Of a stretch of DNA of 64,000 bases, positions 1 through 64,000 are shown piece after piece (position 1 is the first letter of the stretch; every line of letters begins with the position of its first letter). The translations under genes and the position numbers were made by a program. The DNA comes from a virus, in the IMG/VR virus record IMGVR_UViG_3300036781_000813, positions 1 through 64,000 of that record; one strand, given 5' to 3'. The notes beneath the pieces were generated by a model. It had not been told where the DNA came from and searched no databases. It saw only the letters and a program-made list of their open reading frames with translations.

Positions 1-423
1 ATGCGGCGAACGCGGGAACAGATCGAGAAAGACGCGCAAATTGCGCGTAGGACGGAGTTCCATATCTACGCCCCAGCCGAACGCGCCCGCCGCAAGGCCG
101 CCCGCTTGCTGCAGCGCGAACGCGCCGTCGAGAATGGCGGAGTCTACTTCATCGAGGCGGTCGGACTGAAGAAGGTCAAGATCGGATATGCCATCGACGT
201 GAAGAAGCGTCTGGCCGGGCTCACCACTGGCTGCCCCGTTCCACTGCGGCTTGTGGCCTTCGTCAAAGGGCCACGCGACCTGGAGTTCGATATGCACGTC
301 AGATTTTGGCCTACCCATAGCCATGGCGAGTGGTTCGGGCTGGGCAAGCGTTTGGCGGACTTCATCGAGGCAAATCCGCCTCTACAGAATAAGAATCCGG
401 CACAGCGGGAGACACGGACATGA
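1..423 (+). CDS. GIY-YIG (T5orf172/Mug113-like) nuclease-domain protein
   Basis: A 140-residue protein whose frame is open from base 1, so the true start may lie upstream. A charged, Arg-rich N-terminal helix (about residues 1-45) precedes a GIY-YIG fold of the T5orf172 type at about residues 46-125. The signature GVYFIEA...VKIGYAIDVKKRLAGL is visible, followed by an H and the GEWFGLG segment typical of the family. Such phage proteins are presumed DNA-nicking or DNA-binding enzymes, but their role is not established. A second, shorter relative sits at 51866-52339. The gene overlaps the next one by ATGA, so it is translationally coupled to it. Confidence 0.7.
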   Translation: MRRTREQIEKDAQIARRTEFHIYAPAERARRKAARLLQRERAVENGGVYFIEAVGLKKVKIGYAIDVKKRLAGLTTGCPVPLRLVAFVKGPRDLEFDMHVRFWPTHSHGEWFGLGKRLADFIEANPPLQNKNPAQRETRT

Positions 424-626
424 GCGACAAAGCCCAACCTGACACGATAGCGGAGATGGAACGCATCCTGCCCGTATTGGAGCGCGCGGAGGCCGATCCG
501 GAAACGTGGGACCGCCTGACTGCCGGGACCGGCATAGCCACGCTCAATGGGTTTCGAGCGGCCTTGGACCGCGCGAAGATCGTCCGGCGGCTAGCTGTTA
601 TCGCACGGCGCCGCCAGTCCGCATGA
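420..626 (+). CDS. Hypothetical protein, 68 aa
   Basis: Starts at an ATGA overlap with the GIY-YIG gene. It is predicted helical: an acidic N-terminal half (EMERILPVLERAEADPE) and a basic C-terminal tail (RRLAVIARRRQSA). No known domain is recognised. The bases 627-769 after it hold no convincing gene, only a 14-codon frame at 623-667. Confidence 0.55.
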   Translation: MSDKAQPDTIAEMERILPVLERAEADPETWDRLTAGTGIATLNGFRAALDRAKIVRRLAVIARRRQSA

Positions 627-769
627 AGCCCTCCCTGACCTTGCGCCCGCCCGCCCCGGCACGATAGGAATTAGCCAAGAGCCGCGGCGCGTGGGGTGCC
701 GCTCGTCCAACCTGGTGCAGGAGAGGCACCGTTCGGCAGGTCGACAGCGGCCTGCAGGAGCGTGTTGCC

Positions 770-1330
770 GTGGGACGCATCACCCGTCCGCGCCCGATGC
801 CGAAGCCCAAGTTCGTGCACGAGGTCAGCGTCGGCTATCAGGACGCCGACCAGCCCTGGCTCGCCGAGCTACTGGCGGAGATCGCCGGCAGCACCGGCTT
901 CAAGAAGCGGACGCCATTCTGGGCCTGCACGATCTTCTCGTTCGTCCACAAGGAGCAGGCTGACCGGCTCGAGTATGTGCTTCGCGACATGCGGGAGCTG
1001 CAGGCTCGGCTCGAGGCCAAGCTGCGGCCGTGCCCGGTGCGGGTCCGGTACGAGGAATCCGCCCGGGCCCAGCATGCGGTGATCTGGGGCCTGTCGACGG
1101 GCATCATCCGGGAGGTGGTGCAGGTCTACCGGCGGGAGCGCCGCGACTGCCCGGCGCACGGGTCGGCGAACTGGGCGGCGTCCGACGTCATCCTGGCCGC
1201 GGCGCCATCGACCGACCGCGACCGGGCCCGCGAGATGGTCGACCATATGCTCCGCTGGGTGATCGCGCGACATGGCGCGTGGTTCTGGGCCGGCCTGCAG
1301 GGCGACGACACCCTCAGGACGTACGCCTAG
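770..1330 (+). CDS. Hypothetical phage protein, 186 aa
   Basis: GTG start at 770, chosen because AGGAG lies 9 bases upstream; an ATG at 797 is the alternative. The protein is mixed alpha/beta with W-rich motifs (QPWLAELL, HAVIWGLSTGII, ARHGAWFWAG) and no signal or membrane segment. No family is recognised. It is the last gene before a strong hairpin at 1345-1376. Confidence 0.55.
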   Translation: MGRITRPRPMPKPKFVHEVSVGYQDADQPWLAELLAEIAGSTGFKKRTPFWACTIFSFVHKEQADRLEYVLRDMRELQARLEAKLRPCPVRVRYEESARAQHAVIWGLSTGIIREVVQVYRRERRDCPAHGSANWAASDVILAAAPSTDRDRAREMVDHMLRWVIARHGAWFWAGLQGDDTLRTYA

Positions 1331-1344
1331 CTCACAAAGAAAAT

Positions 1345-1376
1345 GGCCCGCCGCGAGAGGTCACCGACGGCGGGCC
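1345..1376. terminator. Hairpin, possible terminator
   Basis: Perfect 8-bp inverted repeat GGCCCGCC (1345-1352) and GGCGGGCC (1369-1376) with a 16-base loop. On the - strand the stem is followed by ATTTTCTTT. On the + strand no U-rich run follows. It lies directly after the gene ending at 1330, so it may end or attenuate transcription in either direction. Confidence 0.5.
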
Positions 1377-1402
1377 AAGCCTTGCATAGAGGAGAGACGG
1401 CA

Positions 1403-1783
1403 GTGATGCCCTACCAGCCGCCGCTCAAACAAACGCGGCGCGTGGCGTATCGTTGCTCGACCGTACGATTGCGCGTCAAGGCGCCGACCCCGCATCGACG
1501 GCTGCCGGCCGGCGTTCTAGCTTGGCTCGACATGCCCGACCTCCCCACCCCTCGCCCGATGACCGACTTCGATCCGGCCCGGCCGGCACTGGTGCGCGAT
1601 CCGATGAACGAGGCCGTCTGGGAATGGCCGGGCGCCACCCCGGCGCAGTGGGAGCAAGGCGCGAGCTGGCACGAGCTCGGCGGCGCGCGCGTCGTCAACT
1701 GGCACGGCCTGCTGTTCGAGGGCTGGCAGCCGACGGACGACACGACGCCCCGGTGGCCGCTGCCGGACGATTGTCGACCGTGA
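1403..1783 (+). CDS. Hypothetical protein, about 126 aa
   Basis: AGGAG at 1390-1394 fits a GTG start at 1403, with ATG next to it at 1406. The first 40 residues are basic and could be untranslated if an ATG at 1531 is used. The remainder contains short W-containing motifs (AVWEWPGATPAQWEQG, VVNWHGLLFEGW) seen in small phage proteins of unknown role. It overlaps the next gene by the GTGA junction. Confidence 0.45.
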   Translation: MMPYQPPLKQTRRVAYRCSTVRLRVKAPTPHRRLPAGVLAWLDMPDLPTPRPMTDFDPARPALVRDPMNEAVWEWPGATPAQWEQGASWHELGGARVVNWHGLLFEGWQPTDDTTPRWPLPDDCRP

Positions 1784-1998
1784 AGAAGCCTCGTTCCGCG
1801 CCCGTCACATGGCGGCAGAAGGGCGCGATCTGGGAAGGTATCCGCGAAGGCCAGGTGATCGCCCGCGTCGAGCGCGATCCGGTCAATGGCTGGCAAGCCC
1901 ACGTCGGCGGCGAGTATTCGATCTGGGAAAGCATCGAGCGTGCAAAACGCGAGGCTGAGATCGCTGTGTATGTGGCGCTGTTCGGTCGGCGGCCGTGA
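1780..1998 (+). CDS. Hypothetical protein, 72 aa
   Basis: GTG start at 1780 overlaps the stop of the preceding gene. The pattern WRQKGAIWEGIREGQVIARV...GWQAHVGG resembles small phage proteins with one beta-sheet and a C-terminal helix (SIERAKREAEIAVYVALF). The family is not named and the function is unknown. Confidence 0.5.
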   Translation: MKKPRSAPVTWRQKGAIWEGIREGQVIARVERDPVNGWQAHVGGEYSIWESIERAKREAEIAVYVALFGRRP

Positions 1999-2000
1999 AG

Positions 2001-2183
2001 CTAACTCGTCTTGGGTGACTGCGGCTGGTCCGACTTCGCCGGGCGGTTATCCCTTCTGACGCCCGCAAACGGCCGGCGCCGGACGTGCGACATCTGGTGA
2101 CGCAGGACCGGCATCGGCAGGTCGGGCACCTCGGCCTCGCACACCGGGCACTTGTAGGGCTTGGGCTTGTGCACCGGGATCAA
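2001..2183 (-). CDS. Small C2H2-type zinc-finger protein
   Basis: Contains YKCPVCEAEVP...LRHQMSHV, a C-x2-C...H-x3-H arrangement that fits one zinc finger at residues 11-33, followed by a basic tail. The start is a non-ATG codon: TTG at 2183 or GTG at 2174. It faces away from higB, with which it would share the 2184-2275 promoter region. Its reality rests on the intact zinc-ligand pattern only. Confidence 0.4.
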   Translation of the reverse strand: MIPVHKPKPYKCPVCEAEVPDLPMPVLRHQMSHVRRRPFAGVRRDNRPAKSDQPQSPKTS

Positions 2184-2240
2184 CGCGCGGAGGCGGCCTT
2201 TAGGCTGCCGCTTTTCCGGCGAACATTTGTAAGGCCATGG

Positions 2241-2269
2241 TTGACATGCGGTAAGGAATTGCCTTACAT
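2241..2269 (+). promoter_or_regulatory. higBA promoter with palindromic operator
   Basis: A consensus -35 TTGACA (2241-2246) is followed 17 bases later by a weak -10 TTACAT (2264-2269). Between and over the -10 lies the palindrome GTAAGGAATTGCCTTAC (2251-2267). An operator inside the promoter just ahead of higB fits the autoregulation usual for HigBA-type modules. Confidence 0.65.
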
Positions 2270-2275
2270 TCCTTC

Positions 2276-2554
2276 ATGATCGCGTCGTTCAAACACAGGG
2301 CTCTGCAGCGCTTCTTCGAAACCGGGAAGCCCAAGGGCCTCAGCGTTCAGGATTATGGCCGGGTCGAGCGCATGTTGGCGACCCTCGATGATGCTGAACG
2401 GTTAGAAGACATGAACGTTCCCGGCTATCACTTTCACCGCCTGACGGGCGATCAGAAAGGGCGCTATTCGATCCGGGTGACGGGCAACTGGCGCATCACA
2501 TTCGGTTGGGACGGAGAGAACGTCACCGACGTAGACATGGAGGACTATCACTGA
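2276..2554 (+). CDS. higB: HigB-type toxin (RelE/ParE superfamily)
   Basis: A 92-residue protein of usual HigB length. Recognisable segments are the N-terminal IASFKHRALQRFFETG, the middle YHFHRLTGDQKGRYSIRV and the terminal WRITF...DVDMEDYH, all typical of HigB mRNA interferases that cleave translated mRNA on the ribosome. The toxin precedes the antitoxin, the usual HigBA order, and the two overlap by ATGA. In a phage such a module may stabilise the prophage or act in defence; that part is inference. Confidence 0.88.
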   Translation: MIASFKHRALQRFFETGKPKGLSVQDYGRVERMLATLDDAERLEDMNVPGYHFHRLTGDQKGRYSIRVTGNWRITFGWDGENVTDVDMEDYH

Positions 2555-2862
2555 TGGCTACGACCAAGACGATCAAGCGCGGCCTGCGCGCCGTGCACCC
2601 CGGCGAGATCCTTCGCGAGGACGTAATCCCCGCGCTCGGCAAGTCCAAGACCGAGATCGCCGCCCTGCTCGGCATCTCTCGGCAGACGCTCTACGATATT
2701 CTTGAGGGGAATCAGCCGGTCACCGCCGCCATGGCCGTCCGCATCGGCAAGCTGTGCGGCAATGGGCCTAATCTGTGGCTCAACCTTCAGAAGCGCTTCG
2801 ATTTGGAGCGCGCGGAGAAAGAGGTCGACGTGTCTAAGATCCCAACCCTGGAAGCGGCGTAG
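2554..2862 (+). CDS. higA: HigA-type antitoxin (XRE-family HTH)
   Basis: 102 residues. It starts with RGLRAVHPGEILREDVIPALG, the usual HigA N-terminus, followed by the helix-turn-helix KTEIAALLGISRQTLYDIL at about residues 30-50. The C-terminal half (MAVRIGKLCGNGPNLWLNLQ) is also family-typical. It should bind HigB and the palindrome at 2251-2267. The start ATG overlaps the toxin stop codon, which also ensures coupled synthesis. Confidence 0.9.
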   Translation: MATTKTIKRGLRAVHPGEILREDVIPALGKSKTEIAALLGISRQTLYDILEGNQPVTAAMAVRIGKLCGNGPNLWLNLQKRFDLERAEKEVDVSKIPTLEAA

Positions 2863-2896
2863 TTCGCGCCGCCGAGGGCAAGGAGGCCCGCAACGC

Positions 2897-3115
2897 ATGG
2901 CGATATACGCTTTCTTCTCCGACGAACGACAGGCCAACGTCATGCCCGTGCTGGCGATGGCAGAGGTAATCTCGGGCTCGTGCAAGGGCGCGCGACTCTA
3001 CCGAGCGCATGAGCATCTTTGGCAACTGTACATGCCGGACGGCGAGACAATCGACCTTGCTTATCCCGGGAGCGACATGCTCGTTCGCTGCCTCGACGTG
3101 AGAGCGGCCCAATGA
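2897..3115 (+). CDS. Hypothetical protein, 72 aa
   Basis: ATG at 2897 has AGGAGG at 2881-2886. It is a small alpha/beta protein (AIYAFFSDERQANVMPVLAMAEVI) without a recognised family. It ends in an ATGA overlap with the next gene, making it the first gene of a four-gene coupled run to 3898. Confidence 0.5.
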   Translation: MAIYAFFSDERQANVMPVLAMAEVISGSCKGARLYRAHEHLWQLYMPDGETIDLAYPGSDMLVRCLDVRAAQ

Positions 3116-3282
3116 CCGCCGCTGCCTTCCGCAAGGGCGATCCGGTGCTCATGTCCTACGGGTCCGCTCGCATCATGTCGGCCCCGGCCAAATTCGCCGT
3201 GAGCGGCCGCGTGGTCGACCGCCGCCACTACCGGCGCGGCTGGCACGAGGTAGCGTTGCGTTGGGAGGTCGACGCGCAATGA
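3112..3282 (+). CDS. Hypothetical protein, 56 aa
   Basis: Coupled to both neighbours by ATGA overlaps. It is basic and beta-rich, with the pattern FRKGDPVLMSYGSA...FAVSGRVVDRRHYRRGWHEVALRW, which looks like a small SH3-like barrel. The function is unknown. Confidence 0.5.
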   Translation: MTAAAFRKGDPVLMSYGSARIMSAPAKFAVSGRVVDRRHYRRGWHEVALRWEVDAQ

Positions 3283-3677
3283 CAGGTGATCGTGATCGCG
3301 CACGCTTCGGCGCTCACATCGTTGACGATACAGCCCACCACCAGCGAGACAGGGAACGCATGAGGCCGATCAATAGGATCGAGATCAACGCGAAGGCAGC
3401 CATGGCCAAGCACGGCTTGCGCCCCTTTGATGAGCCTATGGGCGATAGCCACCACACGGATGCGCCGTTCACGTCGGAGGATCGCGAGATCGCAGAATTG
3501 GCATTCTGGCTGGGGGGCCTCTTCATCGACAAGCAGGATGAATGCGATCCGTCGACCGCTCTTTACAAGAACACCTACTGGTACAAAGAGATGACGTCGC
3601 TGGACGTATGGGCTCGCGTGGCTCGCGCTCTCCGCATCCATGGTTTGAAGATCGTGAACACACAAGGGGATCGGTGA
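3279..3677 (+). CDS. Hypothetical protein, 132 aa
   Basis: Starts at the ATGA overlap at 3279. It is polar, with a central segment FTSEDREIAELAFWLGGLFIDK and a C-terminal WARVARALRIHGLKIV. No family is recognised. An internal ATG at 3360 would give a shorter product. Confidence 0.45.
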   Translation: MTGDRDRARFGAHIVDDTAHHQRDRERMRPINRIEINAKAAMAKHGLRPFDEPMGDSHHTDAPFTSEDREIAELAFWLGGLFIDKQDECDPSTALYKNTYWYKEMTSLDVWARVARALRIHGLKIVNTQGDR

Positions 3678-3898
3678 CCCCCGCCGACCTCTTCGACCGC
3701 ACCGGCCGCGCGCTCTATGGCGACCAGTACGTGGCACCGATGGCGGTGCTGCTCGATCTCGACAAGGGCGTCGTGCTCAAGATGCGCAACGGGAAGAGCG
3801 ACATTCACCCGCCGACGTGGGTGAAGATCAGGGACGAAGCGGCGCGCCGGGAAAAGACGCTCGGGCTGCTCAAGGAAGCGCTTGAGACGATAATCTGA
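3674..3898 (+). CDS. Small HTH-like protein, 74 aa
   Basis: GTG start at 3674 overlaps the upstream stop. The N-terminus TPADLFDRTGRALYGDQYVAPMA followed by RNGKSDIHPPTW resembles the single-HTH phage proteins whose pattern is LYG..w...lA..LGV..rTv.rW..G...pP. The recognition helix here is degenerate (VVLKMRNGKSDI), so DNA binding is only suggested. Confidence 0.5.
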   Translation: MTPADLFDRTGRALYGDQYVAPMAVLLDLDKGVVLKMRNGKSDIHPPTWVKIRDEAARREKTLGLLKEALETII

Positions 3899-3969
3899 GG
3901 TGCGGGCCGAAACGCGGCGGGCAATCATCACGTCGCCAAGGCGGTGAGACGCGCAATCGGCGGGGAGCA

Positions 3970-4206
3970 ATGAGAAGAACGATTCAGAGAACGTTGCTGT
4001 CGGCGATATTCCTCGGCGGATGCCTGCTCGTCGGCGGCAAGCTGCGAGGTCCGGATTTCGATTTCGAGGACGGCTTTCAGGCGACCCTCTTGGGCGCCTT
4101 CGTGCTGGTCCTGATCTGGGGCATCGTCGAGTTGGTCAATATCGTTCGATGGCGGCTGAATGGTGGCGAGTTTCAGCAAAGAAGGCGCAGGCGGCGCCGG
4201 ATCTGA
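3970..4206 (+). CDS. Small two-helix membrane protein
   Basis: ATG at 3970 has GGGGAG 3 bases upstream. Two hydrophobic stretches are visible: residues 9-23 (LLSAIFLGGCLLVGG) and 40-57 (LLGAFVLVLIWGIVELVN). They are followed by a strongly basic tail (RRRRRRR) expected to stay in the cytoplasm. The role is unknown. It is the last + strand gene before the convergent methyltransferase. Confidence 0.5.
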   Translation: MRRTIQRTLLSAIFLGGCLLVGGKLRGPDFDFEDGFQATLLGAFVLVLIWGIVELVNIVRWRLNGGEFQQRRRRRRRI

Positions 4207-4243
4207 AACGCAAAATCCGCCCGGTGGTGAGCCGAGCGGGTCG

Positions 4244-4963
4244 CTACTGAACCCGAATCCAGCAGGCCAATCGCTCGGCCCATCGCCATGGCTGCAACTG
4301 GTAGAGATGTGCCGGCAGGCTCTTGGCGAACGGCGCAAGCGGGTTCGGTATCCCTTTCACGCTGGAGTTGGCCAGCGCGTCCCATTTTCCGCCGAACTTC
4401 TCGACGTGAACGGCCCCGAAGGGTGACGCGATTCCCCGCACGTCGCCGCGAGTGAAGAAACGCAGGTCGAAGATGGGATCTGTCTTGGCTTGCCGCTTGA
4501 ACTCCGCGACGAGCCGCTCGTTCTCGCCGTTGTGGACGAGGGCCACGATCCATTTGCGCGCGACCCGCACCTGCTCTTTCAGCATCCGGACAATATCGTC
4601 GTCGTCCCTGAAATTGACGAACAGCCCGTTGTGAAACACGACGTCGAAGCTCTTATCGGGGAACGGCAGCGCGAAGGCGTCGGCCACCCGGAACATCCTG
4701 GCACGGTCGGGGAATCGACGCCCAAGCTCCTCGATGCACTTCGGAGAGAAGTCGGAGGCGACGACGCCTCGGTATCCCACGCGAGAAAGATAGATGGAAT
4801 CTCGCGCGCTTCCCGCCCCTACTTCGAGGATGCCGTCCGTGCGTCGTGGCAAGCGGGCGGCCATGTATTGGCCGGTCCTCGGCCGGGCGGAAAGGTAATC
4901 GGCGAGCTTGTGGGACCATGCGTCGTCCCAGAAGGCCGAGGTGGTCAGTGCGGCGGTCATCAT
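4244..4963 (-). CDS. Class I SAM-dependent methyltransferase
   Basis: About 240 residues. Motif I is clear (DGILEVGAGSARDSIYLS, residues 45-62), followed by the acidic loop VVASDFSPKCIEEL and the motif IV-like FDVVFHNGLFVNF. This matches Methyltransf_11/25-type small-molecule or nucleoside methylases. The substrate cannot be read from sequence. It lies beyond the late-operon terminator at 5055-5088, so it probably has its own promoter or is a moron-type insertion. It converges with the + strand genes to its left. Confidence 0.75.
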   Translation of the reverse strand: MMTAALTTSAFWDDAWSHKLADYLSARPRTGQYMAARLPRRTDGILEVGAGSARDSIYLSRVGYRGVVASDFSPKCIEELGRRFPDRARMFRVADAFALPFPDKSFDVVFHNGLFVNFRDDDDIVRMLKEQVRVARKWIVALVHNGENERLVAEFKRQAKTDPIFDLRFFTRGDVRGIASPFGAVHVEKFGGKWDALANSSVKGIPNPLAPFAKSLPAHLYQLQPWRWAERLACWIRVQ

Positions 4964-5054
4964 CGGCAAGCTAACGGATCAGGACCGCTGTCGCCGGGGA
5001 ATCTCCGCAAGATGTTTCCGGCTTTCGATCCACCTATGGCGCGGGCCCTGAAAC

Positions 5055-5088
5055 AAAAAAGGCCGCCACCCGGTTGAGGATGGCAGCC
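5055..5088 (-). terminator. Rho-independent terminator of the late operon
   Basis: On the - strand GGCTGCCA (5088-5081) pairs with TGGCGGCC (5068-5061), with one G-T pair and a 12-base loop. It is followed directly by TTTTTT (5060-5055). It lies after the last lysis-region gene and before the methyltransferase. Confidence 0.8.
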
Positions 5089-5176
5089 AAGTCGTTTGGG
5101 GAGGAAACGCCCATACGGGCATACAGCGGGGCGATACGCTGCCCTGCTACGGCGACCGGGTGGCCGCCGATTTCGG

Positions 5177-5566
5177 CTATCCGCCCGCGCCGCCCACCAG
5201 CGCGCAATAGAAGTAGCCTTGCCGCTCGCAGATGTGGCCGGTGAGCGGGACCTTGTTCATCGTGTCGGGCAACACGGCGTAGGCTGGCACGGCAATCGTC
5301 TTGCCGGCGATGCGCGTCCAGACGTTGCCCCGGTCATCGCGCCACACGGCGCCCGGCCGACAATCGCCCTCGGTGCCATCCTCCGAGCCGTTGCAACACG
5401 AATAGCCGGAGTTCGTTTTCAGGTCCCGGTACCAATCGTGGTTCTCGGCATGGCCGTGATTGCGTATCCCGTCCTGTGCCCGCACCGGTCCGGTGCACTT
5501 CACGGCCACTGCCAGGATCATCGATCCGAGCGCGATAGCGGCGATGACGCGGTCGGAGGACATCAT
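5177..5566 (-). CDS. Secreted Cys-rich protein of the lysis region
   Basis: About 129 residues with a signal-like hydrophobic N-terminus (VIAAIALGSMILAVAV) ending near AQDG. The mature part has the pattern GHAENHDWYRDL...YSCCNGSE...DCRPG...HICERQGYFYCAL, with several cysteines likely to form disulfides in the periplasm. This pattern recurs in alphaproteobacterial genomes as hypothetical proteins. Its place as last gene of the late operon suggests a lysis or envelope role. Confidence 0.6.
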   Translation of the reverse strand: MMSSDRVIAAIALGSMILAVAVKCTGPVRAQDGIRNHGHAENHDWYRDLKTNSGYSCCNGSEDGTEGDCRPGAVWRDDRGNVWTRIAGKTIAVPAYAVLPDTMNKVPLTGHICERQGYFYCALVGGAGG

Positions 5567-5778
5567 GTCGGCGGCTTCCAACCGCAAAGACGTTCGCCGG
5601 TCTCGTCATGGTTCACGATGGCGAGCCACGTCGCGCCCGCGAGCTTGTCGGCCGGGTCCATGTAGATCGGCTGGGCGATCTGACAGAAGGTGTCAGCCAC
5701 CGCCGGCTGGGCGCGTCCATTTTCGGCGCAGCTGGTCACGCTGATCATCGCCAGCAGCAGCAATATCTGCCTGAACAT
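5563..5778 (-). CDS. Putative o-spanin-like lipoprotein
   Basis: 71 residues. A short hydrophobic leader ends in a lipobox (ISVTSC), predicting cleavage and lipidation at Cys 17. The motif FCQIAQPIYMD...NHDETGERLCGW is common in small lipoproteins next to phage endolysins. Its start lies inside the coiled-coil gene at 5693-5950 in another frame, the overlapping layout usual for Rz/Rz1 pairs. Against this, it is not proline-rich like classical Rz1. Confidence 0.6.
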   Translation of the reverse strand: MFRQILLLLAMISVTSCAENGRAQPAVADTFCQIAQPIYMDPADKLAGATWLAIVNHDETGERLCGWKPPT

Positions 5779-5950
5779 CCTTGGCCTCCTTCACCTTGTC
5801 GTCTGCGGCCTGCAGGTCGGCCTTCGCCTGTTCAGTTCGGCCGGCTTTGTTGGCGTCACGGATCGCGAACCGCTGCAGGAACCAGTTCACGGCAGCACCG
5901 GCTATTCCGCCGATGCCGCTACCGATGGCGCTCCCGACGATGCCGGACAT
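5693..5950 (-). CDS. Putative i-spanin-like membrane/coiled-coil protein
   Basis: 85 residues. A glycine-rich hydrophobic N-terminus (IVGSAIGSGIGGIAGAAVNW) is followed by a charged heptad region (EQAKADLQAADDKVKEAKDV) and a short tail. A single membrane anchor plus periplasmic coiled coil is the architecture of i-spanins. Its 3' end overlaps the lipoprotein gene 5563-5778 by 86 bases. ATG 5950 was chosen because the same frame upstream is only a shadow of other genes. Confidence 0.6.
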   Translation of the reverse strand: MSGIVGSAIGSGIGGIAGAAVNWFLQRFAIRDANKAGRTEQAKADLQAADDKVKEAKDVQADIAAAGDDQRDQLRRKWTRPAGGG

Positions 5951-6177
5951 CAGGCTGCCGGGGCTGGCGCGGCGGGATCCTTGTTGAGCTGCGCCGTCAG
6001 CGCGTCGAGCTCGGCATTGACGGCCGTCCACTGATCGACGGTCGGGTCGGTCGCGCCCGACTGCACGGCGGCGGTGACGCGGGCGATGAGCCCTTCGATC
6101 TGCACGCCCGCGGCGATCAGGCTGGGCAGCAGGGCGATGACCTGCGCCAAGATAGCGATGATGGCGGTGGCTTCCAT
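5950..6177 (-). CDS. Small membrane-associated lysis-region protein
   Basis: 75 residues, beginning with a hydrophobic helix (IIAILAQVIALLPSLIAAGV), then an amphipathic helix and an Ala/Pro tail. Its stop overlaps the next start. It could be a holin-type or accessory lysis protein; no family is recognised. Confidence 0.5.
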   Translation of the reverse strand: MEATAIIAILAQVIALLPSLIAAGVQIEGLIARVTAAVQSGATDPTVDQWTAVNAELDALTAQLNKDPAAPAPAA

Positions 6178-6179
6178 GA

Positions 6180-6572
6180 TCAGGCTCCCTTCCTGGGTGC
6201 ATAGATGGCGAGGATGGCTTGGAGCGCCGAGACGGCATTGGTGGCACCCAACACGACGGCTGCCTTTGTGTCGGCCGTGACGGTCGGGTCGCGCACCGTC
6301 TTCTCCGCGGCGTCGAGCGTGGTTCGCGCGGCGTCATTGGCCTTGCGGATGGCTCCCACGGCGGATTGGTCGGAACAGACCGGCGGAGAGGTTGGCGCGC
6401 CACAGCGCGGCAGGTTGTTGTAGGTGACGGCGCCGATCAGCGCCGCCTCGTAGGCATTCTTCGCCGCATAGACGGACGATGCCGACGATGGTCCCTGCTG
6501 ACCGCACGCGGCAAGCAGGACAACGACAAGCACCAGCGGCGATGCAAGGAGGGAGCGTCGGAAGATGTTCAT
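6180..6572 (-). CDS. Phage lipoprotein, about 130 aa
   Basis: ATG at 6572 opens a leader LASPLVLVVVLLAAC with a clear lipobox (LLAAC). The mature protein is helical and Ala-rich (YAAKNAYEAALIGAV, DAARTTLDAAEKTV). It lies in the lysis cassette between the holin-like gene and the spanin-like pair. The function is unknown. Confidence 0.6.
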   Translation of the reverse strand: MNIFRRSLLASPLVLVVVLLAACGQQGPSSASSVYAAKNAYEAALIGAVTYNNLPRCGAPTSPPVCSDQSAVGAIRKANDAARTTLDAAEKTVRDPTVTADTKAAVVLGATNAVSALQAILAIYAPRKGA

Positions 6573-6574
6573 GG

Positions 6575-6883
6575 TCAGGAAGCCTTCTGGACGGTTGGAA
6601 GATTGGAGTTGGTCGCGGCCCGCGCGGCACCGCCCGTGGCATTCGGGGAGATGGCGATCGCATCCACGCCCGGAACGGACGCAGCGGCAGCGATGGTGTT
6701 GTGATCGGTATGGGTCACGAGGCCCCACACGAGGCTGATCAGTGGCGGCAGGACGATCAGCGCCGTTGTCAGGACGTCGTTGATGGTCCCGGCTTCCATG
6801 CCGGCATTGGCGAGCAGGCCCGCGACGGGGCCGCCAGCGGCAAGCAACACACGCAACAGGGAATTGATCTGGTCTTGGTTCAT
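6575..6883 (-). CDS. Holin-like membrane protein
   Basis: ATG at 6883 is preceded by GAGAGGACC, a good ribosome binding site. About 102 residues with two hydrophobic segments: LLRVLLAAGGPVAGLLANAG (residues 9-28) and LTTALIVLPPLISLVWGLV (about 38-56). A polar Ala-rich tail follows. Size, topology and position directly after the endolysin gene support a holin role. Confidence 0.6.
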   Translation of the reverse strand: MNQDQINSLLRVLLAAGGPVAGLLANAGMEAGTINDVLTTALIVLPPLISLVWGLVTHTDHNTIAAAASVPGVDAIAISPNATGGAARAATNSNLPTVQKAS

Positions 6884-6904
6884 GGTTGGTCCTCTCAAAA
6901 TGGG

Positions 6905-7450
6905 CTAAGGAGCGAGCGCCGCGAGAAACGCGCGGTGGATGTCCGCAATCTCTTCCGCGCGGTCGGTGCCGTTGATCACGCGCCGGGCGTTCACCGGGTC
7001 GTCGGTCGTCGCGTTGAAGTAGCTCTGCAGGCCCTTCCCGGTGAACAGGCCGCCCTTCATGCCTTCGAACATGATCAAGGCGGCAATCTTGGGATCGAGC
7101 GCGAGTTCGGGATGGTTGACCAGATCGCAACCGGTCAGCGCCGCCATCTTCGCGTAGTTGGTCGCCCAGGTGAGTTGGCACAATCCGCGTCCGTAGTAGA
7201 CGTGGCCGTTGATCGCGACGCCGTACGGTCGCCCGCGCCCTTTGCCGATCTCCTCGATCGGCTGCATGGTGTGCGCCGTCTCCCACTTCGCCGTGGCCAA
7301 CATGTAGGCGAGCCAGCGGATATCCTTGAAGTCGGCACGGGACTCCCAGCCGTCGAGAATGGCGTTGCAGCCGTCGACCTGACCCGGTGCCAACGAACCG
7401 GCGAACGGTGTGATGCGGGCGCGGCCGAAGAATTTGTCGCGTTCGATCAT
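6905..7450 (-). CDS. Endolysin, GH19 chitinase-like
   Basis: 181 residues. The GH19 fold is indicated by KWETAHTMQPIEE (general acid Glu in WET, second acidic pair in IEE) and by YYGRGLCQLTWATNYAKM, the conserved YxGRGxxQLTxxxNY block. It lacks a signal peptide, so it needs a holin to reach the peptidoglycan. ATG 7450 was preferred over an upstream start because it overlaps the stop of the neighbouring gene by ATGA. Confidence 0.88.
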   Translation of the reverse strand: MIERDKFFGRARITPFAGSLAPGQVDGCNAILDGWESRADFKDIRWLAYMLATAKWETAHTMQPIEEIGKGRGRPYGVAINGHVYYGRGLCQLTWATNYAKMAALTGCDLVNHPELALDPKIAALIMFEGMKGGLFTGKGLQSYFNATTDDPVNARRVINGTDRAEEIADIHRAFLAALAP

Positions 7451-7695
7451 GGATTGCCCCGCTTCTCGCGCCACTCCTCGAGCTTGCCGATGCGGCGCTC
7501 GTGATCTTCGAGCCGGGTGCCGTAGCTTCCGGTGATCTTGCCAAGCTCGACCTGCAGGGCGTTAACGGCTCGGCTGGTCTCACGCACACTGTCGTAGACG
7601 CCGTATGAGAGGACGCTAAGCAGCGCGAGGCCGACGCTGTAGATCGTGCGCCAGGCAAGCGTGCCGTTGCCCTCTTTCCGGGGGAACTCGCTCAT
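7447..7695 (-). CDS. Membrane-anchored coiled-coil protein (XhlA/i-spanin style)
   Basis: 82 residues. Polar N-terminus, one membrane segment (TIYSVGLALLSVLSYGVYD), then a coiled coil (ALQVELGKITGSY...RLEDHERRIGKLEEWRE). This topology fits haemolysin XhlA-type lysis helpers. It precedes the endolysin and overlaps it by ATGA, so it belongs to the lysis operon. Confidence 0.6.
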   Translation of the reverse strand: MSEFPRKEGNGTLAWRTIYSVGLALLSVLSYGVYDSVRETSRAVNALQVELGKITGSYGTRLEDHERRIGKLEEWREKRGNP

Positions 7696-7769
7696 GTCGC
7701 ACACGACATCGTTGATACAGGCGCGAGCGACCAGACGGCCCATCCCTGCTCTATGATCGGTTCAGCCAT
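7692..7769 (-). CDS. Putative 25-aa leader peptide
   Basis: ATG at 7767-7769 follows GGAGCGGGCGA. The frame runs 25 codons and its TGA overlaps the ATG of the next gene (ATGA). Tight coupling and a good ribosome binding site suggest it is translated, perhaps to tune lysis gene expression. The sequence has no recognisable features. Bases 7770-7961 upstream hold no other gene. Confidence 0.35.
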   Translation of the reverse strand: MAEPIIEQGWAVWSLAPVSTMSCAT

Positions 7770-7961
7770 TCGCCCGCTCCTTCATTGAGCTGGTGGGTGG
7801 TCAGGCTCGGGGCGTTAGTGCCGCTATCGCTCCGGGCCGCTTGCATCGATTCTCATCACAACCCCGGTCCCGCAGCCGAAGAGTCACGGGCAGTGGACGC
7901 GCTCCGACTGCGGGCGCCGGGGACCGCCGGAGCGGTTTTCTCGGGAGTTACTTGCGGGCGA

Positions 7962-8945
7962 TCAGGGAACGACGGGCGCGCCCTTGATCTTGCGGCCGCT
8001 AATCGTGATGAAGCCGCCATTGCCTTGGGCGCTGAACACGATGGGGTATGTCGTTCCGGGCGAGACTGACACGCCGGAATGGGTGGTGGTCGCCGGTCGG
8101 GTTGCAAGGCCGCGATTGGACAGCGAGTTGTTAGGCGACGGTGGCGTGTAGCTCGATCCGTTCCAGGTAAAGCCGAATCCGGTCAGGGCGCCGCCAGCAA
8201 AACCGAAGACATAACGGCCGTTGCTCTGGATGCTGGCGTTGTTCGGATCGCCCGCATATAGCGGCAGATGAAGCGTCGCCCCCGGATCGTTAAAATACAG
8301 TCCCTGCGGGATGTTGGATGAAGGCGGATTCGTCGGCGCATTGCCGAAGGTCATGGCGCCAGTGCCGGCCCACGCTTTTCCGCTCGGCGGCCCCGGAAAA
8401 TACAAGGACTGAAGAATCAGGGAGCCGATGACCGACATTCCTTGCGGGTCTTCATAGGTGCTGCCGTCGTTGCTGAAATAAGTGAAGTTGGGGCCGACCT
8501 TCTGCCACTGCGGGTTCGTGTTGTCGTACGGGAAGAAGGCGTTGCTCTGCAGGTCCGGTGCCGCGCCGCTGCTTGGCGTGTTCGACAGCCATTTGTAATT
8601 GAGCGCCGGCGGGTAGGCAGTGAACGGAGAGACGGTGGTGAACCGCCGCGTCGTCGATCCGTTGTTGCCCGCGATGGCGGTGTTGATCGTGTTGTAGATC
8701 TGATCCAGCGACGTACCGTCATAGGGATTCGTCGCGGGCGTGCTGCTGCCTTGCGTGGCGGGTGTCACAGCCCCCAAGCTCATGAAGGTAATCGAGACGA
8801 CGCCGTCACTGTTGCCGAACCGGCCTTGCCCGACGAGGTCTACCCTGGTGCAGCCGGCCGGCATGACGAAGTTGACGCTGTGGTTGTAGGTGACCGTGAA
8901 ATCTTCATACAGAAGACCAGCAAGGCGGGGCCACGGGTAAAGCAT
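7962..8945 (-). CDS. Tail fibre or receptor-binding-type protein, 327 aa
   Basis: Rich in G, N, S, T and aromatic residues with little charge, as in phage fibre tips (YNTINTAIAGNNGSTTRRF, YFNDPGATLHLPLYAG). It is the most distal tail gene, beside the lysis cassette, where host-range determinants usually lie. No enzymatic motif is visible. ATG 8945 was chosen because the longer frame reaching 9719 is only a shadow of the neighbouring fibre gene. Confidence 0.55.
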   Translation of the reverse strand: MLYPWPRLAGLLYEDFTVTYNHSVNFVMPAGCTRVDLVGQGRFGNSDGVVSITFMSLGAVTPATQGSSTPATNPYDGTSLDQIYNTINTAIAGNNGSTTRRFTTVSPFTAYPPALNYKWLSNTPSSGAAPDLQSNAFFPYDNTNPQWQKVGPNFTYFSNDGSTYEDPQGMSVIGSLILQSLYFPGPPSGKAWAGTGAMTFGNAPTNPPSSNIPQGLYFNDPGATLHLPLYAGDPNNASIQSNGRYVFGFAGGALTGFGFTWNGSSYTPPSPNNSLSNRGLATRPATTTHSGVSVSPGTTYPIVFSAQGNGGFITISGRKIKGAPVVP

Positions 8946-8950
8946 CGCGA

Positions 8951-10207
8951 TCAAGCCGCCGGCAGGAAGCTGCAGGAGAACACCGGCGTCACGGCGTCGA
9001 CGCAGAGCATGGTGATCAGGTCCCACTTGTTGGCGCCGGTCGAGAAGGCCGGAGCGCCTGCCGCACCGAAGTTGAAGCAGGACGGTAGCGTGGTCGTGAT
9101 TCCACCGGGACCCGAATTGATGCGCAGGCTGTAGGTAATCCCTTCCTGCGGATTGAGCGGCACCGCAAAGGTCCGGGTCGTTCCGGTCGTATAGGTGACC
9201 TTGGCGTTGTAGCCGGTGGTCATGTTCCACGCGATCGACGTGGCATCGGTCAGCGTGATGAAGGCGGCGGAGGCCGCTAGAGCACCGGGCGACACGATCA
9301 GGTTGCTGGCCGTTCCCGCGCGGATATCGTTGGCCGTGGCACCATTGCCCTGGACCGTGCCCGTGGTCGTGATGCCGCCGCCGGGCGACGTGCTCAGAAA
9401 CGACCCGGCGCTGACATTGGTGACGCTGCCGCTGCCGCCCGTCGTCGCGCTGAGCTGGCCCGAACCATTGATTGTGATCGAGGTGCCATCCGGGCGGACG
9501 ATGCCGTTTGTGGAATTGGTCGCCACGCCGCCATTGGACGCCGCCGTGATGATGCCCTGCGCGTTGACCGTCAGGTTCGTGAACTTGTAGCTGCCAGCGG
9601 TGACGCCGGAGTTCGGCAGGGCGACGGCGGCGGTGTTGCGCACCCAAACCGCGCGACCGCCGCCTGAGGCAGGGCCCGTCGACGTGCAGACCCAGAAGGC
9701 GTTGTTGACCGAATCCCACAGCATCGACTTCGTGATGCCGAGAGCACCGAACGCGACGCCTGCAACGTTCCCATTGGGATCACCGGCGTAGGTCGTGCCG
9801 TAGCTGATCTTCTCCCAATTGGCGGGGCTGCCGCCGTCCGGATCGGTCGTGTTGTTGTCGGCCGTCGAGAGCCACCACACCGCGCTCCCGGCGGTCGCAG
9901 AGGGCAGCAGGGCGCCCTTGGGGTAGCCGCTGTTCGTGGACGAGAACGGAGAGTTGTACGGGATGGGCCCGCCGGCGGCGATCCAGCGCAACCACGTCGT
10001 GGCATCGAACAGGATGCCGTTCATGTCCGCGCCAAAGGGCGGGATGCCGCCGCCGGCGATCGGAATGAAGTTGATCGACCCGAAACCCTGCGTGAAAGAG
10101 GCGCGGCCGGGCGTCGTCGTCGTATCGGGAATGACGGCGCGATAGGTACCACTCGCGCTTTGTGCAAACGCGATGGTGATCCGGCTCGGGATGTCAGTGG
10201 ACTGCAT
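8951..10207 (-). CDS. Tail fibre protein, 418 aa
   Basis: The N-terminus (residues 1-110: IPSRITIAFAQSA...GFGSINFIPIAGGGIPPFGADMNGIL) matches the attachment region of lambdoid-type tail fibres. The middle is Gly/Ser/Thr repeats typical of a trimeric shaft, and the C-terminus (AFSTGANKWDLITMLC) resembles fibre tips. It lies between the DUF2612 baseplate gene and the tip-like gene 7962-8945. Confidence 0.75.
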   Translation of the reverse strand: MQSTDIPSRITIAFAQSASGTYRAVIPDTTTTPGRASFTQGFGSINFIPIAGGGIPPFGADMNGILFDATTWLRWIAAGGPIPYNSPFSSTNSGYPKGALLPSATAGSAVWWLSTADNNTTDPDGGSPANWEKISYGTTYAGDPNGNVAGVAFGALGITKSMLWDSVNNAFWVCTSTGPASGGGRAVWVRNTAAVALPNSGVTAGSYKFTNLTVNAQGIITAASNGGVATNSTNGIVRPDGTSITINGSGQLSATTGGSGSVTNVSAGSFLSTSPGGGITTTGTVQGNGATANDIRAGTASNLIVSPGALAASAAFITLTDATSIAWNMTTGYNAKVTYTTGTTRTFAVPLNPQEGITYSLRINSGPGGITTTLPSCFNFGAAGAPAFSTGANKWDLITMLCVDAVTPVFSCSFLPAA

Positions 10208-10216
10208 GCAGTCGCC

Positions 10217-10855
10217 TCACGCGAAATCGAAGGTGGTCGTCACACCGGCCGGGTGCTGAAAGATCCCGGTCTGCGTCACGATGGCCCGCTCGGCCGCCGA
10301 CGTCGGAAACTCGAAGACGTATTGCATCGTCATGTCGGCGGGGTCGGTGACGTAGCAATTGCCGCGGCCGGGAAAGAGCAGCTGCAGCACCTTGTTAATC
10401 GCGGGGATCGTGCCCTCGCAGATGTTGGCCAAAGCCTTGGCAAGGATGGCCTTCCGGTAGACGTCGTCGGACATCAGGAAGGTCGAGGTCAGCGCCTGCC
10501 CGCTGTAGTACGGCGCGCTATTGAAGGGCTCGATGTCATCCGGGCCCATCTCGTCGAAACCGAAGTATTTGACCGGGACCTTGAGCGCGCGGCCGATGAC
10601 GACGATGCGGCCCCAGACGTCGAGCCCCCAGCCCTGCGCCGTATCGACGTTCCAGACCAGATCGTAGAAGCGGTCGATGTTCGCGGTCTGGTCGAAGGCA
10701 TCCGAGAACGATGCGATCAGGTTCATGGTCCGGTCGGCGTTCGCGTACTGCGACATGACCGTTTGCTGCCATGCGAACGGCTGAGGACCGATACCGGTGA
10801 CGCCGACCGACAGCGGCGGTGGCGCCGGTGGGGCCGGGAAGAAGTTGTTGGGCAT
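10217..10855 (-). CDS. DUF2612 baseplate/tail protein
   Basis: 212 residues. Recognisable DUF2612 features are FYDLVWNVDTAQGWGLDVWG (residues 63-82), the middle YRKAILAKALANICEGTI and the end VFEFPTSAAERAIV. It occupies the same place as Mu gp48 or YmfQ-like proteins, right after the baseplate wedge region, so it probably links baseplate and fibres. Confidence 0.78.
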   Translation of the reverse strand: MPNNFFPAPPAPPPLSVGVTGIGPQPFAWQQTVMSQYANADRTMNLIASFSDAFDQTANIDRFYDLVWNVDTAQGWGLDVWGRIVVIGRALKVPVKYFGFDEMGPDDIEPFNSAPYYSGQALTSTFLMSDDVYRKAILAKALANICEGTIPAINKVLQLLFPGRGNCYVTDPADMTMQYVFEFPTSAAERAIVTQTGIFQHPAGVTTTFDFA

Positions 10856-11119
10856 CTACTTCTTTGGCGGCAGCGCTTTTGGCGTCTCGGGATGCTGGGT
10901 GGCACGGAGTTTGCGCGCCATCACGGTCGCGGCCTCGGCGCAGAGCAGGCCCTTCGCCTTCACGCACTCGTCCAGCATCTGGATGGTGACGTCGATCTCG
11001 GCGTCGGTGAGCTTTACGGTCCGCTCCACCGGCATGTGCACGGACTGCGCGGGCGGCTCCGCGAAGGCGCCCGTCGAGCAAGCCGCCAGCGACAGGATGG
11101 AGAGGGCAAAGCGTTTCAT
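10856..11119 (-). CDS. Small secreted protein, 87 aa
   Basis: N-terminal signal sequence RFALSILSLAACSTGAFAEP. Cleavage near AFA-EP by signal peptidase I, or lipidation at Cys 14, are both possible. The mature part is a short helix pair (DAEIDVTIQMLDECVKAKG) and a basic tail. An exported protein coded among tail genes is unusual; the role is unknown. Confidence 0.5.
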   Translation of the reverse strand: MKRFALSILSLAACSTGAFAEPPAQSVHMPVERTVKLTDAEIDVTIQMLDECVKAKGLLCAEAATVMARKLRATQHPETPKALPPKK

Positions 11120-11361
11120 TGGTGTGATCCTGGGCCGGGCGTGCTTGGGACGAGCGACGCGATTTCGCTGTAGTCGACCTGTGGCAGGGCGCTGAGATAG
11201 TCGTGGAACTCGGCGTGTGCGGGATCGGCCAGCACTTCGACGCCGAGATAGAACCGGCCGTCCGTGAGCGGGAGCGGCTGGAGAGAAGCAAGCGGCGTCT
11301 CATCCGACATGCCTCGCACATGTGCGGCGTCATCTGCGGAGAGCAGGATCACGCTGGCCAT
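11116..11361 (-). CDS. Small tail-region protein, 81 aa
   Basis: ATG at 11361, ATGA overlap with the next gene. It contains DGRFYLGVEVLADPAHAEFHDYL, a pattern found in small phage proteins next to tail fibres that may be fibre chaperones or accessory proteins. That role is inferred from position. Confidence 0.5.
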   Translation of the reverse strand: MASVILLSADDAAHVRGMSDETPLASLQPLPLTDGRFYLGVEVLADPAHAEFHDYLSALPQVDYSEIASLVPSTPGPGSHQ

Positions 11362-12239
11362 CAAAGGCCTGCAAGATAAGTGGAGAACCGCGTGCCAAGG
11401 GCGGCACGAAGCGTGCTCGACAGATGCCCGCCGCAGAAGGACATCGCTCCGTTGGCGGGGGCCGGTCGGGAAAAGTCGTTGGCGGTGCCGTGCGTCCCGC
11501 CGAGATAGAATGTCTGGTCTACAACCGCGTTGGATGTCTGATTGGCGGTCTCGACTAGGCCGTTGGCGCGGTACAAAGCATTCGTGGTTGAGCTATCGCG
11601 GTCCGCGATCCAGAGGCCAGTAGTCGTGCCTGGAGTCGCCCCGCCACTATCGGCATCGAGATCATTGACGCCCGAATACGCGTTTCCATCTGTAAAGGCG
11701 GCCCAAATGATTGCCCTGCTACCGCCACCGAATTGAAAGGACCCCATCTGGGTGCCGTTGACCTGCGATAGGCTAGTATTCTGGAACCATCCAAATGAAG
11801 CGCTGTTCAGCGTGTAGTTGCTGCCGGGCACCAGCAACTGGACATAGCTCGATGAGCCGTCCGTCGTGATGCCCGATCTGGCTGTGAACGTCGGGCTGTT
11901 GACCAGCGTCGCAGCGGCGCGTGTCTTGAGGTCGATGGTCGCCTGCTGCACGTTCTCGGCGGCATGCAGGAACTGCCAGTCAAGGACCGCCCAGACGCCA
12001 TCCGTCTTCTCGCCCGCGATCAGCGCGCTCACATTTGCGAGCTGTGAACCGCTGACCGTGCCTCCTGCTGTGACAACAGCCGCCTGCCAAGCCAATGCAT
12101 CAGGATCGATGTTGCTTTTGGTGGCGATGAGAGACGCTCGCGAGGAGCCCACAACAGCCGTCGCCACGTTGGGCAGGAGCGCCGCCCAAACCAGCAGTAC
12201 CGATGCCAGTACCCCGGCGAGGAGTCCCCGGCGACGCAT
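11361..12239 (-). CDS. Tail protein with jelly-roll-like domain, 292 aa
   Basis: The segment DPDALAWQAAVVTAGGTVSG...LIAGEKTDGVWAVLDW (about residues 45-90) is typical of phage tail proteins that carry a concanavalin-like glycan-binding domain. The rest is beta-rich (ADRDSSTTNALYRANG). The N-terminus is hydrophobic (LLAGVLASVLLVWAALLP), looking like an export signal. ATG at 12239 follows the TAA of the previous gene by one base. Confidence 0.55.
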   Translation of the reverse strand: MRRRGLLAGVLASVLLVWAALLPNVATAVVGSSRASLIATKSNIDPDALAWQAAVVTAGGTVSGSQLANVSALIAGEKTDGVWAVLDWQFLHAAENVQQATIDLKTRAAATLVNSPTFTARSGITTDGSSSYVQLLVPGSNYTLNSASFGWFQNTSLSQVNGTQMGSFQFGGGSRAIIWAAFTDGNAYSGVNDLDADSGGATPGTTTGLWIADRDSSTTNALYRANGLVETANQTSNAVVDQTFYLGGTHGTANDFSRPAPANGAMSFCGGHLSSTLRAALGTRFSTYLAGL

Positions 12240-12240
12240 C

Positions 12241-14628
12241 TTAGTAATTCTGCCCGCCAACGAAGCCGTACCAGGTCGTGCCGCCGTTATTGGTAACGAA
12301 GGTCAGCACGTCGACCTTGCCGCTCGTGGCGGTGAGGGTCGGTGCCGTGCCGCCGGGCCATTTCACTGACGACCCCCACGTCTGCGTCCGGCTAGAGCCG
12401 TTGCTGGTCATCACCAGCGTGAATGCCTGCGCGGTCGAGGCTGTCGCGTTGCTGATCGTGAAGGTGTTGATGTTCGCGCTGTTGGTGACGTTGAACACCG
12501 TCCCTTGCGTCAGGTCGATGGTCAGGACGTTCGACGTGATGGACGGCGCGCTGAACGTCTCGATAATCGAGGTCGTCTTGATCGACGAAGAGAATGTCTG
12601 AGCGCCGGACCACGTCAGGCTCCCGCCAATGGTTCCCGACAGGGTCGGCGAGGCCGCGAAGACCAGCGCGCCGGACCCCGTTTCGTCGGTCACGGCCCCC
12701 GCGAGATTACCGCTCGTCGGCGTCACCAGGAACGCCGACACTCCACTGCCGAATCCGGTCACGCCCGAGACTGGAAGACCAGAGCCATTGGTCAGTGTTA
12801 CAGCCGATGGCGTGCCGAGGTTCGGCGTGGTCATGACGCAGCTCGTCGTCATGCAGACGTTGCCGGAACCGCTGATCGTGTACTCGCCCAGCGTGCCGCT
12901 GTTGTCGAACAGGACGCGGGTATTGGTGCCACTGGTGATCGTGGTCGAGCCGACGGTCAGGCCGCTGCCCCCGGAGCCGATCTGTGTCCACGTCGTGCCG
13001 CTGCCGGAGCTGCTGTTGTAGTAAGGCGCACCATCGCTGCGGATGTAGAGCGAGCCCTGTGCCGTGCTGAGGGTCGGAGCACCGGACCCAAAGTAGACGC
13101 CTAGATTGGCGGTGGTGCTGCCCTTGACGAGATAGTCGGCATTGTTGCCGCCCGCGGGTACGGCAGTGGCGTTGAAGACTGTCGCACCAGCAGTCAGCGA
13201 GACCGAGGTGCCTGTCGCGGCACCGATCGCCGGGGTCGTCAGTGATGGCGTGTTGGCGAAGACCAGAGCACCAGACCCGGTTTCATCGGTGATGGCCGAG
13301 GCGAGGTTCGCGCTGCTGGGCGTGGCGAGCCATGTCGCGATGCCGGTCCCGAGACCCGAGATGCCGGTACTGACCGGAAGGCCTGTGCCGCTGGTCAGAG
13401 TGATTGCGGACGGGGTCCCGAGGTTCGGGGTCGTGAGCACGGGGGACGTCGCGAGAACGATATTGCCGCTGCCCGTGGACGTGTTGCCGAGCACCGTCGC
13501 CGTACCCGTGGCGGCGGGGAACGTGATGGTGTTCGAACCAGCGGCCGAAGGGACCGCCAGCGTGATCGTGCCCGTCGACGAGCCGTTCAGGATCACGGAG
13601 CCCGCGGTGCCGGACTGGCCGAGCGTGAGAGCACCCGCAGAGACCGTGACGTTGGCGTTGCCGCTGACTGCCGACGAGCTCGTGGCGTAGTACGCCAGTT
13701 GGCCCGCAGTGCCCGAATTGACGGTGCCGGAACCCGAGATCGAATTGCACCCGAACCCGCTGCCTGAGGTCCACGTCAGGGCATTGGACGAGGAACTGCA
13801 CGAGGGCATGGAGAACGCGATGGGCGACGCCGAGGAGCCCGTACCATTGGCGACCACGGTGTCGGCCGCGATGCTGGCGAGACCGCTGACAGGGAGGCCG
13901 GAGCCATTCGTCAGCGCGATCGCCGATGGGGTGCCGAGGTCCGGCGTGACGAGCGCGGCATTCGTGGTGAGCACGACGGCGCCCGTGCCATTGACCGCCG
14001 AGATGGCCGTGCCGTTGATCTTGAAGACATTCCCGGCGCCAGCGGTGTCGTAGGTCTTGCCGGTCAGGGTATCGGTGGTGGCCTTGCCGACCAAGGTATC
14101 GGTCGCGGCCGGGAGGGACAGGACGGCAGACCCCAGCGCGCCCGTCACGGGCTGCAGGGTGATCGAGCCGGTGGTGGCGTTGTTGAGCGAGATGGCACCG
14201 ACCGAGGTGCCGGAGACGCCGAGACCGATGGCGCTGGTGCCGTCATAGGTAAAGCCGTCGTTGCCGTCGAACGCGCCGGCGTTGTTCCACTGGACGTTCC
14301 CGCTGGCGCCGCCCGGCGCACCACCCGCGGCGTCGATCTGGATCGACCCCTGCCCGTTGGTGATCGTGACGTTGCTGCCGGCCGTGAGCGTGTTCAGCGT
14401 ATAGCCGGCGCCGTTGCCGATCAACAGTTGGCCGTTCGCCGGAGGGACGCCGCCGATGCCGTTGCCGTCGATCTTCCACGACCACCACATCGCCCATTCC
14501 TGTGGCGTCGGGACGTAGCCCCGGTACCAGTTCGGATAGGCGTAGGGCCCAATCGTGCTGGGCGTCGGAGACTGCGCGAAGGCAGCCGACGGCAGCAAGG
14601 CCAGCAGGAGGAGAAGCTTCCTGATCAT
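12241..14628 (-). CDS. Large repetitive tail fibre protein, 795 aa
   Basis: After a signal-peptide-like start (LLLLLALLPSAAFAQS) comes a W-rich head (YPNWYRGYVPTPQEWAMWW) and a long Gly/Ser/Thr shaft. The motif LGTPSAITLTNGSGLPVSG occurs three times, at about 13930, 13420 and 12815. Two of the copies are followed by TDETGSGALVFA. The C-terminus (VLTFVTNNGGTTWYGFVGG) is a common fibre-end motif. Probable trimeric side fibre; no enzyme motif is seen. Confidence 0.72.
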   Translation of the reverse strand: MIRKLLLLLALLPSAAFAQSPTPSTIGPYAYPNWYRGYVPTPQEWAMWWSWKIDGNGIGGVPPANGQLLIGNGAGYTLNTLTAGSNVTITNGQGSIQIDAAGGAPGGASGNVQWNNAGAFDGNDGFTYDGTSAIGLGVSGTSVGAISLNNATTGSITLQPVTGALGSAVLSLPAATDTLVGKATTDTLTGKTYDTAGAGNVFKINGTAISAVNGTGAVVLTTNAALVTPDLGTPSAIALTNGSGLPVSGLASIAADTVVANGTGSSASPIAFSMPSCSSSSNALTWTSGSGFGCNSISGSGTVNSGTAGQLAYYATSSSAVSGNANVTVSAGALTLGQSGTAGSVILNGSSTGTITLAVPSAAGSNTITFPAATGTATVLGNTSTGSGNIVLATSPVLTTPNLGTPSAITLTSGTGLPVSTGISGLGTGIATWLATPSSANLASAITDETGSGALVFANTPSLTTPAIGAATGTSVSLTAGATVFNATAVPAGGNNADYLVKGSTTANLGVYFGSGAPTLSTAQGSLYIRSDGAPYYNSSSGSGTTWTQIGSGGSGLTVGSTTITSGTNTRVLFDNSGTLGEYTISGSGNVCMTTSCVMTTPNLGTPSAVTLTNGSGLPVSGVTGFGSGVSAFLVTPTSGNLAGAVTDETGSGALVFAASPTLSGTIGGSLTWSGAQTFSSSIKTTSIIETFSAPSITSNVLTIDLTQGTVFNVTNSANINTFTISNATASTAQAFTLVMTSNGSSRTQTWGSSVKWPGGTAPTLTATSGKVDVLTFVTNNGGTTWYGFVGGQNY

Positions 14629-16283
14629 ACCAGGGTCACCTGAATGTTTTCGGGCACGACCGTCGGTACCTGGGTGATCTTCGTCGGCACCCGGAACAGG
14701 GTCGCCGCCACGGTCTGCATGGCCTCGCTCGTGATCGGATCCGTGAACGTTGCCGAGAGGTTGTAGTCACCGGCGCCACCCGGCGTGCCGCTGGCCTGCG
14801 AAAGGATCGTGACGCCGTCCTGAATGCTTTCACCGAACAGCGTCTGGCCGACGGCGATGGTGCCGGTCACCACGCTTGCGGTGAGAACGGCGTCCGTGAT
14901 CTCGCCCGTGAACGAGGCCGCCGGCGAATTGGTCGTGCCCAAGGTGATCTCGACGATCTCAGCCCAGTCGCCCAAGCCCTCTATGCCGGCATAGAAACGA
15001 GAGGCAAAGACCGTCGATCCGATTCCAGCCCTGCGACCGCCATCGGTTCCGGCAAAGGCCGCCACGACGGCGTTCTGGATGAGAGTGTTCGCATTGGCCG
15101 GCACGGCGCTGCTGTTGGCGATCTGCACCAGCACGACGAACGAGAGCGGGTCCGGGATCTCGTAGACCACCGTGTAGGGGATGCCCGGTGGGGCATATTG
15201 CGGGCTGGTATCGTAGACCGTGACCGTGGTGTTGCCGTTGTAGCCACAGCCCGGCGGTTTCTTCGTCCAGATCGCCGTGGCCACATCGGTTTCGCCACCG
15301 CCGACCACGGCCACATAGAGCGAGTGCGCGACAAGCACGGTGCCGCCCAGGTTCATCGTGGTCCCCGCCACGGTCTGGGAGTGGTTGACCACCCATGACG
15401 TTCCGCTGCCGCTTATGATCGTGGTACCATCCGCAACACCGATGCCCAGCCCATCTGCGCCTGTGACGGTCTGCCCGGCCTTGATCGTGCCGGAGATGAT
15501 CGCGGAAATGGTGAGCGTGGTGCCGGAGATCGAAGCCGAAACCACGGCCTCAGGGTTGACGCCGAGCTGGTAGCCGTTCTGGTTGTCCGTGACGTAGGCG
15601 TCGAGGACGCCGTCGACCTTGAGGACGGCGCCGAGGATCGAAGGCGCGAAGTTCTTGGCCCCGTTGAAGACCGAGGCCTCGCGACGTGCTTCGAACGGGG
15701 CGCGGCCCTCGACGTTACGGCCGAGGACACCCGGGGCGGAATTGTTGACGGTGTCCCATCCCGGAATGGCCTGATAGATCTGGTTGATGCTGTTCGCAGG
15801 GCACGGGATCGGCCCCGTGGTCTGGTTGGCGAACTCGAGGTCTATCGTGCCAGATGCCGGGATCGTGCCCCCAGCGGAGGCATAGTACAGGTTGCCCGAT
15901 GTATCGCGGACCAGCGTGCCGAAGGGGATGACGGTGTTCGGCAGGCCGATGCAGGTGCAGGTCACGACGGTCGATTGATCCGGCAGTCGCGACAGGAAGT
16001 AAATCCTGGCAATCGCGTCCTGCATGCGGCCGGTCGCGAAAGCGGGATCGACGCCGTTCGTGAGCGCCATGAACTGATACATGACGTTCGCGTAGATCGC
16101 GGACTCGCTGGTGACGAGCTGGCCCTGCGGCGTCGAATTGATCGGCGCACCACCCGAGGTCGTGAAGCTGAGGCCCGGGATTGCGGCCAGCCAGTCGGCG
16201 ATGAAGCCGGCAAGGATGCTGGCCTCGTCCGGCGACATGAAGCCGCGATCGCCAAAAGTGGGCGCCGGTACGTTGGTGGGCAT
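14625..16283 (-). CDS. Baseplate J-like protein (wedge, Mu gp47-like)
   Basis: 552 residues. The N-terminus and core (SPQ-like STPQGQLVTSESAIYANVM; RNVEGRAPFEARREAS) match the baseplate J family that builds baseplate wedges in contractile tails. Two extra beta modules interrupt it, at about 15350-15550 and 14716-14925. Related modules occur in the genes at 24622 and 29285. It overlaps the fibre gene by ATGA. Confidence 0.85.
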   Translation of the reverse strand: MPTNVPAPTFGDRGFMSPDEASILAGFIADWLAAIPGLSFTTSGGAPINSTPQGQLVTSESAIYANVMYQFMALTNGVDPAFATGRMQDAIARIYFLSRLPDQSTVVTCTCIGLPNTVIPFGTLVRDTSGNLYYASAGGTIPASGTIDLEFANQTTGPIPCPANSINQIYQAIPGWDTVNNSAPGVLGRNVEGRAPFEARREASVFNGAKNFAPSILGAVLKVDGVLDAYVTDNQNGYQLGVNPEAVVSASISGTTLTISAIISGTIKAGQTVTGADGLGIGVADGTTIISGSGTSWVVNHSQTVAGTTMNLGGTVLVAHSLYVAVVGGGETDVATAIWTKKPPGCGYNGNTTVTVYDTSPQYAPPGIPYTVVYEIPDPLSFVVLVQIANSSAVPANANTLIQNAVVAAFAGTDGGRRAGIGSTVFASRFYAGIEGLGDWAEIVEITLGTTNSPAASFTGEITDAVLTASVVTGTIAVGQTLFGESIQDGVTILSQASGTPGGAGDYNLSATFTDPITSEAMQTVAATLFRVPTKITQVPTVVPENIQVTLV

Positions 16284-16284
16284 A

Positions 16285-16635
16285 TCAGAAAGTCACTCCC
16301 AACGTGACGCCACTCCGGTCCGTGAACTGCACCTGGCCCTGAAAAACGCGGTTCTCGAACGACGACAGGAAGCACTTCGCGGTCACCACACCCGGAACAG
16401 TCAGAGCAGCTTCAACCAGCTTGGCCTTGATGAACGAGGCCGGCGGGAACTTCCCGAGGATCGACTCCCAGTACGGAACGCCCTGTGTGGTGTCGTAGTA
16501 GAGCTCGCCCAGGAACAGGCGGACGGCCGAGGCGACGTCCTGCGCCATGGCGTAGGGGCCCGTCGTCACCGCGATATTGCCGGCGGTGTCGACCGTGAGG
16601 TCCCAATTGTCGGTGTCGAGAAGAAGTGATGCCAT
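16285..16635 (-). CDS. Baseplate protein, Mu gp46 / gp25-like
   Basis: 116 residues. The pattern NWDLTVDTAGNIAVTTGPYAMAQDVASAVRLF and the following YYDTTQGVPYWESILGK are characteristic of Mu gp46-type baseplate proteins, which sit at the sheath-baseplate junction. It lies directly upstream of the J-like wedge gene, the usual order. Confidence 0.85.
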   Translation of the reverse strand: MASLLLDTDNWDLTVDTAGNIAVTTGPYAMAQDVASAVRLFLGELYYDTTQGVPYWESILGKFPPASFIKAKLVEAALTVPGVVTAKCFLSSFENRVFQGQVQFTDRSGVTLGVTF

Positions 16636-16667
16636 GCGTCACCCCGTCAGCGGGTGGTTACGCGCCT

Positions 16668-17009
16668 TCAGCCGACGCCAGGCGGTAGTTCCTCGGGCTC
16701 GATCCAGAGCAACACGAAGTCGCTGCCGAGCCCGGTGTAGTACGGGTCCCTGCCCTGCCCTGTCGTGTCGTAGAAGACGAGATCGCCCTGAAAGCCGAGA
16801 TACAGATCGCGGACGATGCGGTTCAGGTTCTCCGCGATGACGCCGCCGATGATCAGGGCGTTGTTGACATATAAGTCAACGTAGATGCCCATCGTCATCA
16901 TGAAGGCCGGGACGTTCTTCTGCCGGACTTTGATCTGGCAGATTTGATCGCCCAGCACGACCGAGAATGACTGCGACGACACTGGCGAAAGCGGGATCAG
17001 TTGCGTCAT
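16668..17009 (-). CDS. Pam3-type baseplate plug protein
   Basis: 113 residues matching the cyanophage Pam3 plug gp18 domain: PVSSQSFSVVLGDQICQIKV at the N-terminus, YVDLYVNNALIIGGVI in the middle, and LYLGFQGDLVFYDTTGQG. The family forms a beta-barrel that plugs the tail tube near the spike. Confidence 0.72.
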   Translation of the reverse strand: MTQLIPLSPVSSQSFSVVLGDQICQIKVRQKNVPAFMMTMGIYVDLYVNNALIIGGVIAENLNRIVRDLYLGFQGDLVFYDTTGQGRDPYYTGLGSDFVLLWIEPEELPPGVG

Positions 17010-17012
17010 CTC

Positions 17013-17591
17013 TCAAAGCGGCTTCACGCCTGCGGCCAGCTGGTAGGCATCGGTCTGCACCTGTCCTCCCATTATTCCGGACGCGCTCGCGGGATCGGTC
17101 GGGTCGCTGATCGGCGTCGCGTTTGGATTGGTGCCCGTGGGATTGCTGCCGCCGAGCGACGCCGAAACCGTGTTGCGAATCTCGATCAGATGAATCTCGA
17201 CCTTGATGAGACCAGCTCTGCCGTCACGTCGATTCCAGTCGACGTGCGTGATGTTGGCCTTGGGGAAGGTCTTTTCCGGCGTGACCACGGCGTAGGTCTT
17301 GAGGTCGCCCTGGATGGCCTGAATAGAGTCGAGCAACGCCTGTCGGTTCGCGAAGCTTCCACCTGACGAGAACATCACGCGATATTCGCCCGGTAGCTCG
17401 ACCTTGTTGTAACTCTCGAATGCGCCCTGCTCGAGCGGATAGTCAGCGACGCTGTAGTCCTTCTTTTGCTCAACGCTCAGGACGTTATCGAACGTCACCG
17501 CCGGCGAGCCGCCAGTGGTGTAGATGCCCCACTGCTGAAGGAACGGGATGCCGCTGAAGTTGATGAGGTCGGTGACGAGAAGACTGACCAT
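17013..17591 (-). CDS. Baseplate/tail protein, Pam3-like, 192 aa
   Basis: Starts MVSLLVTDLINFSG, then NVLSVEQKKDYSVADYPLEQGAFESYNKVELP, the type of N-terminus seen in Dit-like or LysM-less hub partners of short contractile tails. A segment KTYAVVTPEKTFPKANITHVDW and a flexible Asn/Pro/Thr linker follow. The exact role is inferred from position between the hub and plug genes. Confidence 0.6.
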   Translation of the reverse strand: MVSLLVTDLINFSGIPFLQQWGIYTTGGSPAVTFDNVLSVEQKKDYSVADYPLEQGAFESYNKVELPGEYRVMFSSGGSFANRQALLDSIQAIQGDLKTYAVVTPEKTFPKANITHVDWNRRDGRAGLIKVEIHLIEIRNTVSASLGGSNPTGTNPNATPISDPTDPASASGIMGGQVQTDAYQLAAGVKPL

Positions 17592-17605
17592 GGGTCACCG
17601 CACAA

Positions 17606-18484
17606 TCAAGTGGGCACGGGTTGATAGCCCGGCACGACGCAATCGATATCGCTAAACCACGGGCCGCGGGGTGTCTGGGATGCGAGCGAATGCGTGATAT
17701 TGAACGTCGTGTAGGTGCCGTTCGCCTGTTTGACGAAGCTGTCTTTCACTTGCACCTGAGAGCCGAAGCGAATCGCCGGATTAAACAACGTCCGAATGCT
17801 GATGCCGTTCGGAATGAAGGTCGGATACCCCACAAGGCCCGTCGACGGGGACACGATCGATATCGTGCCCTTGCGGAACTGTCCGCGCGGCCAAATTGCC
17901 AGCACGTTGCCCTCACCCGCGTTCCACTCGATGCCAGCCTGTTGCACGAGCTCAAGCATCTGCTCGCGCGCCGTACTCGCCACGTAGGTGACGGGCAACA
18001 TCACATGGACGCCATTGTTCTCGAACTGCCAGCCCACTTGTTGCGCGAGTTGCGCTAGTGCGTCCTCAACAGCCACGGCCTGCGCGTAGCTAGATGGCGT
18101 AGTCGGCTTCAGTGCCTCAAGCGTGCCCGTCGAACCCATGACCCTCATGGCGACGTCGGGAGAGGCATTGAAATCTGCCCACGCGTTGACGATCGAGCCG
18201 TCGAACACCTTTGTCATCGGGCCGCCAGTAGAGCCAGCAAAGACGCTGACGAAATTGGCGCGCTGGGTTGTGATCACTTGTCCCAGCGTCATGAGCTGGT
18301 TCATCTGCGACAGAGTGAGGCCGTACACGGTTAGATCGAGCGACGGCAGGGCGGCGCCGCCGGCATTGGCGACGCGCGCCGTTGCCCTCACGCGCTCCAC
18401 TGTGAACGAACTGAATCCGCCTAGGCCGTAGGTGCCCAAGCCGATGTTGAAGACGATACGGAGATTACGTTCTTCAAGTGCCAC
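17606..18484 (-). CDS. Baseplate hub protein (gpD/gp27-like)
   Basis: 292 residues. The start NLRIVFNIGLGTYGLGG and the later PSLDLTVYGLTLSQMNQLM, together with the terminal FNITHSLASQTPRGPWFSDI, follow the pattern of tail hub proteins related to P2 gpD. It sits between the spike gene and the baseplate genes. Confidence 0.7.
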   Translation of the reverse strand: MALEERNLRIVFNIGLGTYGLGGFSSFTVERVRATARVANAGGAALPSLDLTVYGLTLSQMNQLMTLGQVITTQRANFVSVFAGSTGGPMTKVFDGSIVNAWADFNASPDVAMRVMGSTGTLEALKPTTPSSYAQAVAVEDALAQLAQQVGWQFENNGVHVMLPVTYVASTAREQMLELVQQAGIEWNAGEGNVLAIWPRGQFRKGTISIVSPSTGLVGYPTFIPNGISIRTLFNPAIRFGSQVQVKDSFVKQANGTYTTFNITHSLASQTPRGPWFSDIDCVVPGYQPVPT

Positions 18485-18486
18485 GA

Positions 18487-19302
18487 TCAGGTCCCGGGCG
18501 TCGGTGGGTTTGTCTCGGCCTCTGTATCCCCGTGGCTATCGTTGGGCTGGGCGTGGGTGTGCGTCGTCAGTCCGACGCCGCTGCCGCTCGTGTTGCCCGT
18601 GACGAGGCCCGTGATCTCCATTGCGCCGATCACCTTGAACAGCGGCGTCGTCAGCTCGACTGTCCCGGCCTTCATGTTGAAGATGTTGCCGTTCTTGTCG
18701 GTGATCTTGATGCCGGCGCTGGTCATCAGGATCGTGTTGTTCTGCTTGTCGACGGCCTTGATGCCGTCGGCATTCAACAGGACATCATTGCCGTTGCGGT
18801 CGTGAACCTCGATGCCCGGCGAACCGTCGCCCGTATCGAAGAACCGGACATATTGATCAGGCGTCCCGTTCAGAAAGCCACCGAAGTACATGCCATCGGC
18901 GAGATTGAAGCGGCGATAGCTGCCGGGGTTCGCGATGTCCTTGCTGGCCTTCACCGCCGAACTGTCGCGGTCGCAGATCACTGCAACGCCGATATCTCCC
19001 ACCTTGGGGTCGCAGATGATGGCGTCTTGCCCGCCTTGCAGCCGGAAGTACGGGAGATCGTAGACGGTGCCGTGCTCCGTCACGACGCCGCCGCCGTCCA
19101 TCTGGTTGACCATCGGCTGAACATCGACGCGGCCGACGGGTTCCACGCCGCCGTTGTTCGTGACCTTCAGCACCTTGACCAGCTTCGCCGTCGAGATGCG
19201 GCCCAGCATTTGGCGGGCCGTGAACATCGAAAGGTTGCCGTCGTTTCCATCCGACGAGAGGCCTTGCTGGCCGGAGTAGCTTGAGGGACCGGTGCCGGAC
19301 AC
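18487..19302 (-). CDS. Central spike protein (gp138/gpV-like)
   Basis: 271 residues. An OB-like region (VEPVGRVDVQPMVNQMDGGG...YDLPYFRLQGG, about residues 54-95) and IICDPKVGDIGVAVICDRD are diagnostic of Gp138/gpV spikes. The C-terminal repeats (GNDVLLNADGIKAVDKQ; AGIKITDKNGNIFNM) suit a trimeric beta-helix. The end holds GLTTHTHAQPNDSH, a His cluster that may bind an iron ion at the tip, as in known spikes. Confidence 0.82.
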   Translation of the reverse strand: MSGTGPSSYSGQQGLSSDGNDGNLSMFTARQMLGRISTAKLVKVLKVTNNGGVEPVGRVDVQPMVNQMDGGGVVTEHGTVYDLPYFRLQGGQDAIICDPKVGDIGVAVICDRDSSAVKASKDIANPGSYRRFNLADGMYFGGFLNGTPDQYVRFFDTGDGSPGIEVHDRNGNDVLLNADGIKAVDKQNNTILMTSAGIKITDKNGNIFNMKAGTVELTTPLFKVIGAMEITGLVTGNTSGSGVGLTTHTHAQPNDSHGDTEAETNPPTPGT

Positions 19303-21932
19303 TAGACGATGCCGTAGTTGGCGGCGTTGGCGGTGCGGAAGCGATCGAGGCGGGCGTCGAGATCGCGGGCCAGTCCTTCGCCGTCAGTGGCCTGCGTATT
19401 GATGGTGCCGATATGCGTCGTCGACGTGTGGGTCACCGTCGAATTCGAGCGGCTGTTATCGTTGTTGTATGTTTCCGCCGCATTGGCCGGCGCGCCCTGC
19501 GTCAGGTTGAGGACGCTGGGAGGGGCCTTCTGAGCCAACCGGGAGAAGACATCGTCGGGCACCTTAAGCGATTCATAGATGCCGCGGGCAAGTGCCGCGC
19601 GGTTGCGTGCGGCTTCCGCCTTGATGGCTTCGGTCGTGCCGGGCCGCTCAAATTCGCGAGATACGACGGCTCCGGATGTGCCCTCGTCCTTGGCCCGCGC
19701 GAGGCTCCTGCCCGCGTCCCTCTCGGTGTTGCGCAGCTCCCAATCGACGAACTTCAATTGTTCGTCGCGGGTCGACTCCCGGATGCCGTGGCCGAATACC
19801 TTGCGGAAATTGGCCTGCCGGTCCTTATGCCACTGGGCCAGCCCGTATGCCTCACCGCCGTCGCCGACCGCCTTGAAGTCATTCTTGCCGTACGAGCCGC
19901 TTTCGGCCCGGAGGTTGGCAACGATGCCGGCGGCCTGCTCGCGCGTCCAGCCCATGCCTTCGAACTTCTCGACGTCCTCCCGATTGCGGCGCGCCGATTC
20001 CTTGTCGCTCAGCTGGACCGGGCCGTCTCGCCCCTCGCCGGGCCGGGGGGCGCCGTCTTCATTGCCGCCCCTCTCCTCACCCCGCTCGGCATTACCGCCG
20101 CGCCCTTCGCCATGCCCCTGCGGGTGGCCAGCTCGGTCTTCGTCGCCACCGAAGATGGTCGCGACCCTGCCCATGACCGTGGTCAGGGCAGACATGCCGG
20201 GCACGAGGCTGCGCAAGATGCTGTGTCCCAACTCTTCCAGGGAGAAGCGCGTGCGGTTCTCGTTCGCGGCCTGATCCTTCAGCGCCCCTGAAAGCATCAT
20301 CGCGGCTGAATTGAACAGTTCAGCGGATGCAGCGAGTGTGGTCGAAAGGCGGACTACATTTGATTTCGCCAGATCATGGTTGGGAATGACGTTGCCCGAG
20401 GAACCGAAGTTGACGACCTCGGGACCCTTCTCGCCGACCAGGTATGACTTGCCAGCCTGCACTGGTCCGCCCGCAGCACGGGCGCCCGCAAGTTCAATGA
20501 TGTGCGCCGACGGCCGCGCGCCATCACCGGTCGGCTTATTCGAGAAGACCTTCGTCGGGATGTCATCGCCAGCGGATGATAGCTTCTCGGACTCGGCCGG
20601 CGGCTCGCTACTCGGCTTCGCATTGAAAATGCCGTTCCAGAGCTTGGAGGCGAAGTCGTCGATGATCTTCTTGTTACGATCATAGGCGTCGCTAGGCGTG
20701 ACTTTCTCGCCCGGCTTCGCATCCCATGCCACACCTTCCTGAAGCGGCAGCGGCGGCAGCTTTCGCCCCTTGGTCATCTGCTCGTTACGCCACCTGTCAA
20801 TAGCGAGCGGCGAATAGCCGGAGACATTTGCCGGATCAGTCGGGTCCGTCGTCCGGGGCGCCTTCCCGACGGCCCACTCTCTCGCCGCCTTACGGGCCAC
20901 ACCGATCGCAGCAACCGCGCCAAGGGCTGTAGTTGCCGCGACTAGCCCCATAATCGCAGCGGCCAGCGTGGAGATGCCGGCTGTCAGTCCGATCACGGCA
21001 TTGAGACCCGCGATCAGGGGCGCGAACGACAGACCCAGCAGGGCCAGACTGAGGGCGCCGATAGCGGCGGTGAGAACGCCAACAGCAATCTTCAATGCCG
21101 TGGGGTGGGATTGGAACCAGATCGCCAACTCGCGCAGCTTCTTGAGAAGGAAAATCAGTGCCGGTGTGAGCGATGTGCTGATAGTTCGGCCGAGCGTGTC
21201 GAGCGTGTCGCCGAGATTCGAAAAGGCCTCCTGGCGAGCCTGCGCGGCGGCAGCATCTTCGGGCGTCACGACGCCGGATTTCGCGGCCTCGGCAAGCTGC
21301 TTTTGAAGTGCAGCCTTGCCCTGCATGATTAGGCGAGCCGTGTTGTCGTCGACGCCGACCCCGCGCAGAAATTCCAACTTCTGCGGTGCCGACATCTTTC
21401 GCTTTTCCATGACATCGGCCAGCTCTGTATAGAGCTGGGTCATCGATTTCATTTTACCGCCAGCATCGACGATATCGACGCCAAGGGCGCGCAGGTAAGC
21501 AATCGCAGGCGGCGCCTGCCCGGTCAGCTTGAACTTCTCGAAATCCGAGACGAGCTTAGCGTAGCTGTCGACGGCACCGTTGGCATCGCCGCTGAATGCC
21601 TTCATGGCGTGCTGCCACAGCGAGATTTCGCCGGTATTGGAGTTGATCGACTTCGCCATGCGGCCGATGGCGCTGTCCGCGCTGGTGATCGTCTTGATGA
21701 AGTCGGAGACGCCTTTGCCGGCAGTGAATGCCGTGAAGAGACCGAGAAGCTGATTGCGGATTTGCCCGAAGAATTCGCCGGCCTTCTTGCCCTGAGCCTG
21801 CATCTCCTTGGCGACGCCGGTCGCCTTTTCCTTTGTCTTGTCCAACCCCACCGAGGCGCGCTTCGCCCCCTCGGTCAGCCCCGTGGTGTCCAAGCCGATC
21901 GTCACCAAAAGTGCATCAACGATCGTCGGAAT
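19302..21932 (-). CDS. Tape measure protein with C-terminal lysozyme domain
   Basis: About 876 residues. The reading frame matches tape-measure N-termini (IPTIVDALLVTIGLDTTG) only if translation begins at an ATT codon at 21932. That codon has a perfect AGGAG 7 bases upstream; TTG at 21908 is the fallback start. A helical first half and hydrophobic segments (residues about 270-360) are followed by a tail-lysozyme domain at about 19970-19660, with GMGWTREQAAGIVANLRAESG and its catalytic Glu in RAESG. It sets tail length and probably opens the peptidoglycan at injection. Confidence 0.85.
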   Translation of the reverse strand: MPTIVDALLVTIGLDTTGLTEGAKRASVGLDKTKEKATGVAKEMQAQGKKAGEFFGQIRNQLLGLFTAFTAGKGVSDFIKTITSADSAIGRMAKSINSNTGEISLWQHAMKAFSGDANGAVDSYAKLVSDFEKFKLTGQAPPAIAYLRALGVDIVDAGGKMKSMTQLYTELADVMEKRKMSAPQKLEFLRGVGVDDNTARLIMQGKAALQKQLAEAAKSGVVTPEDAAAAQARQEAFSNLGDTLDTLGRTISTSLTPALIFLLKKLRELAIWFQSHPTALKIAVGVLTAAIGALSLALLGLSFAPLIAGLNAVIGLTAGISTLAAAIMGLVAATTALGAVAAIGVARKAAREWAVGKAPRTTDPTDPANVSGYSPLAIDRWRNEQMTKGRKLPPLPLQEGVAWDAKPGEKVTPSDAYDRNKKIIDDFASKLWNGIFNAKPSSEPPAESEKLSSAGDDIPTKVFSNKPTGDGARPSAHIIELAGARAAGGPVQAGKSYLVGEKGPEVVNFGSSGNVIPNHDLAKSNVVRLSTTLAASAELFNSAAMMLSGALKDQAANENRTRFSLEELGHSILRSLVPGMSALTTVMGRVATIFGGDEDRAGHPQGHGEGRGGNAERGEERGGNEDGAPRPGEGRDGPVQLSDKESARRNREDVEKFEGMGWTREQAAGIVANLRAESGSYGKNDFKAVGDGGEAYGLAQWHKDRQANFRKVFGHGIRESTRDEQLKFVDWELRNTERDAGRSLARAKDEGTSGAVVSREFERPGTTEAIKAEAARNRAALARGIYESLKVPDDVFSRLAQKAPPSVLNLTQGAPANAAETYNNDNSRSNSTVTHTSTTHIGTINTQATDGEGLARDLDARLDRFRTANAANYGIV

Positions 21933-21933
21933 C

Positions 21934-22607
21934 TCAAGTCTCCTTGCGCTTGTGCTGGCTCAAGAGCCGCTGATTGAACCTGTCCACGCGAATGATCTCC
22001 AAGAGGTCATAGACGTCTTTGAGGCCGTACACGGTCTTGCACTCGTGCAGCGTCGCGCGCTTCGCAGACAGGACAGTCGCTATGGATTCTGGGAGGTTGG
22101 GATAATCAATGAGGTCCGCGGCGTCCTCGTCTCCGATGGGTCCTTCATCATCGAGAGGGCGCCGCTCAAAGAAAAACCCGTGTGGAGCGAAAGGAACTCC
22201 GCGCGCAGTCGAAGGACGGTCTTCAGCTCCTGAATTTCGTCCGGAAGCAACTTGTGCCTGATCTCCAGTTTCGCTGGATCAGGCACAAAGTAGACAGCCT
22301 TCAGCATCTGATCGAGCAGAGGCTTGGCGCGATCGTATTCGAGACCGGCGAACAGCTTGATGCCGAGAACGGCAACTAGGGCCATGCCCTTCTTGGCGAT
22401 GGCTTCGTCGGTCCAGTCGAGTTGCTTCAGTGCATCGAGGTCCTCATTCTGCAATTCCCCACCGGACCGCAGGACGGCGAGAACGGCGCGCATCGCCCAT
22501 TCCTCGGCCGCCATCGCGGATAGCTCCTCGATGAGGTATGTCTTGCCCTTGTCGCGGCCCTCGTCCTGAATCGTGACGAGCACTTGCCGCCGTGATGCTT
22601 CCATCAT
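21934..22607 (-). CDS. Tail assembly chaperone, frameshifted long form
   Basis: A -1 ribosomal frameshift at GGGTTTT (22179-22173) would join 145 codons of the short form to 79 codons of the -1 frame, ending at TGA 21936-21934. The -1 frame encodes FFFERRPLDDEGPIGDEDAA and then YPNLPESIATVLSAKRATLH, LKDVYDLLEIIRVDRFNQRL, a conserved-looking protein tail with no start codon of its own. This is the lambda G/GT arrangement. The position between tube and tape measure genes is exactly where it is expected. Confidence 0.78.
22080..22607 (-). CDS. Tail assembly chaperone, short form
   Basis: 175 residues if no frameshift occurs. The N-terminus MMEASRRQVLVTIQDEGRDKG and the middle EEWAMRAVLAVLRSG match tail-chaperone proteins of Mu-like phages. 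The last 30 residues after the slippery site (LSGALSMMKDPSETRTPRT) look unconstrained, as expected for the non-shifted end. Confidence 0.78.
   Translation of the reverse strand: MMEASRRQVLVTIQDEGRDKGKTYLIEELSAMAAEEWAMRAVLAVLRSGGELQNEDLDALKQLDWTDEAIAKKGMALVAVLGIKLFAGLEYDRAKPLLDQMLKAVYFVPDPAKLEIRHKLLPDEIQELKTVLRLRAEFLSLHTGFSLSGALSMMKDPSETRTPRTSLIIPTSQNP
22173..22179 (-). other. Programmed -1 frameshift slippery site
   Basis: The heptamer GGGTTTT is in the form X XXY YYZ relative to the zero frame (codons GGT TTT preceded by G). After slipping, the ribosome would read GGG TTT TTC. The site lies 90 bases ahead of the zero-frame stop. Confidence 0.75.
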
Positions 22608-22641
22608 GGTTACTCACCCACTGCCAGAGGAGTATGAAAAA

Positions 22642-23076
22642 TCAGATCGGCGTCGGGACGACGCGCTCCCAAGTGATGCCGTACTTGCGAGGCTTCAGGA
22701 TCTTCCCGGCGTTCGGGATCGGCGGGTAGCTGGAGAGCGCGCCGCCGGTCATCACCCACTTCTTGTTGATCGCGGGATAGATGATGACGCCCTGCGCGAA
22801 GAACTGGTCGCCAACGGCATCCTGAGCCTGCTTCCAGGCATCGAAGAAGTCGTTGCTGGGCGAGTTCGCCTGCAGGTTGATGCCCTGCTTGATCGGGACG
22901 AAGACGTAGCCGGCCGACATGCGGCCATCGACGCCCATCTCGACCTCGGTGGGCTCGACGGTGTCGGTGTCAAAGATGTCGTCGACCGCAAATTCGCTGA
23001 TCGCCTGCGGGACCGGAACGACCCCGACAACGGCAAGCGTGAGCTGGATATTCGAGGCGGTAAGTGACCGTGCCAT
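22642..23076 (-). CDS. Tail tube protein
   Basis: 144 residues. The pattern SNIQLTLAVVGVVPVPQAI...TEVEMGVDGRMSAGYVFVPI is typical of tube proteins encoded directly after a DUF3383 sheath. The protein is beta-rich without other motifs. ATG 23076 is preceded by GGAGCG. Confidence 0.78.
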   Translation of the reverse strand: MARSLTASNIQLTLAVVGVVPVPQAISEFAVDDIFDTDTVEPTEVEMGVDGRMSAGYVFVPIKQGINLQANSPSNDFFDAWKQAQDAVGDQFFAQGVIIYPAINKKWVMTGGALSSYPPIPNAGKILKPRKYGITWERVVPTPI

Positions 23077-23094
23077 GGGGCGAGCGCTCCTTCG

Positions 23095-24594
23095 TTACTG
23101 CACGTTGATGCTGGTGATCTGGAGCTTCTGCACACTCTGGCCATCGCAGTACCAAAGCGTGATCGGGGGAGAGCCGCGCTGGACGCGAACCGAAGCCGCA
23201 GCCGGCAAGACCTGCAGATACCAGCCAGTGTTGAACAACGTGTCGTCGATCTTCACGCCAGCCGCGTTGTTGACTGCGGAGATCTGCGATTGCGAGAGAT
23301 CCGTGCCGGGGCGGATCGTGCCGAAATTGAGGGCCGCCAAGATCGGATCGCGAAGCGCCATCTCGATCTGGCTGTAGCCAGCCCGGTTGTACGGGATCGA
23401 CTTCGTGTTGAAGAGCAGGTTCATCCCGGCGTTCTGGAGCCCCGAGTTGAGCGAGATCTGGTTGAGGTAGCTGTCGGCCCACAGGAAGTTGCCGGAGATC
23501 GTCCCGTTAGCGAGGCCGATGAACTGCGCGTTCGCCGTCGCCCACGCGCCATAGAAGTTGTAGCCATTTGCCAGCAGATTGTTCGCTGTGGTTTCGTCGG
23601 TCACATCGAACACGAGCCCACTTTGCTGCCTGAACTTGAGCGTGGCGCGGCCATTGAGTTCGTTGAAGTCAACCGACCCCGCCCAACCACAGACGAAGGC
23701 CGCCTTGGTGTAGTCCGGGGACCACACCAGAACCGTCCCTGAGAGATCGGCGTCGGCCAGCAGTACGCCGAGGCTCGAGGACGCCGGAACGGTGACAGTC
23801 GGTGCGGCATCGTTGTCCCAGCAGGCATAGATGAACTCGTCATCGGTCCCGCCGACCCACTCGGCGAACAGCAGCTTGTTGGCGTTGCCGCTGTTGTCGG
23901 GGTTGAAGATCGTCATGAACGTCGCCCAGTTTCGAGTGACGGACGTGACGCCGTTCATGAAGGCCGACGGGCTAGCCGCATCGGCGCCCTGCGAGAGCAC
24001 GGCACCGGTGGCCTGCGTCAGGTTGATGCCGGTGTAGAGGGTGCTGGTACCGGTCGCGTACTCGATGGTCGCGCTGGCGCCGGTCTCCGTCGTCGTGAAG
24101 ACGAAGGCGTTCTGGACGGTGTCGAAGGTGACCGCGAAGGACGGGTCGGTAAACGCGGTCTGGATGATGGTCGCCGCGTTGCTGAAAGACGTCGCGCTGC
24201 TCAGGTTGACCGACGCGGAGGTCAGCGAACCATCCTGCGTGACGATGGTGATCGTACCGGTCAGCGCCTTGACCTGCGCCAGCGTGAGGCCGAGCCGGCC
24301 ACCGCGGAGATAGGCCGAGACGTCGGTGGTGTTGTACTGCGCGAACAGGACCGACGCCGGCAGCACGTTGCTGTTCGTGAAGCCGTTGAAGTAGATGTTG
24401 GCGGCCTTGTACTCGTCCGACGACGCGCCGAAGTATGCCGCCACATCGTTGGCATTTGCGAAGGGCTGCACGGCGCCAATCGGAACCTTGGCCGAGGTCG
24501 TCAGCATGAGGCCGATGGTCTCGACGGCCGAGCCGCCGGCGTTGAGCACGTTCGGCTGGACGCTGACGATGTCTTTTGCCGGGATGGTCGTCAT
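23095..24594 (-). CDS. Tail sheath protein (DUF3383)
   Basis: 499 residues. The start IVSVQPNVLNAGGSAV and internal blocks (VAAYFGASSDEYKAANIYF, LYTGINLTQATGAVLSQGAD, YLNQISLNSGLQNAGMNLLF) mark the DUF3383 sheath family, known as the sheath of Pam3-like and other myophages. It shows that the tail is contractile. Confidence 0.88.
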   Translation of the reverse strand: MTTIPAKDIVSVQPNVLNAGGSAVETIGLMLTTSAKVPIGAVQPFANANDVAAYFGASSDEYKAANIYFNGFTNSNVLPASVLFAQYNTTDVSAYLRGGRLGLTLAQVKALTGTITIVTQDGSLTSASVNLSSATSFSNAATIIQTAFTDPSFAVTFDTVQNAFVFTTTETGASATIEYATGTSTLYTGINLTQATGAVLSQGADAASPSAFMNGVTSVTRNWATFMTIFNPDNSGNANKLLFAEWVGGTDDEFIYACWDNDAAPTVTVPASSSLGVLLADADLSGTVLVWSPDYTKAAFVCGWAGSVDFNELNGRATLKFRQQSGLVFDVTDETTANNLLANGYNFYGAWATANAQFIGLANGTISGNFLWADSYLNQISLNSGLQNAGMNLLFNTKSIPYNRAGYSQIEMALRDPILAALNFGTIRPGTDLSQSQISAVNNAAGVKIDDTLFNTGWYLQVLPAAASVRVQRGSPPITLWYCDGQSVQKLQITSINVQ

Positions 24595-24621
24595 GTAGGG
24601 GGTGCTCCTTGAGGGCGGACG

Positions 24622-25398
24622 TCAGTTCGGCGGGTAGACGACGTCGACGTTGATGAGGCCAGTCGCGATCTCGGTGGCGAACTGCAGGGGCAGCGTCGCC
24701 GTGAAATCGACCTGCGCGCGGGCATCGACGACCCAGCGGTATTCGACTTGCTGCTGGTCGTTGGCGAAGGGGATTTGCTTGGGATCGTCGGCGTAAAGCG
24801 GCGAGATCAAGTACGGCAGGTTGAGCGCTTCGAAGGCCTGGACGCCGGCGTCGTCACGCAACAGCGTCGAGAGGGTGATTGCGTTCTGCATCGACGCCGG
24901 GCCGTGGACATCGATCTGGAGGTGGAACTCGGTCGGCTGCGTCAGGGTCTCGTAGCCCGCCGCCATGTTCTCTGAGGCGACGGCCTGGGCGTTGCTGACG
25001 ATGTAGGCCCCGATGCCGCCCGGCGTTCCGGACGACTGCGACAGGATCACGGTGTTGGCCGAGACGCCCTGCCCCCACACTGTATTTCCGGCCTTGAGCG
25101 CACCCGGGAAGTTCGGAGAACCGGCCGCCGGGATCGCGGTGACCGTCATCGTCGACGTGACGGTGTCAGCGATCGGCGCCATGGAGGCGGTGAAGTAACA
25201 GTCAAAGAATTCGTCGAGGTTGGTCGCGAGGCGCGGCGCGAGGATTGGCGTCATCACGACGTAGTTCGGGGCCTTGGGCGACGGGACCCGGTTGACCTGT
25301 CCTTTGACAACCTCGACCGAGGGATCGAGCCAGCCGAGCAGGACTGTCCTGAACGCCGCCAGGACCTGGTCCATGGTCGGCGTGATCGTGACCGGCAT
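24622..25398 (-). CDS. Tail terminator / neck protein with inserted beta module
   Basis: 258 residues. N- and C-terminal parts (TMDQVLAAFRTVLLGWLD; VEYRWVVDARAQVDFTATLP) fit the tail-completion proteins annotated as LIC_12616 family. At about residues 80-146 the module STMTVTAIPAAG...GQGVSANTVI...GAYIVSNAQAVAS is inserted, matching modules in the baseplate J and cement proteins. Position just before the sheath gene supports a terminator role. Confidence 0.65.
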   Translation of the reverse strand: MPVTITPTMDQVLAAFRTVLLGWLDPSVEVVKGQVNRVPSPKAPNYVVMTPILAPRLATNLDEFFDCYFTASMAPIADTVTSTMTVTAIPAAGSPNFPGALKAGNTVWGQGVSANTVILSQSSGTPGGIGAYIVSNAQAVASENMAAGYETLTQPTEFHLQIDVHGPASMQNAITLSTLLRDDAGVQAFEALNLPYLISPLYADDPKQIPFANDQQQVEYRWVVDARAQVDFTATLPLQFATEIATGLINVDVVYPPN

Positions 25399-25402
25399 CG
25401 CC

Positions 25403-25705
25403 CTACTGCTGGCGGTACCAGATCGTGCCGCTCAACTGCACGTCGGCGGCAAGGGTGAGCACGAAGTCCTCGCCCTCGGGGACGTACCAATAGGCCGGAT
25501 CGTCGAGCAGGAGGCCCTTGCGGTATTCCGTCAGGGTCATCGCACCAGTGAGCGTGGTTTCGCCCGCCTTGAGTTCCAGCGTGCCGGACGTGGCCAGAAA
25601 GAGGTCCAGCCCGTAGATGGCGATCTTCTTGCCCTCGACGCCCGCGATGGCGACGTTGTCGCCGGTGCTGTCGAAGCTGACCGGGATGACGGCGTTATAA
25701 GCCAT
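25403..25705 (-). CDS. Small virion-region protein, 100 aa
   Basis: Beta-rich (AGVEGKKIAIYGLDLFLATSG, TLELKAGETTLTGAMTLTEY) without charge clusters. Genes of this type between neck and tail completion genes are usually minor structural or decoration proteins. No family can be named. Confidence 0.5.
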   Translation of the reverse strand: MAYNAVIPVSFDSTGDNVAIAGVEGKKIAIYGLDLFLATSGTLELKAGETTLTGAMTLTEYRKGLLLDDPAYWYVPEGEDFVLTLAADVQLSGTIWYRQQ

Positions 25706-25708
25706 GCG

Positions 25709-26086
25709 CTAGCTCCCATTCTGGAGGGTGACCGCCACCGAGCACCAGTCCTGCGCCCACTGCTCCATCGGCTGGGAAACCAGCCAGACGTTGTTCTGTG
25801 GGTCGGTGATGATGTCGCCGCCCTTGAGCTGCGAGCGGACGACGCCGTCGCTCTCGCCGAAGAGGTAGACCTTGGTGCGATTCCGTTGCTGGTCGACGGC
25901 ATCGACCATCTTGAGGTCGTCGGACGTCATCGGCTGGAAGCGGGCCAGCACCGTCACCGGTGCCGCGTAGGCTGGCACCTGCGCGCCGGCCGCATCGTAG
26001 GTGTAGCCGGTAGAGGCCTTGTAGAGGCAAGAGATACGCGGGTTGACGGCATCGATATTGCCGGCAACGAACCCGTGGAGGTTCAT
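25709..26086 (-). CDS. Head-tail joining region protein, 125 aa
   Basis: Contains FQPMTSDDLKMVDAVDQQRNRTKVYLFGE and GGDIITDPQNNVWLVSQPM, a pattern found in phage proteins coded between the neck and tail terminator genes. Role as a connector or stopper is inferred from position and size. Confidence 0.55.
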   Translation of the reverse strand: MNLHGFVAGNIDAVNPRISCLYKASTGYTYDAAGAQVPAYAAPVTVLARFQPMTSDDLKMVDAVDQQRNRTKVYLFGESDGVVRSQLKGGDIITDPQNNVWLVSQPMEQWAQDWCSVAVTLQNGS

Positions 26087-26601
26087 CAGGCGGGCGTGCC
26101 GGCCTTCAGGACGCCGTAGCTGACAACAATGGTGCCGTTGAAGGCCTGCGTGGCGTGGATGTTCTTCACGATGAACACGACGGTCTGGTCGGTGACCGTG
26201 GTCGTGACGATCTGCGGGAGGCCCTGCGTCGAGTCGCCGAGCGCAACGCTCGGCAGGACGATGTCACCCGCCGCAACCTTCGAATTGGTCAGCGTCATCG
26301 TGTACAGGCTGCCGGCCGTCGTGGTCAGTGCTTCCGATGTCAGGACACCCGAGGACTTGTTGAGCGTGACAGCGCCGGCGGTCGCCGCGGCGGTCTTGGT
26401 GCCGGTGTCGAGCTCCAATTCCTCGGCGACGACCGGGCCCGGGGTCGGATCGCTCGCCAAGATGCCCTCGATGGCGCTGGCAAGGGCGGCCTGATCGGTC
26501 GAATTGGCCCCGGTGATCATCGCCGTCATGGTCGGCGCGGCGATATCGAGACCGCCGACAAGTTGGTCGATCGTCACGTTCGGGGTGGTGATTGCGGTCA
26601 T
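26086..26601 (-). CDS. Virion-region protein, 171 aa
   Basis: The second half (TLTNSKVAAGDIVLPSVALGDSTQG...FNGTIVVSYGVLK) is a beta-sandwich-like segment common in phage decoration proteins. The first half is Ala/Thr-rich and carries AAPTMTAMITGA. The start overlaps the stop of the upstream gene region. The role is not known. Confidence 0.5.
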   Translation of the reverse strand: MTAITTPNVTIDQLVGGLDIAAPTMTAMITGANSTDQAALASAIEGILASDPTPGPVVAEELELDTGTKTAAATAGAVTLNKSSGVLTSEALTTTAGSLYTMTLTNSKVAAGDIVLPSVALGDSTQGLPQIVTTTVTDQTVVFIVKNIHATQAFNGTIVVSYGVLKAGTPA

Positions 26602-26611
26602 GCGATATCTC

Positions 26612-27154
26612 CTATTCGACCTCGACGCCGACGCTGTTCAGCATCGTGCTCGTATCGATCAATGGCTTCGTAGGCGCGCCGTAATTCGTCTTGCCCGCCG
26701 CGACGCGGGCCGCGGCCTCGCCGACGGTCTTTCCGCTGACTGTCAGGCCGGGATCGTTCAGGCGCATGCCGCGCAGCATCACGGTCACATCGCTGAGTGG
26801 GGGCGCCATCGTATCGATGATGGACTTCTGGATGTCTTCCTTGGCGCCCTGCCCGACCAACTCCATGGCGGTCTTGGCGTCGTAGTCGGTGCGCTTCAGG
26901 GCGGTGGCGATGTTCTTGGCCCACGCATCGGCGCGGGCGTTGATGGCCTGGCGGAAGAACGGACGCGGTGGGATGTTCCGCTTCGGCGCGCCGTACTCCT
27001 GTATGGCGGCGATCATGGGGACTGAGGTGCCGTCGGCTTCGGTCGCGCCCTGGAAGAAGCCGACCTTGGCGACCGCGCCCTTGCCGACGGCGTCAGCGAT
27101 GCGTTGCAGGGCGGCCTTGGCCTTGTCGCCGCCTTTGACTTCGAAGGCGCCCAT
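26612..27154 (-). CDS. HK97 gp10-like neck protein
   Basis: 180 residues from ATG 27154, which overlaps the stop of DUF4054. It has IAAIQEYGAPKRNIPPRPFFRQAIN, the strongly conserved IPPRPFFR motif of gp10-like and Mu G-like head-tail connectors. C-terminal ...KPLIDTSTMLNSVGVEVE is also typical. Confidence 0.75.
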   Translation of the reverse strand: MGAFEVKGGDKAKAALQRIADAVGKGAVAKVGFFQGATEADGTSVPMIAAIQEYGAPKRNIPPRPFFRQAINARADAWAKNIATALKRTDYDAKTAMELVGQGAKEDIQKSIIDTMAPPLSDVTVMLRGMRLNDPGLTVSGKTVGEAAARVAAGKTNYGAPTKPLIDTSTMLNSVGVEVE

Positions 27155-27624
27155 CAGATGCCCCACTCGTTGAACGGGATGCCCGCAGGTGCCGCCGGGC
27201 CGGAACCAACCGAGTAGACGCCGCCGAGCTCGTAGCCGCGGACCATGCTGGCGAACAGCATGCCGTAGCGCGTCTGCACCAGGTTGGCGGTCGTGATGCC
27301 GAGCGTCGGGGCCATGCCGAGATCGGTCTGGACGGTGACGCTGCCCTGGGTCGCGCTCGAGATGCGGCCGACGGGGTTGTTGGGATCCTGTGTCGTGCCC
27401 CGGTTGGCCGAGCCCTGTGCTTGCGCATTCAGGGCGGCCACATGCGAGGTCAGCAGGTTGAGGTACAGCCCTTGCGAGCTATCCGGATTCGGCGACGAGC
27501 CGTCGTTCCGCCAATACTGGCACGCCATCGAGAAGTAGAAGTTGGCCAGCGCCTCCGGAACCGCGGTGAACTCGGGGAAAACCGTCTTCCACGCGGTCCA
27601 ATCGAAAGCGTACGGCTTGGCCAA
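27154..27624 (-). CDS. DUF4054 head-tail connector
   Basis: 156 residues. Features: FDWTAWKTVFPEFTAVPEALANFYF at the N-terminus, a helix with LYLNLLTSHVAALNAQ, then GRISSATQGSVTVQTDLG. These are diagnostic of DUF4054, an adaptor on the portal ring. Its ends overlap the gp10-like gene. Confidence 0.8.
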   Translation of the reverse strand: MAKPYAFDWTAWKTVFPEFTAVPEALANFYFSMACQYWRNDGSSPNPDSSQGLYLNLLTSHVAALNAQAQGSANRGTTQDPNNPVGRISSATQGSVTVQTDLGMAPTLGITTANLVQTRYGMLFASMVRGYELGGVYSVGSGPAAPAGIPFNEWGI

Positions 27625-27626
27625 GG

Positions 27627-28145
27627 TCAGTCCTTGGTGGCGGTGGCCAGGCCGCGCGGCATACGCGGATCGCCGTCCGGGTTCAGCGGCTCGAGGTTGG
27701 TGACGCGCTTCTCGTTCTCACGAGCAATCGCCTCGGCCTCGGCCATGTTGCGAGCGGCGAAGACTAGCTTGTTGCGGATGAAGGGCTGGTCCTGGTTGGC
27801 TTCTTCCCAGTTCTCGTAGGCGTCGCGCGGGATGCCCTCAGTGAAGCAGTAGCCGTACAGGATACGGCGGCCATCGCTGATCGGCCCGCGGCCGGCGCCG
27901 CGAAGCTGGGCGTTGCCAAGGGCGACATAGGTGTTCGGCAAGCGCTCGGCGCGCTTCACTTCCTGGCTCGGAGAGTTGGGCCGCTGCTCCATGATGGAGA
28001 CCATCCGGTCGTTGTGGATCCGGAGGGCCATCGGGAGCTTGTTCGCCACGACGACCTTGTCGCCGGCGGAGGATGGCGCCTTGGGCGCGCCTTGAGCGAG
28101 GGTCGCGGCATTGGGAGCCGCGGCCTGAGTCGGTTGCACTGCCAT
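27627..28145 (-). CDS. Virion-associated protein, 172 aa
   Basis: Ala/Pro-rich N-terminus then KVVVANKLPMALRIHNDRMV, RAERLPNTYVALGNAQLRGAG and a basic C-terminus. Similar unnamed proteins lie directly after the DUF2184 capsid gene in related phages. The function is unknown; probably a head or connector component. Confidence 0.55.
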   Translation of the reverse strand: MAVQPTQAAAPNAATLAQGAPKAPSSAGDKVVVANKLPMALRIHNDRMVSIMEQRPNSPSQEVKRAERLPNTYVALGNAQLRGAGRGPISDGRRILYGYCFTEGIPRDAYENWEEANQDQPFIRNKLVFAARNMAEAEAIARENEKRVTNLEPLNPDGDPRMPRGLATATKD

Positions 28146-28160
28146 GATCAACCTCTTGGT

Positions 28161-29264
28161 TTAGACGCCGAGCATCTGCGCTACGCCGACAGGCATGCGC
28201 CAAATTGCACCCCAAGCACCGCTCATCTGCTTCTGCTGGAAGGCGGAGGCGAGACGGACGATCGGGAAGGTGCGCAGCTTCTCGGTGTAGGCTGCGAAAA
28301 CGGTCTTCTGACCCTCGATGCTGTCGGCCTTGATCTGGATCATGTTGCCGGCAGGGTTGCCCTGGGTGTTGGTCGTGGTCTGGGCACCGAACTGCGGGAT
28401 CACAACGATACGCAGGTTCGGGAAGTTCTTCTTCAGCAGGTCCTCGACCGAGATGCCGAAGGCGTTGGTGAAGGCCAGCGCCATATGGGATGCCGGCGAG
28501 ATGCCCATGGTCATCTTGGTCTGCGCGTTGACCAGACCGTTGTTGGCGTTCACCAGCGAGGTCACGACGGCGAGGATGTCGTTGTAGACCTCGTTCGCGG
28601 TCGCGTTCGGGGTGCCGCCGTTGGTGAACCACGCCGTGCCACCGGCCGCCTTGCTGGCCGGGGTCAGCGCCGCCGGCAACAGCGGATCGTTCACGGCGCC
28701 GTAGTTCACCAGGCTGGAGACGCCGTAGGTGTAGATCAGGTTCGTGAAGTTGTTGAGCTGGTACGCCGCCGAGCGGTCGAGCTGTTCGGCCCAGTTCAGC
28801 TTGGCGAGACCGGCGCGTGCCAGTTCGCGATCGCCGTACTGCACGAAGGTCTGGAAGTGGTAGGACTGCCACTGCGGCCAGTTGAAGTTGGCGCGCGACA
28901 TGCCATTGTTCGACCAGTCGTCGTAGGACGAGACCTCGCCGGTGAACTCGACCACCGGGAAGGCGGCGGTGTCGTCGACCCAGGTGCCCTGCTTCTCCTC
29001 GCCGAGGTAATCGGCAAGGGCGAGCGGGGCGAACAGGATGTCGTAGAAGTCGGGGCTGACGTAGGTCGTCAGCATCGACAGGATCGCCGAGTTGGGATCA
29101 GTCGCCAGGTTCGGCAGCGCGTCCATGGCGATGTCCGACATGGGGCGGCTGTCGCGGGCGAGGTCCGGCGGCAGGAATGAATTCACCCCGTAGAGGTGAA
29201 CGCCGCGGTCCTCGAACCACTGCCGGCGTGCGCCAAAGGCGGTGATTGCCTCAGAGCGGTTCAT
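28161..29264 (-). CDS. Major capsid protein (DUF2184)
   Basis: 367 residues. Segments AMDALPNLATDPNSAILSML, EEKQGTWVDDTAAFPVVEF, GTPNATANEVYNDILAVV and the end FQQKQMSGAWGAIWRMPVG mark the DUF2184 family, an HK97-fold capsid protein. ATG at 29264 has AGGAGCAACC upstream. A longer in-frame extension exists but covers the cement gene in another frame. Confidence 0.88.
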   Translation of the reverse strand: MNRSEAITAFGARRQWFEDRGVHLYGVNSFLPPDLARDSRPMSDIAMDALPNLATDPNSAILSMLTTYVSPDFYDILFAPLALADYLGEEKQGTWVDDTAAFPVVEFTGEVSSYDDWSNNGMSRANFNWPQWQSYHFQTFVQYGDRELARAGLAKLNWAEQLDRSAAYQLNNFTNLIYTYGVSSLVNYGAVNDPLLPAALTPASKAAGGTAWFTNGGTPNATANEVYNDILAVVTSLVNANNGLVNAQTKMTMGISPASHMALAFTNAFGISVEDLLKKNFPNLRIVVIPQFGAQTTTNTQGNPAGNMIQIKADSIEGQKTVFAAYTEKLRTFPIVRLASAFQQKQMSGAWGAIWRMPVGVAQMLGV

Positions 29265-29284
29265 GTGTGGTTGCTCCTTTCCGC

Positions 29285-30238
29285 TCAGTTCAGCTTGCTG
29301 GTGATCTTGACGACCTCGCCGGGCAGCGCGGCGGAAGCGAACTTCCACGCGGTGCTGACGGTGGTCGTGCCCGTGATGGTGGTCGACGTGACGGTCTGCG
29401 TCGGGCTCACGTAGTAGGTGCCCAAGCCGCCGGCGCCGGTGCCGAAGCCCGTGATGACGGTGTTCGCGGTGACGCCGCCGCCGCCCGCACCGCTCAGCAC
29501 GGAGCCGACCGAGAACAGGCCGGACAGAGCCGAAACCGCAGTGAAGAGGCCGTAGGCGCCAGAGATCGTCGTCGAGGTGGCGTTCTGCTCGGGGATCGAG
29601 ACCGAGTAGCGGCCGATGCCGTTCAGGCTCTCGCCGCTCAGCAGCGGGAGAAGCTGACGGACGATCTTGGTGCCCGAAGCAACTCCGGTACCGGAGATCG
29701 TGGCGCCCGGCGGGATGAGGCCGCTGCCGACGGCGGTGACCGTCAGTGTGGCGTTGGCGATCGAGCCCGTCACCGAGAAGGTCTCCGGGTCGATGGTGCC
29801 GGTCGCGCTCGCCGTGCCGGACTGCGCCTTGATCTTGCCGGTCGCGACTTCGGCGTAGACCGTGCCGCCGCGAAGCGCCTGGATGCTGTCGTCGTTCTTG
29901 GCCCAGAAGTCGGTGCCGCTGACGAGCGCCATCTGCTGGCCAGCGATGATCGTCAGGCTCGCATCGGCGAGGTACTGCGTGATGGTGGCCTGCAGGGCGC
30001 TGCGCACGAAGCCGTCGGGGGCCGAGCCGTTGCCGACGTTCTGCGCCCACGAAGGAGCGCCGTCGCCGTCGGGCGGATTGAACAGCCACGCAAAGCGGCC
30101 GACCACGCAGCCGTTCGGACCGGCGACGATGCCGAACGGGCCAGCGTCGACCGAGAAGGGGGGATTGGTGCTCGCCGGATCACCCGCGATGCCGCGGGCC
30201 GACGAGCTAGCGACGAAAGTCTGACGACCAGCGGTCAT
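29285..30238 (-). CDS. Structural cement protein
   Basis: 317 residues. The first 140 (SVDAGPFGIVAGPNGCVVGRFAWLF, ADASLTIIAGQQMALVSGTDFW) match cement proteins annotated as Gp24-like. They trimerise on the capsid surface. Two beta modules of the type TLTVTAVGSGLIPPGATISG...GRYSVS and VTANTVITGFGTG...GTYYVS follow. The final strand AALPGEVVKITSKLN returns to the family pattern. Confidence 0.78.
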   Translation of the reverse strand: MTAGRQTFVASSSARGIAGDPASTNPPFSVDAGPFGIVAGPNGCVVGRFAWLFNPPDGDGAPSWAQNVGNGSAPDGFVRSALQATITQYLADASLTIIAGQQMALVSGTDFWAKNDDSIQALRGGTVYAEVATGKIKAQSGTASATGTIDPETFSVTGSIANATLTVTAVGSGLIPPGATISGTGVASGTKIVRQLLPLLSGESLNGIGRYSVSIPEQNATSTTISGAYGLFTAVSALSGLFSVGSVLSGAGGGGVTANTVITGFGTGAGGLGTYYVSPTQTVTSTTITGTTTVSTAWKFASAALPGEVVKITSKLN

Positions 30239-30263
30239 GTTGCTTCCTTTCTCTGGTCAGATT

Positions 30264-31112
30264 TCAGTTGAGGCCGATGGCCGCGGCGTGGGGGTACTTC
30301 TTGGCCAGCTCATCGCTGACCGAGGCCTCGACCGTCTTGCTGTCCGAGGCGCGCACGGTGCGGTCGCCAGGCTTAGGCAGGCGCTCGATCAGGATGCGCA
30401 GCGCCGCGACGTCCTTGACCGCCTTGGCGTCCTGCCCCAGCGCGTCGAGTGTGCTGCGAAGGACCTTCTCGACGCTGTCGTGCGCCATCGACATGGCGCC
30501 CACCCAGGGGCGGACGAACTCGCGGGCCTCGGCCAGAGCGGTCGCCTCGGCGCGCACGCGCTTCTCGGTGTCCTCGGCCGCCTTCTTGATGGCGGCGTCC
30601 ATGGCTTCCTTGGTGACGCCCTTGTCATCCTTCTCGTCGCCCGGAGGGGCTTCCGTGGGATCGGCCGGAACGTTCATGTCACCGGCCTTCTTGCCCATCA
30701 TCTTGCCGAAGGCCTCGATCTGGCCCTCGTCCATGCCGCAGTCGGTGAGGAACTTGCGCTGGGCCTCGTCGAGCGCGGGAATCTCGCCCTCGCCCTCGGC
30801 CTCCATCGGCATCTCGTCGGACTCCTGCGCTTCCGCGCTCGGTGCCTCGCCGCCGATGATGTGGCTGGCCAGCATGTGGATGACGTCGTCGGGGCCCATC
30901 TTGCCCGCGGCGCCGTTCGGGTCGGGTGCCAGCATCGGTTCTGCGTCCTTGCAGAGCTTGACGACGATGCCCTTGATCTCGGCCTTGTAGGTCTTGGCCG
31001 TGAGATCCTTCACGTAGGGCACGACGTCGAGCTTCTTGTCCTTGGCCAGACGCGGCCCGACGTAGGCAGCGAGCGCCATCCCGACCGCGAGCCGGGTCTT
31101 CGAAAACTTCAT
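30264..31112 (-). CDS. Scaffold-like protein
   Basis: 282 residues, acidic and helical, with long Glu/Ala/Lys stretches (DAAIKKAAEDTEKRVRAE) and an N-terminal segment KTRLAVGMALAAYVGPRLA. Placed between the DUF2213 protease-like gene and the cement and capsid genes, where scaffold proteins lie. It has no other recognisable domain. Its GC-rich shadows on the + strand are not genes. Confidence 0.6.
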   Translation of the reverse strand: MKFSKTRLAVGMALAAYVGPRLAKDKKLDVVPYVKDLTAKTYKAEIKGIVVKLCKDAEPMLAPDPNGAAGKMGPDDVIHMLASHIIGGEAPSAEAQESDEMPMEAEGEGEIPALDEAQRKFLTDCGMDEGQIEAFGKMMGKKAGDMNVPADPTEAPPGDEKDDKGVTKEAMDAAIKKAAEDTEKRVRAEATALAEAREFVRPWVGAMSMAHDSVEKVLRSTLDALGQDAKAVKDVAALRILIERLPKPGDRTVRASDSKTVEASVSDELAKKYPHAAAIGLN

Positions 31113-31148
31113 GATGTTCTCCTTGGGGAGCGAGGGGCCCGGGTCGCG

Positions 31149-32093
31149 CTACAGGCGATCGAGCAGCGGGACGTCGAACATGCGGTCGAGCAGACCGCGC
31201 GACGGGGTGAACTTCGGTTTGGCGTCGGCAACGGCGACGGCGGGGCCCTGCCTGCCCTCTTCGACCAGCGCCACATGGTTGAAGGCGATGTTCGTCATGA
31301 GCCCGTCGTACTTCTCGCCGTTCCATTCTCCGGCGGTCATGACCGGGTCGTAGCGATAGCTCGGCGACAACTCGCGCTTGGTGTCGGCGTCGATGCCCTT
31401 GATCGATTCGGCGTCCCAGACGACCAGCGAGTTCCACAAACGGCTGCCGTCGAACGCGGCATCGGTGCCGGTGCTGCCGGCCACGTTCTGCTTCTGCGGG
31501 TTCTCGGCATCCACGCCGATATGCTCGTCGAGCAGCTGAATATTGTTGGCGCTCGGCGCCGCCTTCTCGATCTCTTCGGGCGGCCGAAACATCTGGTAGA
31601 TGCGGCCCGGCTCCAGGCCCAACTCTTCCCAGCCCGGGATTTCCTCGCCCAAGTAGGGATTGACAGCCGCCATACAGATCGGCGTCTTGGCGACATGGAG
31701 GCGGCCGTCCTGATCGATGGTGCGGTTGCTCTGAAAGTCGACGGCGAAGCGGTACTTGCCGAGGGCGCGGTCTCGAGCGAGGCCGGCGTGCTCCTTGGTC
31801 TTGAAGGGGCCGATGGCGCGGTCGGCGGCTAGAGCCATCCAGCCGTCCGAGGCCTGCACGACGGAGTGTTCAGGCTCAGCCATCTCCTCGGCGATGAACC
31901 TCAGCACGCCCATCCAGTCACCGGGCGTCATGTCCTTGGCGGCGGCTGCGTGCTCCGGCGCCCAGTCTTTCGCGTCCTTGCCCGCGGTGTGATAGGCGAT
32001 CGCGGCGGCCTGCTTGGGGTCCCGCCCCTCGCCGACCAGCTTCTTGATGTTGGCGCTGATGACTTCGGACGACGCGCCCTTCTCAAGCGGCAT
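31149..32093 (-). CDS. DUF2213 protein, putative prohead protease
   Basis: 314 residues. The N-terminus IKKLVGEGRDPKQAAAIAYHTAG is a short helical motif common in such proteins. The DUF2213 core includes RTIDQDGRLHVAKTPICMAAVNPYLG, NEL-like LLDEHIGVDAENPQK and FDGSRLWNSLVVWDAESI, with the C-terminal FNHVALVEEGRQGPAVAVAD. DUF2213 proteins are regarded as capsid maturation proteases. Confidence 0.82.
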   Translation of the reverse strand: MPLEKGASSEVISANIKKLVGEGRDPKQAAAIAYHTAGKDAKDWAPEHAAAAKDMTPGDWMGVLRFIAEEMAEPEHSVVQASDGWMALAADRAIGPFKTKEHAGLARDRALGKYRFAVDFQSNRTIDQDGRLHVAKTPICMAAVNPYLGEEIPGWEELGLEPGRIYQMFRPPEEIEKAAPSANNIQLLDEHIGVDAENPQKQNVAGSTGTDAAFDGSRLWNSLVVWDAESIKGIDADTKRELSPSYRYDPVMTAGEWNGEKYDGLMTNIAFNHVALVEEGRQGPAVAVADAKPKFTPSRGLLDRMFDVPLLDRL

Positions 32094-32265
32094 CGTGGTG
32101 GTCTTCCTCGTGCCGCTCCTCGACCGGCTGCTCGACCGTCACGGGCTCGGGTGCCGGCGTCGGCGCTGGCTCCTCATCGGGCTGTGGCGTCGCCTTGGGC
32201 GGCTTGCGGTGGAACGGAACGACCGGCATCGGCTGGCCTCCTGTGCCGCTAGCAGCGCCCGGCAA
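32083..32265 (-). CDS. Short Pro/Glu-rich protein
   Basis: 60 residues, mostly P, E, V and T (PPKATPQPDEEPAPTPAPEP) ending in an acidic/His stretch. The 3' end overlaps the DUF2213 start. Probably a flexible linker-type protein; it could also be an extended N-terminus made by re-initiation. The function is unknown. Confidence 0.4.
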   Translation of the reverse strand: MPGAASGTGGQPMPVVPFHRKPPKATPQPDEEPAPTPAPEPVTVEQPVEERHEEDHHDAA

Positions 32266-32452
32266 CCTCCAGTGAGGTCATGGTGCGCAAGGCATCGCGA
32301 ATAGTGTTGCGGTTGACGAAGCGCTTCGGGCAGTCACAGCCGCTTGCGGCGTCTGCCAATTCAATGTCGCTGAGATGCAGCGAGCGGGCCTTGGCGAAGA
32401 ACACTCGGCCATCCGAGAGTTGGATCGACACGATCAGTTCCGCGTCGTCCAT
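32249..32452 (-). CDS. Hypothetical protein, 67 aa
   Basis: Starts at a TGATG overlap with the stop of the head morphogenesis gene. It contains VSIQLSDGRVFFAKARSLHLSD and a CDCPK cluster. No family is recognised; it is translated together with the intein-bearing gene. Confidence 0.5.
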   Translation of the reverse strand: MDDAELIVSIQLSDGRVFFAKARSLHLSDIELADAASGCDCPKRFVNRNTIRDALRTMTSLEVAGRC

Positions 32453-34350
32453 CAGACGAAGCCCTCGATTATCGAGCGCGCCGTGCAGCGGCAGTTTTTG
32501 CTGACAAATCCTTGTGTCGTTGTACTATACCACCCGACATTACTTTGGAGGGTATAGACGTGGCCGCTCGTATTTTTACTGATGAGTTTCTTGCCCACGC
32601 GAACGGCCTGAAAGACAAATTCACCAGCCTCAAAGACCTTGCCGCCCATCTCGAAGTTGACGCGGGCGAGTTGAGCAAGAACCTCCGCACTAAGGGCTAT
32701 CCCGTCCCTAACGGTCGGATCGGCGCTACCCATCGGCGCATCAACATCGACCTTGACCAGATCGTCGCCCTGCACTGTGCCGGGAATCCCGTCGCCAGCG
32801 TCGCGAAGACATTCGGCGTCTCGCCCACCGTGATCTTTCGTATCATGCGAGGCGGCGGAATTACGCCGCGCAAGGATTTCTACGATTTCACGGACGCGGA
32901 GATCGTCCGGATGTTCAACGAGGGCTACAGCGTTCTTTCCATCGCCGAGCACTTCAAGGTCTCTCGAAACGTTGTCGCCCATCGGCTGAAGCGCAACGGC
33001 ATCACGCCGCGAGGCGCCAGTGCGGCCAACCATCTGCGCTTCGAGCGCACCAGCGGGACCGAGCTTCGGGGTTTGACCGAGGCCGCTCGTCGCAAGCGGA
33101 TCGCCAACCTGCGAGACAATGGAACTGACTACGACGCTCCCGCGATTGGTCTCGGCGAGGTCGAATTTCGAGACGCACTCGTCGCTGCCAGCATTGAGTT
33201 CACGGAGCAGTCGGAACTCGGCCCCTACGCTCTCGACTTCCGAGTCAGGAATGTCGCCGTGGAAGTTAAATACAGCGCCAACCTGACCGCTGGTTACACC
33301 GCGTGGGGACAGCCGGCTGAGCGCGCCGAATATATCCGCAAAGCTAAACTTGGTCTGATTACGATCCTGCATTCCGGCGTCGAGTTTCTTAAGCCGGCTC
33401 TGCCATATGTAGTCGCCCTCGTTGATCGCTTGAGCCGCGACCCATCCTTTCGGAGTCAAGAGCGGATGATTAGGTGTCGCTCGTACAGTGGCCTCTCCCG
33501 CTTCAAGGGCAATAAGGTCGCCCCGGTAGTGGTAACGCCAGACTTTATGGCAACCATTCACGAGATCGACTAGCACATCACCCGGGAAGCAGTTCGGCAG
33601 GGTGCCGGGCCAGATGCGTTGACCGACATCGGGGTCAAGCCAGCCCTCGACGATGTTGTACCGGGTCTTGTCGCGACCGGCCTTCAGATGGCTGGTCCTT
33701 GGATGTTTTCCCCCGCCTGAGTGCTGCCAAACCGCCTCGGTGATACCGAGAGACATCTGGCGACCGCGATTCAACATGGCCGAGGCCTTGTGATTCTGAT
33801 CTCGCGCAATGAACGCCGCTCGCCGCCGCGTCACCCCGTAGGTCTGTTCCAGTTCCTTTGCCAGCGCGCCGACATCGTGGCCGGCGCTGACACTGCGCAT
33901 GACGCTGCCTTCCACGTCCTTGAAATACTGCTCCGGGATCGACCGGATCAGGCTGACATTCTCCTGAATGGCCGCCTGGATGAGATCGCGTTGGGCCGCG
34001 GTCATCTTGAAGTCGATGGAGAAGCCGGCCTTCTTGAGGATGGCCTTCAGTTGCTCATCAGTCCGGGCCGATGCCGCCTTGGCGAAGTAGTCGGCCAGCG
34101 ACTGGGCGCCTTCATCGAACTTGGCTTCCCACTGCTTGCGGAGCTCGCGGACCACCTTGGAGATCGTGACCGCCGGGGCTTCGTCTTCAGCCATAAGCTT
34201 CGTTACAGCGGGCTCGTTCGCTCGGTAGGCCGCCAGCACCCATTTCCGGACGGAGCGGTGCATGGCCTCTACAAGCCTGTGCAAACGCTTCTGGTAGATC
34301 ACCCGGAGGCCCGCGTTTGCGTTCAGCGGGGGAAGGATGACCTCAGGCAT
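32452..34350 (-). CDS. Mu F-like head morphogenesis protein carrying an intein
   Basis: The open frame runs to 34389. ATG 34350 (PEVILPPLNANAGLRVIY) is preferred because it overlaps the portal stop by a few bases. The N-extein (to residue PGTLPN) has the helical Mu F/SPP1 gp7 fold (VTRRRAAFIARDQNHKASAML) and the typical IWPGTLPN motif. The C-extein is only CRCTARSIIEGFV. Between them is a 366-residue intein (33591-32494). Splicing would restore the conserved PNCRC motif and give about 266 residues (279 from the upstream start). The protein helps portal and capsid assembly and may be packaged. Confidence 0.9.
   Translation of the reverse strand: MPEVILPPLNANAGLRVIYQKRLHRLVEAMHRSVRKWVLAAYRANEPAVTKLMAEDEAPAVTISKVVRELRKQWEAKFDEGAQSLADYFAKAASARTDEQLKAILKKAGFSIDFKMTAAQRDLIQAAIQENVSLIRSIPEQYFKDVEGSVMRSVSAGHDVGALAKELEQTYGVTRRRAAFIARDQNHKASAMLNRGRQMSLGITEAVWQHSGGGKHPRTSHLKAGRDKTRYNIVEGWLDPDVGQRIWPGTLPNCFPGDVLVDLVNGCHKVWRYHYRGDLIALEAGEATVRATPNHPLLTPKGWVAAQAINEGDYIWQSRLKKLDAGMQDRNQTKFSFADIFGALSRLSPRGVTSGQVGAVFNFHGDIPDSEVESVGAEFRLLRELNAGSDECVSKFDLAETNRGSVVVSSIVSQVGDPLATSGLGQTPKLGPAGALEAQMVGRTGASRRDAVALQPMGDNVSRDLEVLGDGKNAVALVEHPDDLRVREIVEILARRNSAASHDTKDHGGRDAECLRDAGDGIPGTVQGDDLVKVDVDAPMGSADPTVRDGIALSAEVLAQLARVNFEMGGKVFEAGEFVFQAVRVGKKLISKNTSGHVYTLQSNVGWYSTTTQGFVSKNCRCTARSIIEGFV
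32501..32551 (+). promoter_or_regulatory. Possible promoter and ribosome binding site of the antisense endonuclease
   Basis: CTGACA (32501-32506), 16 bases, TACTAT (32523-32528) is a plausible promoter. A strong GGAGG (32547-32551) lies 8 bases before the GTG start at 32560. All of this lies inside the coding sequence for intein blocks F and G on the other strand. The ribosome binding site is clear; the promoter is a weaker call. Confidence 0.55.
32560..33573 (+). CDS. Homing-type endonuclease, HTH repeats plus PD-(D/E)XK core
   Basis: 337 residues from GTG 32560, set by GGAGG 8 bases upstream; a frame-consistent ATG does not exist nearby. Three helix-turn-helix-like segments follow in series: TSLKDLAAHLEVDAGELSKN, NPVASVAKTFGVSPTVIFRI and YSVLSIAEHFKVSRNVVAHR, the last two followed by GITPR. 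The nuclease core is at about residues 200-240: E in GEVEFRDAL, D in YALDFRV, and E-x-K in AVEVKYS. This resembles the Vsr/DUF559-like PD-(D/E)XK enzymes seen among phage homing endonucleases. The gene lies entirely inside the intein DNA, on the opposite strand. Its product should cut intein-free alleles and spread the element. Confidence 0.82.
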   Translation: MAARIFTDEFLAHANGLKDKFTSLKDLAAHLEVDAGELSKNLRTKGYPVPNGRIGATHRRINIDLDQIVALHCAGNPVASVAKTFGVSPTVIFRIMRGGGITPRKDFYDFTDAEIVRMFNEGYSVLSIAEHFKVSRNVVAHRLKRNGITPRGASAANHLRFERTSGTELRGLTEAARRKRIANLRDNGTDYDAPAIGLGEVEFRDALVAASIEFTEQSELGPYALDFRVRNVAVEVKYSANLTAGYTAWGQPAERAEYIRKAKLGLITILHSGVEFLKPALPYVVALVDRLSRDPSFRSQERMIRCRSYSGLSRFKGNKVAPVVVTPDFMATIHEID

Positions 34351-35998
34351 CGAAGCTGCGGGGGGCGCGGGCTCGAGTGCTGCGGCCACGGTCCGGTCGA
34401 CTGTCGCGGTCTCGTTCGCCTTCGGGCCGGCCCTCGCGCTCGCCGCCTTCCTCGCGGCGCAGGTTCGGGAAGGTCCGGCTCATCGCGGGGTCGACCAGGT
34501 CTTCTTCCCCAAGGCCGTCGTCCTCGTCCGCCAGATCGAGGCCGTCGTAGGGGCTGTCGGGGTCACTCGCCAGGCGTCGGCGGTCATCTTCGGGAGTGAT
34601 GACGCCGGACTGGATGTAAACCGCCGAGGTATCGGCCTTCGTCTTCTGCAGGTCCGCCAGTTCCTTCGCCGACAGCGCCTTGAGCGGCTTGAACTCCCAC
34701 ACGATGTCGGGGTCGACGACACCCCACAGCGAGATCATCGCGAAGCAGGCGACCGAGTTGAGATGCTTCGTGAACAGCTTGGCCTGGCTGGCGCGGACCC
34801 ACTCGTACCAGGTCTGCATCTCGAACTCCGACGTCGCGTTCAGGCCTGACGGCGAGATGCCGGTCAGCTTCACGAGAGGCACGTGGGATACGGCTGACTG
34901 GTGCTCTTGAGCCTGCGCCTGCAGATGATCGAGGCTGGCCAGCGGGGCGGCGATATTGGCGAAATCCTCGCCGTCCTTGTCGATCATGAGGACGCCGTTG
35001 TTGTTGAGCAGCTGGCTCATCAGCGCGGCGCGCTTCAACATCTTCTGGCCGCCCTCGGTGGTCGAGGCGTCCATGCTGGTCTTCAGCACGTTGACGCTGA
35101 ACTTGTACATGATGTCGGCGACGGTCTTGCGCGCCCGGAGCCAGTTGTCGACGGTGGGCTTCACCATCTGGCTCATCGGCAGGCCGCCGTACATGTAGGC
35201 CGGCTTCAGCATGTCGGGCACTTCACGTCCGACGAAGGTCAGCAGACGGGTGACGTGCACTTCCTTGCCGAGCACGTACCAGCTTTGCGGGTTGTACCAG
35301 TCCGGCTTCAGGGGATCGTTCGAGGTGTACTGCGCCGGGTAGGACCAGAGTGGTTCGATAGGCCGTAGCGCCTTCAGGAAGCCCTTCTTGTCCTTTGCCT
35401 TCGCGTCGGTCGTGGCATCGCGCCCGTTGCCGATGCTGGTCTTGAGTTCGTCCGGCGCGTCGGTATCGCCTGTGTCGAGGTAGAGATGCGAGCGGCCGAA
35501 GTAGAGATCGAGCTCGGCAACGCGGCGGAAAACACCCTGCACGTCGAGCCGCTTGAACTCCTCGGTCAGTTCCTTGATGCGCTCGGCCTTCGATGCCTTG
35601 TCGGTCGAGGTCGATTTGAACTCGATCCATTCCCGCGTCATCTCCGTCGCGGTGACTTCGGCGATCGCACGATATTCCGCGATCTGCGCCAGTTCCGAGA
35701 GGTACGGGAAGCCGAGGAAGACGATGCCGTTCAGTAGCGCGGCGTTCTGCAGTTGGCCGACCGCCCAGCCGTTCATCTGCTGGAGGTTGCTGTCCATCGC
35801 CAGTGTGGCCTTGCCCTCGGGCACGACACCGGGCGGGGGCTTGGGGAGCGACCCCGGCGCGAACGGCGACCAGTTCGGATCGGCGAGACGCTTGCTCAGA
35901 TCTTGTGCGGCGACCGCTGCCAGCACGGCATCGGAAACGCCGCGCGCCTGCTGAGCCGCCCTCTTCGGCGCCTTCAACTGCGCCGGCTTCTTCGCCAT
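34343..35998 (-). CDS. Portal protein (DUF1073)
   Basis: 551 residues. DUF1073 blocks: MNGWAVGQLQNAALLNGIVF, ATEMTREWIEFKS, LYFGRSHLYLDTGD, YMYGGLPMSQMVKPTVDNWL and KLTGISPSGLNATSEFEMQTW, the last being the typical portal clip/wing region. The final 70 residues are acidic/basic low complexity (EEGGEREGRPEGERDRDSR). Databases sometimes label this family Acb1-like; position after terminase and sequence of the core indicate a portal. Confidence 0.88.
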   Translation of the reverse strand: MAKKPAQLKAPKRAAQQARGVSDAVLAAVAAQDLSKRLADPNWSPFAPGSLPKPPPGVVPEGKATLAMDSNLQQMNGWAVGQLQNAALLNGIVFLGFPYLSELAQIAEYRAIAEVTATEMTREWIEFKSTSTDKASKAERIKELTEEFKRLDVQGVFRRVAELDLYFGRSHLYLDTGDTDAPDELKTSIGNGRDATTDAKAKDKKGFLKALRPIEPLWSYPAQYTSNDPLKPDWYNPQSWYVLGKEVHVTRLLTFVGREVPDMLKPAYMYGGLPMSQMVKPTVDNWLRARKTVADIMYKFSVNVLKTSMDASTTEGGQKMLKRAALMSQLLNNNGVLMIDKDGEDFANIAAPLASLDHLQAQAQEHQSAVSHVPLVKLTGISPSGLNATSEFEMQTWYEWVRASQAKLFTKHLNSVACFAMISLWGVVDPDIVWEFKPLKALSAKELADLQKTKADTSAVYIQSGVITPEDDRRRLASDPDSPYDGLDLADEDDGLGEEDLVDPAMSRTFPNLRREEGGEREGRPEGERDRDSRPDRGRSTRARAPRSFDA

Positions 35999-35999
35999 C

Positions 36000-37538
36000 T
36001 CAGAAAGCCTGCTGCCCGGCGTAGTGCTGCTGAACCATATCGAGCACCTCGTCGGACACGTTCATCTGCTTCGGCTTCTGGATCAGGCGGCCGAAGGCTC
36101 CGGAACTGGCGTCGACCTGGTCCTTGAACCGGCCGGCGGGGAATACTCCGAGTTCGTCGAAATAGACCTGATTCCAATCGCCACGGACGACGAAGACGTT
36201 TCCGGCTTCACACTGCGCCGCGAATGGCAGGGCGCGATCTTCCTTGTTGCCAGTCTCGGGCTCGGCGTGGACGTTCCAGCCCGCCAGCATCAGGATCATA
36301 TCCTGCGCTTGCACCTTGCCGGATTGGCCCGGGTCTTGCGGCAGGCTGATTTCGACCGACTTGCCGTCAGCTTCAGCGAAGTGCTTCAAGAAGCGCCGTA
36401 CCTCGTTTCCTTCGCTTTGCGTCGTGAAGACATGGCCGACATAGAATGTGCCGTCCGGGGCGCGGCCAAGCTTCACACCTGCCGTGCGTGCCGCCGTCTC
36501 GCTCTTGGTAGCGGCAAGGTCCCAGTGGCGAACCCAAACCGTGCCTCGAGGTGCCTGATCCACCATCTTGTCGGCGAACCACGAAAGCTTGAACAGCGCG
36601 CCCTCGCGTGGGGCGGGGCGCTGCTGATACTGGCCAGCCCACATGTACGACAGCGTCTTGAAGCCGGACAGGGTCTCGGCGGGGAACCGAATGGGGTCCA
36701 TCAGCTCGCCGTCGTAGGTGCGAGGGTCGGACCATGGCAGAGGCGTCACGCAGCGGCGGTCGGCCTCGAATTCCATTGGGATGTAGAGATGGATGAACCC
36801 GAATTGCTGCGCGAGCAGCGCGCCGGTGAGATCGAGTTCGTGGATACGCTGCATCACGACCACGATGGCCGAGGTCTTCAGGTCGTTGACGCGATTCAGG
36901 CCGCCTTCAAGGAAGTCGCGGATGGCGTTGCCGCGTTCCTTTTCCGACTCGGCCTGCTTGATCGAATGAGGGTCGTCCACCACCAGGCGGTCGCCGCGCT
37001 TGCCGGTGATCGAGCCGAAGGCGATTCCTTCGCGAAAGCCGGTGGCCGTGTTTTCGAAGCTAGTCTCGCCGTAACGGGTAAGGGCGACTTCGGGCCAGAG
37101 CGACTGAAACCACTCTGACATGACGATATTGCGCGTCTTACGGGTGTCGCGCTTGATCGCCTCGAACTCGAACGCCGTCGTAACGAAGCGGACCGAGGGC
37201 CTGCCGCATGGCCCCCACTCCCAGGCCTGCCATAGCACCGTGATGATTGTCGACTTCGAAGAGCCCGGCGGGACATTGATGATCAGCCGCGGGTGAAGCT
37301 TGCCGAAGGTGATCGCCTCAAGGTGATCGCACATCGCCTGGAGGTAGAACCCCCACACCAGCGGAGTGGTCGGCTCGATGATGTGCCACGCTTCCTTGAC
37401 GAAGCCCGCGAAGGACTTGCAGCGCTCCCGGGTCCGCTCAAGCGCCCGGCGATGCTTCTCCTTCCGGACCATCTCCATCATCGCTGATGGGTCCGGCAGG
37501 CGCCGTGAGGATGCGCTCGAGCTGGTCAAGCTGCTCAT
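36000..37538 (-). CDS. terL: Terminase large subunit
   Basis: 512 residues. ATPase: Walker A in IINVPPGSSKSTI (residues about 85-97), Walker B in DRLVVDDPHS, coupling motif in SAIVVVMQRIHELD. Nuclease: HWDLAATKS, then SLPQDPGQSG and FKDQVDASSGAF with acidic metal-binding residues. It pumps DNA into the prohead and cuts concatemers. The 5' end overlaps the small subunit by 101 bases, so an internal start at 37481 is possible. Confidence 0.92.
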   Translation of the reverse strand: MSSLTSSSASSRRLPDPSAMMEMVRKEKHRRALERTRERCKSFAGFVKEAWHIIEPTTPLVWGFYLQAMCDHLEAITFGKLHPRLIINVPPGSSKSTIITVLWQAWEWGPCGRPSVRFVTTAFEFEAIKRDTRKTRNIVMSEWFQSLWPEVALTRYGETSFENTATGFREGIAFGSITGKRGDRLVVDDPHSIKQAESEKERGNAIRDFLEGGLNRVNDLKTSAIVVVMQRIHELDLTGALLAQQFGFIHLYIPMEFEADRRCVTPLPWSDPRTYDGELMDPIRFPAETLSGFKTLSYMWAGQYQQRPAPREGALFKLSWFADKMVDQAPRGTVWVRHWDLAATKSETAARTAGVKLGRAPDGTFYVGHVFTTQSEGNEVRRFLKHFAEADGKSVEISLPQDPGQSGKVQAQDMILMLAGWNVHAEPETGNKEDRALPFAAQCEAGNVFVVRGDWNQVYFDELGVFPAGRFKDQVDASSGAFGRLIQKPKQMNVSDEVLDMVQQHYAGQQAF

Positions 37539-38001
37539 CGCTGTACTTCACCAGACTTACGGTTTCGATTGGGCCGCCATCCTTGCCCGTGTGCTCATGT
37601 TCCTGTCGGTCGCGCCATTTCCAGCGTTGGCGGTTCTTGAGCCAGAAGATCGCGGCCGTCACATCCGGCGGGTAATGCTCGGTGAAAGGCGCATACACCG
37701 GCTCGTCTGCACCAGCGGGCATGAAGATCTTCACGGCGTGCGGATTGGAGTAACCGGTCGCCCGCGAATACAGCCGTTCAGCGACCTTGGCGTCAGCCGA
37801 CAGCTTTCCTTCCTTTAGGGCCTCCAGAAACTCCGGATGGGCACTTTTCCACGTGTTCAACGTGGCGACGGAAACGTCCCAGAAGGCAGCCATTTCATCG
37901 TCTGTCGCGCCAAGAAGCGCAAGCTTGCGCGCCTCCTCGACAAAGCGACGATCGTATTTCGATGGCCGGCCGCCAGCGCCCTTCTTCGTCTTCTTGGCCA
38001 T
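37438..38001 (-). CDS. terS: Terminase small subunit
   Basis: 187 residues. GRPSKYDRRFVEEARKLALLGATDDEMAAFWDVS is a helix-turn-helix-type DNA-binding segment found in phage small terminases, followed by ...TLNTWKSAHPEFLEAL. The second half (FWLKNRQRWKWRDRQE) is also family-typical. It overlaps terL, a common arrangement. Confidence 0.85.
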   Translation of the reverse strand: MAKKTKKGAGGRPSKYDRRFVEEARKLALLGATDDEMAAFWDVSVATLNTWKSAHPEFLEALKEGKLSADAKVAERLYSRATGYSNPHAVKIFMPAGADEPVYAPFTEHYPPDVTAAIFWLKNRQRWKWRDRQEHEHTGKDGGPIETVSLVKYSDEQLDQLERILTAPAGPISDDGDGPEGEASPGA

Positions 38002-38006
38002 GTGTC

Positions 38007-38537
38007 TCAGCTCACGAGCTCGACGTCGTCGGCCCTGACCTTGATCTCGCGTTCAGCGCCCAGCAGCGACATCAGCACCTTCACCCGGTCGCCCTCGGCC
38101 CAGCTAACCTTGGCCTCATGGTCCGCGAAGGTGCCCTTGAGCAGCTTCACCGTGGATCCGATGGGAATCACCTTGGATAGCGCGGCGTCGATGTTCTCGG
38201 AATTAACCCAGTCGCCATTGCAGAGGTCGAACAGGACCTTCATGGCCCGCTCGGGAACGCGCACCGGCTTGGCGGGCAGCGGCGGGATCATATTCTTGAC
38301 GCCCCGGGTGCCGTAGACCTTGCCCCAATCATCGTGGTCGAGATCGAGGCGCACGAAGATGTATCCGGGGAAATACGGCCGGACGACATCCTCGAAGGAG
38401 CCGCGCACGCGGCGGCGTACCAAGCAACGGGGGCTGAAAGTCTGGAAACCTTGTCGCTGCAGGTTCTCTCTGGCGGCAATCTCGCCAAAGTTATTCAGCG
38501 TAGCGACATACCAGGAAAAGCGGCCGGTGGAGCTCAA
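38007..38537 (-). CDS. NusG/RfaH-family transcription factor
   Basis: 176 residues. The NGN domain is visible (WYVATLNNFGEIAARENLQRQG, RPYFPGYIFVRLDLDHDDW, GTRGVKNMI), and the KOW region GSTVKLLKGTFADHEAKVSW follows. As the first gene of the late operon just upstream of terS, it may convert RNA polymerase to a terminator-resistant form for the 33-kb late transcript, like RfaH for long operons. That role is inferred from position. Confidence 0.85.
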   Translation of the reverse strand: MSSTGRFSWYVATLNNFGEIAARENLQRQGFQTFSPRCLVRRRVRGSFEDVVRPYFPGYIFVRLDLDHDDWGKVYGTRGVKNMIPPLPAKPVRVPERAMKVLFDLCNGDWVNSENIDAALSKVIPIGSTVKLLKGTFADHEAKVSWAEGDRVKVLMSLLGAEREIKVRADDVELVS

Positions 38538-38561
38538 TCTTCGCCTCTTTACGGCTACCGC

Positions 38562-38582
38562 ACATCCTCAAAAAACGGATGT
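38562..38582 (-). promoter_or_regulatory. Hairpin in the late leader
   Basis: ACATCC pairs with GGATGT around a 9-base loop (GTTTTTTGA on the - strand), just upstream of the NusG-like gene. It could be an RNA signal for the NusG-like factor or an attenuator. The stem is short and the role is inferred. Confidence 0.35.
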
Positions 38583-38662
38583 ACGTTGGGTCACGTAAAC
38601 GGCGATGAGAGTTCATTATCGCGGCGTTAAGCTACAGATGGGTGCCGCGTTAGGATCGGAAG

Positions 38663-38689
38663 CTAATAGTTGTGGGTACGGCGTGTCAA
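38663..38689 (-). promoter_or_regulatory. Possible late promoter
   Basis: The 183-base gap 38538-38720 is the only untranslated space ahead of the late genes. It has a perfect -35 TTGACA (38689-38684) and a weak -10 TATTAG (38668-38663) with a short 15-base spacer. No clear ECF-type GGAAC/CGTT pair was found, so which sigma factor uses it is open. Confidence 0.45.
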
Positions 38690-38720
38690 GTGCCGGTGAT
38701 CGAGTTAGCCACAGTTGCCC

Positions 38721-39038
38721 TTATCGTTGGTCATAGAAGGCGCGGTCTGGGTCGAGGCCAATCACGGAAAATCGACCTCCGGCCGTTGTCTCGACCAGAT
38801 ATGCCCGGTCAGCCATTTTATCGCGACATCCGGGGAATTCTCGCTTACTCGCGCATGATCCAAAAATAGGACTGCCGGTAGACATGATCATGACGCCATC
38901 ATCCTGCATGCAGCCTTGAACCTTCAGGAGTTTTCCGCACTCCCGACATTCGGCCACGACGTTGGCGTAGCCTTCCTCCATCTGTTTGACCGAGCGCCGA
39001 TCTCTCTCGTCGTCGAGATTGATGATCTTGTCTGACAT
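38721..39038 (-). CDS. Cys-rich small protein, 105 aa
   Basis: Start ATG 39038 follows GAGAGGGATC; the frame upstream is shadow. Cysteines in ECRECGKLLKVQGCM...SCASKREFPGC could form a zinc site. The rest (LVETTAGGRFSVIGLDPDRAF) is mixed. The role is unknown. Confidence 0.5.
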   Translation of the reverse strand: MSDKIINLDDERDRRSVKQMEEGYANVVAECRECGKLLKVQGCMQDDGVMIMSTGSPIFGSCASKREFPGCRDKMADRAYLVETTAGGRFSVIGLDPDRAFYDQR

Positions 39039-39122
39039 GATCCCTCTCACCGTCTTCCTCGGAAAAATACCCCGCCGCAACCCTCTATAGGCGCGGCGGG
39101 GTAAGGACTCGCAGGACCGCCG

Positions 39123-39293
39123 TCAGGACGTGCGAGGGGATGGGGTTAGCAGCGCGCGCTTCATGTCGATGATGACCCGCGCGGCATTGGCCGCGTTCAA
39201 GGCCGCCTGCGCATACTTCATGGCATCGTCTGGCAGGGCCGCACCGGCCGCCTTGCTCACCAGTTCCTTAACTTGCTTCTCAACATCATCCAT
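39123..39293 (-). CDS. Hypothetical helical protein, 56 aa
   Basis: ATG at 39293, with GGAG 9 bases upstream, gives DDVEKQVKELVSKAAGAALP and a second helix AALNAANAARVIIDMKRALL. A longer frame to 39455 has no ribosome binding site and overlaps the upstream gene. The function is unknown. Confidence 0.5.
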   Translation of the reverse strand: MDDVEKQVKELVSKAAGAALPDDAMKYAQAALNAANAARVIIDMKRALLTPSPRTS

Positions 39294-39373
39294 GGGTTCT
39301 AACTCCATAAGACTGGCCGGCACTTTGGCTTTCGCAATCCGCGGTGTGCCGACATTTGACCGCGGAACGCTTT

Positions 39374-39646
39374 TCACCCCTCCTTGAGCGAGGAGCTGTC
39401 GGGCTTCTCGTTCAGGATGGCTTCGATGCCTGCAACGAATGCGTTTTCTATCCATCTGTGAGGCACATGGAATATGTCGTTGTCGAACGCCCCCGACTCA
39501 CGCATGGCCTCTACTACATGATCATCGGGCCAGCTCACGGCCAGCAAGACGGCCCGGACAATCGCGAGGCGCAATGGCGTAGCCACGGCCGAGCCACCCG
39601 GAATTGCCTCGCCAACGGCAGCAGCGGCCTTTTCCATCATCGTCAT
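39374..39646 (-). CDS. Hypothetical protein, 90 aa
   Basis: ATG 39646 overlaps the stop of the upstream gene (ATGA) and has GGGAG upstream. It contains EKAAAAVGEAIPGGSAV and IVRAVLLAVSWPDDHVVEAM, likely a helical bundle of the type found in several small phage proteins. No family is named. Confidence 0.5.
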   Translation of the reverse strand: MTMMEKAAAAVGEAIPGGSAVATPLRLAIVRAVLLAVSWPDDHVVEAMRESGAFDNDIFHVPHRWIENAFVAGIEAILNEKPDSSSLKEG

Positions 39647-39864
39647 CTCCCCTCTCCCTTCTCCAGCTCCTCGATGCGGCGCTGCAGGAACGCAATCTGT
39701 CGGGCGAGATGCGCAACCTGCAATTCGGTCACCGTCGGCGTGTGGACGTAGGTGTGCGCCATTTCCAGGTTGTCGGCCCAACCGTCCAGCGAGGCCACTG
39801 ACATGGGTACGAAACTGGTTATCGTCTTTGCCGCGCGACGCCGGGGCACTTTCCGCTTCCTCAT
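39643..39864 (-). CDS. Small coiled-coil protein, 73 aa
   Basis: Basic N-terminus (MRKRKVPRRRAAK) and a C-terminal coiled coil (TELQVAHLARQIAFLQRRIE) ending in GEGR, with GAGGAAGAC upstream of ATG. It is coupled to the next gene. The function is unknown. Confidence 0.5.
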   Translation of the reverse strand: MRKRKVPRRRAAKTITSFVPMSVASLDGWADNLEMAHTYVHTPTVTELQVAHLARQIAFLQRRIEELEKGEGR

Positions 39865-39882
39865 GTCTTCCTCCCCGACAGA

Positions 39883-40164
39883 TCAAATCCAACCCGCGCT
39901 AGGCATCTCGTCCTTCGCCGCCTCGCGCACGCTCGATGCAATGGACTGCGAGACGACATAGACCGCCGACCGTGCGACTTCGTTGACCCATGCATCCCAT
40001 TGCACTGAACGCAGCCGTTCGGCTTCCTCGGGCGGCGCAAGCGCTTTTAACTGGGTCCCATCAATCGCGAATTCGCACTGGCTCTTTGGCCCCACCAAGG
40101 GCCGATTGCCCGGCTCGCCCGCGTCCATGTCCTGCACTTCGAAGACGATCTTGAACTTGCGCAT
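39883..40164 (-). CDS. Hypothetical protein, 93 aa
   Basis: ATG 40164 has GGAGGACTGAG upstream. Starts RKFKIVFEVQDMDAGEPGNRP and contains AIDGTQLKALAPPEEAERL; the C-terminus is helical. It looks like a small alpha/beta protein. The function is unknown. Confidence 0.5.
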   Translation of the reverse strand: MRKFKIVFEVQDMDAGEPGNRPLVGPKSQCEFAIDGTQLKALAPPEEAERLRSVQWDAWVNEVARSAVYVVSQSIASSVREAAKDEMPSAGWI

Positions 40165-40165
40165 C

Positions 40166-40381
40166 TCAGTCCTCCCTCCGCTTTCCCGACAGATCAAACC
40201 CAATAGGCTGCCGCTGCACGACGATCCGGTTGCCGTCCTTGTCGAGTAGCCCGGTATCCCGTGCGCCCTCGGGCTCGTACACGGTGAAGTTTTGCACCAT
40301 GCCGCCGTATTCGTCGGCCCAGCGTTGGTTCCTGTGATTCCCTGTCGCTTGGCGCTTTTCCGGTGTTGTGCGGCGCGTCAT
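40166..40381 (-). CDS. Hypothetical protein, 71 aa
   Basis: Highly charged N-terminus (TRRTTPEKRQATGNHRNQRW), then a short beta region (YGGMVQNFTVYEPEGARD, DKDGNRIVVQRQPIGFDLSG). The FDLSG end recurs in small phage proteins. The function is unknown. Confidence 0.45.
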   Translation of the reverse strand: MTRRTTPEKRQATGNHRNQRWADEYGGMVQNFTVYEPEGARDTGLLDKDGNRIVVQRQPIGFDLSGKRRED

Positions 40382-40764
40382 AGCTTGAACCTCACGGCGG
40401 CAGGCCTTGCCCCGGCGCGAATTTCCTCTCGCGCCTCTTCTATGAACTTATCGGCCTCGGCGATCTTGCGCGCCACATCCATGGGCACCACAGCGAAGCC
40501 CGCGGCCTCGATGGCGGCGTATGCGGTGGCTGCCTGTTCGAGTGCTCGGGCCACGCGGTACGCAGGCGCGTCCTCGAACGCGAATTTACGGCACACTTCC
40601 GCGCCGTCGACCATTTGGCCCGCCGGCATGTAGAACGGCTCAAGGTCGTACAGGGCCCGGGCGATGGTCTCCGTGAGGTCGGCCGCACCGGAGCGCGGCG
40701 GTGTCTCGGCGACCTTCGGCATCGGTATCTGAAGCGTCGTTTGCGGCACGACTGGCTTGGTCAT
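40378..40764 (-). CDS. Hypothetical protein, 128 aa
   Basis: The middle ETIARALYDLEPFYMPAGQM...VARALEQAATAYAAIEAAGFAVVP is a common motif of small phage proteins that begin with two helices and end in the pattern GFAVVPMD. Overlaps both neighbours by ATGA or similar. The function is unknown. Confidence 0.55.
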   Translation of the reverse strand: MTKPVVPQTTLQIPMPKVAETPPRSGAADLTETIARALYDLEPFYMPAGQMVDGAEVCRKFAFEDAPAYRVARALEQAATAYAAIEAAGFAVVPMDVARKIAEADKFIEEAREEIRAGARPAAVRFKL

Positions 40765-40976
40765 GTCGTTGACCCTCCGGTATCTGCACTCGTCAGGTTC
40801 GGTTCAGGGGCGGTCGCTGCGTTTTCACGTGAAACTTGTGAAACGCGCCTCTCGACGATTGCGTGCAGCCGACGTGCCCTTCCTCGCTCCCTCCACTCCC
40901 GCATGTAGCTGGCATGGCATGCAGGACAGTATCTGTGGCCGGGATGGCGGGATAAGGGGTGGGTACAGCGGGTCAT
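40761..40976 (-). CDS. Small zinc-ribbon-type protein, 71 aa
   Basis: HRYCPACHASYMREWRERGRA matches the short C-x2-C-x-x-YMREWR motif often seen in phage HNH-associated or regulatory proteins; only one Cys pair plus His residues is present. A Thr/Ser/Pro-rich tail follows. Confidence 0.5.
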   Translation of the reverse strand: MTRCTHPLSRHPGHRYCPACHASYMREWRERGRARRLHAIVERRVSQVSRENAATAPEPNLTSADTGGSTT

Positions 40977-41009
40977 GGGGGTTTTATCTCGCTCGCTCGC
41001 GCGTCGTTC

Positions 41010-41930
41010 CTAGCGCTCACTACGCACCTGTTCCTCGCCGTCTGAGACTGTTGCCTTCTCTCCGAGCAACGCCATTGTCTCTCTCATCGACATTGGGCGA
41101 CCGTTCTCGTTGAGATACTTGTGCGCCGCCATGACTTGGACAACGAACGTGTCCTCAATTTGGGTTGGCATGTATGCGCGGTCGTGCGGTTGGCGAGATG
41201 CGGCAACGTCTTCATAGGGGCGCTCGTCTTCGTTACCAGCGCCAAGCCCCAGCACTTCCTGCCATGGCTGCTGTTTCTTGTAGTATTCCTTGATGAAGTA
41301 GCGTGGCTTGCCCTTGTGGGCCTCAAGCTCTGCGAGCGTCGTCTTACCTTCAAACAGAGCCAGCATAATGCTCTGGCAGATGTCGGAGCGTTGCCACTCT
41401 GGGAACGACCTCGGTACCAGCGCATTGACGCGCAGAAGGTCGGCGTGTTCGGGGCGCGCCTTCTTGATGTACGGGAACTGGAGCTGTTCATAACGCTCCT
41501 TGTTCTTGCTGATGAAGTAGTATGGCCAACTCGTCGGCACGGCGAGGCCGATACGCCGCGCACGATTCGCAAGCGCGGGAGCGGGACGGCCGAGGGAAAT
41601 GGAAGCCTGCGCAGGATCGACTTTGGCCGCCACCAAAAGCGATAGCGCGCGATCCTCTGCGGCTAGCCAGTGTGTACCGCGCCCCATGGCTGGAGCGGGC
41701 CCGAGGGCCAAGAGTTCTGCGGCTGTGCTGGCAGACGCAATGCCCTCGATAAGCGGCGCGCGTAGTTTGTAAACGAAACGCTCCTTCTCCTCGCGCGCAA
41801 TACGCTTGCGCATCTTCGCCAGTTTGAGCGGCGCCTTCTTGAAATAGCAATTCGCACACTTCGCGGCAGAGCCGGGCGAGCGAGGGCGGCCACAAGAGAC
41901 GCAGAGGAAAGGGCTGGGCTTGGTGTTCAT
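41010..41930 (-). CDS. Zinc-ribbon protein, possible transcription regulator
   Basis: 306 residues. N-terminal zinc ribbon FLCVSCGRPRSPGSAAKCANC (C-x2-C and C-x2-C) is followed by a basic helix. A middle helix-turn-helix-like part covers LSLLVAAKVDPAQASISLGR. The C-terminal SDICQSIMLALFEGKTTLAE and RYFIKEYYKKQ is reminiscent of sigma-like phage proteins. Sits alone in the early operon; the function is uncertain. Confidence 0.5.
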   Translation of the reverse strand: MNTKPSPFLCVSCGRPRSPGSAAKCANCYFKKAPLKLAKMRKRIAREEKERFVYKLRAPLIEGIASASTAAELLALGPAPAMGRGTHWLAAEDRALSLLVAAKVDPAQASISLGRPAPALANRARRIGLAVPTSWPYYFISKNKERYEQLQFPYIKKARPEHADLLRVNALVPRSFPEWQRSDICQSIMLALFEGKTTLAELEAHKGKPRYFIKEYYKKQQPWQEVLGLGAGNEDERPYEDVAASRQPHDRAYMPTQIEDTFVVQVMAAHKYLNENGRPMSMRETMALLGEKATVSDGEEQVRSER

Positions 41931-42026
41931 GGCTAGGTCGGATGGGCGCGGCGGTTGCACAATCCTAGGATTCCCGCCGTGTTCATCGGCATTCGGCCGA
42001 CTAGCCCATCCGATTCTTCCAATGTA

Positions 42027-42191
42027 TCAGCGCTTCATCTTCGCTTTGCTGCGGCGAAGCGTCTTCTTCGTTTCGGCCTTCTGGCCTGAGACGAACTTGA
42101 AATATTCCTCGGCCACCACAATGGCATCACATGGGCCATTCTGAAGGGCGAGGCGAAGGCATTCAAACTTAAGCTGTTCGACGGGATTCAT
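42027..42191 (-). CDS. Small helical protein, 54 aa
   Basis: Begins MNPVEQLKFECLRLALQNGP and ends with a Lys/Arg-rich tail (KKTLRRSKAKMKR). Intact frame with TGA stop at 42027-42029. Similar 50-60 residue proteins occur widely in phages. The function is unknown. Confidence 0.5.
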   Translation of the reverse strand: MNPVEQLKFECLRLALQNGPCDAIVVAEEYFKFVSGQKAETKKTLRRSKAKMKR

Positions 42192-42276
42192 GCAGTGCGT
42201 CCTTCTGTTGAAAAACTCGGTTGGTGCGGTAGGCCCGTCTTCGGGCCGCGTAGCGCGCTATTATTCATCCAGCGCA

Positions 42277-42396
42277 TCACATCCCTCCCCTCTGCGAGCA
42301 CTGGCCGAGCCAGTCCCGTGTCAGGGGTGGCGAGCACGGTCCCGAGCAGCCGGCCAGCAGGACTAGGAGCAGCGTCGCCATCAGGAAGCGGGCCAT
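42277..42396 (-). CDS. Tiny lipoprotein, 39 aa
   Basis: ATG at 42394-42396 gives ARFLMATLLLVLLAGCSGPC, a full lipoprotein signal with lipobox LAGC at residues 14-17. The mature part would be only 23 residues with two further cysteines. It may help exclude superinfecting phage or act in the envelope. Small size makes it provisional. Confidence 0.45.
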   Translation of the reverse strand: MARFLMATLLLVLLAGCSGPCSPPLTRDWLGQCSQRGGM

Positions 42397-42398
42397 GG

Positions 42399-42656
42399 TC
42401 AGGCGCTCCCCGCCCCGCCCTTAGATAGGGTCGCGATCACCGACTGGTTGCCGTACTCGATATTGTCCGAGACGACGCGCATGGCCATCTCGGGCGTCGT
42501 CTTCCGCTGGTCTTGGAGCGCGATCAGCTTGCCCAGCATGTTCGCGGCCACCGCCAGCAGTTCCAAGGGTGTCAGCTTGTTGGCGTGTTTGCTCACGAGC
42601 GCGGTGAGGTCCTGATAGGCGACCTCGTGCTCGGGTTTCGCGATGTGGAGGCTCAT
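42399..42656 (-). CDS. Hypothetical protein, 85 aa
   Basis: Start ATG 42656 overlaps the stop of the next gene upstream. It is helical (ALVSKHANKLTPLELLAVAA, MLGKLIALQDQRKTTPEMAM). The TPLELLAVAANMLGKLIALQ motif appears in many alphaproteobacterial phage genes of unknown role. Confidence 0.55.
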   Translation of the reverse strand: MSLHIAKPEHEVAYQDLTALVSKHANKLTPLELLAVAANMLGKLIALQDQRKTTPEMAMRVVSDNIEYGNQSVIATLSKGGAGSA

Positions 42657-43057
42657 GTGCCCACCTTCGATCCGTCGTCCCAGACGAACTCGCCGTCGGT
42701 GCCGACAGGGAAGTGCTTGCCGCATCCGACGCAGAAGGTGCCGCTGTAGAAGTCCGGGTCGCGCGCGTAGGTCTCGGCGAGAGCCTGTCCCATGGTCGTC
42801 GCCGCACCGCACTTCTCGTGAACGTAGGTGCGCCGCACCGGCCGGACGAAGCCCTTGGCGCGCTCGGCGTCGCTCAGCACCACGTAGCCCTTCTGCTGGC
42901 CGTTGGGCTTCAGCTCGCGATGATCGCCGGTGACCGGGCTGCCGTCGGTCAGCGTGCGCTGCGAACGATCAACGGGTGATGGCGGATAGGCCTCCGTCCG
43001 CGCCTGCTCGCGCAGATCGTCAGGAATGCCCTCGGTAAGCTTTCGCACGTCAACCAT
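42653..43057 (-). CDS. Zinc-binding phage protein, 134 aa
   Basis: The C-terminal half has HEKCGAATTMGQALAETYAR, then DPDFYSGTFCVGCGKHFPVG and GEFVWDDGSKVG. One His/Cys set (EKC...CVGC) probably binds zinc. This exact layout recurs widely in phages but has no assigned function. Confidence 0.6.
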   Translation of the reverse strand: MVDVRKLTEGIPDDLREQARTEAYPPSPVDRSQRTLTDGSPVTGDHRELKPNGQQKGYVVLSDAERAKGFVRPVRRTYVHEKCGAATTMGQALAETYARDPDFYSGTFCVGCGKHFPVGTDGEFVWDDGSKVGT

Positions 43058-43060
43058 TGG

Positions 43061-44458
43061 CTATGCTCCTTCCAGATCAGAAAACCTCGTCAGCCACGCC
43101 TCGAACTTCGTGGTGATCGTCCCGATGGGGCCGTGGCGCTGCTTCTCGACAAGGATCTCGGCGCGGTTTTCGATGTCGGCCGGCACATCGAGGCCCTGCC
43201 GGGCGAGGTAGTACGCCTCGCGGTAGATGAACATCACGACGTCGGCGTCCTGCTCGATGCTGCCGGATTCGCGGAGGTCGGAGAGCTGGGGCCGCTTGTT
43301 CTCGCGGCTCTCCACTGCACGGCTGAGTTGACTCAGCGCCAGCACCGGGACGTCCAGCTCTTTGGCCAGCCCCTTGAGACCGCGGGTGATCGTGGAGACA
43401 TCTTCGACGCGGTTGCCGTTGCGGCGACGGTCATCGGGCTCGATGAGCTGCAGGTAGTCGATCACCAGCAGCTCGCAGCCGTGCTGCCGCTTCAGCCGGC
43501 GGGCGCGGGCGCGGATGGCGGACAGCGTCTGGCCGGGGGTATCGTCGATCCACATCGGCATCGATTCGAACTCCCTGGCGGCATTCAGGAAGCGGTCGAA
43601 CTCGGCGGCGTTCATGTTGCCCTTGCGCACTGCGGCGCTGCTGACCATGGCCCGTTCGGACACGATGCGGGTCGCCAGCTGGTCGGCCGACATCTCGAGC
43701 GAGATGAAGCCGACGCGGGCGCCGTCAATGGTCACCGGGCCGGCATCGGTATCCTCGGTGCGCCAGGCCAACGCCGCGGAGACCGAGATGTTCGAGGCCA
43801 GGGAGCTTTTGCCCATACTCGGCCTCGCCGCGAGGATGATCAGATCGGAGCGGTGGAGACCGCCCAGCAAGCGGTCCAGAGACCGCAGACCGGTGGTGAC
43901 GCCGCTCAGACCACCCTCGCGCTTGTGCGCGGCCTCGGCGCCCTTCACGGCGCTGGTCAGCCCCTTGCTGAAGCCAGCGAAGTCGCTGTCTGCAGCTCCC
44001 TCGGCGAGCTCGTACAGCCGCTTCTCGACGCGGGCGATCTGGTCGGCCGCGGTGTCCTCGGGCTGCGGGTAGCAGGCCTCCGTCATGGCGTCGTTGCCGA
44101 TCGCCACGAGTCCCCGGCGCAGCGCGGCGTCGCGCACCACCCGTGCCATGCTGAGCGCGTCGGCCACGACCACAGAGCCCGATGCGAGCTCGGCGAGGTA
44201 GCGGTTGACGCCACCCGACGGCAGGCCTGGCAAGCTCTCGGCGTAGGCCTTGAGCGAGAACGGGTTCACGGCCTGGCCGCGGTTCAGCAGCTTGGCGCTG
44301 GCATCGTACAGCGCGGCATGCAGCGGGTCGGCGAAGTGCTCGACCCGAAGGAATTCCGAGACACCGTGGAAGGCGAGGTTGTTCACCAGGATCGCCCCCA
44401 GCACGGCCTGCTCGGCCTCGAGGTTGGTCGGCAGGTCGGAGATTCTCGGCAGGCTCAT
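43061..44458 (-). CDS. dnaB: Replicative DNA helicase (DnaB family)
   Basis: 465 residues. N-terminal DnaB domain (NLEAEQAVLGAILVNNLAFH), linker, then RecA-like motor: Walker A AARPSMGKSS (H1), FISLEMSADQLATRI, IDYLQLIEP (Walker B), LKGLAKELDVPVLALSQLSR (H3) and RESGSIEQDADVVMFIYRE (H4). The protein unwinds DNA at the replication fork. The adjacent gene on its 5' side is probably its loader or initiator. Confidence 0.93.
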   Translation of the reverse strand: MSLPRISDLPTNLEAEQAVLGAILVNNLAFHGVSEFLRVEHFADPLHAALYDASAKLLNRGQAVNPFSLKAYAESLPGLPSGGVNRYLAELASGSVVVADALSMARVVRDAALRRGLVAIGNDAMTEACYPQPEDTAADQIARVEKRLYELAEGAADSDFAGFSKGLTSAVKGAEAAHKREGGLSGVTTGLRSLDRLLGGLHRSDLIILAARPSMGKSSLASNISVSAALAWRTEDTDAGPVTIDGARVGFISLEMSADQLATRIVSERAMVSSAAVRKGNMNAAEFDRFLNAAREFESMPMWIDDTPGQTLSAIRARARRLKRQHGCELLVIDYLQLIEPDDRRRNGNRVEDVSTITRGLKGLAKELDVPVLALSQLSRAVESRENKRPQLSDLRESGSIEQDADVVMFIYREAYYLARQGLDVPADIENRAEILVEKQRHGPIGTITTKFEAWLTRFSDLEGA

Positions 44459-44970
44459 ACGCGCTTCCTCGCTGCAAGTTCGGTGATCATGGCCATGCCG
44501 TCGTGCGCGGGCGCCTCAAGCGCCCCGTGCGCGGTTGCCGGTGGTGATGTCTGATGCTCATCAGGGGGAAGCCCTGGAGGGGCTTCCCCTAATTCTGCTC
44601 TGTTCTGCTCTGGTGCGTTTCCTGAAACCGTTTCATGCGGTTTCCCGGAGCGTTCCCTTTTGCGTTTCCGAAACGATCTGACACGCCCGGTTGAAACGTC
44701 CGACTTGTATTGACGGCCGTTCCAGTTGTGCGGCTCGGTTCCCGTTTCGGAAACGTCGAATAGTTTGGCCTCAATCAGGGCGTCGACGGCGCGCTGAACT
44801 TCCTTCTCGCTTTTGCGAAGGCCGAAAGCCATGTCGGTGGTCGACGGCAATACTCCACCGTTGCGGCTCGCAAGGCAGAGCAAGTTGAACCACGTCTTGA
44901 ACAATTCGCCGGGGAGGCGCTGCAATTTGGGATCGTCGACCGCTTCGTCGTGCGCGCGCCACCAAGCCAT
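44455..44970 (-). CDS. Replication initiation or helicase-loading protein
   Basis: 171 residues from ATG 44970 (AWWRAHDEAVDDPKLQRLPG). The N-terminal winged-helix-like part (STTDMAFGLRKSEKEVQRAVDAL) and NWNGRQYKSDVSTGRVRSFR resemble phage replication proteins of the DnaD/DUF1376 type. It lies directly upstream of dnaB with a TATGA overlap. The C-terminus is a disordered Pro/Glu region. Confidence 0.65.
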   Translation of the reverse strand: MAWWRAHDEAVDDPKLQRLPGELFKTWFNLLCLASRNGGVLPSTTDMAFGLRKSEKEVQRAVDALIEAKLFDVSETGTEPHNWNGRQYKSDVSTGRVRSFRKRKRERSGKPHETVSGNAPEQNRAELGEAPPGLPPDEHQTSPPATAHGALEAPAHDGMAMITELAARKRV

Positions 44971-45110
44971 TACTTCGCCCCCTTGCTGGCGTTGCAAGAC
45001 ACGCAGAGCAGTCGGAGGTTCGCCGGATCGGTGACGATGGAGTCGATGCTGCTGTCGGCGAACGTCTTCAGCACCTCGCGCGAGTCACCGTGATGGATGC
45101 GCACCGTCAC
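44970..45110 (-). CDS. Chimera of methyltransferase start and HNH endonuclease end
   Basis: 46 residues from GTG 45110. The first half (IHHGDSREVLKTFADSSIDS followed by IVTDP) is the N-terminus of an N6A/N4C DNA methylase, cut just inside motif IV (DPPY). The second half (ANLRLLCVSCNASKGAK) is the C-terminus of an HNH endonuclease. The reading frame is intact across the joint and the stop overlaps the next start. It is likely a deletion remnant; whether the peptide does anything is unknown. Confidence 0.6.
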   Translation of the reverse strand: MTVRIHHGDSREVLKTFADSSIDSIVTDPANLRLLCVSCNASKGAK

Positions 45111-45247
45111 GACCGCCCCCGCATCAGCGCAGCCGCCAGCACCAGGTCGAACGTGTCCTCTGGCTTCGGCCACCGCTCCCCGGTCAGCAGGGCGCGCAGC
45201 CGGATAGCGGCGCAGGCGACGATGTAGCTTTCGGCGGCGTCGGTCAT
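45107..45247 (-). CDS. Hypothetical protein, 46 aa
   Basis: ATG 45247 overlaps the methylase stop (ATGA) and the GTGA of the following gene. The sequence TDAAESYIVACAAIRLRALL then GERWPKPEDTFDLVLAAALM is typical of short coupled phage genes. No family is known. Confidence 0.5.
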   Translation of the reverse strand: MTDAAESYIVACAAIRLRALLTGERWPKPEDTFDLVLAAALMRGRS

Positions 45248-46938
45248 GCCGCGAGATCCCAAAGAGCGGCGGCGACCAGCGCGCGGGCGGTTCGCACTGG
45301 CACAGCGTTCCCAATCTGTTTTGTGATCTCCGTCTTGGTGCCGGCGAACTCGTAGTCGCTGTCGGCGTCGCTGAAGCTCATCGCCCGGGCGAGCTCGCGC
45401 CAGTGCAGCATCCGGAAGAGGATGTCGTACTGCTGCTCGCCCTCGGCTTCCGAGGCTTCGGCCATGCGGACGCTGCCCTGTGCCGGGATCGTCGGCATCG
45501 GCATCTCGAGGTCATGGGTGCGCGGCAGCTGGCCGTCGCGCTCTCCGAAGCTCGCGGTGATGAAGGCGAGATGGCCGCCCTTGGAAGTGGTCAGCGTCGG
45601 CAACGGTGCAGCGAGGTCGCGCGCGACCGGACCGCCACCACTATGGGTGACTGGGCAGACCATGCCGAAGCGCGGCAGGACGGTGATCGTGTCGAGCGGC
45701 TGTTCGACGCTCTTGCAGGTCGTGCCGGAGCCACTGCCGTAGTACGGCGTGATCAGCGCCGTGCCCTCGCCGCGGTTCTGCTGGCCGCCGGTGGTGATCG
45801 TGGGGAAGGGCTGGTCGACGGTGCGTGGCGCGCCGCCCGAGGCCTGTGAGAGCACGAACGGCTCGACCAGGGCTTGCTCTCCCCGATTCGCCCCGGTCAC
45901 GGTCGGCAGCGGGCCGTCGAGCGTCCGGCCACGGAACTGGCCGTGATGCGTCACCGGAAGGATGATGGGCTGCGCAACACCGCGACGGTCCTGCGTCAGC
46001 ACCGTCGTCAGCGGATCCTCGACCGACCTAGGCTTGCCCGCGTACTGCGCGCCGCCATTGCCGACTAAGATCGGCGTCGCCAGTCCGATATGCGTCCCGC
46101 GCGCCGCGACCGTCGGCAGAGGCAAGTCGATCGATCGCCCCGCCATATGCTGGCGCAGCACGACCAGGAACGGCTCGGGCCAACTGAAGCGGACGGCACC
46201 GGCATAGATGCGCTGCATCGTGCGCGCCGCCAGCGGTTGCTTCCGGCCAAAGATCGAACGCCCGCGCATCGCCCAGTCGATGCACTCCCGCGCTGGACGC
46301 CACTTCTGCAGCGGTGCCAGCAGATCGTGCTTGGGCTCCTTGGTGTGAGTCGCCTCCGGCCAGCGGATGCGGCCGCGCTTTCGTGCCATCAGGAAGAACC
46401 GGCGGCGCGTCGTGGCGTCGCCATAGTCGGCGCAGTTCAGCATCCGGTACTCGACCTGATAGCCGAGCCCGCGCAGCGCGGTGAGCCACTGCTGGAAGTA
46501 GAGTCCCTTCTTCGCCTTTATCGGCTTGCCGGTCTTGGGATCGACCGGCCCCCAGTCGGTGAACTCAGGCACGTTCTCAATCAGCAGCCGAGCGACGTTC
46601 AGTTCGGTCAGCCAGGTGATGACGTGCCAGGGGTCCATGCGCTGCTGGTCGCTGGTCGGCCGGCCGCCGCGGGCGCGGCTGTGGTAGGTGCACGTCGGTG
46701 ACGCCATCAGGAGGTCGAGCTGGCCGCCCGGCACGCACTGGATCGGCCGCGCGGACGACACGTCTTGGCAGTAATGCCGAGCCTCGGGATGCATGCGCTT
46801 GTGGGTCTCGATGGCGCGGTCCCAGTGATTGACGCAGACGAGGTCCATCTCCCGGCCGAGGCCTTCGATGGCCTGCTTGGCGCCAGTGCTTGACCCTCCA
46901 GCGCCACAGAAAAGGTCGGCGACCTTGATCTTTTTCAC
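45244..46938 (-). CDS. DNA (cytosine-5) methyltransferase with internal repeat array
   Basis: 564 residues. Motif I ADLFCGAGGSSTGAK, motif IV LLMASPTCTYHSR (catalytic Cys after S-P-T), motif VI LLIENVPEF, motif VIII TTRRRFFLMA and motif X KQIGNAVPVR are all present. Between VIII and X lies a long array of about seven 25-45-residue repeats (45480-46150), each built like R(S/T)xDxPLPTV. The array replaces the target-recognition domain. Methylation would protect phage DNA from host restriction; specificity cannot be read. Confidence 0.9.
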   Translation of the reverse strand: MKKIKVADLFCGAGGSSTGAKQAIEGLGREMDLVCVNHWDRAIETHKRMHPEARHYCQDVSSARPIQCVPGGQLDLLMASPTCTYHSRARGGRPTSDQQRMDPWHVITWLTELNVARLLIENVPEFTDWGPVDPKTGKPIKAKKGLYFQQWLTALRGLGYQVEYRMLNCADYGDATTRRRFFLMARKRGRIRWPEATHTKEPKHDLLAPLQKWRPARECIDWAMRGRSIFGRKQPLAARTMQRIYAGAVRFSWPEPFLVVLRQHMAGRSIDLPLPTVAARGTHIGLATPILVGNGGAQYAGKPRSVEDPLTTVLTQDRRGVAQPIILPVTHHGQFRGRTLDGPLPTVTGANRGEQALVEPFVLSQASGGAPRTVDQPFPTITTGGQQNRGEGTALITPYYGSGSGTTCKSVEQPLDTITVLPRFGMVCPVTHSGGGPVARDLAAPLPTLTTSKGGHLAFITASFGERDGQLPRTHDLEMPMPTIPAQGSVRMAEASEAEGEQQYDILFRMLHWRELARAMSFSDADSDYEFAGTKTEITKQIGNAVPVRTARALVAAALWDLAA

Positions 46939-47432
46939 GCCGCCACCCCTTCCCGCTCATTACGGCGCAGCACATCCCTAGACCTGCTTACGGCGCTCTT
47001 CACGGTCCCCTCTTTGACTCCCGCTGCCTTGGCTGCCTGGTCGTAGGTCATGCCCTCCAGCCCGACCATGAGGAGCATCTTTCTGTGGTGGGGCATGATC
47101 CTCTTCATGCAGTGGATGACCTCGCGGAGACGTAACCCGTCTTCCTGGCAGGCCTTGATGGTCGGGAGATCGACCGTCGACAGTCCCTCGTGCGGTTGGT
47201 TCTTCGACAGCCGCCGGGTGGAGATGAAGTGGTTCTTCATCAGCACGGTGGCCCACGCGATGAAGTTGGTGCCCTGCTCGAAGAGATGGGCCTTCTCCAC
47301 TGCTCGGAGATAGACGTCCTGCATCAAGTCCTGTGCCCGGTCGGGATCGCGGGTCAGCGATATCGCCAGGAGCTTCAAGGTGTGGCGGACCTCGAGGAAT
47401 TCGGAGGAGACGTGGTGCTGGGCGGGGGTCAT
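46935..47432 (-). CDS. ECF-type RNA polymerase sigma factor
   Basis: 165 residues. Region 2: RDPDRAQDLMQDVYLRAVEK, then TNFIAWATVLMKNHFI. Region 4: LEGMTYDQAAKAAGVKEGTV then KSAVSRSRDVLRR, a helix-turn-helix for the -35 element. No anti-sigma gene is adjacent. Overlaps the methylase and RusA genes by ATGA, so it is made early and could activate later phage promoters. Confidence 0.9.
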   Translation of the reverse strand: MTPAQHHVSSEFLEVRHTLKLLAISLTRDPDRAQDLMQDVYLRAVEKAHLFEQGTNFIAWATVLMKNHFISTRRLSKNQPHEGLSTVDLPTIKACQEDGLRLREVIHCMKRIMPHHRKMLLMVGLEGMTYDQAAKAAGVKEGTVKSAVSRSRDVLRRNEREGVAA

Positions 47433-47803
47433 GCGGCTTCAGCCACCGCCTGCTTGCCGACGCGATCAGCTTCGACCCAGATCAGCGCTTCCTTGCCGGG
47501 CGCATTCCGTCGAACGGTGATGGTGGTGACGTGCTTGTCGTCGTCGATGCGCCGGCTGGCCACAAGCGCGTCCAAAAGCCCTTTGATCCTGTTGTCGATG
47601 TCGCCCTTCATGGAAGTCGGCAGGCTGATCGTGACCGCGACGGCGCCACCGATACGCTGATCTGCGCGAACCTGGGCGTAGATCGCCAGCACCGCGTTCT
47701 TCCGCCAGTCCCGATAGTCGCGCGTCTTCACGCGGCCCTTGCCGGCTACGTTGCGGAAGGCGCGGTTCACGCTCGGCGGGGGTGGCAGCTTGAGGTGCAT
47801 CAT
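47429..47803 (-). CDS. rusA: RusA-family Holliday junction resolvase
   Basis: 124 residues. Typical start (LKLPPPPSVNRAFRNVAGKG) and the active-site block MKGDIDNRIKGLLDAL with D-x-D-N, K and D, followed by RIDDDKHVTTITVRR. It resolves branched DNA during replication and packaging. ATG 47803 follows GGAAGG 8 bases upstream; an ATG at 47800 is equivalent. Confidence 0.88.
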   Translation of the reverse strand: MMHLKLPPPPSVNRAFRNVAGKGRVKTRDYRDWRKNAVLAIYAQVRADQRIGGAVAVTISLPTSMKGDIDNRIKGLLDALVASRRIDDDKHVTTITVRRNAPGKEALIWVEADRVGKQAVAEAA

Positions 47804-47967
47804 CGCGCCGCCTTCCGGTTCCGAACTGCACCCAACAGCGACGTCATGTAGTCCCGTAGCTTCTTCTGAGCGCGGGACTTGTCCCCACCCCGGGCGTTGT
47901 GCGCGGCCATCATCAGGCGCTTGTGCTGGGGATCGATCGCCCGGCGGGTAAGCTGGCGGCGGGTCAT
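47800..47967 (-). CDS. Small basic protein, 55 aa
   Basis: TRRQLTRRAIDPQHKRLMMA then ARGGDKSRAQKKLRDYMTSL. The net positive charge suggests nucleic-acid binding. Coupled to rusA by overlapping TGA/ATG and to the gene upstream. Confidence 0.5.
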   Translation of the reverse strand: MTRRQLTRRAIDPQHKRLMMAAHNARGGDKSRAQKKLRDYMTSLLGAVRNRKAAR

Positions 47968-48917
47968 GCTGCTGCCTCTTGCTGGCGACGGAGGAAGACC
48001 GGGATCGCCAGATCGTCCTCATCGGGATTGATCGCCGGCGCGGAACCGGCCGGCTGGTCGCCCTCAAAATGGCCTAGAACGTCGGTTTTATTAGTGTTTG
48101 ACCCGGCCGGTTCGGTGGCGCGCTGGTCACCTTCAGTCGTCCGATTTTCTCGGACATCTGGCTGGACCTCGTTCTGGGCGAGGTCCAGAGGGGTATCGGT
48201 TTGGCCGACCCCCTCAGCATGGCGAGCCTCACGCTCTAGCCTTGCTGGATCTGTGGATGTCGCGACTTGCTCGCGAAGAATGGCGCCAACTTCCGCCCCG
48301 ACCGCGGCTGTTGGCATTGCAGGCGGCTCGTATCCGTGTGCTTGCGAGGCATCATCAGGCCGCCGACTGCTGTCGACTGCGCCCTGTTCCGGGCCCGCGT
48401 TGTATTGCTGCACCACGCCGTCGCTGTCGGCCTCCAGCGGGTTGCCCTTGGCGTCGTGGCCGGTGGGGAGGGATGCGACTTCCGGCGGCGTGATGACTGT
48501 GACCTTGGGCTTGCGTCGTCCATCCATTTTGGAGTGGATGGATACGTCGAACATCTGGCCAAGCTGCCGGAGCTTGCCGGCCTTGCCATTGCTGACGCGC
48601 AATTCAGCGGCCACCTGCTGCACCGTCATGTTCCGGCGGAACAGGTTGATCGCTTGGGCTAGCTCGCAGCCGATCGGCAGCTCGGCCGGTGTATCGCGCT
48701 CCCCGGCGAGGTATAGACACTGCTGGTCGATGGCGTCCTGCTGGGCGCGCTTCTCGCTGCCTTGGCGTTTCCGGGCGACGTAGCGGCGCAGGCCGGCCGT
48801 ATCGATGCCATGCCCCGCCACCTGCTCCATGAACCTGTCGACGCTGTTCTTGTTCGAGTCCTGCAGGTCGCGGAACTGCGTGGCCAGCGCCTTGAATTGC
48901 TCGCGGTCGATGGTCAT
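47964..48917 (-). CDS. GapR-like (DUF2312) domain plus HTH protein
   Basis: 317 residues. Residues 1-75 follow the pattern of the chromosome-associated protein GapR: a coiled coil (REQFKALATQFRDLQDSNKN), then GHGIDTAGLRRYVARKRQ and DAIDQQCLYLAGE. Residues about 95-125 are a helix-turn-helix (MTVQQVAAELRVSNGKAGKL). The remaining half is low-complexity and acidic. Probably binds AT-rich or supercoiled phage DNA; the GapR match is by eye. Confidence 0.55.
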   Translation of the reverse strand: MTIDREQFKALATQFRDLQDSNKNSVDRFMEQVAGHGIDTAGLRRYVARKRQGSEKRAQQDAIDQQCLYLAGERDTPAELPIGCELAQAINLFRRNMTVQQVAAELRVSNGKAGKLRQLGQMFDVSIHSKMDGRRKPKVTVITPPEVASLPTGHDAKGNPLEADSDGVVQQYNAGPEQGAVDSSRRPDDASQAHGYEPPAMPTAAVGAEVGAILREQVATSTDPARLEREARHAEGVGQTDTPLDLAQNEVQPDVRENRTTEGDQRATEPAGSNTNKTDVLGHFEGDQPAGSAPAINPDEDDLAIPVFLRRQQEAAA

Positions 48918-49204
48918 GCGCGCACCGGATTGTTGACGGCATCCTTCGGCTGAGCGGTCGTGACGCCGCTGTCCGATGGATGCCGTCCGACCGAACCGCT
49001 TCGGTCGTTTTCAAGTTCCTTGATGGCTGCCCTCACGCGGCGCCAGAGGTCGTAGTGTTCGCCGTCGATGGGACGGCTAACCGAAATCGGCTGCCCCAAG
49101 ATGTCTTTCCTTTCTTCGCGAAGAACCTGCCCCGGCACGTCGACGCCGGTGAGACGTTGAAAGTGCCGGTCGACCTCGCGCAGCGTTTCGAGAACGTCGT
49201 TCAT
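48914..49204 (-). CDS. Hypothetical protein, 96 aa
   Basis: ATG 49204 has GGAGGGGAG upstream. It is charged and helical at the start (DVLETLREVDRHFQRLTGVD) then SRPIDGEHYDLWRRVRAAIK and a polar tail. The function is unknown. Confidence 0.5.
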   Translation of the reverse strand: MNDVLETLREVDRHFQRLTGVDVPGQVLREERKDILGQPISVSRPIDGEHYDLWRRVRAAIKELENDRSGSVGRHPSDSGVTTAQPKDAVNNPVRA

Positions 49205-49395
49205 CTCCCCTCCCTGTCGCTCTCGATCCGCTCCACCACCGCCGCGCGCAGCTTTCGATAGGCATCCAGCAGGCAAACCTTGAGGACGAAGATCGTCACG
49301 AAGCCGGTGCCAAGGACCCAGTAGAAGAGGTCCGGCTCCTGATTGCTGAGGTGCGGCTTGGTCCATTTGTGGAAGCGGACGTAGAGATCCTTCAC
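49201..49395 (-). CDS. Single-span membrane protein, 64 aa
   Basis: GTG 49395 has a GGAGG site upstream. N-terminal basic/aromatic segment (KDLYVRFHKWTKPHLSN), membrane segment (DLFYWVLGTGFVTIFVLKVC) and a basic helix. Coupled to both neighbours. The function is unknown. Confidence 0.55.
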   Translation of the reverse strand: MKDLYVRFHKWTKPHLSNQEPDLFYWVLGTGFVTIFVLKVCLLDAYRKLRAAVVERIESDREGR

Positions 49396-49718
49396 TCGCC
49401 AGCCTCCAGTTCCTTCAACCGCTTCTTGGCCGCTACTACCTTCGCTTGATGCGCGACCTCTGGATTGACCGGCGCGAGCAACAGCGCGCACAGGTCGTCA
49501 TCGCTCAGCATGGCTAGTACGTGCTCGCCCTTGGGCACGCTGCGACGCTGCTTCCAGCCTTCGACGGTACGGACACTCGCGCGCGCCTTGGCGGCAATCA
49601 GCTTCGCGGGAAGCGTGCAGAGCACGTCCGCGATGACATCGGCCATGGACACACGTATCGCCATACTCACGCGCTTTACTCCGTTAGGTCCCGTACACGG
49701 GTACGTTTTTCTCGCCAT
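49392..49718 (-). CDS. HTH DNA-binding protein, 108 aa
   Basis: ATG 49718 is preceded by GGAGCGAGAGC. The middle KLIAAKARASVRTVEGWKQR is a helix-turn-helix, followed by SVPKGEHVLAMLSDDDLCAL, the pattern of small phage regulators that bind one operator half. It heads the replication-related operon (49718 leftward), so it may regulate its own promoter. Confidence 0.6.
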   Translation of the reverse strand: MARKTYPCTGPNGVKRVSMAIRVSMADVIADVLCTLPAKLIAAKARASVRTVEGWKQRRSVPKGEHVLAMLSDDDLCALLLAPVNPEVAHQAKVVAAKKRLKELEAGE

Positions 49719-49740
49719 GCTCTCGCTCCATAACTGAGGC

Positions 49741-50102
49741 ATGAGCACACGGGCTGACAAAGACACATGGGTTTCGGTTGGCTCGCTCCTTCGCGATATG
49801 GCCGGCAAGCTCATCGCGAAGAGAAATTCGGGCGTGACGCCCGCTGAAGAAAGTGCCGAGCCCGAAGGCCCGGCGAGTTACCCGCCGCCCGAGGAGAGAG
49901 AAGCGGCAGGGGGAAAGCCGGTGGCTATCAACACCGGAGGAAACGGGCCTCGCCGCCGTGAGGGGCATCCTGGGGAGGATGGCGGCGAGGCGGCGTCCGG
50001 ACCCTCGGATTGCTATCGGTCTCGGACGCGGGGAGTGATTAGGCCGCTCGACAGACGGCCTGGTGAGTTCGTGACGCGTAGTTGCCCCTGCAGCGCTCAC
50101 GC
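49741..50102. other. Gene-poor, inverted-repeat-rich control region
   Basis: 362 bases (up to the hairpin at 50103) without a convincing gene in a very compact genome. A + frame from 49741 (STRADKDTWVSVGSLLRDMA) looks natural only for about 50 codons, then becomes compositionally random. Inverted repeats are present: TTCGCGAT (49790-49797) with ATCGCGAA (49813-49820), and GGGCG-TGA-CGCCC (49830-49842). It separates two leftward early operons, so it likely contains a promoter and operator, possibly the replication origin. Confidence 0.45.
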
Positions 50103-50154
50103 GGCCCGGACGGCCGTCTCCTCGGCTACCCACGCAGCCAAGACCGTCCGGGCC
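50103..50154 (-). terminator. Long hairpin ending the first leftward operon
   Basis: GGCCCGGACGG (50103-50113) pairs perfectly with CCGTCCGGGCC (50144-50154), an 11-bp stem, with a small inner stem GGCT/AGCC in the loop. It follows the stop at 50157 directly. No U-rich run follows, so it may need Rho or protect the mRNA end. Confidence 0.55.
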
Positions 50155-50156
50155 GA

Positions 50157-50486
50157 TCACGAATGCAGCTCCTTGGCGATGTCCGCAGCCGTGCGGAAAG
50201 GAACGCCCCGGCGGAGCAGGACTTGGTAACGCTCACGTTCCTTCAGGGTCAGGTTGGCCTTGATGCGCTGGCGCTCGCTTCGACCGGCGCGGCGGAGGAT
50301 GTCCCGCAGGGCCTGCTCCGTGAGCCCGTAGCCCTCGCGCAACTGCTTCTGGGTCGCGCCATCATCGAAGGCCTTGATGATTGCCTCTCGCTGGCGGGCA
50401 ACGGCATCGGCACGCTCGTCTCGCAGCCGGGCCAAGGCCTCGACCGTGACGGCGATGTCGGCGTCGATCTCGGCCAAGCTCTTCAC
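50157..50486 (-). CDS. Small HTH protein, 109 aa
   Basis: Coiled-coil start (EIDADIAVTVEALARLRDER), then helix-turn-helix GATQKQLREGYGLTEQALRD, RLKERER-like basic region and final RRGVPFRTAADIAKELHS. Last gene before the 50103-50154 hairpin. Probably a regulator of early genes. Confidence 0.5.
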   Translation of the reverse strand: MKSLAEIDADIAVTVEALARLRDERADAVARQREAIIKAFDDGATQKQLREGYGLTEQALRDILRRAGRSERQRIKANLTLKERERYQVLLRRGVPFRTAADIAKELHS

Positions 50487-50489
50487 GGC

Positions 50490-50681
50490 TCAGTTCCCCC
50501 GTCCCGCCTGCCGCGTGATAGCGACCAGCAGGAACAGCAAGCCGAAGGCGGTGACGGAGATACCGATGCAGTCAGCGGTGATCGGCGCGCCAGGATTGGT
50601 GATGATCGACCACTGTTGAGCGGTGAAGCCCACGACACCGGCGAGGATCAAGCTGACAAGCAGGGCGATGAAGGAGCGCAC
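50490..50681 (-). CDS. Two-span membrane protein, 63 aa
   Basis: Hydrophobic segments FIALLVSLILAGVVGFTA (residues 4-21) and ISVTAFGLLFLLVAIT (41-56) flank a polar loop. No family is recognised. Could act in superinfection exclusion, a guess from location only. Confidence 0.5.
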   Translation of the reverse strand: MRSFIALLVSLILAGVVGFTAQQWSIITNPGAPITADCIGISVTAFGLLFLLVAITRQAGRGN

Positions 50682-50684
50682 GCT

Positions 50685-51017
50685 CTAAACTCCCCTCGCC
50701 GCGCGCTTGGCGGCCTTGGCTGCCTGCTTCGCGCCCCCGTGCGGCTGGTATTTGGATTTCGGCGTCGCCCAGCCGCCGACGTGGCGGCGGGTGTATCCGT
50801 GCTGCTGGCGTCGACCGTTGCTGAGCATCTTGGAGAGCCCGGCAGTGACAGCGCCGTACATGCTTTCGAGGCTGGCTTGGTAGCTGCTCTCCTGAACCAC
50901 GGTCACGGCCTCGGTGAGCACGTCGTCCATGCCGAGCGCCCGAGCGGTGTAGATATTCAGGTCGGTGGACGTGAATGTTGGTCCGGAGATCGATCCGGTA
51001 ATCAGCGTCTTGGTCAC
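50685..51017 (-). CDS. Hypothetical protein, 110 aa
   Basis: GTG start at 51017 overlaps the upstream stop. Middle section AVTVVQESSYQASLESMYGA is helical; the end is basic (KSKYQPHGGAKQAAKAAKRA). Possible nucleic-acid binding. No family recognised. Confidence 0.5.
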   Translation of the reverse strand: MTKTLITGSISGPTFTSTDLNIYTARALGMDDVLTEAVTVVQESSYQASLESMYGAVTAGLSKMLSNGRRQQHGYTRRHVGGWATPKSKYQPHGGAKQAAKAAKRAARGV

Positions 51018-51187
51018 GTCGACACCCTCCCCGTCTCTTCCTCGACCTGCCGTTGCCGAACCCGTGCGCGGATTCTCTCTATGGCCGCTTCATCGCATCC
51101 AGCCGCCTCGGCAAACCTGAGCAGCTCGGCGGCTTTCTCTGCCAAGGCGACGTGATCGGAAGACGGGGTGTAGGAGATGTCGATCAT
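51014..51187 (-). CDS. Hypothetical protein, 57 aa
   Basis: MIDISYTPSSDHVALAEKAA then AGCDEAAIERIRARVRQRQV. ATGA or GTGA overlaps with both neighbours. Probably helical; the function is unknown. Confidence 0.5.
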   Translation of the reverse strand: MIDISYTPSSDHVALAEKAAELLRFAEAAGCDEAAIERIRARVRQRQVEEETGRVST

Positions 51188-51360
51188 GCGGACCTCTCTT
51201 CAAATTCAGCAGCCCGACGTGAGAGATGCGCAGCAAGTTCGAGATAGCCCTTAGCGATCAGGCCGGGGATTGCGGCGCGCGCGGCCTTTGCTGCGGCGGC
51301 ATAGCTCTCCTTGGAAAGCACGATGGGGTGGGACCGCTGATGGAAGCGCATGTGGGCCAT
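51184..51360 (-). CDS. Hypothetical protein, 58 aa
   Basis: AHMRFHQRSHPIVLSKESYA then a helix AAKAARAAIPGLIAKGYLEL and SRRAAEFEERSA. Intact frame overlapping its neighbour by ATGA. The function is unknown. Confidence 0.5.
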   Translation of the reverse strand: MAHMRFHQRSHPIVLSKESYAAAAKAARAAIPGLIAKGYLELAAHLSRRAAEFEERSA

Positions 51361-51363
51361 CCC

Positions 51364-51549
51364 TCAGCCCTCCCGCAGCGCGAGTCGCATGACACACGCC
51401 ACCACGACCAGCCAAACAGAGAAGATCAGCAGCGTGATCGGAATGCCGACGAAGCCAATCTTCGTGCAGGCGATGAGGCCGACGATCAGCATCGTCCACC
51501 ACGCGGCGATGAAGATGCAGACGGCGGACAGGGCAATGGCGCGCTTCAT
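51364..51549 (-). CDS. Membrane protein, 61 aa
   Basis: ATG 51549 chosen for its ATGA overlap with the lipoprotein stop. Two hydrophobic spans: RAIALSAVCIFIAAWWTMLI and IPITLLIFSVWLVVVACVM. The function is unknown. Confidence 0.5.
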   Translation of the reverse strand: MKRAIALSAVCIFIAAWWTMLIVGLIACTKIGFVGIPITLLIFSVWLVVVACVMRLALREG

Positions 51550-51869
51550 TTGTGCCACTGCCCCATGAGCAGGTGACAGCGCTCATGCCTGAGTGTGTCT
51601 TCCCGCTTCCACCCTCGCAGGCTGTCGTCGATCACGATGTGGTTGCCCCAGGTCTCGCCGAGGATGCGGCCCTCGTACCCGAGGATGGCCGCCTCTTCGG
51701 CCATCCACTGGCGCGGCTTGAAGGTGATCGTTGCCTCGACCTTGGAGAGGTCCCCACGGCACTGCGGCGGGTAGACATTCCCAGCCTGATCGGTGAGCGG
51801 GCCTTCATGCGAGGCACAGGCGGTCAGAGACGCGGCCAAGAGGATGGCGATGGCTGGGCGGGAGGTCAT
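51546..51869 (-). CDS. Lipoprotein with HExxH-type motif
   Basis: 107 residues from ATG 51869. Lipobox in AILLAASLTACASH. The C-terminus has DDSLRGWKREDTLRHERCHL, where HERCH is a zinc-peptidase-like HExxH. The chain then ends within about ten residues, so no third ligand domain is evident. Could be a remnant peptidase or a structural coincidence. Confidence 0.55.
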   Translation of the reverse strand: MTSRPAIAILLAASLTACASHEGPLTDQAGNVYPPQCRGDLSKVEATITFKPRQWMAEEAAILGYEGRILGETWGNHIVIDDSLRGWKREDTLRHERCHLLMGQWHK

Positions 51870-52339
51870 GCGGCCTCGCACGATCTGGCCGGGAACAGCC
51901 GCGCCATCACCTTCTCATCGAGGGTGACGTCGTACTGGTCGGCGGCGGCGCGAATCTGCGCCTCGCGGTAATGCGGGATGCGCTTGCTCAACCACTTCCG
52001 GATAAGGCTCGGATGTTCGCCGAGAGCCGACGCGGTGGATCGCAATCCGCCAAAAATCCCGCAGAGATCGATCACGCCATGATTGATCGACTGCGGGTCG
52101 GGCGCAGGCTCGGTCGCCATGCGCAGCGACCAACGGAACCATTCGCCCTCGGTTCGATGTTCCGCAAAGATAGCGTGGAAGGCTGCTTCGGTGGCGAAGT
52201 CACCTTCGACCGTCCGGACGATTTCAAGCCGATGCGGGCAGCCAGCTTGGAGTTGCGCCACGCGGCGCTCGACCATGGCGGCGTAGCCGATCTTCACGAA
52301 ATCCGTGCCAGTCGCGCGAGCGAAGTAAACGGTCATCAC
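51866..52339 (-). CDS. GIY-YIG (T5orf172-like) domain fused to HTH
   Basis: 157 residues. GTG 52339 (ATG 52336 also possible) overlaps the Cro-like stop. Residues 1-70: TVYFARATGTDFVKIGYAAM and VERRVAQLQAGCPHRLEIV, then HRTEGEWFRWS. Residues about 100-150 are a phage HTH region (HPSLIRKWLSKRIPHYREAQ). A nuclease fused to a Cro-type domain beside cro is unusual. Confidence 0.65.
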   Translation of the reverse strand: MMTVYFARATGTDFVKIGYAAMVERRVAQLQAGCPHRLEIVRTVEGDFATEAAFHAIFAEHRTEGEWFRWSLRMATEPAPDPQSINHGVIDLCGIFGGLRSTASALGEHPSLIRKWLSKRIPHYREAQIRAAADQYDVTLDEKVMARLFPARSCEAA

Positions 52340-52575
52340 GCGGCCTTCCGGCGGCGGGGCGACTTCGCCTTAGCATGCGCGAGGGCGAGCGCTTCGTAGG
52401 TGAAGCCCTCAAGCCCTTGGGTCTCGGCGAGGCTGATCAGCTTCGGCCACCACGCGACCGGGATCGAGTTGCGTGTCTCCCACGAGGCTACGGTCGTGAG
52501 GTGCTTTTTTAGCGATACCCGGAGGGCTTTTACGCCGCCAAGACGTTCGATCGCATGGGCTGGAGAATTGATCAT
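52336..52575 (-). CDS. Cro-like repressor (carph-isopro type)
   Basis: 79 residues. PAHAIERLGGVKALRVSLKK and HLTTVASWETRNSIPVAWWP followed by KLISLAE are typical of the small Cro/carph-isopro proteins in alphaproteobacterial prophages. Transcribed divergently from the S24 repressor from the promoter at 52584-52612. It should compete with the repressor for O1 and O2. Confidence 0.78.
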   Translation of the reverse strand: MINSPAHAIERLGGVKALRVSLKKHLTTVASWETRNSIPVAWWPKLISLAETQGLEGFTYEALALAHAKAKSPRRRKAA

Positions 52576-52583
52576 GGCGACGG

Positions 52584-52612
52584 AACCTACGCATAATGCG
52601 TAGTCTCGTCAA
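52584..52612 (-). promoter_or_regulatory. Leftward early promoter
   Basis: On the - strand: TTGACG (52612-52607), 17 bases, TAGGTT (52589-52584). Operator O1 fills the spacer. It has the same design as the rightward promoter at 55109-55138. It should drive the Cro-like gene and the genes behind it. Confidence 0.7.
52587..52603. promoter_or_regulatory. Repressor operator O1
   Basis: Perfect palindrome CTACGCATAATGCGTAG: 7-bp half-sites CTACGCA and TGCGTAG around TAA. Covers the region between the -35 and -10 of the leftward promoter. Confidence 0.75.
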
Positions 52613-52626
52613 CGCCTATTGCGTAA
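52610..52626. promoter_or_regulatory. Repressor operator O2
   Basis: CAACGCCTATTGCGTAA, an imperfect copy of O1 with half-sites ACGCC and TGCGT. Centre is 23 bp from the centre of O1 and just upstream of the repressor coding start. Confidence 0.6.
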
Positions 52627-52649
52627 CGCAGGATGCGAAGCTCCTGTGG

Positions 52650-53408
52650 ATGGAAAAGCTCAACACGCCCGCAGAGCGCTTGCGATGGGCCCGCATCAAC
52701 AAGGGCAAGTACGAATCCGGCACCAAGGCCGCAGAGGCCCGTGGGTGGACAGTCTCGACCTATTTGGGCCACGAAAACGGCGACAGGACGCCAAGTCGAA
52801 AGGCGGCGGAACGCTACGCAGCGGCCTACGGAATACCGTGGGCTTGGATATTCGACGGTGGGCCGCTGCCATTGAAGCGACGAGACGGTGGTCCCGCTTC
52901 AATGCCGCAGGGCACCAGACCATCCGGCGCCGTTGCCGCGAAACCGGGCGGCAACCTCCGTAGGCAGTCCGACGAAGAAAAGACCGTGCCCGTCCGGTCC
53001 TATGTTGGCGCCGGCGACGAGGTCTTTCCTATCGACGGAGATGGCCCGATCGACTGGGTGTCCGCTCCTCCCGGCATGGAACACGGGGAAGCTACGGAGG
53101 TCCGCGGGAACTCAATGCGCCCGCTCTATCATGACGGCGATCTGCTGTTCCACATTCAGCGCGTCGACATCGATCTCGGGGCGTACAAGGACGAAGTCGT
53201 TGTGGCCCAGGTCACGAATGGCAAGCGCTTCGTCAAGCTTCTCCGCGCCGGCTCGAAGCGCGGTCTCTACGTTTTGGAGAGCATCAACCCGGCCTTCGAT
53301 CTCATCCAAGATCAAAAGCTCGACTGGATCGGGCCGATCCAGTGGGTGCATAAGCGATGGAGGCAAGAACGCCTCAGACGAGGCCGCGGCGCCGGGAAAG
53401 CCGGCTGA
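52650..53408 (+). CDS. CI-like repressor with S24 protease domain
   Basis: 252 residues from ATG 52650; an ATG at 52596 lies inside O1 and is unlikely. N-terminal HTH (NTPAERLRWARINKGKYESG; WTVSTYLGHENGDRTPSRKA), linker, then S24 domain: VRSYVGAGDEVFPIDGDGP with the Ala-Gly cleavage pair, EVRGNSMRPLYHDGDLL with the catalytic Ser in GNSM, and NGKRFVKLL with the general-base Lys. It should keep lysogeny and be cleaved on RecA activation. Confidence 0.9.
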   Translation: MEKLNTPAERLRWARINKGKYESGTKAAEARGWTVSTYLGHENGDRTPSRKAAERYAAAYGIPWAWIFDGGPLPLKRRDGGPASMPQGTRPSGAVAAKPGGNLRRQSDEEKTVPVRSYVGAGDEVFPIDGDGPIDWVSAPPGMEHGEATEVRGNSMRPLYHDGDLLFHIQRVDIDLGAYKDEVVVAQVTNGKRFVKLLRAGSKRGLYVLESINPAFDLIQDQKLDWIGPIQWVHKRWRQERLRRGRGAGKAG

Positions 53409-53637
53409 TCCTCGTTACTGCCCGCGTCGGGATGCATATCAGGCCAGTGGCGTGGCTGGCTTGGTGGTAACTGCCTATGCTCGACGCTATAATCTTTACC
53501 GATCCATCGTCGACCAAGAATCCAACGGTTTGGCATCTTGCCGACGTTTCGGATTTAAGTTCACTCAGTTCATACCAACGCGACGCCGGCTGACTGCTGT
53601 CCTCCCATTCAATGAGGACGAGTGGATATTCCCCCAT
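53374..53637 (-). CDS. Hypothetical protein, 87 aa
   Basis: EYPLVLIEWEDSSQPASRWY, CQTVGFLVDDGSVKIIASSI and LICIPTRAVTRISRL give the pattern of small prophage proteins with one alpha/beta domain, encoded convergent to a repressor. Its 3' end overlaps the repressor end by 35 bases. GC is lower than in its neighbours. The function is unknown. Confidence 0.6.
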   Translation of the reverse strand: MGEYPLVLIEWEDSSQPASRWYELSELKSETSARCQTVGFLVDDGSVKIIASSIGSYHQASHATGLICIPTRAVTRISRLSRRRGLV

Positions 53638-53708
53638 GATAATTTGTTGCTTTCGTTAATGTTTCCCCCGATACGACGGGCTTTCCAAGAGCCTGTCGTT
53701 CGCAAACG

Positions 53709-53729
53709 TACAGTAACAGTCTAACTGTA
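53709..53729. promoter_or_regulatory. Inverted repeat in the intergenic space
   Basis: TACAGT-9-ACTGTA (53709-53729), with an inner ACAGT-CTA-ACTGT. Lies upstream of the 53374-53637 gene and downstream of the nuclease gene, so it may be a second operator. Bases 53638-53815 hold no gene. Confidence 0.35.
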
Positions 53730-53815
53730 TTTGGTTGCCGTGCATTTATGCCTACCCGAGACCCCCTACAGTTGTAGTGCGACCATTTCGGCTGCAATGT
53801 GGGAACGAAATGCAA

Positions 53816-54265
53816 CTACCGCTTGGAATGCTTGTTTTCCGCTCGCCATTCCCAAGCCTTCTGGCAGTCGTGCGCATGCACGCCGAGCCGCGCACCGATC
53901 GCCGCCTTCTCCTGGCTGATGTAGTCGGAGCTGTACCGGGTGAAGGCCCACGCCATGCCGGCGCGCACCATCTCCGCACCCAGATCCTCGCCGCCCGCGC
54001 GGCATAGGCCGATCGACCGCTTGTAGCGGTCGTGGCCGCGGAACTCACAGACGACTGTCTTTCCCCCGATGAGCTTGCGCATGGTCGCCGTGGCCTCGAG
54101 CCCGGCCGGCCAGCCGTCGGCGCAGGTTTGATGCGTCTCCGGCGCGTCGATCCCCCATAGCCGCCATTTGGTGCCGTCGAGCTTGATTGTATCTCCGTCA
54201 GTGACGGTCTGGGCAAAGGCGGGAGCGGCGATCAGGAGCGTGATCGCAAGGGCGGTGGTTCTCAT
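53816..54265 (-). CDS. Secreted thermonuclease-family (SNase-like) protein
   Basis: 149 residues. Signal peptide TTALAITLLIAAPAFAQT cut near AFA-QT. The mature SNase fold has VTDGDTIKLDGTKWRLWGID, PETHQT, GKTVVCEFRGHDRYKRSIG with the catalytic Arg, Glu and Arg, and GAEMVRAGMAWAFTRYSSDY. It would degrade nucleic acids in the periplasm. Expressed from the - strand within the immunity region, it is a likely lysogen gene (moron). Confidence 0.82.
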   Translation of the reverse strand: MRTTALAITLLIAAPAFAQTVTDGDTIKLDGTKWRLWGIDAPETHQTCADGWPAGLEATATMRKLIGGKTVVCEFRGHDRYKRSIGLCRAGGEDLGAEMVRAGMAWAFTRYSSDYISQEKAAIGARLGVHAHDCQKAWEWRAENKHSKR

Positions 54266-54328
54266 TCAGGAAGCTTGGCGGCCGTCTAAGGCGACGTCGG
54301 GGCCGTAGTGTGAAGTTGTGTAAAGCCG

Positions 54329-55072
54329 CTAGCGCAGCACGGCCCGCGTCTCGTATTCGATAAATGGTTCACTCACACCCGGCAGACGATGAAGAGTGGG
54401 GCCGACAACATTCTCGCTGTGCTGACCAATCACGTCCTGAACGCGTTTTGGTTGACCGCTCGCAAATCCCGTTCCAACGAACAGACGATATGCGCCTGGC
54501 TCCAGATTGCCAAATGACTCAGACGTGAATTTTCCTCCGACGACCGTCGCGCTGGAAGTTAGATATATGCACCGTGGGATGCACTCTGGCGGCAGGCCTT
54601 GAAGCGTTATCTGAAGTAGCGCTCCATCTGGCAGGTTTGTCGTTCCAGAGACGATGGGATTGGGCGCGCCACGCACAACCGAGGTGGTGAACACGGGGAT
54701 AAAGGGCTGGCCCGGCGCGGAGAGCTGCGAGGGCGGCCCATGCGGTTCCGATGATCGAAGGCCCAGGATTCCGAGCCGATTGCGATAGGCAAGCACGAGG
54801 CAATACGCAGAGGTGCATTTATCGCGGACCTCAGTCCGCCATTTATACTGTTGCGCCGTGACTTCATCCCGGTTTGAGGCATTCGCGATCTGGGCCTTGT
54901 AGAGGTCGACCATCGTCTCATCCATTCGGCTGAGTTCTGGCTCGTCGCAGATCATCTTTTCCACGGCCGTACTGGCGAAACGGCAATTGAATCCGGCCGC
55001 CCCGGCAGAGCTTGGAACCAGCCAGACCGCCACTATAGCGAAAAGAACTTTTGTTACCTGCCACCTGTTCAT
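54329..55072 (-). CDS. LprI-like periplasmic protein
   Basis: 247 residues. Signal peptide (VLFAIVAVWLVPSSAGAAG), then the LprI/DUF1311-type core FNCRFASTAVEKMICDEPEL, MDETMVDLYKAQIANA and CTSAYCLVLAYRNRLGILG with paired cysteines. The C-terminal half (residues 120-247) is a separate beta-rich region without a match. LprI proteins inhibit lysozymes. Read from next to O3, so lysogens may make it. Confidence 0.65.
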   Translation of the reverse strand: MNRWQVTKVLFAIVAVWLVPSSAGAAGFNCRFASTAVEKMICDEPELSRMDETMVDLYKAQIANASNRDEVTAQQYKWRTEVRDKCTSAYCLVLAYRNRLGILGLRSSEPHGPPSQLSAPGQPFIPVFTTSVVRGAPNPIVSGTTNLPDGALLQITLQGLPPECIPRCIYLTSSATVVGGKFTSESFGNLEPGAYRLFVGTGFASGQPKRVQDVIGQHSENVVGPTLHRLPGVSEPFIEYETRAVLR

Positions 55073-55094
55073 CTGTGGACAGTGTCACGAAGGA

Positions 55095-55138
55095 CTACGC
55101 ATTTTGCGTTGACATAGGTTACGCATATTGCGTAGATT
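55095..55138 (+). promoter_or_regulatory. Rightward early promoter with operators O3 and O4
   Basis: O3 is CTACGCATTTTGCGTTG (55095-55111) and O4 is TTACGCATATTGCGTAG (55119-55135), centres 24 bp apart. The promoter has TTGACA (55109-55114), 18 bases, then TAGATT (55133-55138), with O4 in the spacer exactly as O1 is in the leftward promoter. The early operon 55164 onward starts just downstream; LprI reads away on the other side. Confidence 0.75.
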
Positions 55139-55163
55139 GCGACTCACCACACCGGAGCCCGCC

Positions 55164-55583
55164 ATGCCCGCCGTCACCACCCTCCCCGCCGACCAAGTCG
55201 CTAATCAGAATGAAATTGGCTCGCCCGCAGTGGCGGCCCCTATCACGTCTAAGCAGTCATCCGCTCCTGCAACGTGGCGCAACGAGACGGTCCCGACGAG
55301 CATCGGTCATTGCCACAAGATTATGCTCGGCAACGAGTTGGTTGCTTGCGTCTACGTGGACCATCGGCATCCCAGCGAAAAGGATGCGCGCACCGTTGCT
55401 GCCGCTGAGCGCGCCCGCCTGATCGCAGCCGCTCCCGACATGAAGGCCCAACTCGAAAGCACGCTCCACACGCTGGGCTTGCTGGCCGATGCCTATCCGC
55501 TCGGCGGCGCGACCCGCAACACTCTTGAGGAAGAGTGCGCAGCAATCCGCGCCACCATCGCCCTAGCCTCCAAGGAGGCCTGA
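55164..55583 (+). CDS. Early protein, 139 aa
   Basis: First gene after the repressed promoter; ATG 55164 has GGAGCCC upstream. The C-terminal half (EKDARTVAAAERARLIAAAP, DMKAQLESTLHTLGLLADAY) is a motif of many small phage proteins. The N-terminal 40 residues are disordered. The function is unknown. Confidence 0.6.
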   Translation: MPAVTTLPADQVANQNEIGSPAVAAPITSKQSSAPATWRNETVPTSIGHCHKIMLGNELVACVYVDHRHPSEKDARTVAAAERARLIAAAPDMKAQLESTLHTLGLLADAYPLGGATRNTLEEECAAIRATIALASKEA

Positions 55584-55586
55584 GCC

Positions 55587-56147
55587 ATGGACTCGATCAC
55601 CGACGCCTTCCTCCTCCGACCTGAGACAGTTGTTGTTGAAGTGGATGATGTGGCCGAGCCGCGCCGTCCCGCCCTGCCGGGCTTCATCTGGCGGAAGCTG
55701 ATCGCCGCCGGCATTACCGACTTCAAGTCGCGCGAGGCTTCCATCGCATGCTGCAAGGCAGAGATGGACTGGGCTCAGGCCGACTGGCGCCGGATCACGG
55801 CCGATCTGGGGCTCGGCGCAGTGGACGCCAAGGAGCAGACCTGGGGTACCCCGGCTTGGCAGGGCGCTCTCCTCCCGCACGAAGCTGCCGCCCAAATCGT
55901 GGTCAACATCTGGAGCGAACACATCGCTCCGAAGGAAGACCGGGCGCGCAAGCTCTGGTCGACCATGAACGCCCAGCGCAAGGCCGGCTGGAACACCGAC
56001 GAGATCGCGAAGGACGTCCGCTGGTACTTGGCGGAAAGAAGGAAGCTGCTGCCGAAGTTCAAAGCGGCAATCGAGCGCTACGCCAAGCTGCGGGAGCAGC
56101 TCGACAGGACGCCGAGCGGGCCGGCGTGCGCGAAGGAGGCTGCGTGA
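55587..56147 (+). CDS. Early protein, 186 aa
   Basis: LPGFIWRKLIAAGITDFKSR and AAQIVVNIWSEHIAPKEDRA, then LWSTMNAQRKAGWNTDEIAK. Basic and helical with W and K, typical of phage early proteins near recombination genes. No family recognised. Confidence 0.5.
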   Translation: MDSITDAFLLRPETVVVEVDDVAEPRRPALPGFIWRKLIAAGITDFKSREASIACCKAEMDWAQADWRRITADLGLGAVDAKEQTWGTPAWQGALLPHEAAAQIVVNIWSEHIAPKEDRARKLWSTMNAQRKAGWNTDEIAKDVRWYLAERRKLLPKFKAAIERYAKLREQLDRTPSGPACAKEAA

Positions 56148-56473
56148 TGCGTAGCGCAGAACATCACCACAACCTAACCAACGGCGTCGGCAAGTGCTCC
56201 GTCCCCATGTGGGGCATCGCAGGCGAGTGCTTCTGCGACGCGCCTGCATACGGCAAGCCACCGCCGAGCAAGCTGTACTGGAATGCTGGTCGCGGGCGCT
56301 ACACGCGCGTTGACGGCAGGTACGACGGCTATGTGCCCGGACTCGCCTGCGTAGCTCACGGCGGTTCTGAGCCCACACACATCGGCGATCCGTGCGTCCA
56401 CTGCGACATAGCTCACGACGAGGTGCCCGTGGGGCCATGCAGTCGCGCGATCGCCAAGGTGGAGGTCGCCTGA
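56147..56473 (+). CDS. Early Cys-rich protein, 108 aa
   Basis: ATG 56147 with AAGGAGG 7 bases upstream. Cys/His distribution (KCSVPMWGIAGECFCDAPAY, CVHCDIAHDEVPVGPC) suggests zinc binding. TGATG junction with the preceding gene. Confidence 0.5.
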   Translation: MRSAEHHHNLTNGVGKCSVPMWGIAGECFCDAPAYGKPPPSKLYWNAGRGRYTRVDGRYDGYVPGLACVAHGGSEPTHIGDPCVHCDIAHDEVPVGPCSRAIAKVEVA

Positions 56474-56757
56474 TGTACGGCCACCAGCACGACCAGCACC
56501 GCGCCGCCAAGCTGCAGGACAGCACCGAGGAGATGATCCGCATGCGCGAGCCCCGCCACGCAGCGCCGCCCAAAGCGGAAGACGCACACAAGCTCCGGCT
56601 GGCGCTTCTTCCCTTCGTGCTGGCGTACGCCGAAGCAGCCGACCCGATCGGCGACAGCGATCTCTACAACGAGCAGCCGCGCTCCGTGAGCGTGACGCTC
56701 GGCGACTGCCGGAAAGCGGCGGCGCTGCTCGGCATCTATCCGAAGGTGAAGCCGTGA
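56473..56757 (+). CDS. Early protein, 94 aa
   Basis: YGHQHDQHRAAKLQDSTEEM then helical HKLRLALLPFVLAYAEAADP and VSVTLGDCRKAAALLGIYP. Small alpha-helical protein. The function is unknown. Confidence 0.5.
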   Translation: MYGHQHDQHRAAKLQDSTEEMIRMREPRHAAPPKAEDAHKLRLALLPFVLAYAEAADPIGDSDLYNEQPRSVSVTLGDCRKAAALLGIYPKVKP

Positions 56758-56954
56758 CCCTCCCCGGATACGACGACTGGAAGACGCACAACCCCGACGA
56801 TGACCGCTGCGAGCATTGCGGCGTCCACCCTCGTGAGTGCAGCGGCGATTGGCAGCCCGAGCAATGCACTGGCGAGTGCGGACGCGGCTGGCGCAATCCC
56901 GATGCCGAGCGCGACCAGCGAATCGATGACGAGATGATGGAGCGCGGACAGTGA
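56754..56954 (+). CDS. Early zinc-ribbon-like protein, 66 aa
   Basis: DDRCEHCGVHPRECSGDWQP, EQCTGECGRG: five cysteines in C-x2-C and related spacings, consistent with one zinc site. GTG start overlapping the upstream stop. Confidence 0.5.
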   Translation: MTLPGYDDWKTHNPDDDRCEHCGVHPRECSGDWQPEQCTGECGRGWRNPDAERDQRIDDEMMERGQ

Positions 56955-57223
56955 CCACCACGAAGCGCGTCATGGTCGCTCAAACCATTGTCGTCACAGT
57001 GGACGAGACGAAGTTCACGTCGGAGTTCATGCGCGAGTTCCGGCTGCACTTCTACCCGTTCGACACGCTCGACAAGCACATCGAACACCTCGCCCAGCTA
57101 CACGCTCGCGGCCTCGCGGCCGATCACAGCTTCATCGAAGGCTACGGCCCCGCGAAGGACATGGGCATCCGGTTCCGCACCGAAGGCGGCACCGAGACGG
57201 ACATCCTCGGGAGCCAGTCATGA
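56951..57223 (+). CDS. Early protein, 90 aa
   Basis: GTG start. VMVAQTIVVTVDETKFTSEF and MREFRLHFYPFDTLDKHIEH, then LAQLHARGLAADHSFIEGYG, resembling small phage proteins with an alpha/beta sandwich. The function is unknown. Confidence 0.5.
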   Translation: MTTTKRVMVAQTIVVTVDETKFTSEFMREFRLHFYPFDTLDKHIEHLAQLHARGLAADHSFIEGYGPAKDMGIRFRTEGGTETDILGSQS

Positions 57224-57456
57224 CCCGCTACCTCCTCGCTATCGCCACCATCCTCGCGATGGTCGCCGCCAAGCATGCCACTGCAACGGATACAGCGATG
57301 ATCGTCTGCCGTCCCGGTGAGAAGTGCTTCATCAAGTACGTGTTCGATGTCTCGACGGCCTGTGACTTAGACAAATGGAGCGTTGGGAACATTCAACCCA
57401 AGGGCACTCGTCTGTTCTGCCGGCCGGTCAGGGATACCAAAGAGGTGCGCCGGTGA
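57220..57456 (+). CDS. Small exported protein, 78 aa
   Basis: N-terminal hydrophobic leader TRYLLAIATILAMVAAKHAT. Mature part with Cys residues (VCRPGEKCFIKY, FCRPV) that could form disulfides. Overlaps the previous gene by ATGA. Confidence 0.5.
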   Translation: MTRYLLAIATILAMVAAKHATATDTAMIVCRPGEKCFIKYVFDVSTACDLDKWSVGNIQPKGTRLFCRPVRDTKEVRR

Positions 57457-57851
57457 TGCCGAACCGCAAAGACCTCGAGAGTGTCCCCGCGTGGCCGCCG
57501 GTCCCAGGCTTCTACGCGACCGCCCTCGTTAAGGGCGGCCCTCGAGTCGCGATCAGGATTTGGTACGGCCTGCCGATCATCGGTGACGAGGAACAAGACC
57601 GCGGGCCGCGATGGAACGTCTCCGTGGATGGCCGCACCGATCGTTGGGAGCGCGATGAAGGCAACATCTATCGGTGTCGAGTTGCTTTCGACGTCGATCG
57701 CTTCTGGCCCTACTGCGCCCGCGAGCCGATCACCGAGGCTGAATATCGCTTCTTGGTCGCCGACGCCGAATGGACGCGCGAGCACGCGCCCAACCATCCG
57801 AAGGCCCGACCGCACAAGCCCGTCGATTTCAACACTCTCCTGCCCTTCTGA
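57456..57851 (+). CDS. Early protein, 131 aa
   Basis: ATG 57456 (or GTG 57453). Pattern PGFYATALVKGGPRVAIRIW, YGLPIIGDEE then RWNVSVDGRTDRWERDEGNI, plus ITEAEYRFLVADAEWTREHA: a domain seen in many phage proteins with unknown role. Confidence 0.55.
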   Translation: MPNRKDLESVPAWPPVPGFYATALVKGGPRVAIRIWYGLPIIGDEEQDRGPRWNVSVDGRTDRWERDEGNIYRCRVAFDVDRFWPYCAREPITEAEYRFLVADAEWTREHAPNHPKARPHKPVDFNTLLPF

Positions 57852-57862
57852 AAGGAATCACC

Positions 57863-58987
57863 ATGCCCGACATTAACGACAATCTGATGGGTCGCTCTGT
57901 CGGCCCCGGCCACAACAATCCGCCGGACCCCATCGAGATCCTGCGCAGCCACCTGCAGGACACGTATGGCGACCTGGCCCGTCGGTGCAACGAGCTGCTC
58001 GCCATGGAAGGCCGACTCCCCGAGACAATGGACGCCGAGTGGGAGGCCAAGATCATCGAGGCCATCAAGTCGTGCACCAAATTCAGCCGGAACAGCGAAG
58101 TGACGCGGCTCTCCGCGAACGAGCCGCACCGCGCGCTGATCGCGGCGACGGATGGCTTCTTCAAGGGCATGTCGGACAAGGTCGACGACCTCAAGAAGAA
58201 GATGACCAAGGACTATCTGACGCCCTACCAGCAGAAGCGGGCCGACGAGGAGAAGGCGCGTCGCGACGCGGCGGCAGCCGAGGCGAAGCGTCTCGCCGAT
58301 GAACAGGCGCGCCAAGCCCGCGAGGAAGCGGCGCGGCTGGCCGAGGCCAAGCGGCAGGAGGCTGCGGCGAAGGCGGAGGCTGAGCGCATCGAACGCGAGC
58401 GTCAGGAGGCCGAGCGTCGTCGCGCCGAGGAAGCCCGCCGCGAAGCTGAGCGCGCGGAGAACGCCCGCCGGGATGCAGAGCGGCTCGCTGCCGAGGCCAA
58501 GAGCCGGGAGGAGCGGGCCGCGGCTGCGGCGGCACGCCTCAAGGCTGACCGAGAAGCTGCGGAGGCGAAGGCCAAGTCAGACCGCGAGGCCTCTGAGGCG
58601 AAGGCGAAGGCCGATCGTGAGGCGGCGGAAGCGAAGGCCGCGATCGAGAAGGCCGCCGCTGAGCGCGCCGAGCAGGAGCGCCAGGTGCAGGAAGCCCGCG
58701 ATGCCGCGGAGAAGGCCAAGGTCGAGAAGGCGAAGGCCGACAAGGAGGCCGCCGCCAAGGCCGCCGACATGAGCCGCACCCGGACCGATCTCGGTGCCGT
58801 GGCTTCGCTCCGCACCGAATGGAAGCACAACATCATCGATTTGGACAAGGTCCCGCGCGCCTACTGCAAGGTGCATGAGCCCCTGATCACGGCCGCGATC
58901 CGCGCTGCCACGACCGCCGACGGCAAGTGCGATCTCACGATCCCCGGCGTCGAGATTTTCCCCGTCACCAGCAGCGTCACACGCTGA
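57863..58987 (+). CDS. Long coiled-coil phage protein associated with RecT
   Basis: 374 residues from ATG 57863 (AAAGGA upstream). N-terminal domain (SHLQDTYGDLARRCNELLAM), then about 180 residues of nearly pure A/E/K/R (58240-58780), a long single helix or coiled coil, then the C-terminal domain SRTRTDLGAVASLRTEWKHN and CDLTIPGVEIFPVTSSVTR. The C-terminal motif IPGV.IF is common in genes right before RecT, so a role in recombination or DNA handling is inferred. Confidence 0.6.
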   Translation: MPDINDNLMGRSVGPGHNNPPDPIEILRSHLQDTYGDLARRCNELLAMEGRLPETMDAEWEAKIIEAIKSCTKFSRNSEVTRLSANEPHRALIAATDGFFKGMSDKVDDLKKKMTKDYLTPYQQKRADEEKARRDAAAAEAKRLADEQARQAREEAARLAEAKRQEAAAKAEAERIERERQEAERRRAEEARREAERAENARRDAERLAAEAKSREERAAAAAARLKADREAAEAKAKSDREASEAKAKADREAAEAKAAIEKAAAERAEQERQVQEARDAAEKAKVEKAKADKEAAAKAADMSRTRTDLGAVASLRTEWKHNIIDLDKVPRAYCKVHEPLITAAIRAATTADGKCDLTIPGVEIFPVTSSVTR

Positions 58988-59007
58988 GAACCGAGCAGGA
59001 AAAGCCC

Positions 59008-60336
59008 ATGGCCGATACCCAGACCTCTGCGCGCCCCGCTGCCGCCACGATGGCTCCGCCACAGCCGGCGCCGACGCCACAGCTGCCGCAGCGCGTGAAG
59101 CCGCCGCTCGCGGGCGGCAATCGAATTCTGCCGATCATCCCGCAGGACTTCGATCAGGCATGGCGTATGGCGCAACTGATCGCCGCCAGCGGTACGGCAC
59201 CGAAGTCATATCGGTCGGACAGCGGGCGCGGACCGATCCAGGTCGAGATGGTGTGCGTCGCCATCATGGCCGGGCTCGAGGTCGGCCTGCCGCCGCTCTC
59301 CGCCGTCCAGGGTATCGCCGTCATCAACGGCATCCCGACGATCTACGGCGATGCGCGAGACGGCCTGGTCGCCGCGTCCGGCCTCCTCGAGGACATGAAG
59401 GAGGAAATGACGCTCGACGACGATGGTCTATTCGAGACGGCAACCTGCACGATCTGGCGCGCCGGGCGAAAGACGCCGATTTCTCAGACGATCACCAGGC
59501 CGCAGGCGGCCCGCGCGGGGTGGCTCAAGAAGGCCGGCCCGTGGACCGAGAATCCGAACCGTATGGCGCAGCAGCGCGCCAAAGGCTGGGCATCGCGCGA
59601 CGCCTTCCCCGACGTCCTCAAGGGTCTTACCAACTACGACGAGGTCATGGACATGCTCGATGTGACCGGGCTCGGCGCGGCGACCACCGCCCCGGCCCAG
59701 CCGCGGCGCGCTGACTTTGTGGAGCCCCAAGAGCAGCGTTCCGACGGGCCGCCCGAAGGCGAGCAGCCGCAGCAACAGCAGCGTGAGCTCGATCGCGAGG
59801 AGTCCGCGGAACGCAGCAAGTCGACGGAGGCCGAGGGGTGGCCGCTACATGATGCAACCGGCGAGACCGTCGGAACCTACACGGCCGTCCAGTGGGCCGA
59901 CGAATTCGAGAAGCTCACAGGCAGACTGGGAGGCGCCGACCTGGCCGCGGCGATCGACAACAACCGCGAAGCCGCCCTCAAGATCGCGAGCGAGTGCGCC
60001 GGCGAGGTCGGACAGATCATCGCCGATGGTCTGACTGCCATCTTCGCGGATGAACCGAGCGGCGAGCGGGCCGCCACGACGTCGCCATCCAGCACGACCC
60101 AGAAGGCCTTGCCGCTCGACACGGAAGACCTTTGTCCAGACGGGGCAACACAGGATGAGACCGCCGGCAAGGTCGCGGCGCTGATCAAGTCCTCGTCGAC
60201 CGTGGCCAAGGTCAATCAGATCATGAAGGCCAACGCCTCCCGAATGAAGGGTTGGGGCCAAGGCAACCGCGCGAAGGTCATCGTCGCGGCAGACGACCGG
60301 CTCGAGGATCTGCAGATGGGCGACGCCGGACGATGA
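59008..60336 (+). CDS. recT: RecT-family single-strand annealing protein
   Basis: 442 residues. Core at residues 40-235: PQDFDQAWRMAQLIAASGTA, VAIMAGLEVGLPPLSAVQGI, AVINGIPTIYGDARDGLVAA and QQRAKGWASRDAFPDVLKG are diagnostic of RecT. The protein promotes strand annealing in replication-linked recombination. The C-terminal 200 residues are Glu/Gln/Ser-rich and disordered with a helical end. No exonuclease partner of lambda type is seen in the window. Confidence 0.88.
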   Translation: MADTQTSARPAAATMAPPQPAPTPQLPQRVKPPLAGGNRILPIIPQDFDQAWRMAQLIAASGTAPKSYRSDSGRGPIQVEMVCVAIMAGLEVGLPPLSAVQGIAVINGIPTIYGDARDGLVAASGLLEDMKEEMTLDDDGLFETATCTIWRAGRKTPISQTITRPQAARAGWLKKAGPWTENPNRMAQQRAKGWASRDAFPDVLKGLTNYDEVMDMLDVTGLGAATTAPAQPRRADFVEPQEQRSDGPPEGEQPQQQQRELDREESAERSKSTEAEGWPLHDATGETVGTYTAVQWADEFEKLTGRLGGADLAAAIDNNREAALKIASECAGEVGQIIADGLTAIFADEPSGERAATTSPSSTTQKALPLDTEDLCPDGATQDETAGKVAALIKSSSTVAKVNQIMKANASRMKGWGQGNRAKVIVAADDRLEDLQMGDAGR

Positions 60337-60656
60337 TCACCGACGAGCAAGTCCAAGCGTCGGTCGACTTCCTATTCGACTCGGCCGATGCCGTCGCCAA
60401 GGCCCGCGCCGAGCGCGCGACCTTGAGCGAGGGATTGAAACGCATCCAGGCCATCGAGTTCATGAACCAGCCCTCGGGAGCGGTGGACGCCAAGAAGATG
60501 GCCGCCCTCGCCTCGGATGCCTACGGGATCGCCCTGGACGGCCTCAAGGAAGCGATCTTCGAGGACGAGAAGATGCGCGCCCTCCGAGACGCCCACGCCG
60601 CCCGTATCGAGGCATGGCGCACCCAGGAAGCGACGAAGCGGAGCGTCCGGCTATGA
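60333..60656 (+). CDS. RecT-associated small protein, 107 aa
   Basis: Coupled to recT (ATGATC overlap). All-helical: TDEQVQASVDFLFDSADAVA and KRIQAIEFMNQPSGAVDAKK. The same small gene follows recT in many phages; the function is not established. Confidence 0.6.
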   Translation: MITDEQVQASVDFLFDSADAVAKARAERATLSEGLKRIQAIEFMNQPSGAVDAKKMAALASDAYGIALDGLKEAIFEDEKMRALRDAHAARIEAWRTQEATKRSVRL

Positions 60657-61012
60657 CCGACGTCGCCACGACGCCCCGCGGTCCCATGAGCCCGATGCGT
60701 CGCCTGCGGATTTTCGAGGCCCATGCCGGCCGCTGCGTCTTGTGCGAGCAGCGCATCAAGGCGGGCGACACATGGACCGTCGAGCATATACGCCCGCTCG
60801 GCTTGGGTGGCGAGGATGAGGACTACAATTGCGGCCCAGCCCACGAAGCCTGCCGGCGACTGAAGGACAAGACCGACCTTGCCAGCATCGCCAAGGCCAA
60901 GCGGATCAAGGCGCGTCACTTCGGAATTCCCCGGACCGTCACCAGCACCATGCCGGGATCGCGAGCATCGAAGTGGAAGCGGAAGATGAATGGCGAGGTC
61001 GTGTTGCGATGA
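60653..61012 (+). CDS. HNH endonuclease-like protein
   Basis: 119 residues. RCVLCEQRIKAGDTWTVEHI and PLGLGGEDEDYNCGPAHEAC show the HNH beta-beta-alpha metal finger: His in EHI, Asn in DYN, and a zinc Cys quartet. Coupled to both neighbours. May nick or cut DNA, for recombination or packaging. Confidence 0.8.
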   Translation: MTDVATTPRGPMSPMRRLRIFEAHAGRCVLCEQRIKAGDTWTVEHIRPLGLGGEDEDYNCGPAHEACRRLKDKTDLASIAKAKRIKARHFGIPRTVTSTMPGSRASKWKRKMNGEVVLR

Positions 61013-61476
61013 ACATCATCGAGCGCGCCGTGCCTCGCGACGCCCGCGACCGTTGCCCGAAGTGCGGCGGCGCCGACGTCGCCCGCGCCATGGTCAAGCC
61101 CGGCAAGTTCGGCGGCTACGGCCCCGAGATCGCCGCCTGCGTTGCCTGCCGCGCGTTGTGGGAGCCGCTGCATCACGATCTGATCTGGGACCCAGACGAC
61201 TCGCTCTGCGCCTTCAAGGACCCCTGTGATAACTGCGCATTCCGTCCGGGCTCGTCGGAACAGCGCGACAAGAAGGAATGGGCCTCGATCAAGCAGAACA
61301 TCGAGCAGTCCGGTGGCTTCTACTGCCACAAGGGCGTTCCCATCGAACCCGGCGCGAAATACGGCTTCGCCTACCCGCATGATGCCGAGGGCAAGCCCGA
61401 ACGGCTGAAGCTCCGGCTCTGTCGAGGCTGGCTCAATGCCTGGGGTGCAAAGATGGATAAGGCGATGGGATCATGA
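61009..61476 (+). CDS. Zinc-binding protein, 155 aa
   Basis: N-terminal CPKCGGADVARAM and CVACRAL form one zinc ribbon; the middle has DPCDNCAFRPGSSEQRD and CHKGVPIEPGAKY, a second Cys cluster that resembles DUF6283-type DNA-modification-associated proteins. The function is unknown. Confidence 0.55.
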   Translation: MNIIERAVPRDARDRCPKCGGADVARAMVKPGKFGGYGPEIAACVACRALWEPLHHDLIWDPDDSLCAFKDPCDNCAFRPGSSEQRDKKEWASIKQNIEQSGGFYCHKGVPIEPGAKYGFAYPHDAEGKPERLKLRLCRGWLNAWGAKMDKAMGS

Positions 61477-61751
61477 TCGCGAACCAAACCGCCTCTGCCG
61501 TCCGCCCGACGCGCTTTGCCATGCTCCTGCAATCGGGCTCCTGCGAACGACAGGACATCCTGCAGCGCATCGAGCGTGACGCCTTTGCCAGCGTCCTGAA
61601 GGCCTACGCCATCCTCTGCGACTCACCGATCGACAGCCCGATGCGGCATGCGCTCAAGGATCACGTCGGCCGCGCGAAGAGCCGGTGGGCAAGAGCGCTC
61701 ACTGATTTCGACCGGTCGCGCAGCTGGCCGGAACTGAACGAGGCGGCCTGA
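61473..61751 (+). CDS. Early protein, 92 aa
   Basis: Helical: TRFAMLLQSGSCERQDILQR and DAFASVLKAYAILCDSPIDS, HALKDHVGRAKSRWARALTD. Overlaps the genes on both sides. The function is unknown. Confidence 0.5.
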   Translation: MIANQTASAVRPTRFAMLLQSGSCERQDILQRIERDAFASVLKAYAILCDSPIDSPMRHALKDHVGRAKSRWARALTDFDRSRSWPELNEAA

Positions 61752-61903
61752 TGCTGATCGCCACCACCTGGGAGATCGAAGTCGAGACCACATGGGCCGA
61801 CTTCGATCGCGACCACGACGAACAGCGATTCCGAGCTCGGATGGAGAAGCTCGGGTTCGATGATGAAGAGATCGAGCGGCAGTTGGAGACGGAACGGCAA
61901 TGA
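61751..61903 (+). CDS. Acidic small protein, 50 aa
   Basis: TGATG junction at 61751. Acidic helix (FRARMEKLGFDDEEIERQLE). Fully coding between two genes that overlap it, and too short to be found easily. The function is unknown. Confidence 0.5.
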   Translation: MLIATTWEIEVETTWADFDRDHDEQRFRARMEKLGFDDEEIERQLETERQ

Positions 61904-62307
61904 GATGCGCCAAGGCACCATGCAAATCATGTCCCTACCGTCAGGACGTGCCATCTGGCGTCTGGGCCGCCAGCGAATACGACAAACTGCCGATCTACGA
62001 CTGCGAGATCATCGACCAGCTCGCCAAGGGCGCGACCGGGCTGTTCATGTGCCACCAGCAGGACGGCCGCTTGTGCGCCGGCTGGGTTGGCGCTCACGGG
62101 CCGAACAACCTGCTGGCGATGCGCCTGCACGGGCGGACGGTTGATCCATCGGTGTGGGCCTACAAGAGTCCGGTGCCGCTGTTTGCGTCGGGCGCGGAAG
62201 CCTGCGCCCACGGCAAGCGGGCGATCACGCGACCGGGACACGACGCGCAGCGCGTCATCGAGCGTTTGATCCGGAAGAAGGCGGCAGCGCCGGGCGTGAC
62301 GGCATGA
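61900..62307 (+). CDS. DUF6283 protein
   Basis: 135 residues. Starts RCAKAPCKSCPYRQDVPSGV and contains FMCHQQDGRLCAGWVGAHG; the CxSCPYRxDVPSGVW block is the DUF6283 signature. Its Cys cluster may bind zinc or an iron-sulfur cluster. Function not established. Confidence 0.7.
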   Translation: MRCAKAPCKSCPYRQDVPSGVWAASEYDKLPIYDCEIIDQLAKGATGLFMCHQQDGRLCAGWVGAHGPNNLLAMRLHGRTVDPSVWAYKSPVPLFASGAEACAHGKRAITRPGHDAQRVIERLIRKKAAAPGVTA

Positions 62308-62504
62308 ACCTCGCCCACCTCGTGCTCCCGCTCCGCTCCCTGTCGGCCAAGGTGCGCCGCCGCATCCGCGCTCGAGCCCGTGTCGCCGCCGACAACCAGG
62401 GCACGCCGTACTGCCTGTCCTGTCAGTTCCCGAATCAGTGCGGGGCGCGTGGGGCGTGCGCACGGACGGGACTCGCTCTCACGCAGGAGGACTCCAATGG
62501 CTGA
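62304..62504 (+). CDS. Small Cys-rich protein, 66 aa
   Basis: Basic helix (RSLSAKVRRRIRARARVAAD) then a cysteine set YCLSCQFPNQCGARGACAR, consistent with one zinc site. Overlaps the next gene in another frame. Confidence 0.5.
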   Translation: MNLAHLVLPLRSLSAKVRRRIRARARVAADNQGTPYCLSCQFPNQCGARGACARTGLALTQEDSNG

Positions 62505-62988
62505 CGACCCGACCGACCGTGGCGGCGAACCCAATCCCCCTTCAGCAGTGGAAGAGGCCGCGCGGGAAATCGTGAAAGCCGGCCATCGCGTGACCAATTG
62601 GGATTGGTACATCCCTCGGGCCAACAGGGTCGCCCGCGCTCTCCTCTCCCGCCTCTCAGACCGGGATGCGATCATTGAAGAGTGCGCAGCGATTTGCGAC
62701 GAAGTATTCCGCGTCTCTCTCGCCAGCGATGGTAAGGCCAGGACCGCGTTCTTGTTGGCGCAACGCATCCGCTCGCTCAAGTCCTCTCAAGACTCCCCCG
62801 CCCTTCCTTCAGGGGAGGCGGGAACGCTGCGCAAAGCCGCTGAACATCTCCTGTCGCTTGGTAGCAAGATCGAGCGCGCCAGCAGCGAGGAAGAGGAGAA
62901 CCGTCTTTGCGATGAGCGAGACGCGATCCTCAAACAGTTTCGCCACGCCGACACCCTCCTCTCCATGGTCGAGAAGAGGGGAGATTAG
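62497..62988 (+). CDS. Early protein, 163 aa
   Basis: ATG 62497 has AGGAGGACTCC upstream. Contains IIEECAAICDEVFRVSLASD, a motif of phage proteins with DUF-type helical bundles, and GTLRKAAEHLLSLGSKIERA. Possible regulator; no named family. Confidence 0.5.
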   Translation: MADDPTDRGGEPNPPSAVEEAAREIVKAGHRVTNWDWYIPRANRVARALLSRLSDRDAIIEECAAICDEVFRVSLASDGKARTAFLLAQRIRSLKSSQDSPALPSGEAGTLRKAAEHLLSLGSKIERASSEEEENRLCDERDAILKQFRHADTLLSMVEKRGD

Positions 62989-63053
62989 AAGGGGCTACGC
63001 GGGATTACCCTACCGCGCCAATCGATTTCTCCAACTGAAGGACGTACTGCACA

Positions 63054-63626
63054 ATGAGCACTATCAGACTGAACGAAGGCGACCGGACTTTCCTCTACGG
63101 CCTTGCAAAGGAACGGATCACCTGTCCCGACGAGGAGAAGGCCGACGCAATCGCGTACGCGAAGGCCGCGCCGCTCGTTCGGCATCTGGTCGAGGATCGC
63201 TATCCGACAAAGGACATGAAGCTGCTACTCAAGTACACGGTGGCGCGTCACGACGATTGCATCCGCCTTCAACTCGCGGCGGGCGGGGTGGTCGAGTTCA
63301 ATTTTCGCATGCCCGACAAAGGGCCGCTCGTTCCCAACGGCTATGGATGCAGCAACCGCATGTACATAGCCGGACAGGAAGAGACAGATGCCATCTCTGC
63401 TTCGCTCACGGCAAAGAGCACCTGCGAGAAGGCCCGCTCCCAGAAGCTGGCCGACTACAAGGCGCTGATCTGGGCATCGCAAACGCTGGAGCAGATTGAG
63501 GGCGTCTGGCCGCTTGCTGGTGAAGTGCTGCGCCCGCGCAAGGGGCGCGCTTTGCCGGTCGTGCTGTCGGACGAGGTAATCGCCCGCATCAAGGCCGACT
63601 TGCCAAGCCTCAAGAAGGCCGCTTGA
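63054..63626 (+). CDS. Possible Nmad5-like nucleotide-modification-associated protein
   Basis: 190 residues. EKADAIAYAKAAPLVRHLVE, RYPTKDMKLLLKYTVARHDD and DYKALIWASQTLEQIEGVWP follow the pattern of the Nmad5 domain proposed for phage DNA modification systems. The match is by eye and moderate. Bases 62989-63053 upstream hold only its leader. Confidence 0.45.
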   Translation: MSTIRLNEGDRTFLYGLAKERITCPDEEKADAIAYAKAAPLVRHLVEDRYPTKDMKLLLKYTVARHDDCIRLQLAAGGVVEFNFRMPDKGPLVPNGYGCSNRMYIAGQEETDAISASLTAKSTCEKARSQKLADYKALIWASQTLEQIEGVWPLAGEVLRPRKGRALPVVLSDEVIARIKADLPSLKKAA

Positions 63627-63682
63627 GCACCCCGCAGCAGTAGTGAGCCTCGTGGCACCCTGTATCCCCACAGCAATCTCAT

Positions 63683-63698
63683 GGCGCGCCTTCGCGCC
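63683..63698 (+). promoter_or_regulatory. Hairpin in the leader of the last gene
   Basis: GGCGCG-CCTT-CGCGCC, a tight 6-bp stem with a four-base loop, between the stop at 63626 and the ATG at 63721. No U-run follows. Could be a weak terminator or mRNA stabiliser. Confidence 0.35.
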
Positions 63699-63720
63699 GT
63701 GAGGAACACAAGGACCCCAA

Positions 63721-64000
63721 ATGCCCTCTGATATGACTCCCTCCCCCGCCCAACAACGGAGAATCGACGTGAAGACCACTGAGGAAACTTCAATCGTCCC
63801 GATCAAACCGGGCGCACGGGCCATCTTTATTTACACGGACAAGGCGCAGCTTGGCGACGATGCACGGCAAATGTTGATCGAGGCTGGTTACGTACCCGTC
63901 AAGGTCGCCGCGATCGACAACGTGAAGCTACTTCCCTTAACGGTGCACCACGAAGTTACAGGTGACGAAATCGACCTCGTCTCTATGGTCGCGCTCAAGA
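63721..64000 (+). CDS. Partial gene running off the window
   Basis: Open frame from ATG 63721 (or GTG 63769 with GGAGA upstream) to the last base, 93 codons. Contains GARAIFIYTDKAQLGDDARQ and LIEAGYVPVKVAAIDNVKLL; an alpha/beta start. The end lies outside the window, so no function is given. Confidence 0.55.
   Translation, partial: MPSDMTPSPAQQRRIDVKTTEETSIVPIKPGARAIFIYTDKAQLGDDARQMLIEAGYVPVKVAAIDNVKLLPLTVHHEVTGDEIDLVSMVALK

Follow-up and report, generated by a model that had tools for sequence, protein, structure and literature searches.

A class-1-type intein in a phage minor head protein gene with a putative homing endonuclease encoded antisense to it

The stretch of DNA analyzed here, hereafter the window, comprises 64,000 nt and corresponds to positions 1 to 64,000 of a 66,094-base virus record. 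On its minus strand, a single continuous ORF at 32452..34389 encodes the 645-aa precursor of a MuF/SPP1-gp7-like minor head protein with an in-frame intein. The head protein matched PF04233 at residues 158-235 (Pfam, 5.6e-6) and gave a PHROG head morphogenesis match (4.8e-67), the portal gene adjoins it upstream, and its alignment to intein-less relatives reaches the insertion point (residues 22-267). Between the N-extein (33592-34389) and the C-extein (32452-32493), both on the minus strand, the 366-aa intein (32494..33591, minus strand) is inserted at PN|CRC. Four intein blocks were placed in this minus-strand frame: block A (CFPGDVLVDLVNG) at 33553..33591, which contains CFPG and provides the C1 nucleophile; block B with TPNH at 33445..33486; block F (GHVYTLQ...) at 32521..32568; and block G at 32494..32517, which has the end SKN|C, with N366 as the last intein residue followed by C+1. 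Residues C1, T39, H42, and N366 were invariant in the alignment of intein relatives (47 sequences).

As in class 1 inteins, position 1 was Cys in the window; of 134 loci scored, 124 had Cys there, and edge-truncated or mis-bounded loci were among the exceptions. The terminal Asn followed by Cys, Ser, or Thr at +1 took the form N366|C in the window and N|C in 120 of 124 loci. Where the class has a penultimate His, the window has Lys (Lys-Asn), with His or Ser in many relatives; given that the penultimate residue varies among inteins, Lys-Asn was not taken as excluding class 1 membership. The window intein matched PF14890 (Intein_splicing) at 8.4e-6, below the Pfam curated cut-off, and 40 of 47 intein relatives matched this family at E<=1e-3. 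An AlphaFold2 model built with the 47 relatives had a confident Hint domain at both ends of the intein (approximately residues 1-70 and 327-366, mostly with pLDDT over 90), moderate confidence around the motif FHGD, and largely disordered residues 130-300. The folded ends matched the Mtu RecA and Pho RadA inteins in Foldseek (probability 0.99-1.00, E 0.009-0.02). By these sequence features and models, the insert is a class-1-type intein predicted to splice. Three other architectures were not supported: a group I intron, with no Rfam match at E<=1 in 32000-34500; a split intein or fractured gene, as the intein lies in one continuous ORF; and an intein with an in-frame endonuclease, as the interior was largely disordered, a family search of the intein frame found no nuclease family match there, and the nuclease lies on the other strand.

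Opposite the intein, the plus strand holds a 337-aa ORF with a GTG start (32560..33573, stop included), which begins 66 bp inside one intein end and stops 18 bp inside the other. The two frames are in exact antisense codon register, with codon position 2 on codon position 2. A preliminary description of this DNA, made from the sequence alone, had reported this arrangement: a minus-strand frame open through blocks A, B, F, and G, opposed by a plus-strand frame with a ribosome binding site, three HTH-like segments, and a PD-(D/E)XK core. Its coordinates, frames, motifs, distances, and register all proved correct, and the protein-level features were recovered by Pfam, AlphaFold2, and Foldseek.

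The plus-strand protein matched HTH_38 (7e-10) and HTH_7 (2e-9) in Pfam, and its AlphaFold2 model (pLDDT 85) comprised three HTH domains, each tri-helical, with a nuclease fold towards the C terminus. HTH domain 1 (residues 8-44; 32581..32691) was placed by the model, domain 2 (residues 65-98; 32752..32853) by HTH_7 and the model, and domain 3 (residues 112-145; 32893..32994) by HTH_38, HTH_23, and the model. The nuclease domain (residues 200-309; 33157..33486, plus strand), with E200, D226, E235, and K237, was delimited by Foldseek, invariant residues, and PF18741/PF04480 matches in relatives. Its closest relevant solved structures were NGO0050 (3hrl; Foldseek probability 1.00, TM 0.70) and the homing endonuclease I-Bth0305I (3r3p; probability 0.98, TM 0.57-0.61), with E-values that were weak (0.045-0.08) despite these probabilities and TM values normalised to the target domain; phmmer found no match to the nuclease in PDB. 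In an alignment of 50 nuclease sequences, Y223, D226, and E235 were invariant and E200 was conserved in over 90%. The D...(D/E)xK active site is present in the window protein, K237 often being another residue in relatives, while of the residues that name the EDxHD group, E and D are present and the alignment leaves the His and Asp equivalents unplaced. Curated family matches among the 50 relatives were MTES_1575 in eight, DUF559 in two, and NUMOD1 in one. As modeled, the plus-strand protein is a predicted PD-(D/E)XK nuclease with a Vsr/I-Bth0305I-like fold. A BcepSauron match (L016) was discarded as a relative, being a GIY-YIG enzyme with HTH repeats alone in common. Nuclease relatives differed in the number of N-terminal HTH domains matched (e.g., L063, L034, and L090). 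The inteins range from about 265 to 366 aa in length, apparently in step with this number, so that intein size appears to be set by the opposite-strand protein.

The start signals of the nuclease gene lie within the end of the intein gene. In the window, a Shine-Dalgarno sequence, GGAGGG, occupies 32547..32552 on the plus strand, and the reverse complement of block F provides both this element and the start codon. Upstream, a candidate promoter, CTGACA-16-TACTAT (32501..32528, plus strand), agrees at 9 of 12 positions, a weak match from a scan that expects 0.5 by chance. Across the family, the block F Leu was encoded by CTC in 62 of 80 cases (compared to 23% in exteins), giving GAG on the nuclease strand, and the block F His by CAT in 65 of 80, giving ATG. 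With P values that are indicative, since independence between related loci is incomplete and A+T content is higher in blocks F-G than in the exteins, Shine-Dalgarno strength in the family exceeded that of synonymous shuffles (P = 5e-10), and sigma-70-like promoters on the strand facing blocks F-G and the first part of the C-extein scored 8.23 matches versus 7.12 in synonymous shuffles (P = 1e-10), the excess being absent in the N-extein and small in the A-B region (P = 0.02). The family −10 box stood at exactly −34 in 14 loci. Perfect TTGACA and TATAAT hexamers were present in four loci. Block F codons spell the Shine-Dalgarno and start codon of the nuclease, and many block G regions hold a predicted sigma-70-like promoter.

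Codon-level tests addressed the suggestion of the preliminary description that each strand constrains the other. Opposite the nuclease, the antisense-stop codons TTA, CTA, and TCA occurred 0 times in 33,991 overlapped codons, where 734 would be expected on the basis of the exteins in those ORFs (909 of 50,299 codons). Being limited to the HMM-matched part of the nuclease, this count in part presupposes an open nuclease frame, although the loci were fetched by a 39-bp motif alone. The zero count included phages of 35-45% GC, in which roughly 5-25 such codons were expected per locus. Free of this conditioning, a count over 124 complete inteins found these codons almost confined to the end stretches, with five interior exceptions from two mis-bounded loci and L136. 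The substitution test rested on relatives, given that the window element had no close ones (about 30% identity at best), and used single-base codon differences in 16 close pairs, some of which share a member and are thus not independent. In the head/intein frame, 76% of changes were synonymous in exteins, 61% in blocks A-B, 73% in blocks F-G, and 29% in the interior, versus 14%, 31%, 21%, and 61%, respectively, in the nuclease frame. Synonymy in the head frame at the ends and in the nuclease frame in the interior implies that selection changes strand inside the element. On these sequence comparisons, both frames are conserved under purifying selection, and the intein interior is mostly selected on the nuclease strand. 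The proposal that the same 1098 bp would code for splicing on one strand and homing on the other thus stood with regard to conservation of both frames and needed qualification with regard to the interior, which is mostly nuclease-selected and predicted disordered.

A dual-coding hotspot lay at 33253..33264, where the nuclease active site reads VAVE on the plus strand and the intein reads FHGD on the minus strand. Among 100 family members, the E235 codon was GAA in 94 (background 51%), V234 was GTG in 90 of 93 Val codons (background 21%), and A233 was GCC in 94 of 99 (background 43%). Given that these restricted codons are those that spell F-H-G-D on the intein strand, both strands are selected at this position, and the possibility that FHGD is a pure shadow of the nuclease active site was ruled out by the same restriction. 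Intein residues 84-123 (33223-33342), the FHGD region, were fairly confidently folded with codons selected on the intein strand, and to our knowledge this region matches no standard intein block. One frame broken with the other kept, a pattern that had been named in advance as evidence against the arrangement, was clearly seen once: L136 (5623-6543) has one in-frame nonsense codon in the nuclease and an intact intein frame. By sequence, this nuclease is a decaying homing gene, as homing-gene decay would produce. L155, with a split match, was also considered as a broken nuclease and rejected, as its nuclease frame is in fact intact.

The insertion was also compared with alleles that lack it, and both homologous insertions at the PN|CRC site and precise empty alleles, which the preliminary description had proposed to look for, were found. 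Its other sequence-based checks, namely separate searches with the two proteins, the test of constraint on both frames, and the counts of TTA, CTA, and TCA, likewise favoured its interpretation. Joined exteins shared 97-100% amino-acid identity with intein-less alleles of other Salmonella, Gordonia, and Klebsiella phages, and DNA comparison with empty alleles (88-96% identity) placed the insertion exactly between the Asn and Cys codons. Phages with the element and close relatives with an empty allele include Jerseyvirus sam or LPSE1 and GRNsp50, Gordonia Vivi2 and Jabberwocky, and Klebsiella P12620-1 and SBP. These sequences indicate that the insert is gained and lost, and a homing element would be expected to show such a pattern of presence and absence. 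Divergence around the insertion site, examined in three phage groups, followed no clear co-conversion gradient. In Gordonia Vividuovirus phages (L018 and L019), one and the same MuF site is occupied by two inteins that are clearly different, of 316 and 275 aa, which suggests that one element was replaced by another.

Beyond the single case first described, sequence searches indicate that such layouts form a large class and occupy more than one kind of host gene. Searching with the plus-strand protein (tblastn) recovered 52 phage records, with E down to 7e-20, mostly antisense to head genes and including Klebsiella, Edwardsiella, Vibrio, Haemophilus, and Gordonia phages, and Salmonella Jerseyvirus, E. 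coli Snoke, and Pseudomonas phages were added by further queries. Scans of viral and genome contigs with a single protein (P0002) gave no match, a plasmid search gave an HTH match alone, and an alignment query for the contig scan was too diverse; a 13-residue nuclease motif (YN[LIV]D...VA.E) scanned as degenerate DNA succeeded, matching at least 120 viral contigs. Among the 120 viral contigs listed for the motif, an HMM confirmed the nuclease in 119, and 118 had a register-0 antisense ORF spanning the matched nuclease. In those 118 loci, intein blocks were matched at one end or at both, although L047, which lies at a contig edge, had just one weak match. The motif also retrieved 15 bacterial or prophage contigs, of which 14 had the same layout, two of these lying in one genome. 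Host genes were mostly MuF-like or other minor head proteins; other exteins we take to be uracil-DNA glycosylase (L032, L106, L111, and L134), dCMP deaminase (L014), terminase (L078), and three others. A quick nuclease tree, with weak support at depth, implied nine host-gene changes and placed two free-standing nucleases separately. Free-standing relatives were observed at L009 (455-1345) and L117 (11036-11737), one of them beside an intein-less MuF gene. In Acinetobacter Obolenskvirus phages, the free-standing nuclease adjoins an intein-less MuF gene, uses 12 TTA/CTA/TCA codons, and faces many stops on the opposite strand. The separate tree positions of the free-standing relatives suggest that the nuclease left inteins, or was captured by them, more than once.

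Could one of the two frames be a mere shadow of the other? For the plus-strand ORF, this would mean an antisense frame held open by codon bias and intein conservation and encoding no protein, as might be supposed given that register-0 antisense frames are often open in GC-rich DNA and that the plus frame is unannotated in almost all phage records examined. However, the frame is open even in the 35-45% GC phages, interior changes are synonymous in the nuclease frame at about twice the rate seen in the intein frame, the protein and its relatives have curated HTH, NUMOD1, MTES_1575, and DUF559 matches, its predicted fold is confident, its Shine-Dalgarno and start codon are selected, and a free-standing homologue exists with no intein opposite; we regard this reading as barely credible. 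It is also highly improbable that the intein frame is the shadow, left by a nuclease gene that inserted backwards in the head gene and merely stays open with no splicing. The invariant C1, T39, H42, and N366, the predicted Hint fold, the Intein_splicing matches in most relatives, the predominantly synonymous changes of the end blocks in the intein frame, the FHGD codon restriction, and the position of the insert, which falls precisely at the N|C junction of a conserved head gene whose empty alleles are exact, all argue for an intein, even though the middle of its frame is predicted disordered and evolves as nuclease. The codon-level tests ruled out the shadow reading in both directions.

A different alternative accepts both proteins and takes the antisense one not for a homing enzyme but for intein-borne cargo, either a regulator or a nuclease with a role in defence, consistent with the resemblance of its three HTH domains to DNA-binding regulators. 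We consider this very unlikely, given that the nuclease fold matches a homing endonuclease domain, that a GIY-YIG homing endonuclease has HTH repeats in common with it and NUMOD1 occurs in a relative, and that the element is polymorphic for presence at near-identical flanks and occurs in unrelated host genes. We have high confidence in the reading of a mobile intein whose homing endonuclease would be the product of an independently expressed antisense gene, with splicing, cleavage, and expression as predicted here; the antisense enzyme very probably spreads the intein.

Under this model of a mobile intein, the head-gene mRNA would be translated through the intein into a precursor, from which the Hint domain formed by the ends of the intein frame would excise the intein and join the MuF protein. 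The complementary strand would act as a separate gene with its own ribosome binding site and often a promoter in or near blocks F and G, transcribed from that promoter or by read-through from oppositely oriented genes. Its product would be a Vsr/EDxHD-like PD-(D/E)XK nuclease with one to three HTH domains, which may cut the intein-less PN|CRC allele, after which repair and recombination would copy the whole unit into the cut allele. We see a strong case for a distinct intein class. Its fuller definition, in which separate splicing and homing proteins are encoded face to face, the nuclease promoter and ribosome binding site lie in blocks G and F, and the 12-bp VAVE/FHGD stretch is needed by both proteins, seems probable to us. 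With promoter and ribosome binding site inside blocks G and F, nuclease expression would be uncoupled from the late structural gene.

Related arrangements share parts of this layout. Dassa et al. reportedly described, in 2009, fractured genes with split inteins in which a homing endonuclease lies between the halves; there, as here, a separate Vsr-like nuclease gene is tied to an intein at its site, whereas the present intein is unbroken, and its nuclease gene runs across it and does not separate two halves. Mobile class 1 inteins, such as archaeal VMA inteins, carry an in-frame homing endonuclease domain (PMC8966425). The present elements resemble them in the Hint domain, insertion in conserved host motifs, a nuclease within intein DNA, and empty alleles, but here the nuclease is a separate opposite-strand protein with its own start signals, and the stretch translated between the two Hint halves is mostly filler. 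Nuclear group I introns can likewise harbour a homing gene on the strand opposite to the host gene, as known for I-DsqI (PMC9548176) and Porphyra (PMC2585584); however, the other strand there is a non-coding intron, and here it is an in-frame protein-coding intein. I-Bth0305I (PDB 3r3p), an EDxHD/Vsr-like phage homing endonuclease, has been reviewed as a group I intron enzyme (PMC3943268). Our nuclease shares the catalytic fold and a modular DNA-binding region with such enzymes, but its gene is antisense in an intein, with N-terminal HTH repeats and the nuclease towards the C terminus. Inteins have been recorded in Guernseyvirinae capsid morphogenesis proteins, e.g., in phage Snoke (PMC8425127). 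These are elements of the kind described here and occupy the equivalent position in MuF, but the intein alone was recorded and the antisense gene was missed or annotated in fragments. In the open-licence literature searched, we found no description of an antisense homing gene in an intein, and a subscription paper or preprint could exist.

If this interpretation is correct, a widespread class of mobile inteins has apparently gone unnoticed, since gene-finding programs leave out antisense genes that overlap another gene. It would also be an unusually clean natural case of two unrelated, predicted folded proteins from opposite strands of roughly 1 kb, and its approximately 100 diverged alleles would allow direct tests of models for dual coding on sense and antisense strands. 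The layout bears on how inteins acquire homing genes and may provide a way to express a homing gene that sits within a late structural gene, and the class would be a new supply of inteins and candidate site-specific nucleases. Several elements lie in cultured Salmonella, E. coli, Klebsiella, and Gordonia phages and are open to splicing and homing assays.

In several Salmonella phages (e.g., Jerseyvirus MT677934.1 and MZ560703.1; L008, 2093-4030), intein-bearing head proteins are annotated as 'NAD+--asparagine ADP-ribosyltransferase', and in the Jerseyvirus phage sam, the antisense nuclease gene is annotated only in part, as fragments. The dCMP-deaminase-like gene with an intein in L014 (KX853510.1, 616-1968) is annotated as 'putative head morphogenesis protein', apparently because its intein resembles those of head genes. 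In Edwardsiella and Klebsiella phages (L001, 940-2800; L020, 647-2388), small genes on the nuclease strand lead to the nuclease, which could thus be the last gene of an opposite-strand operon.
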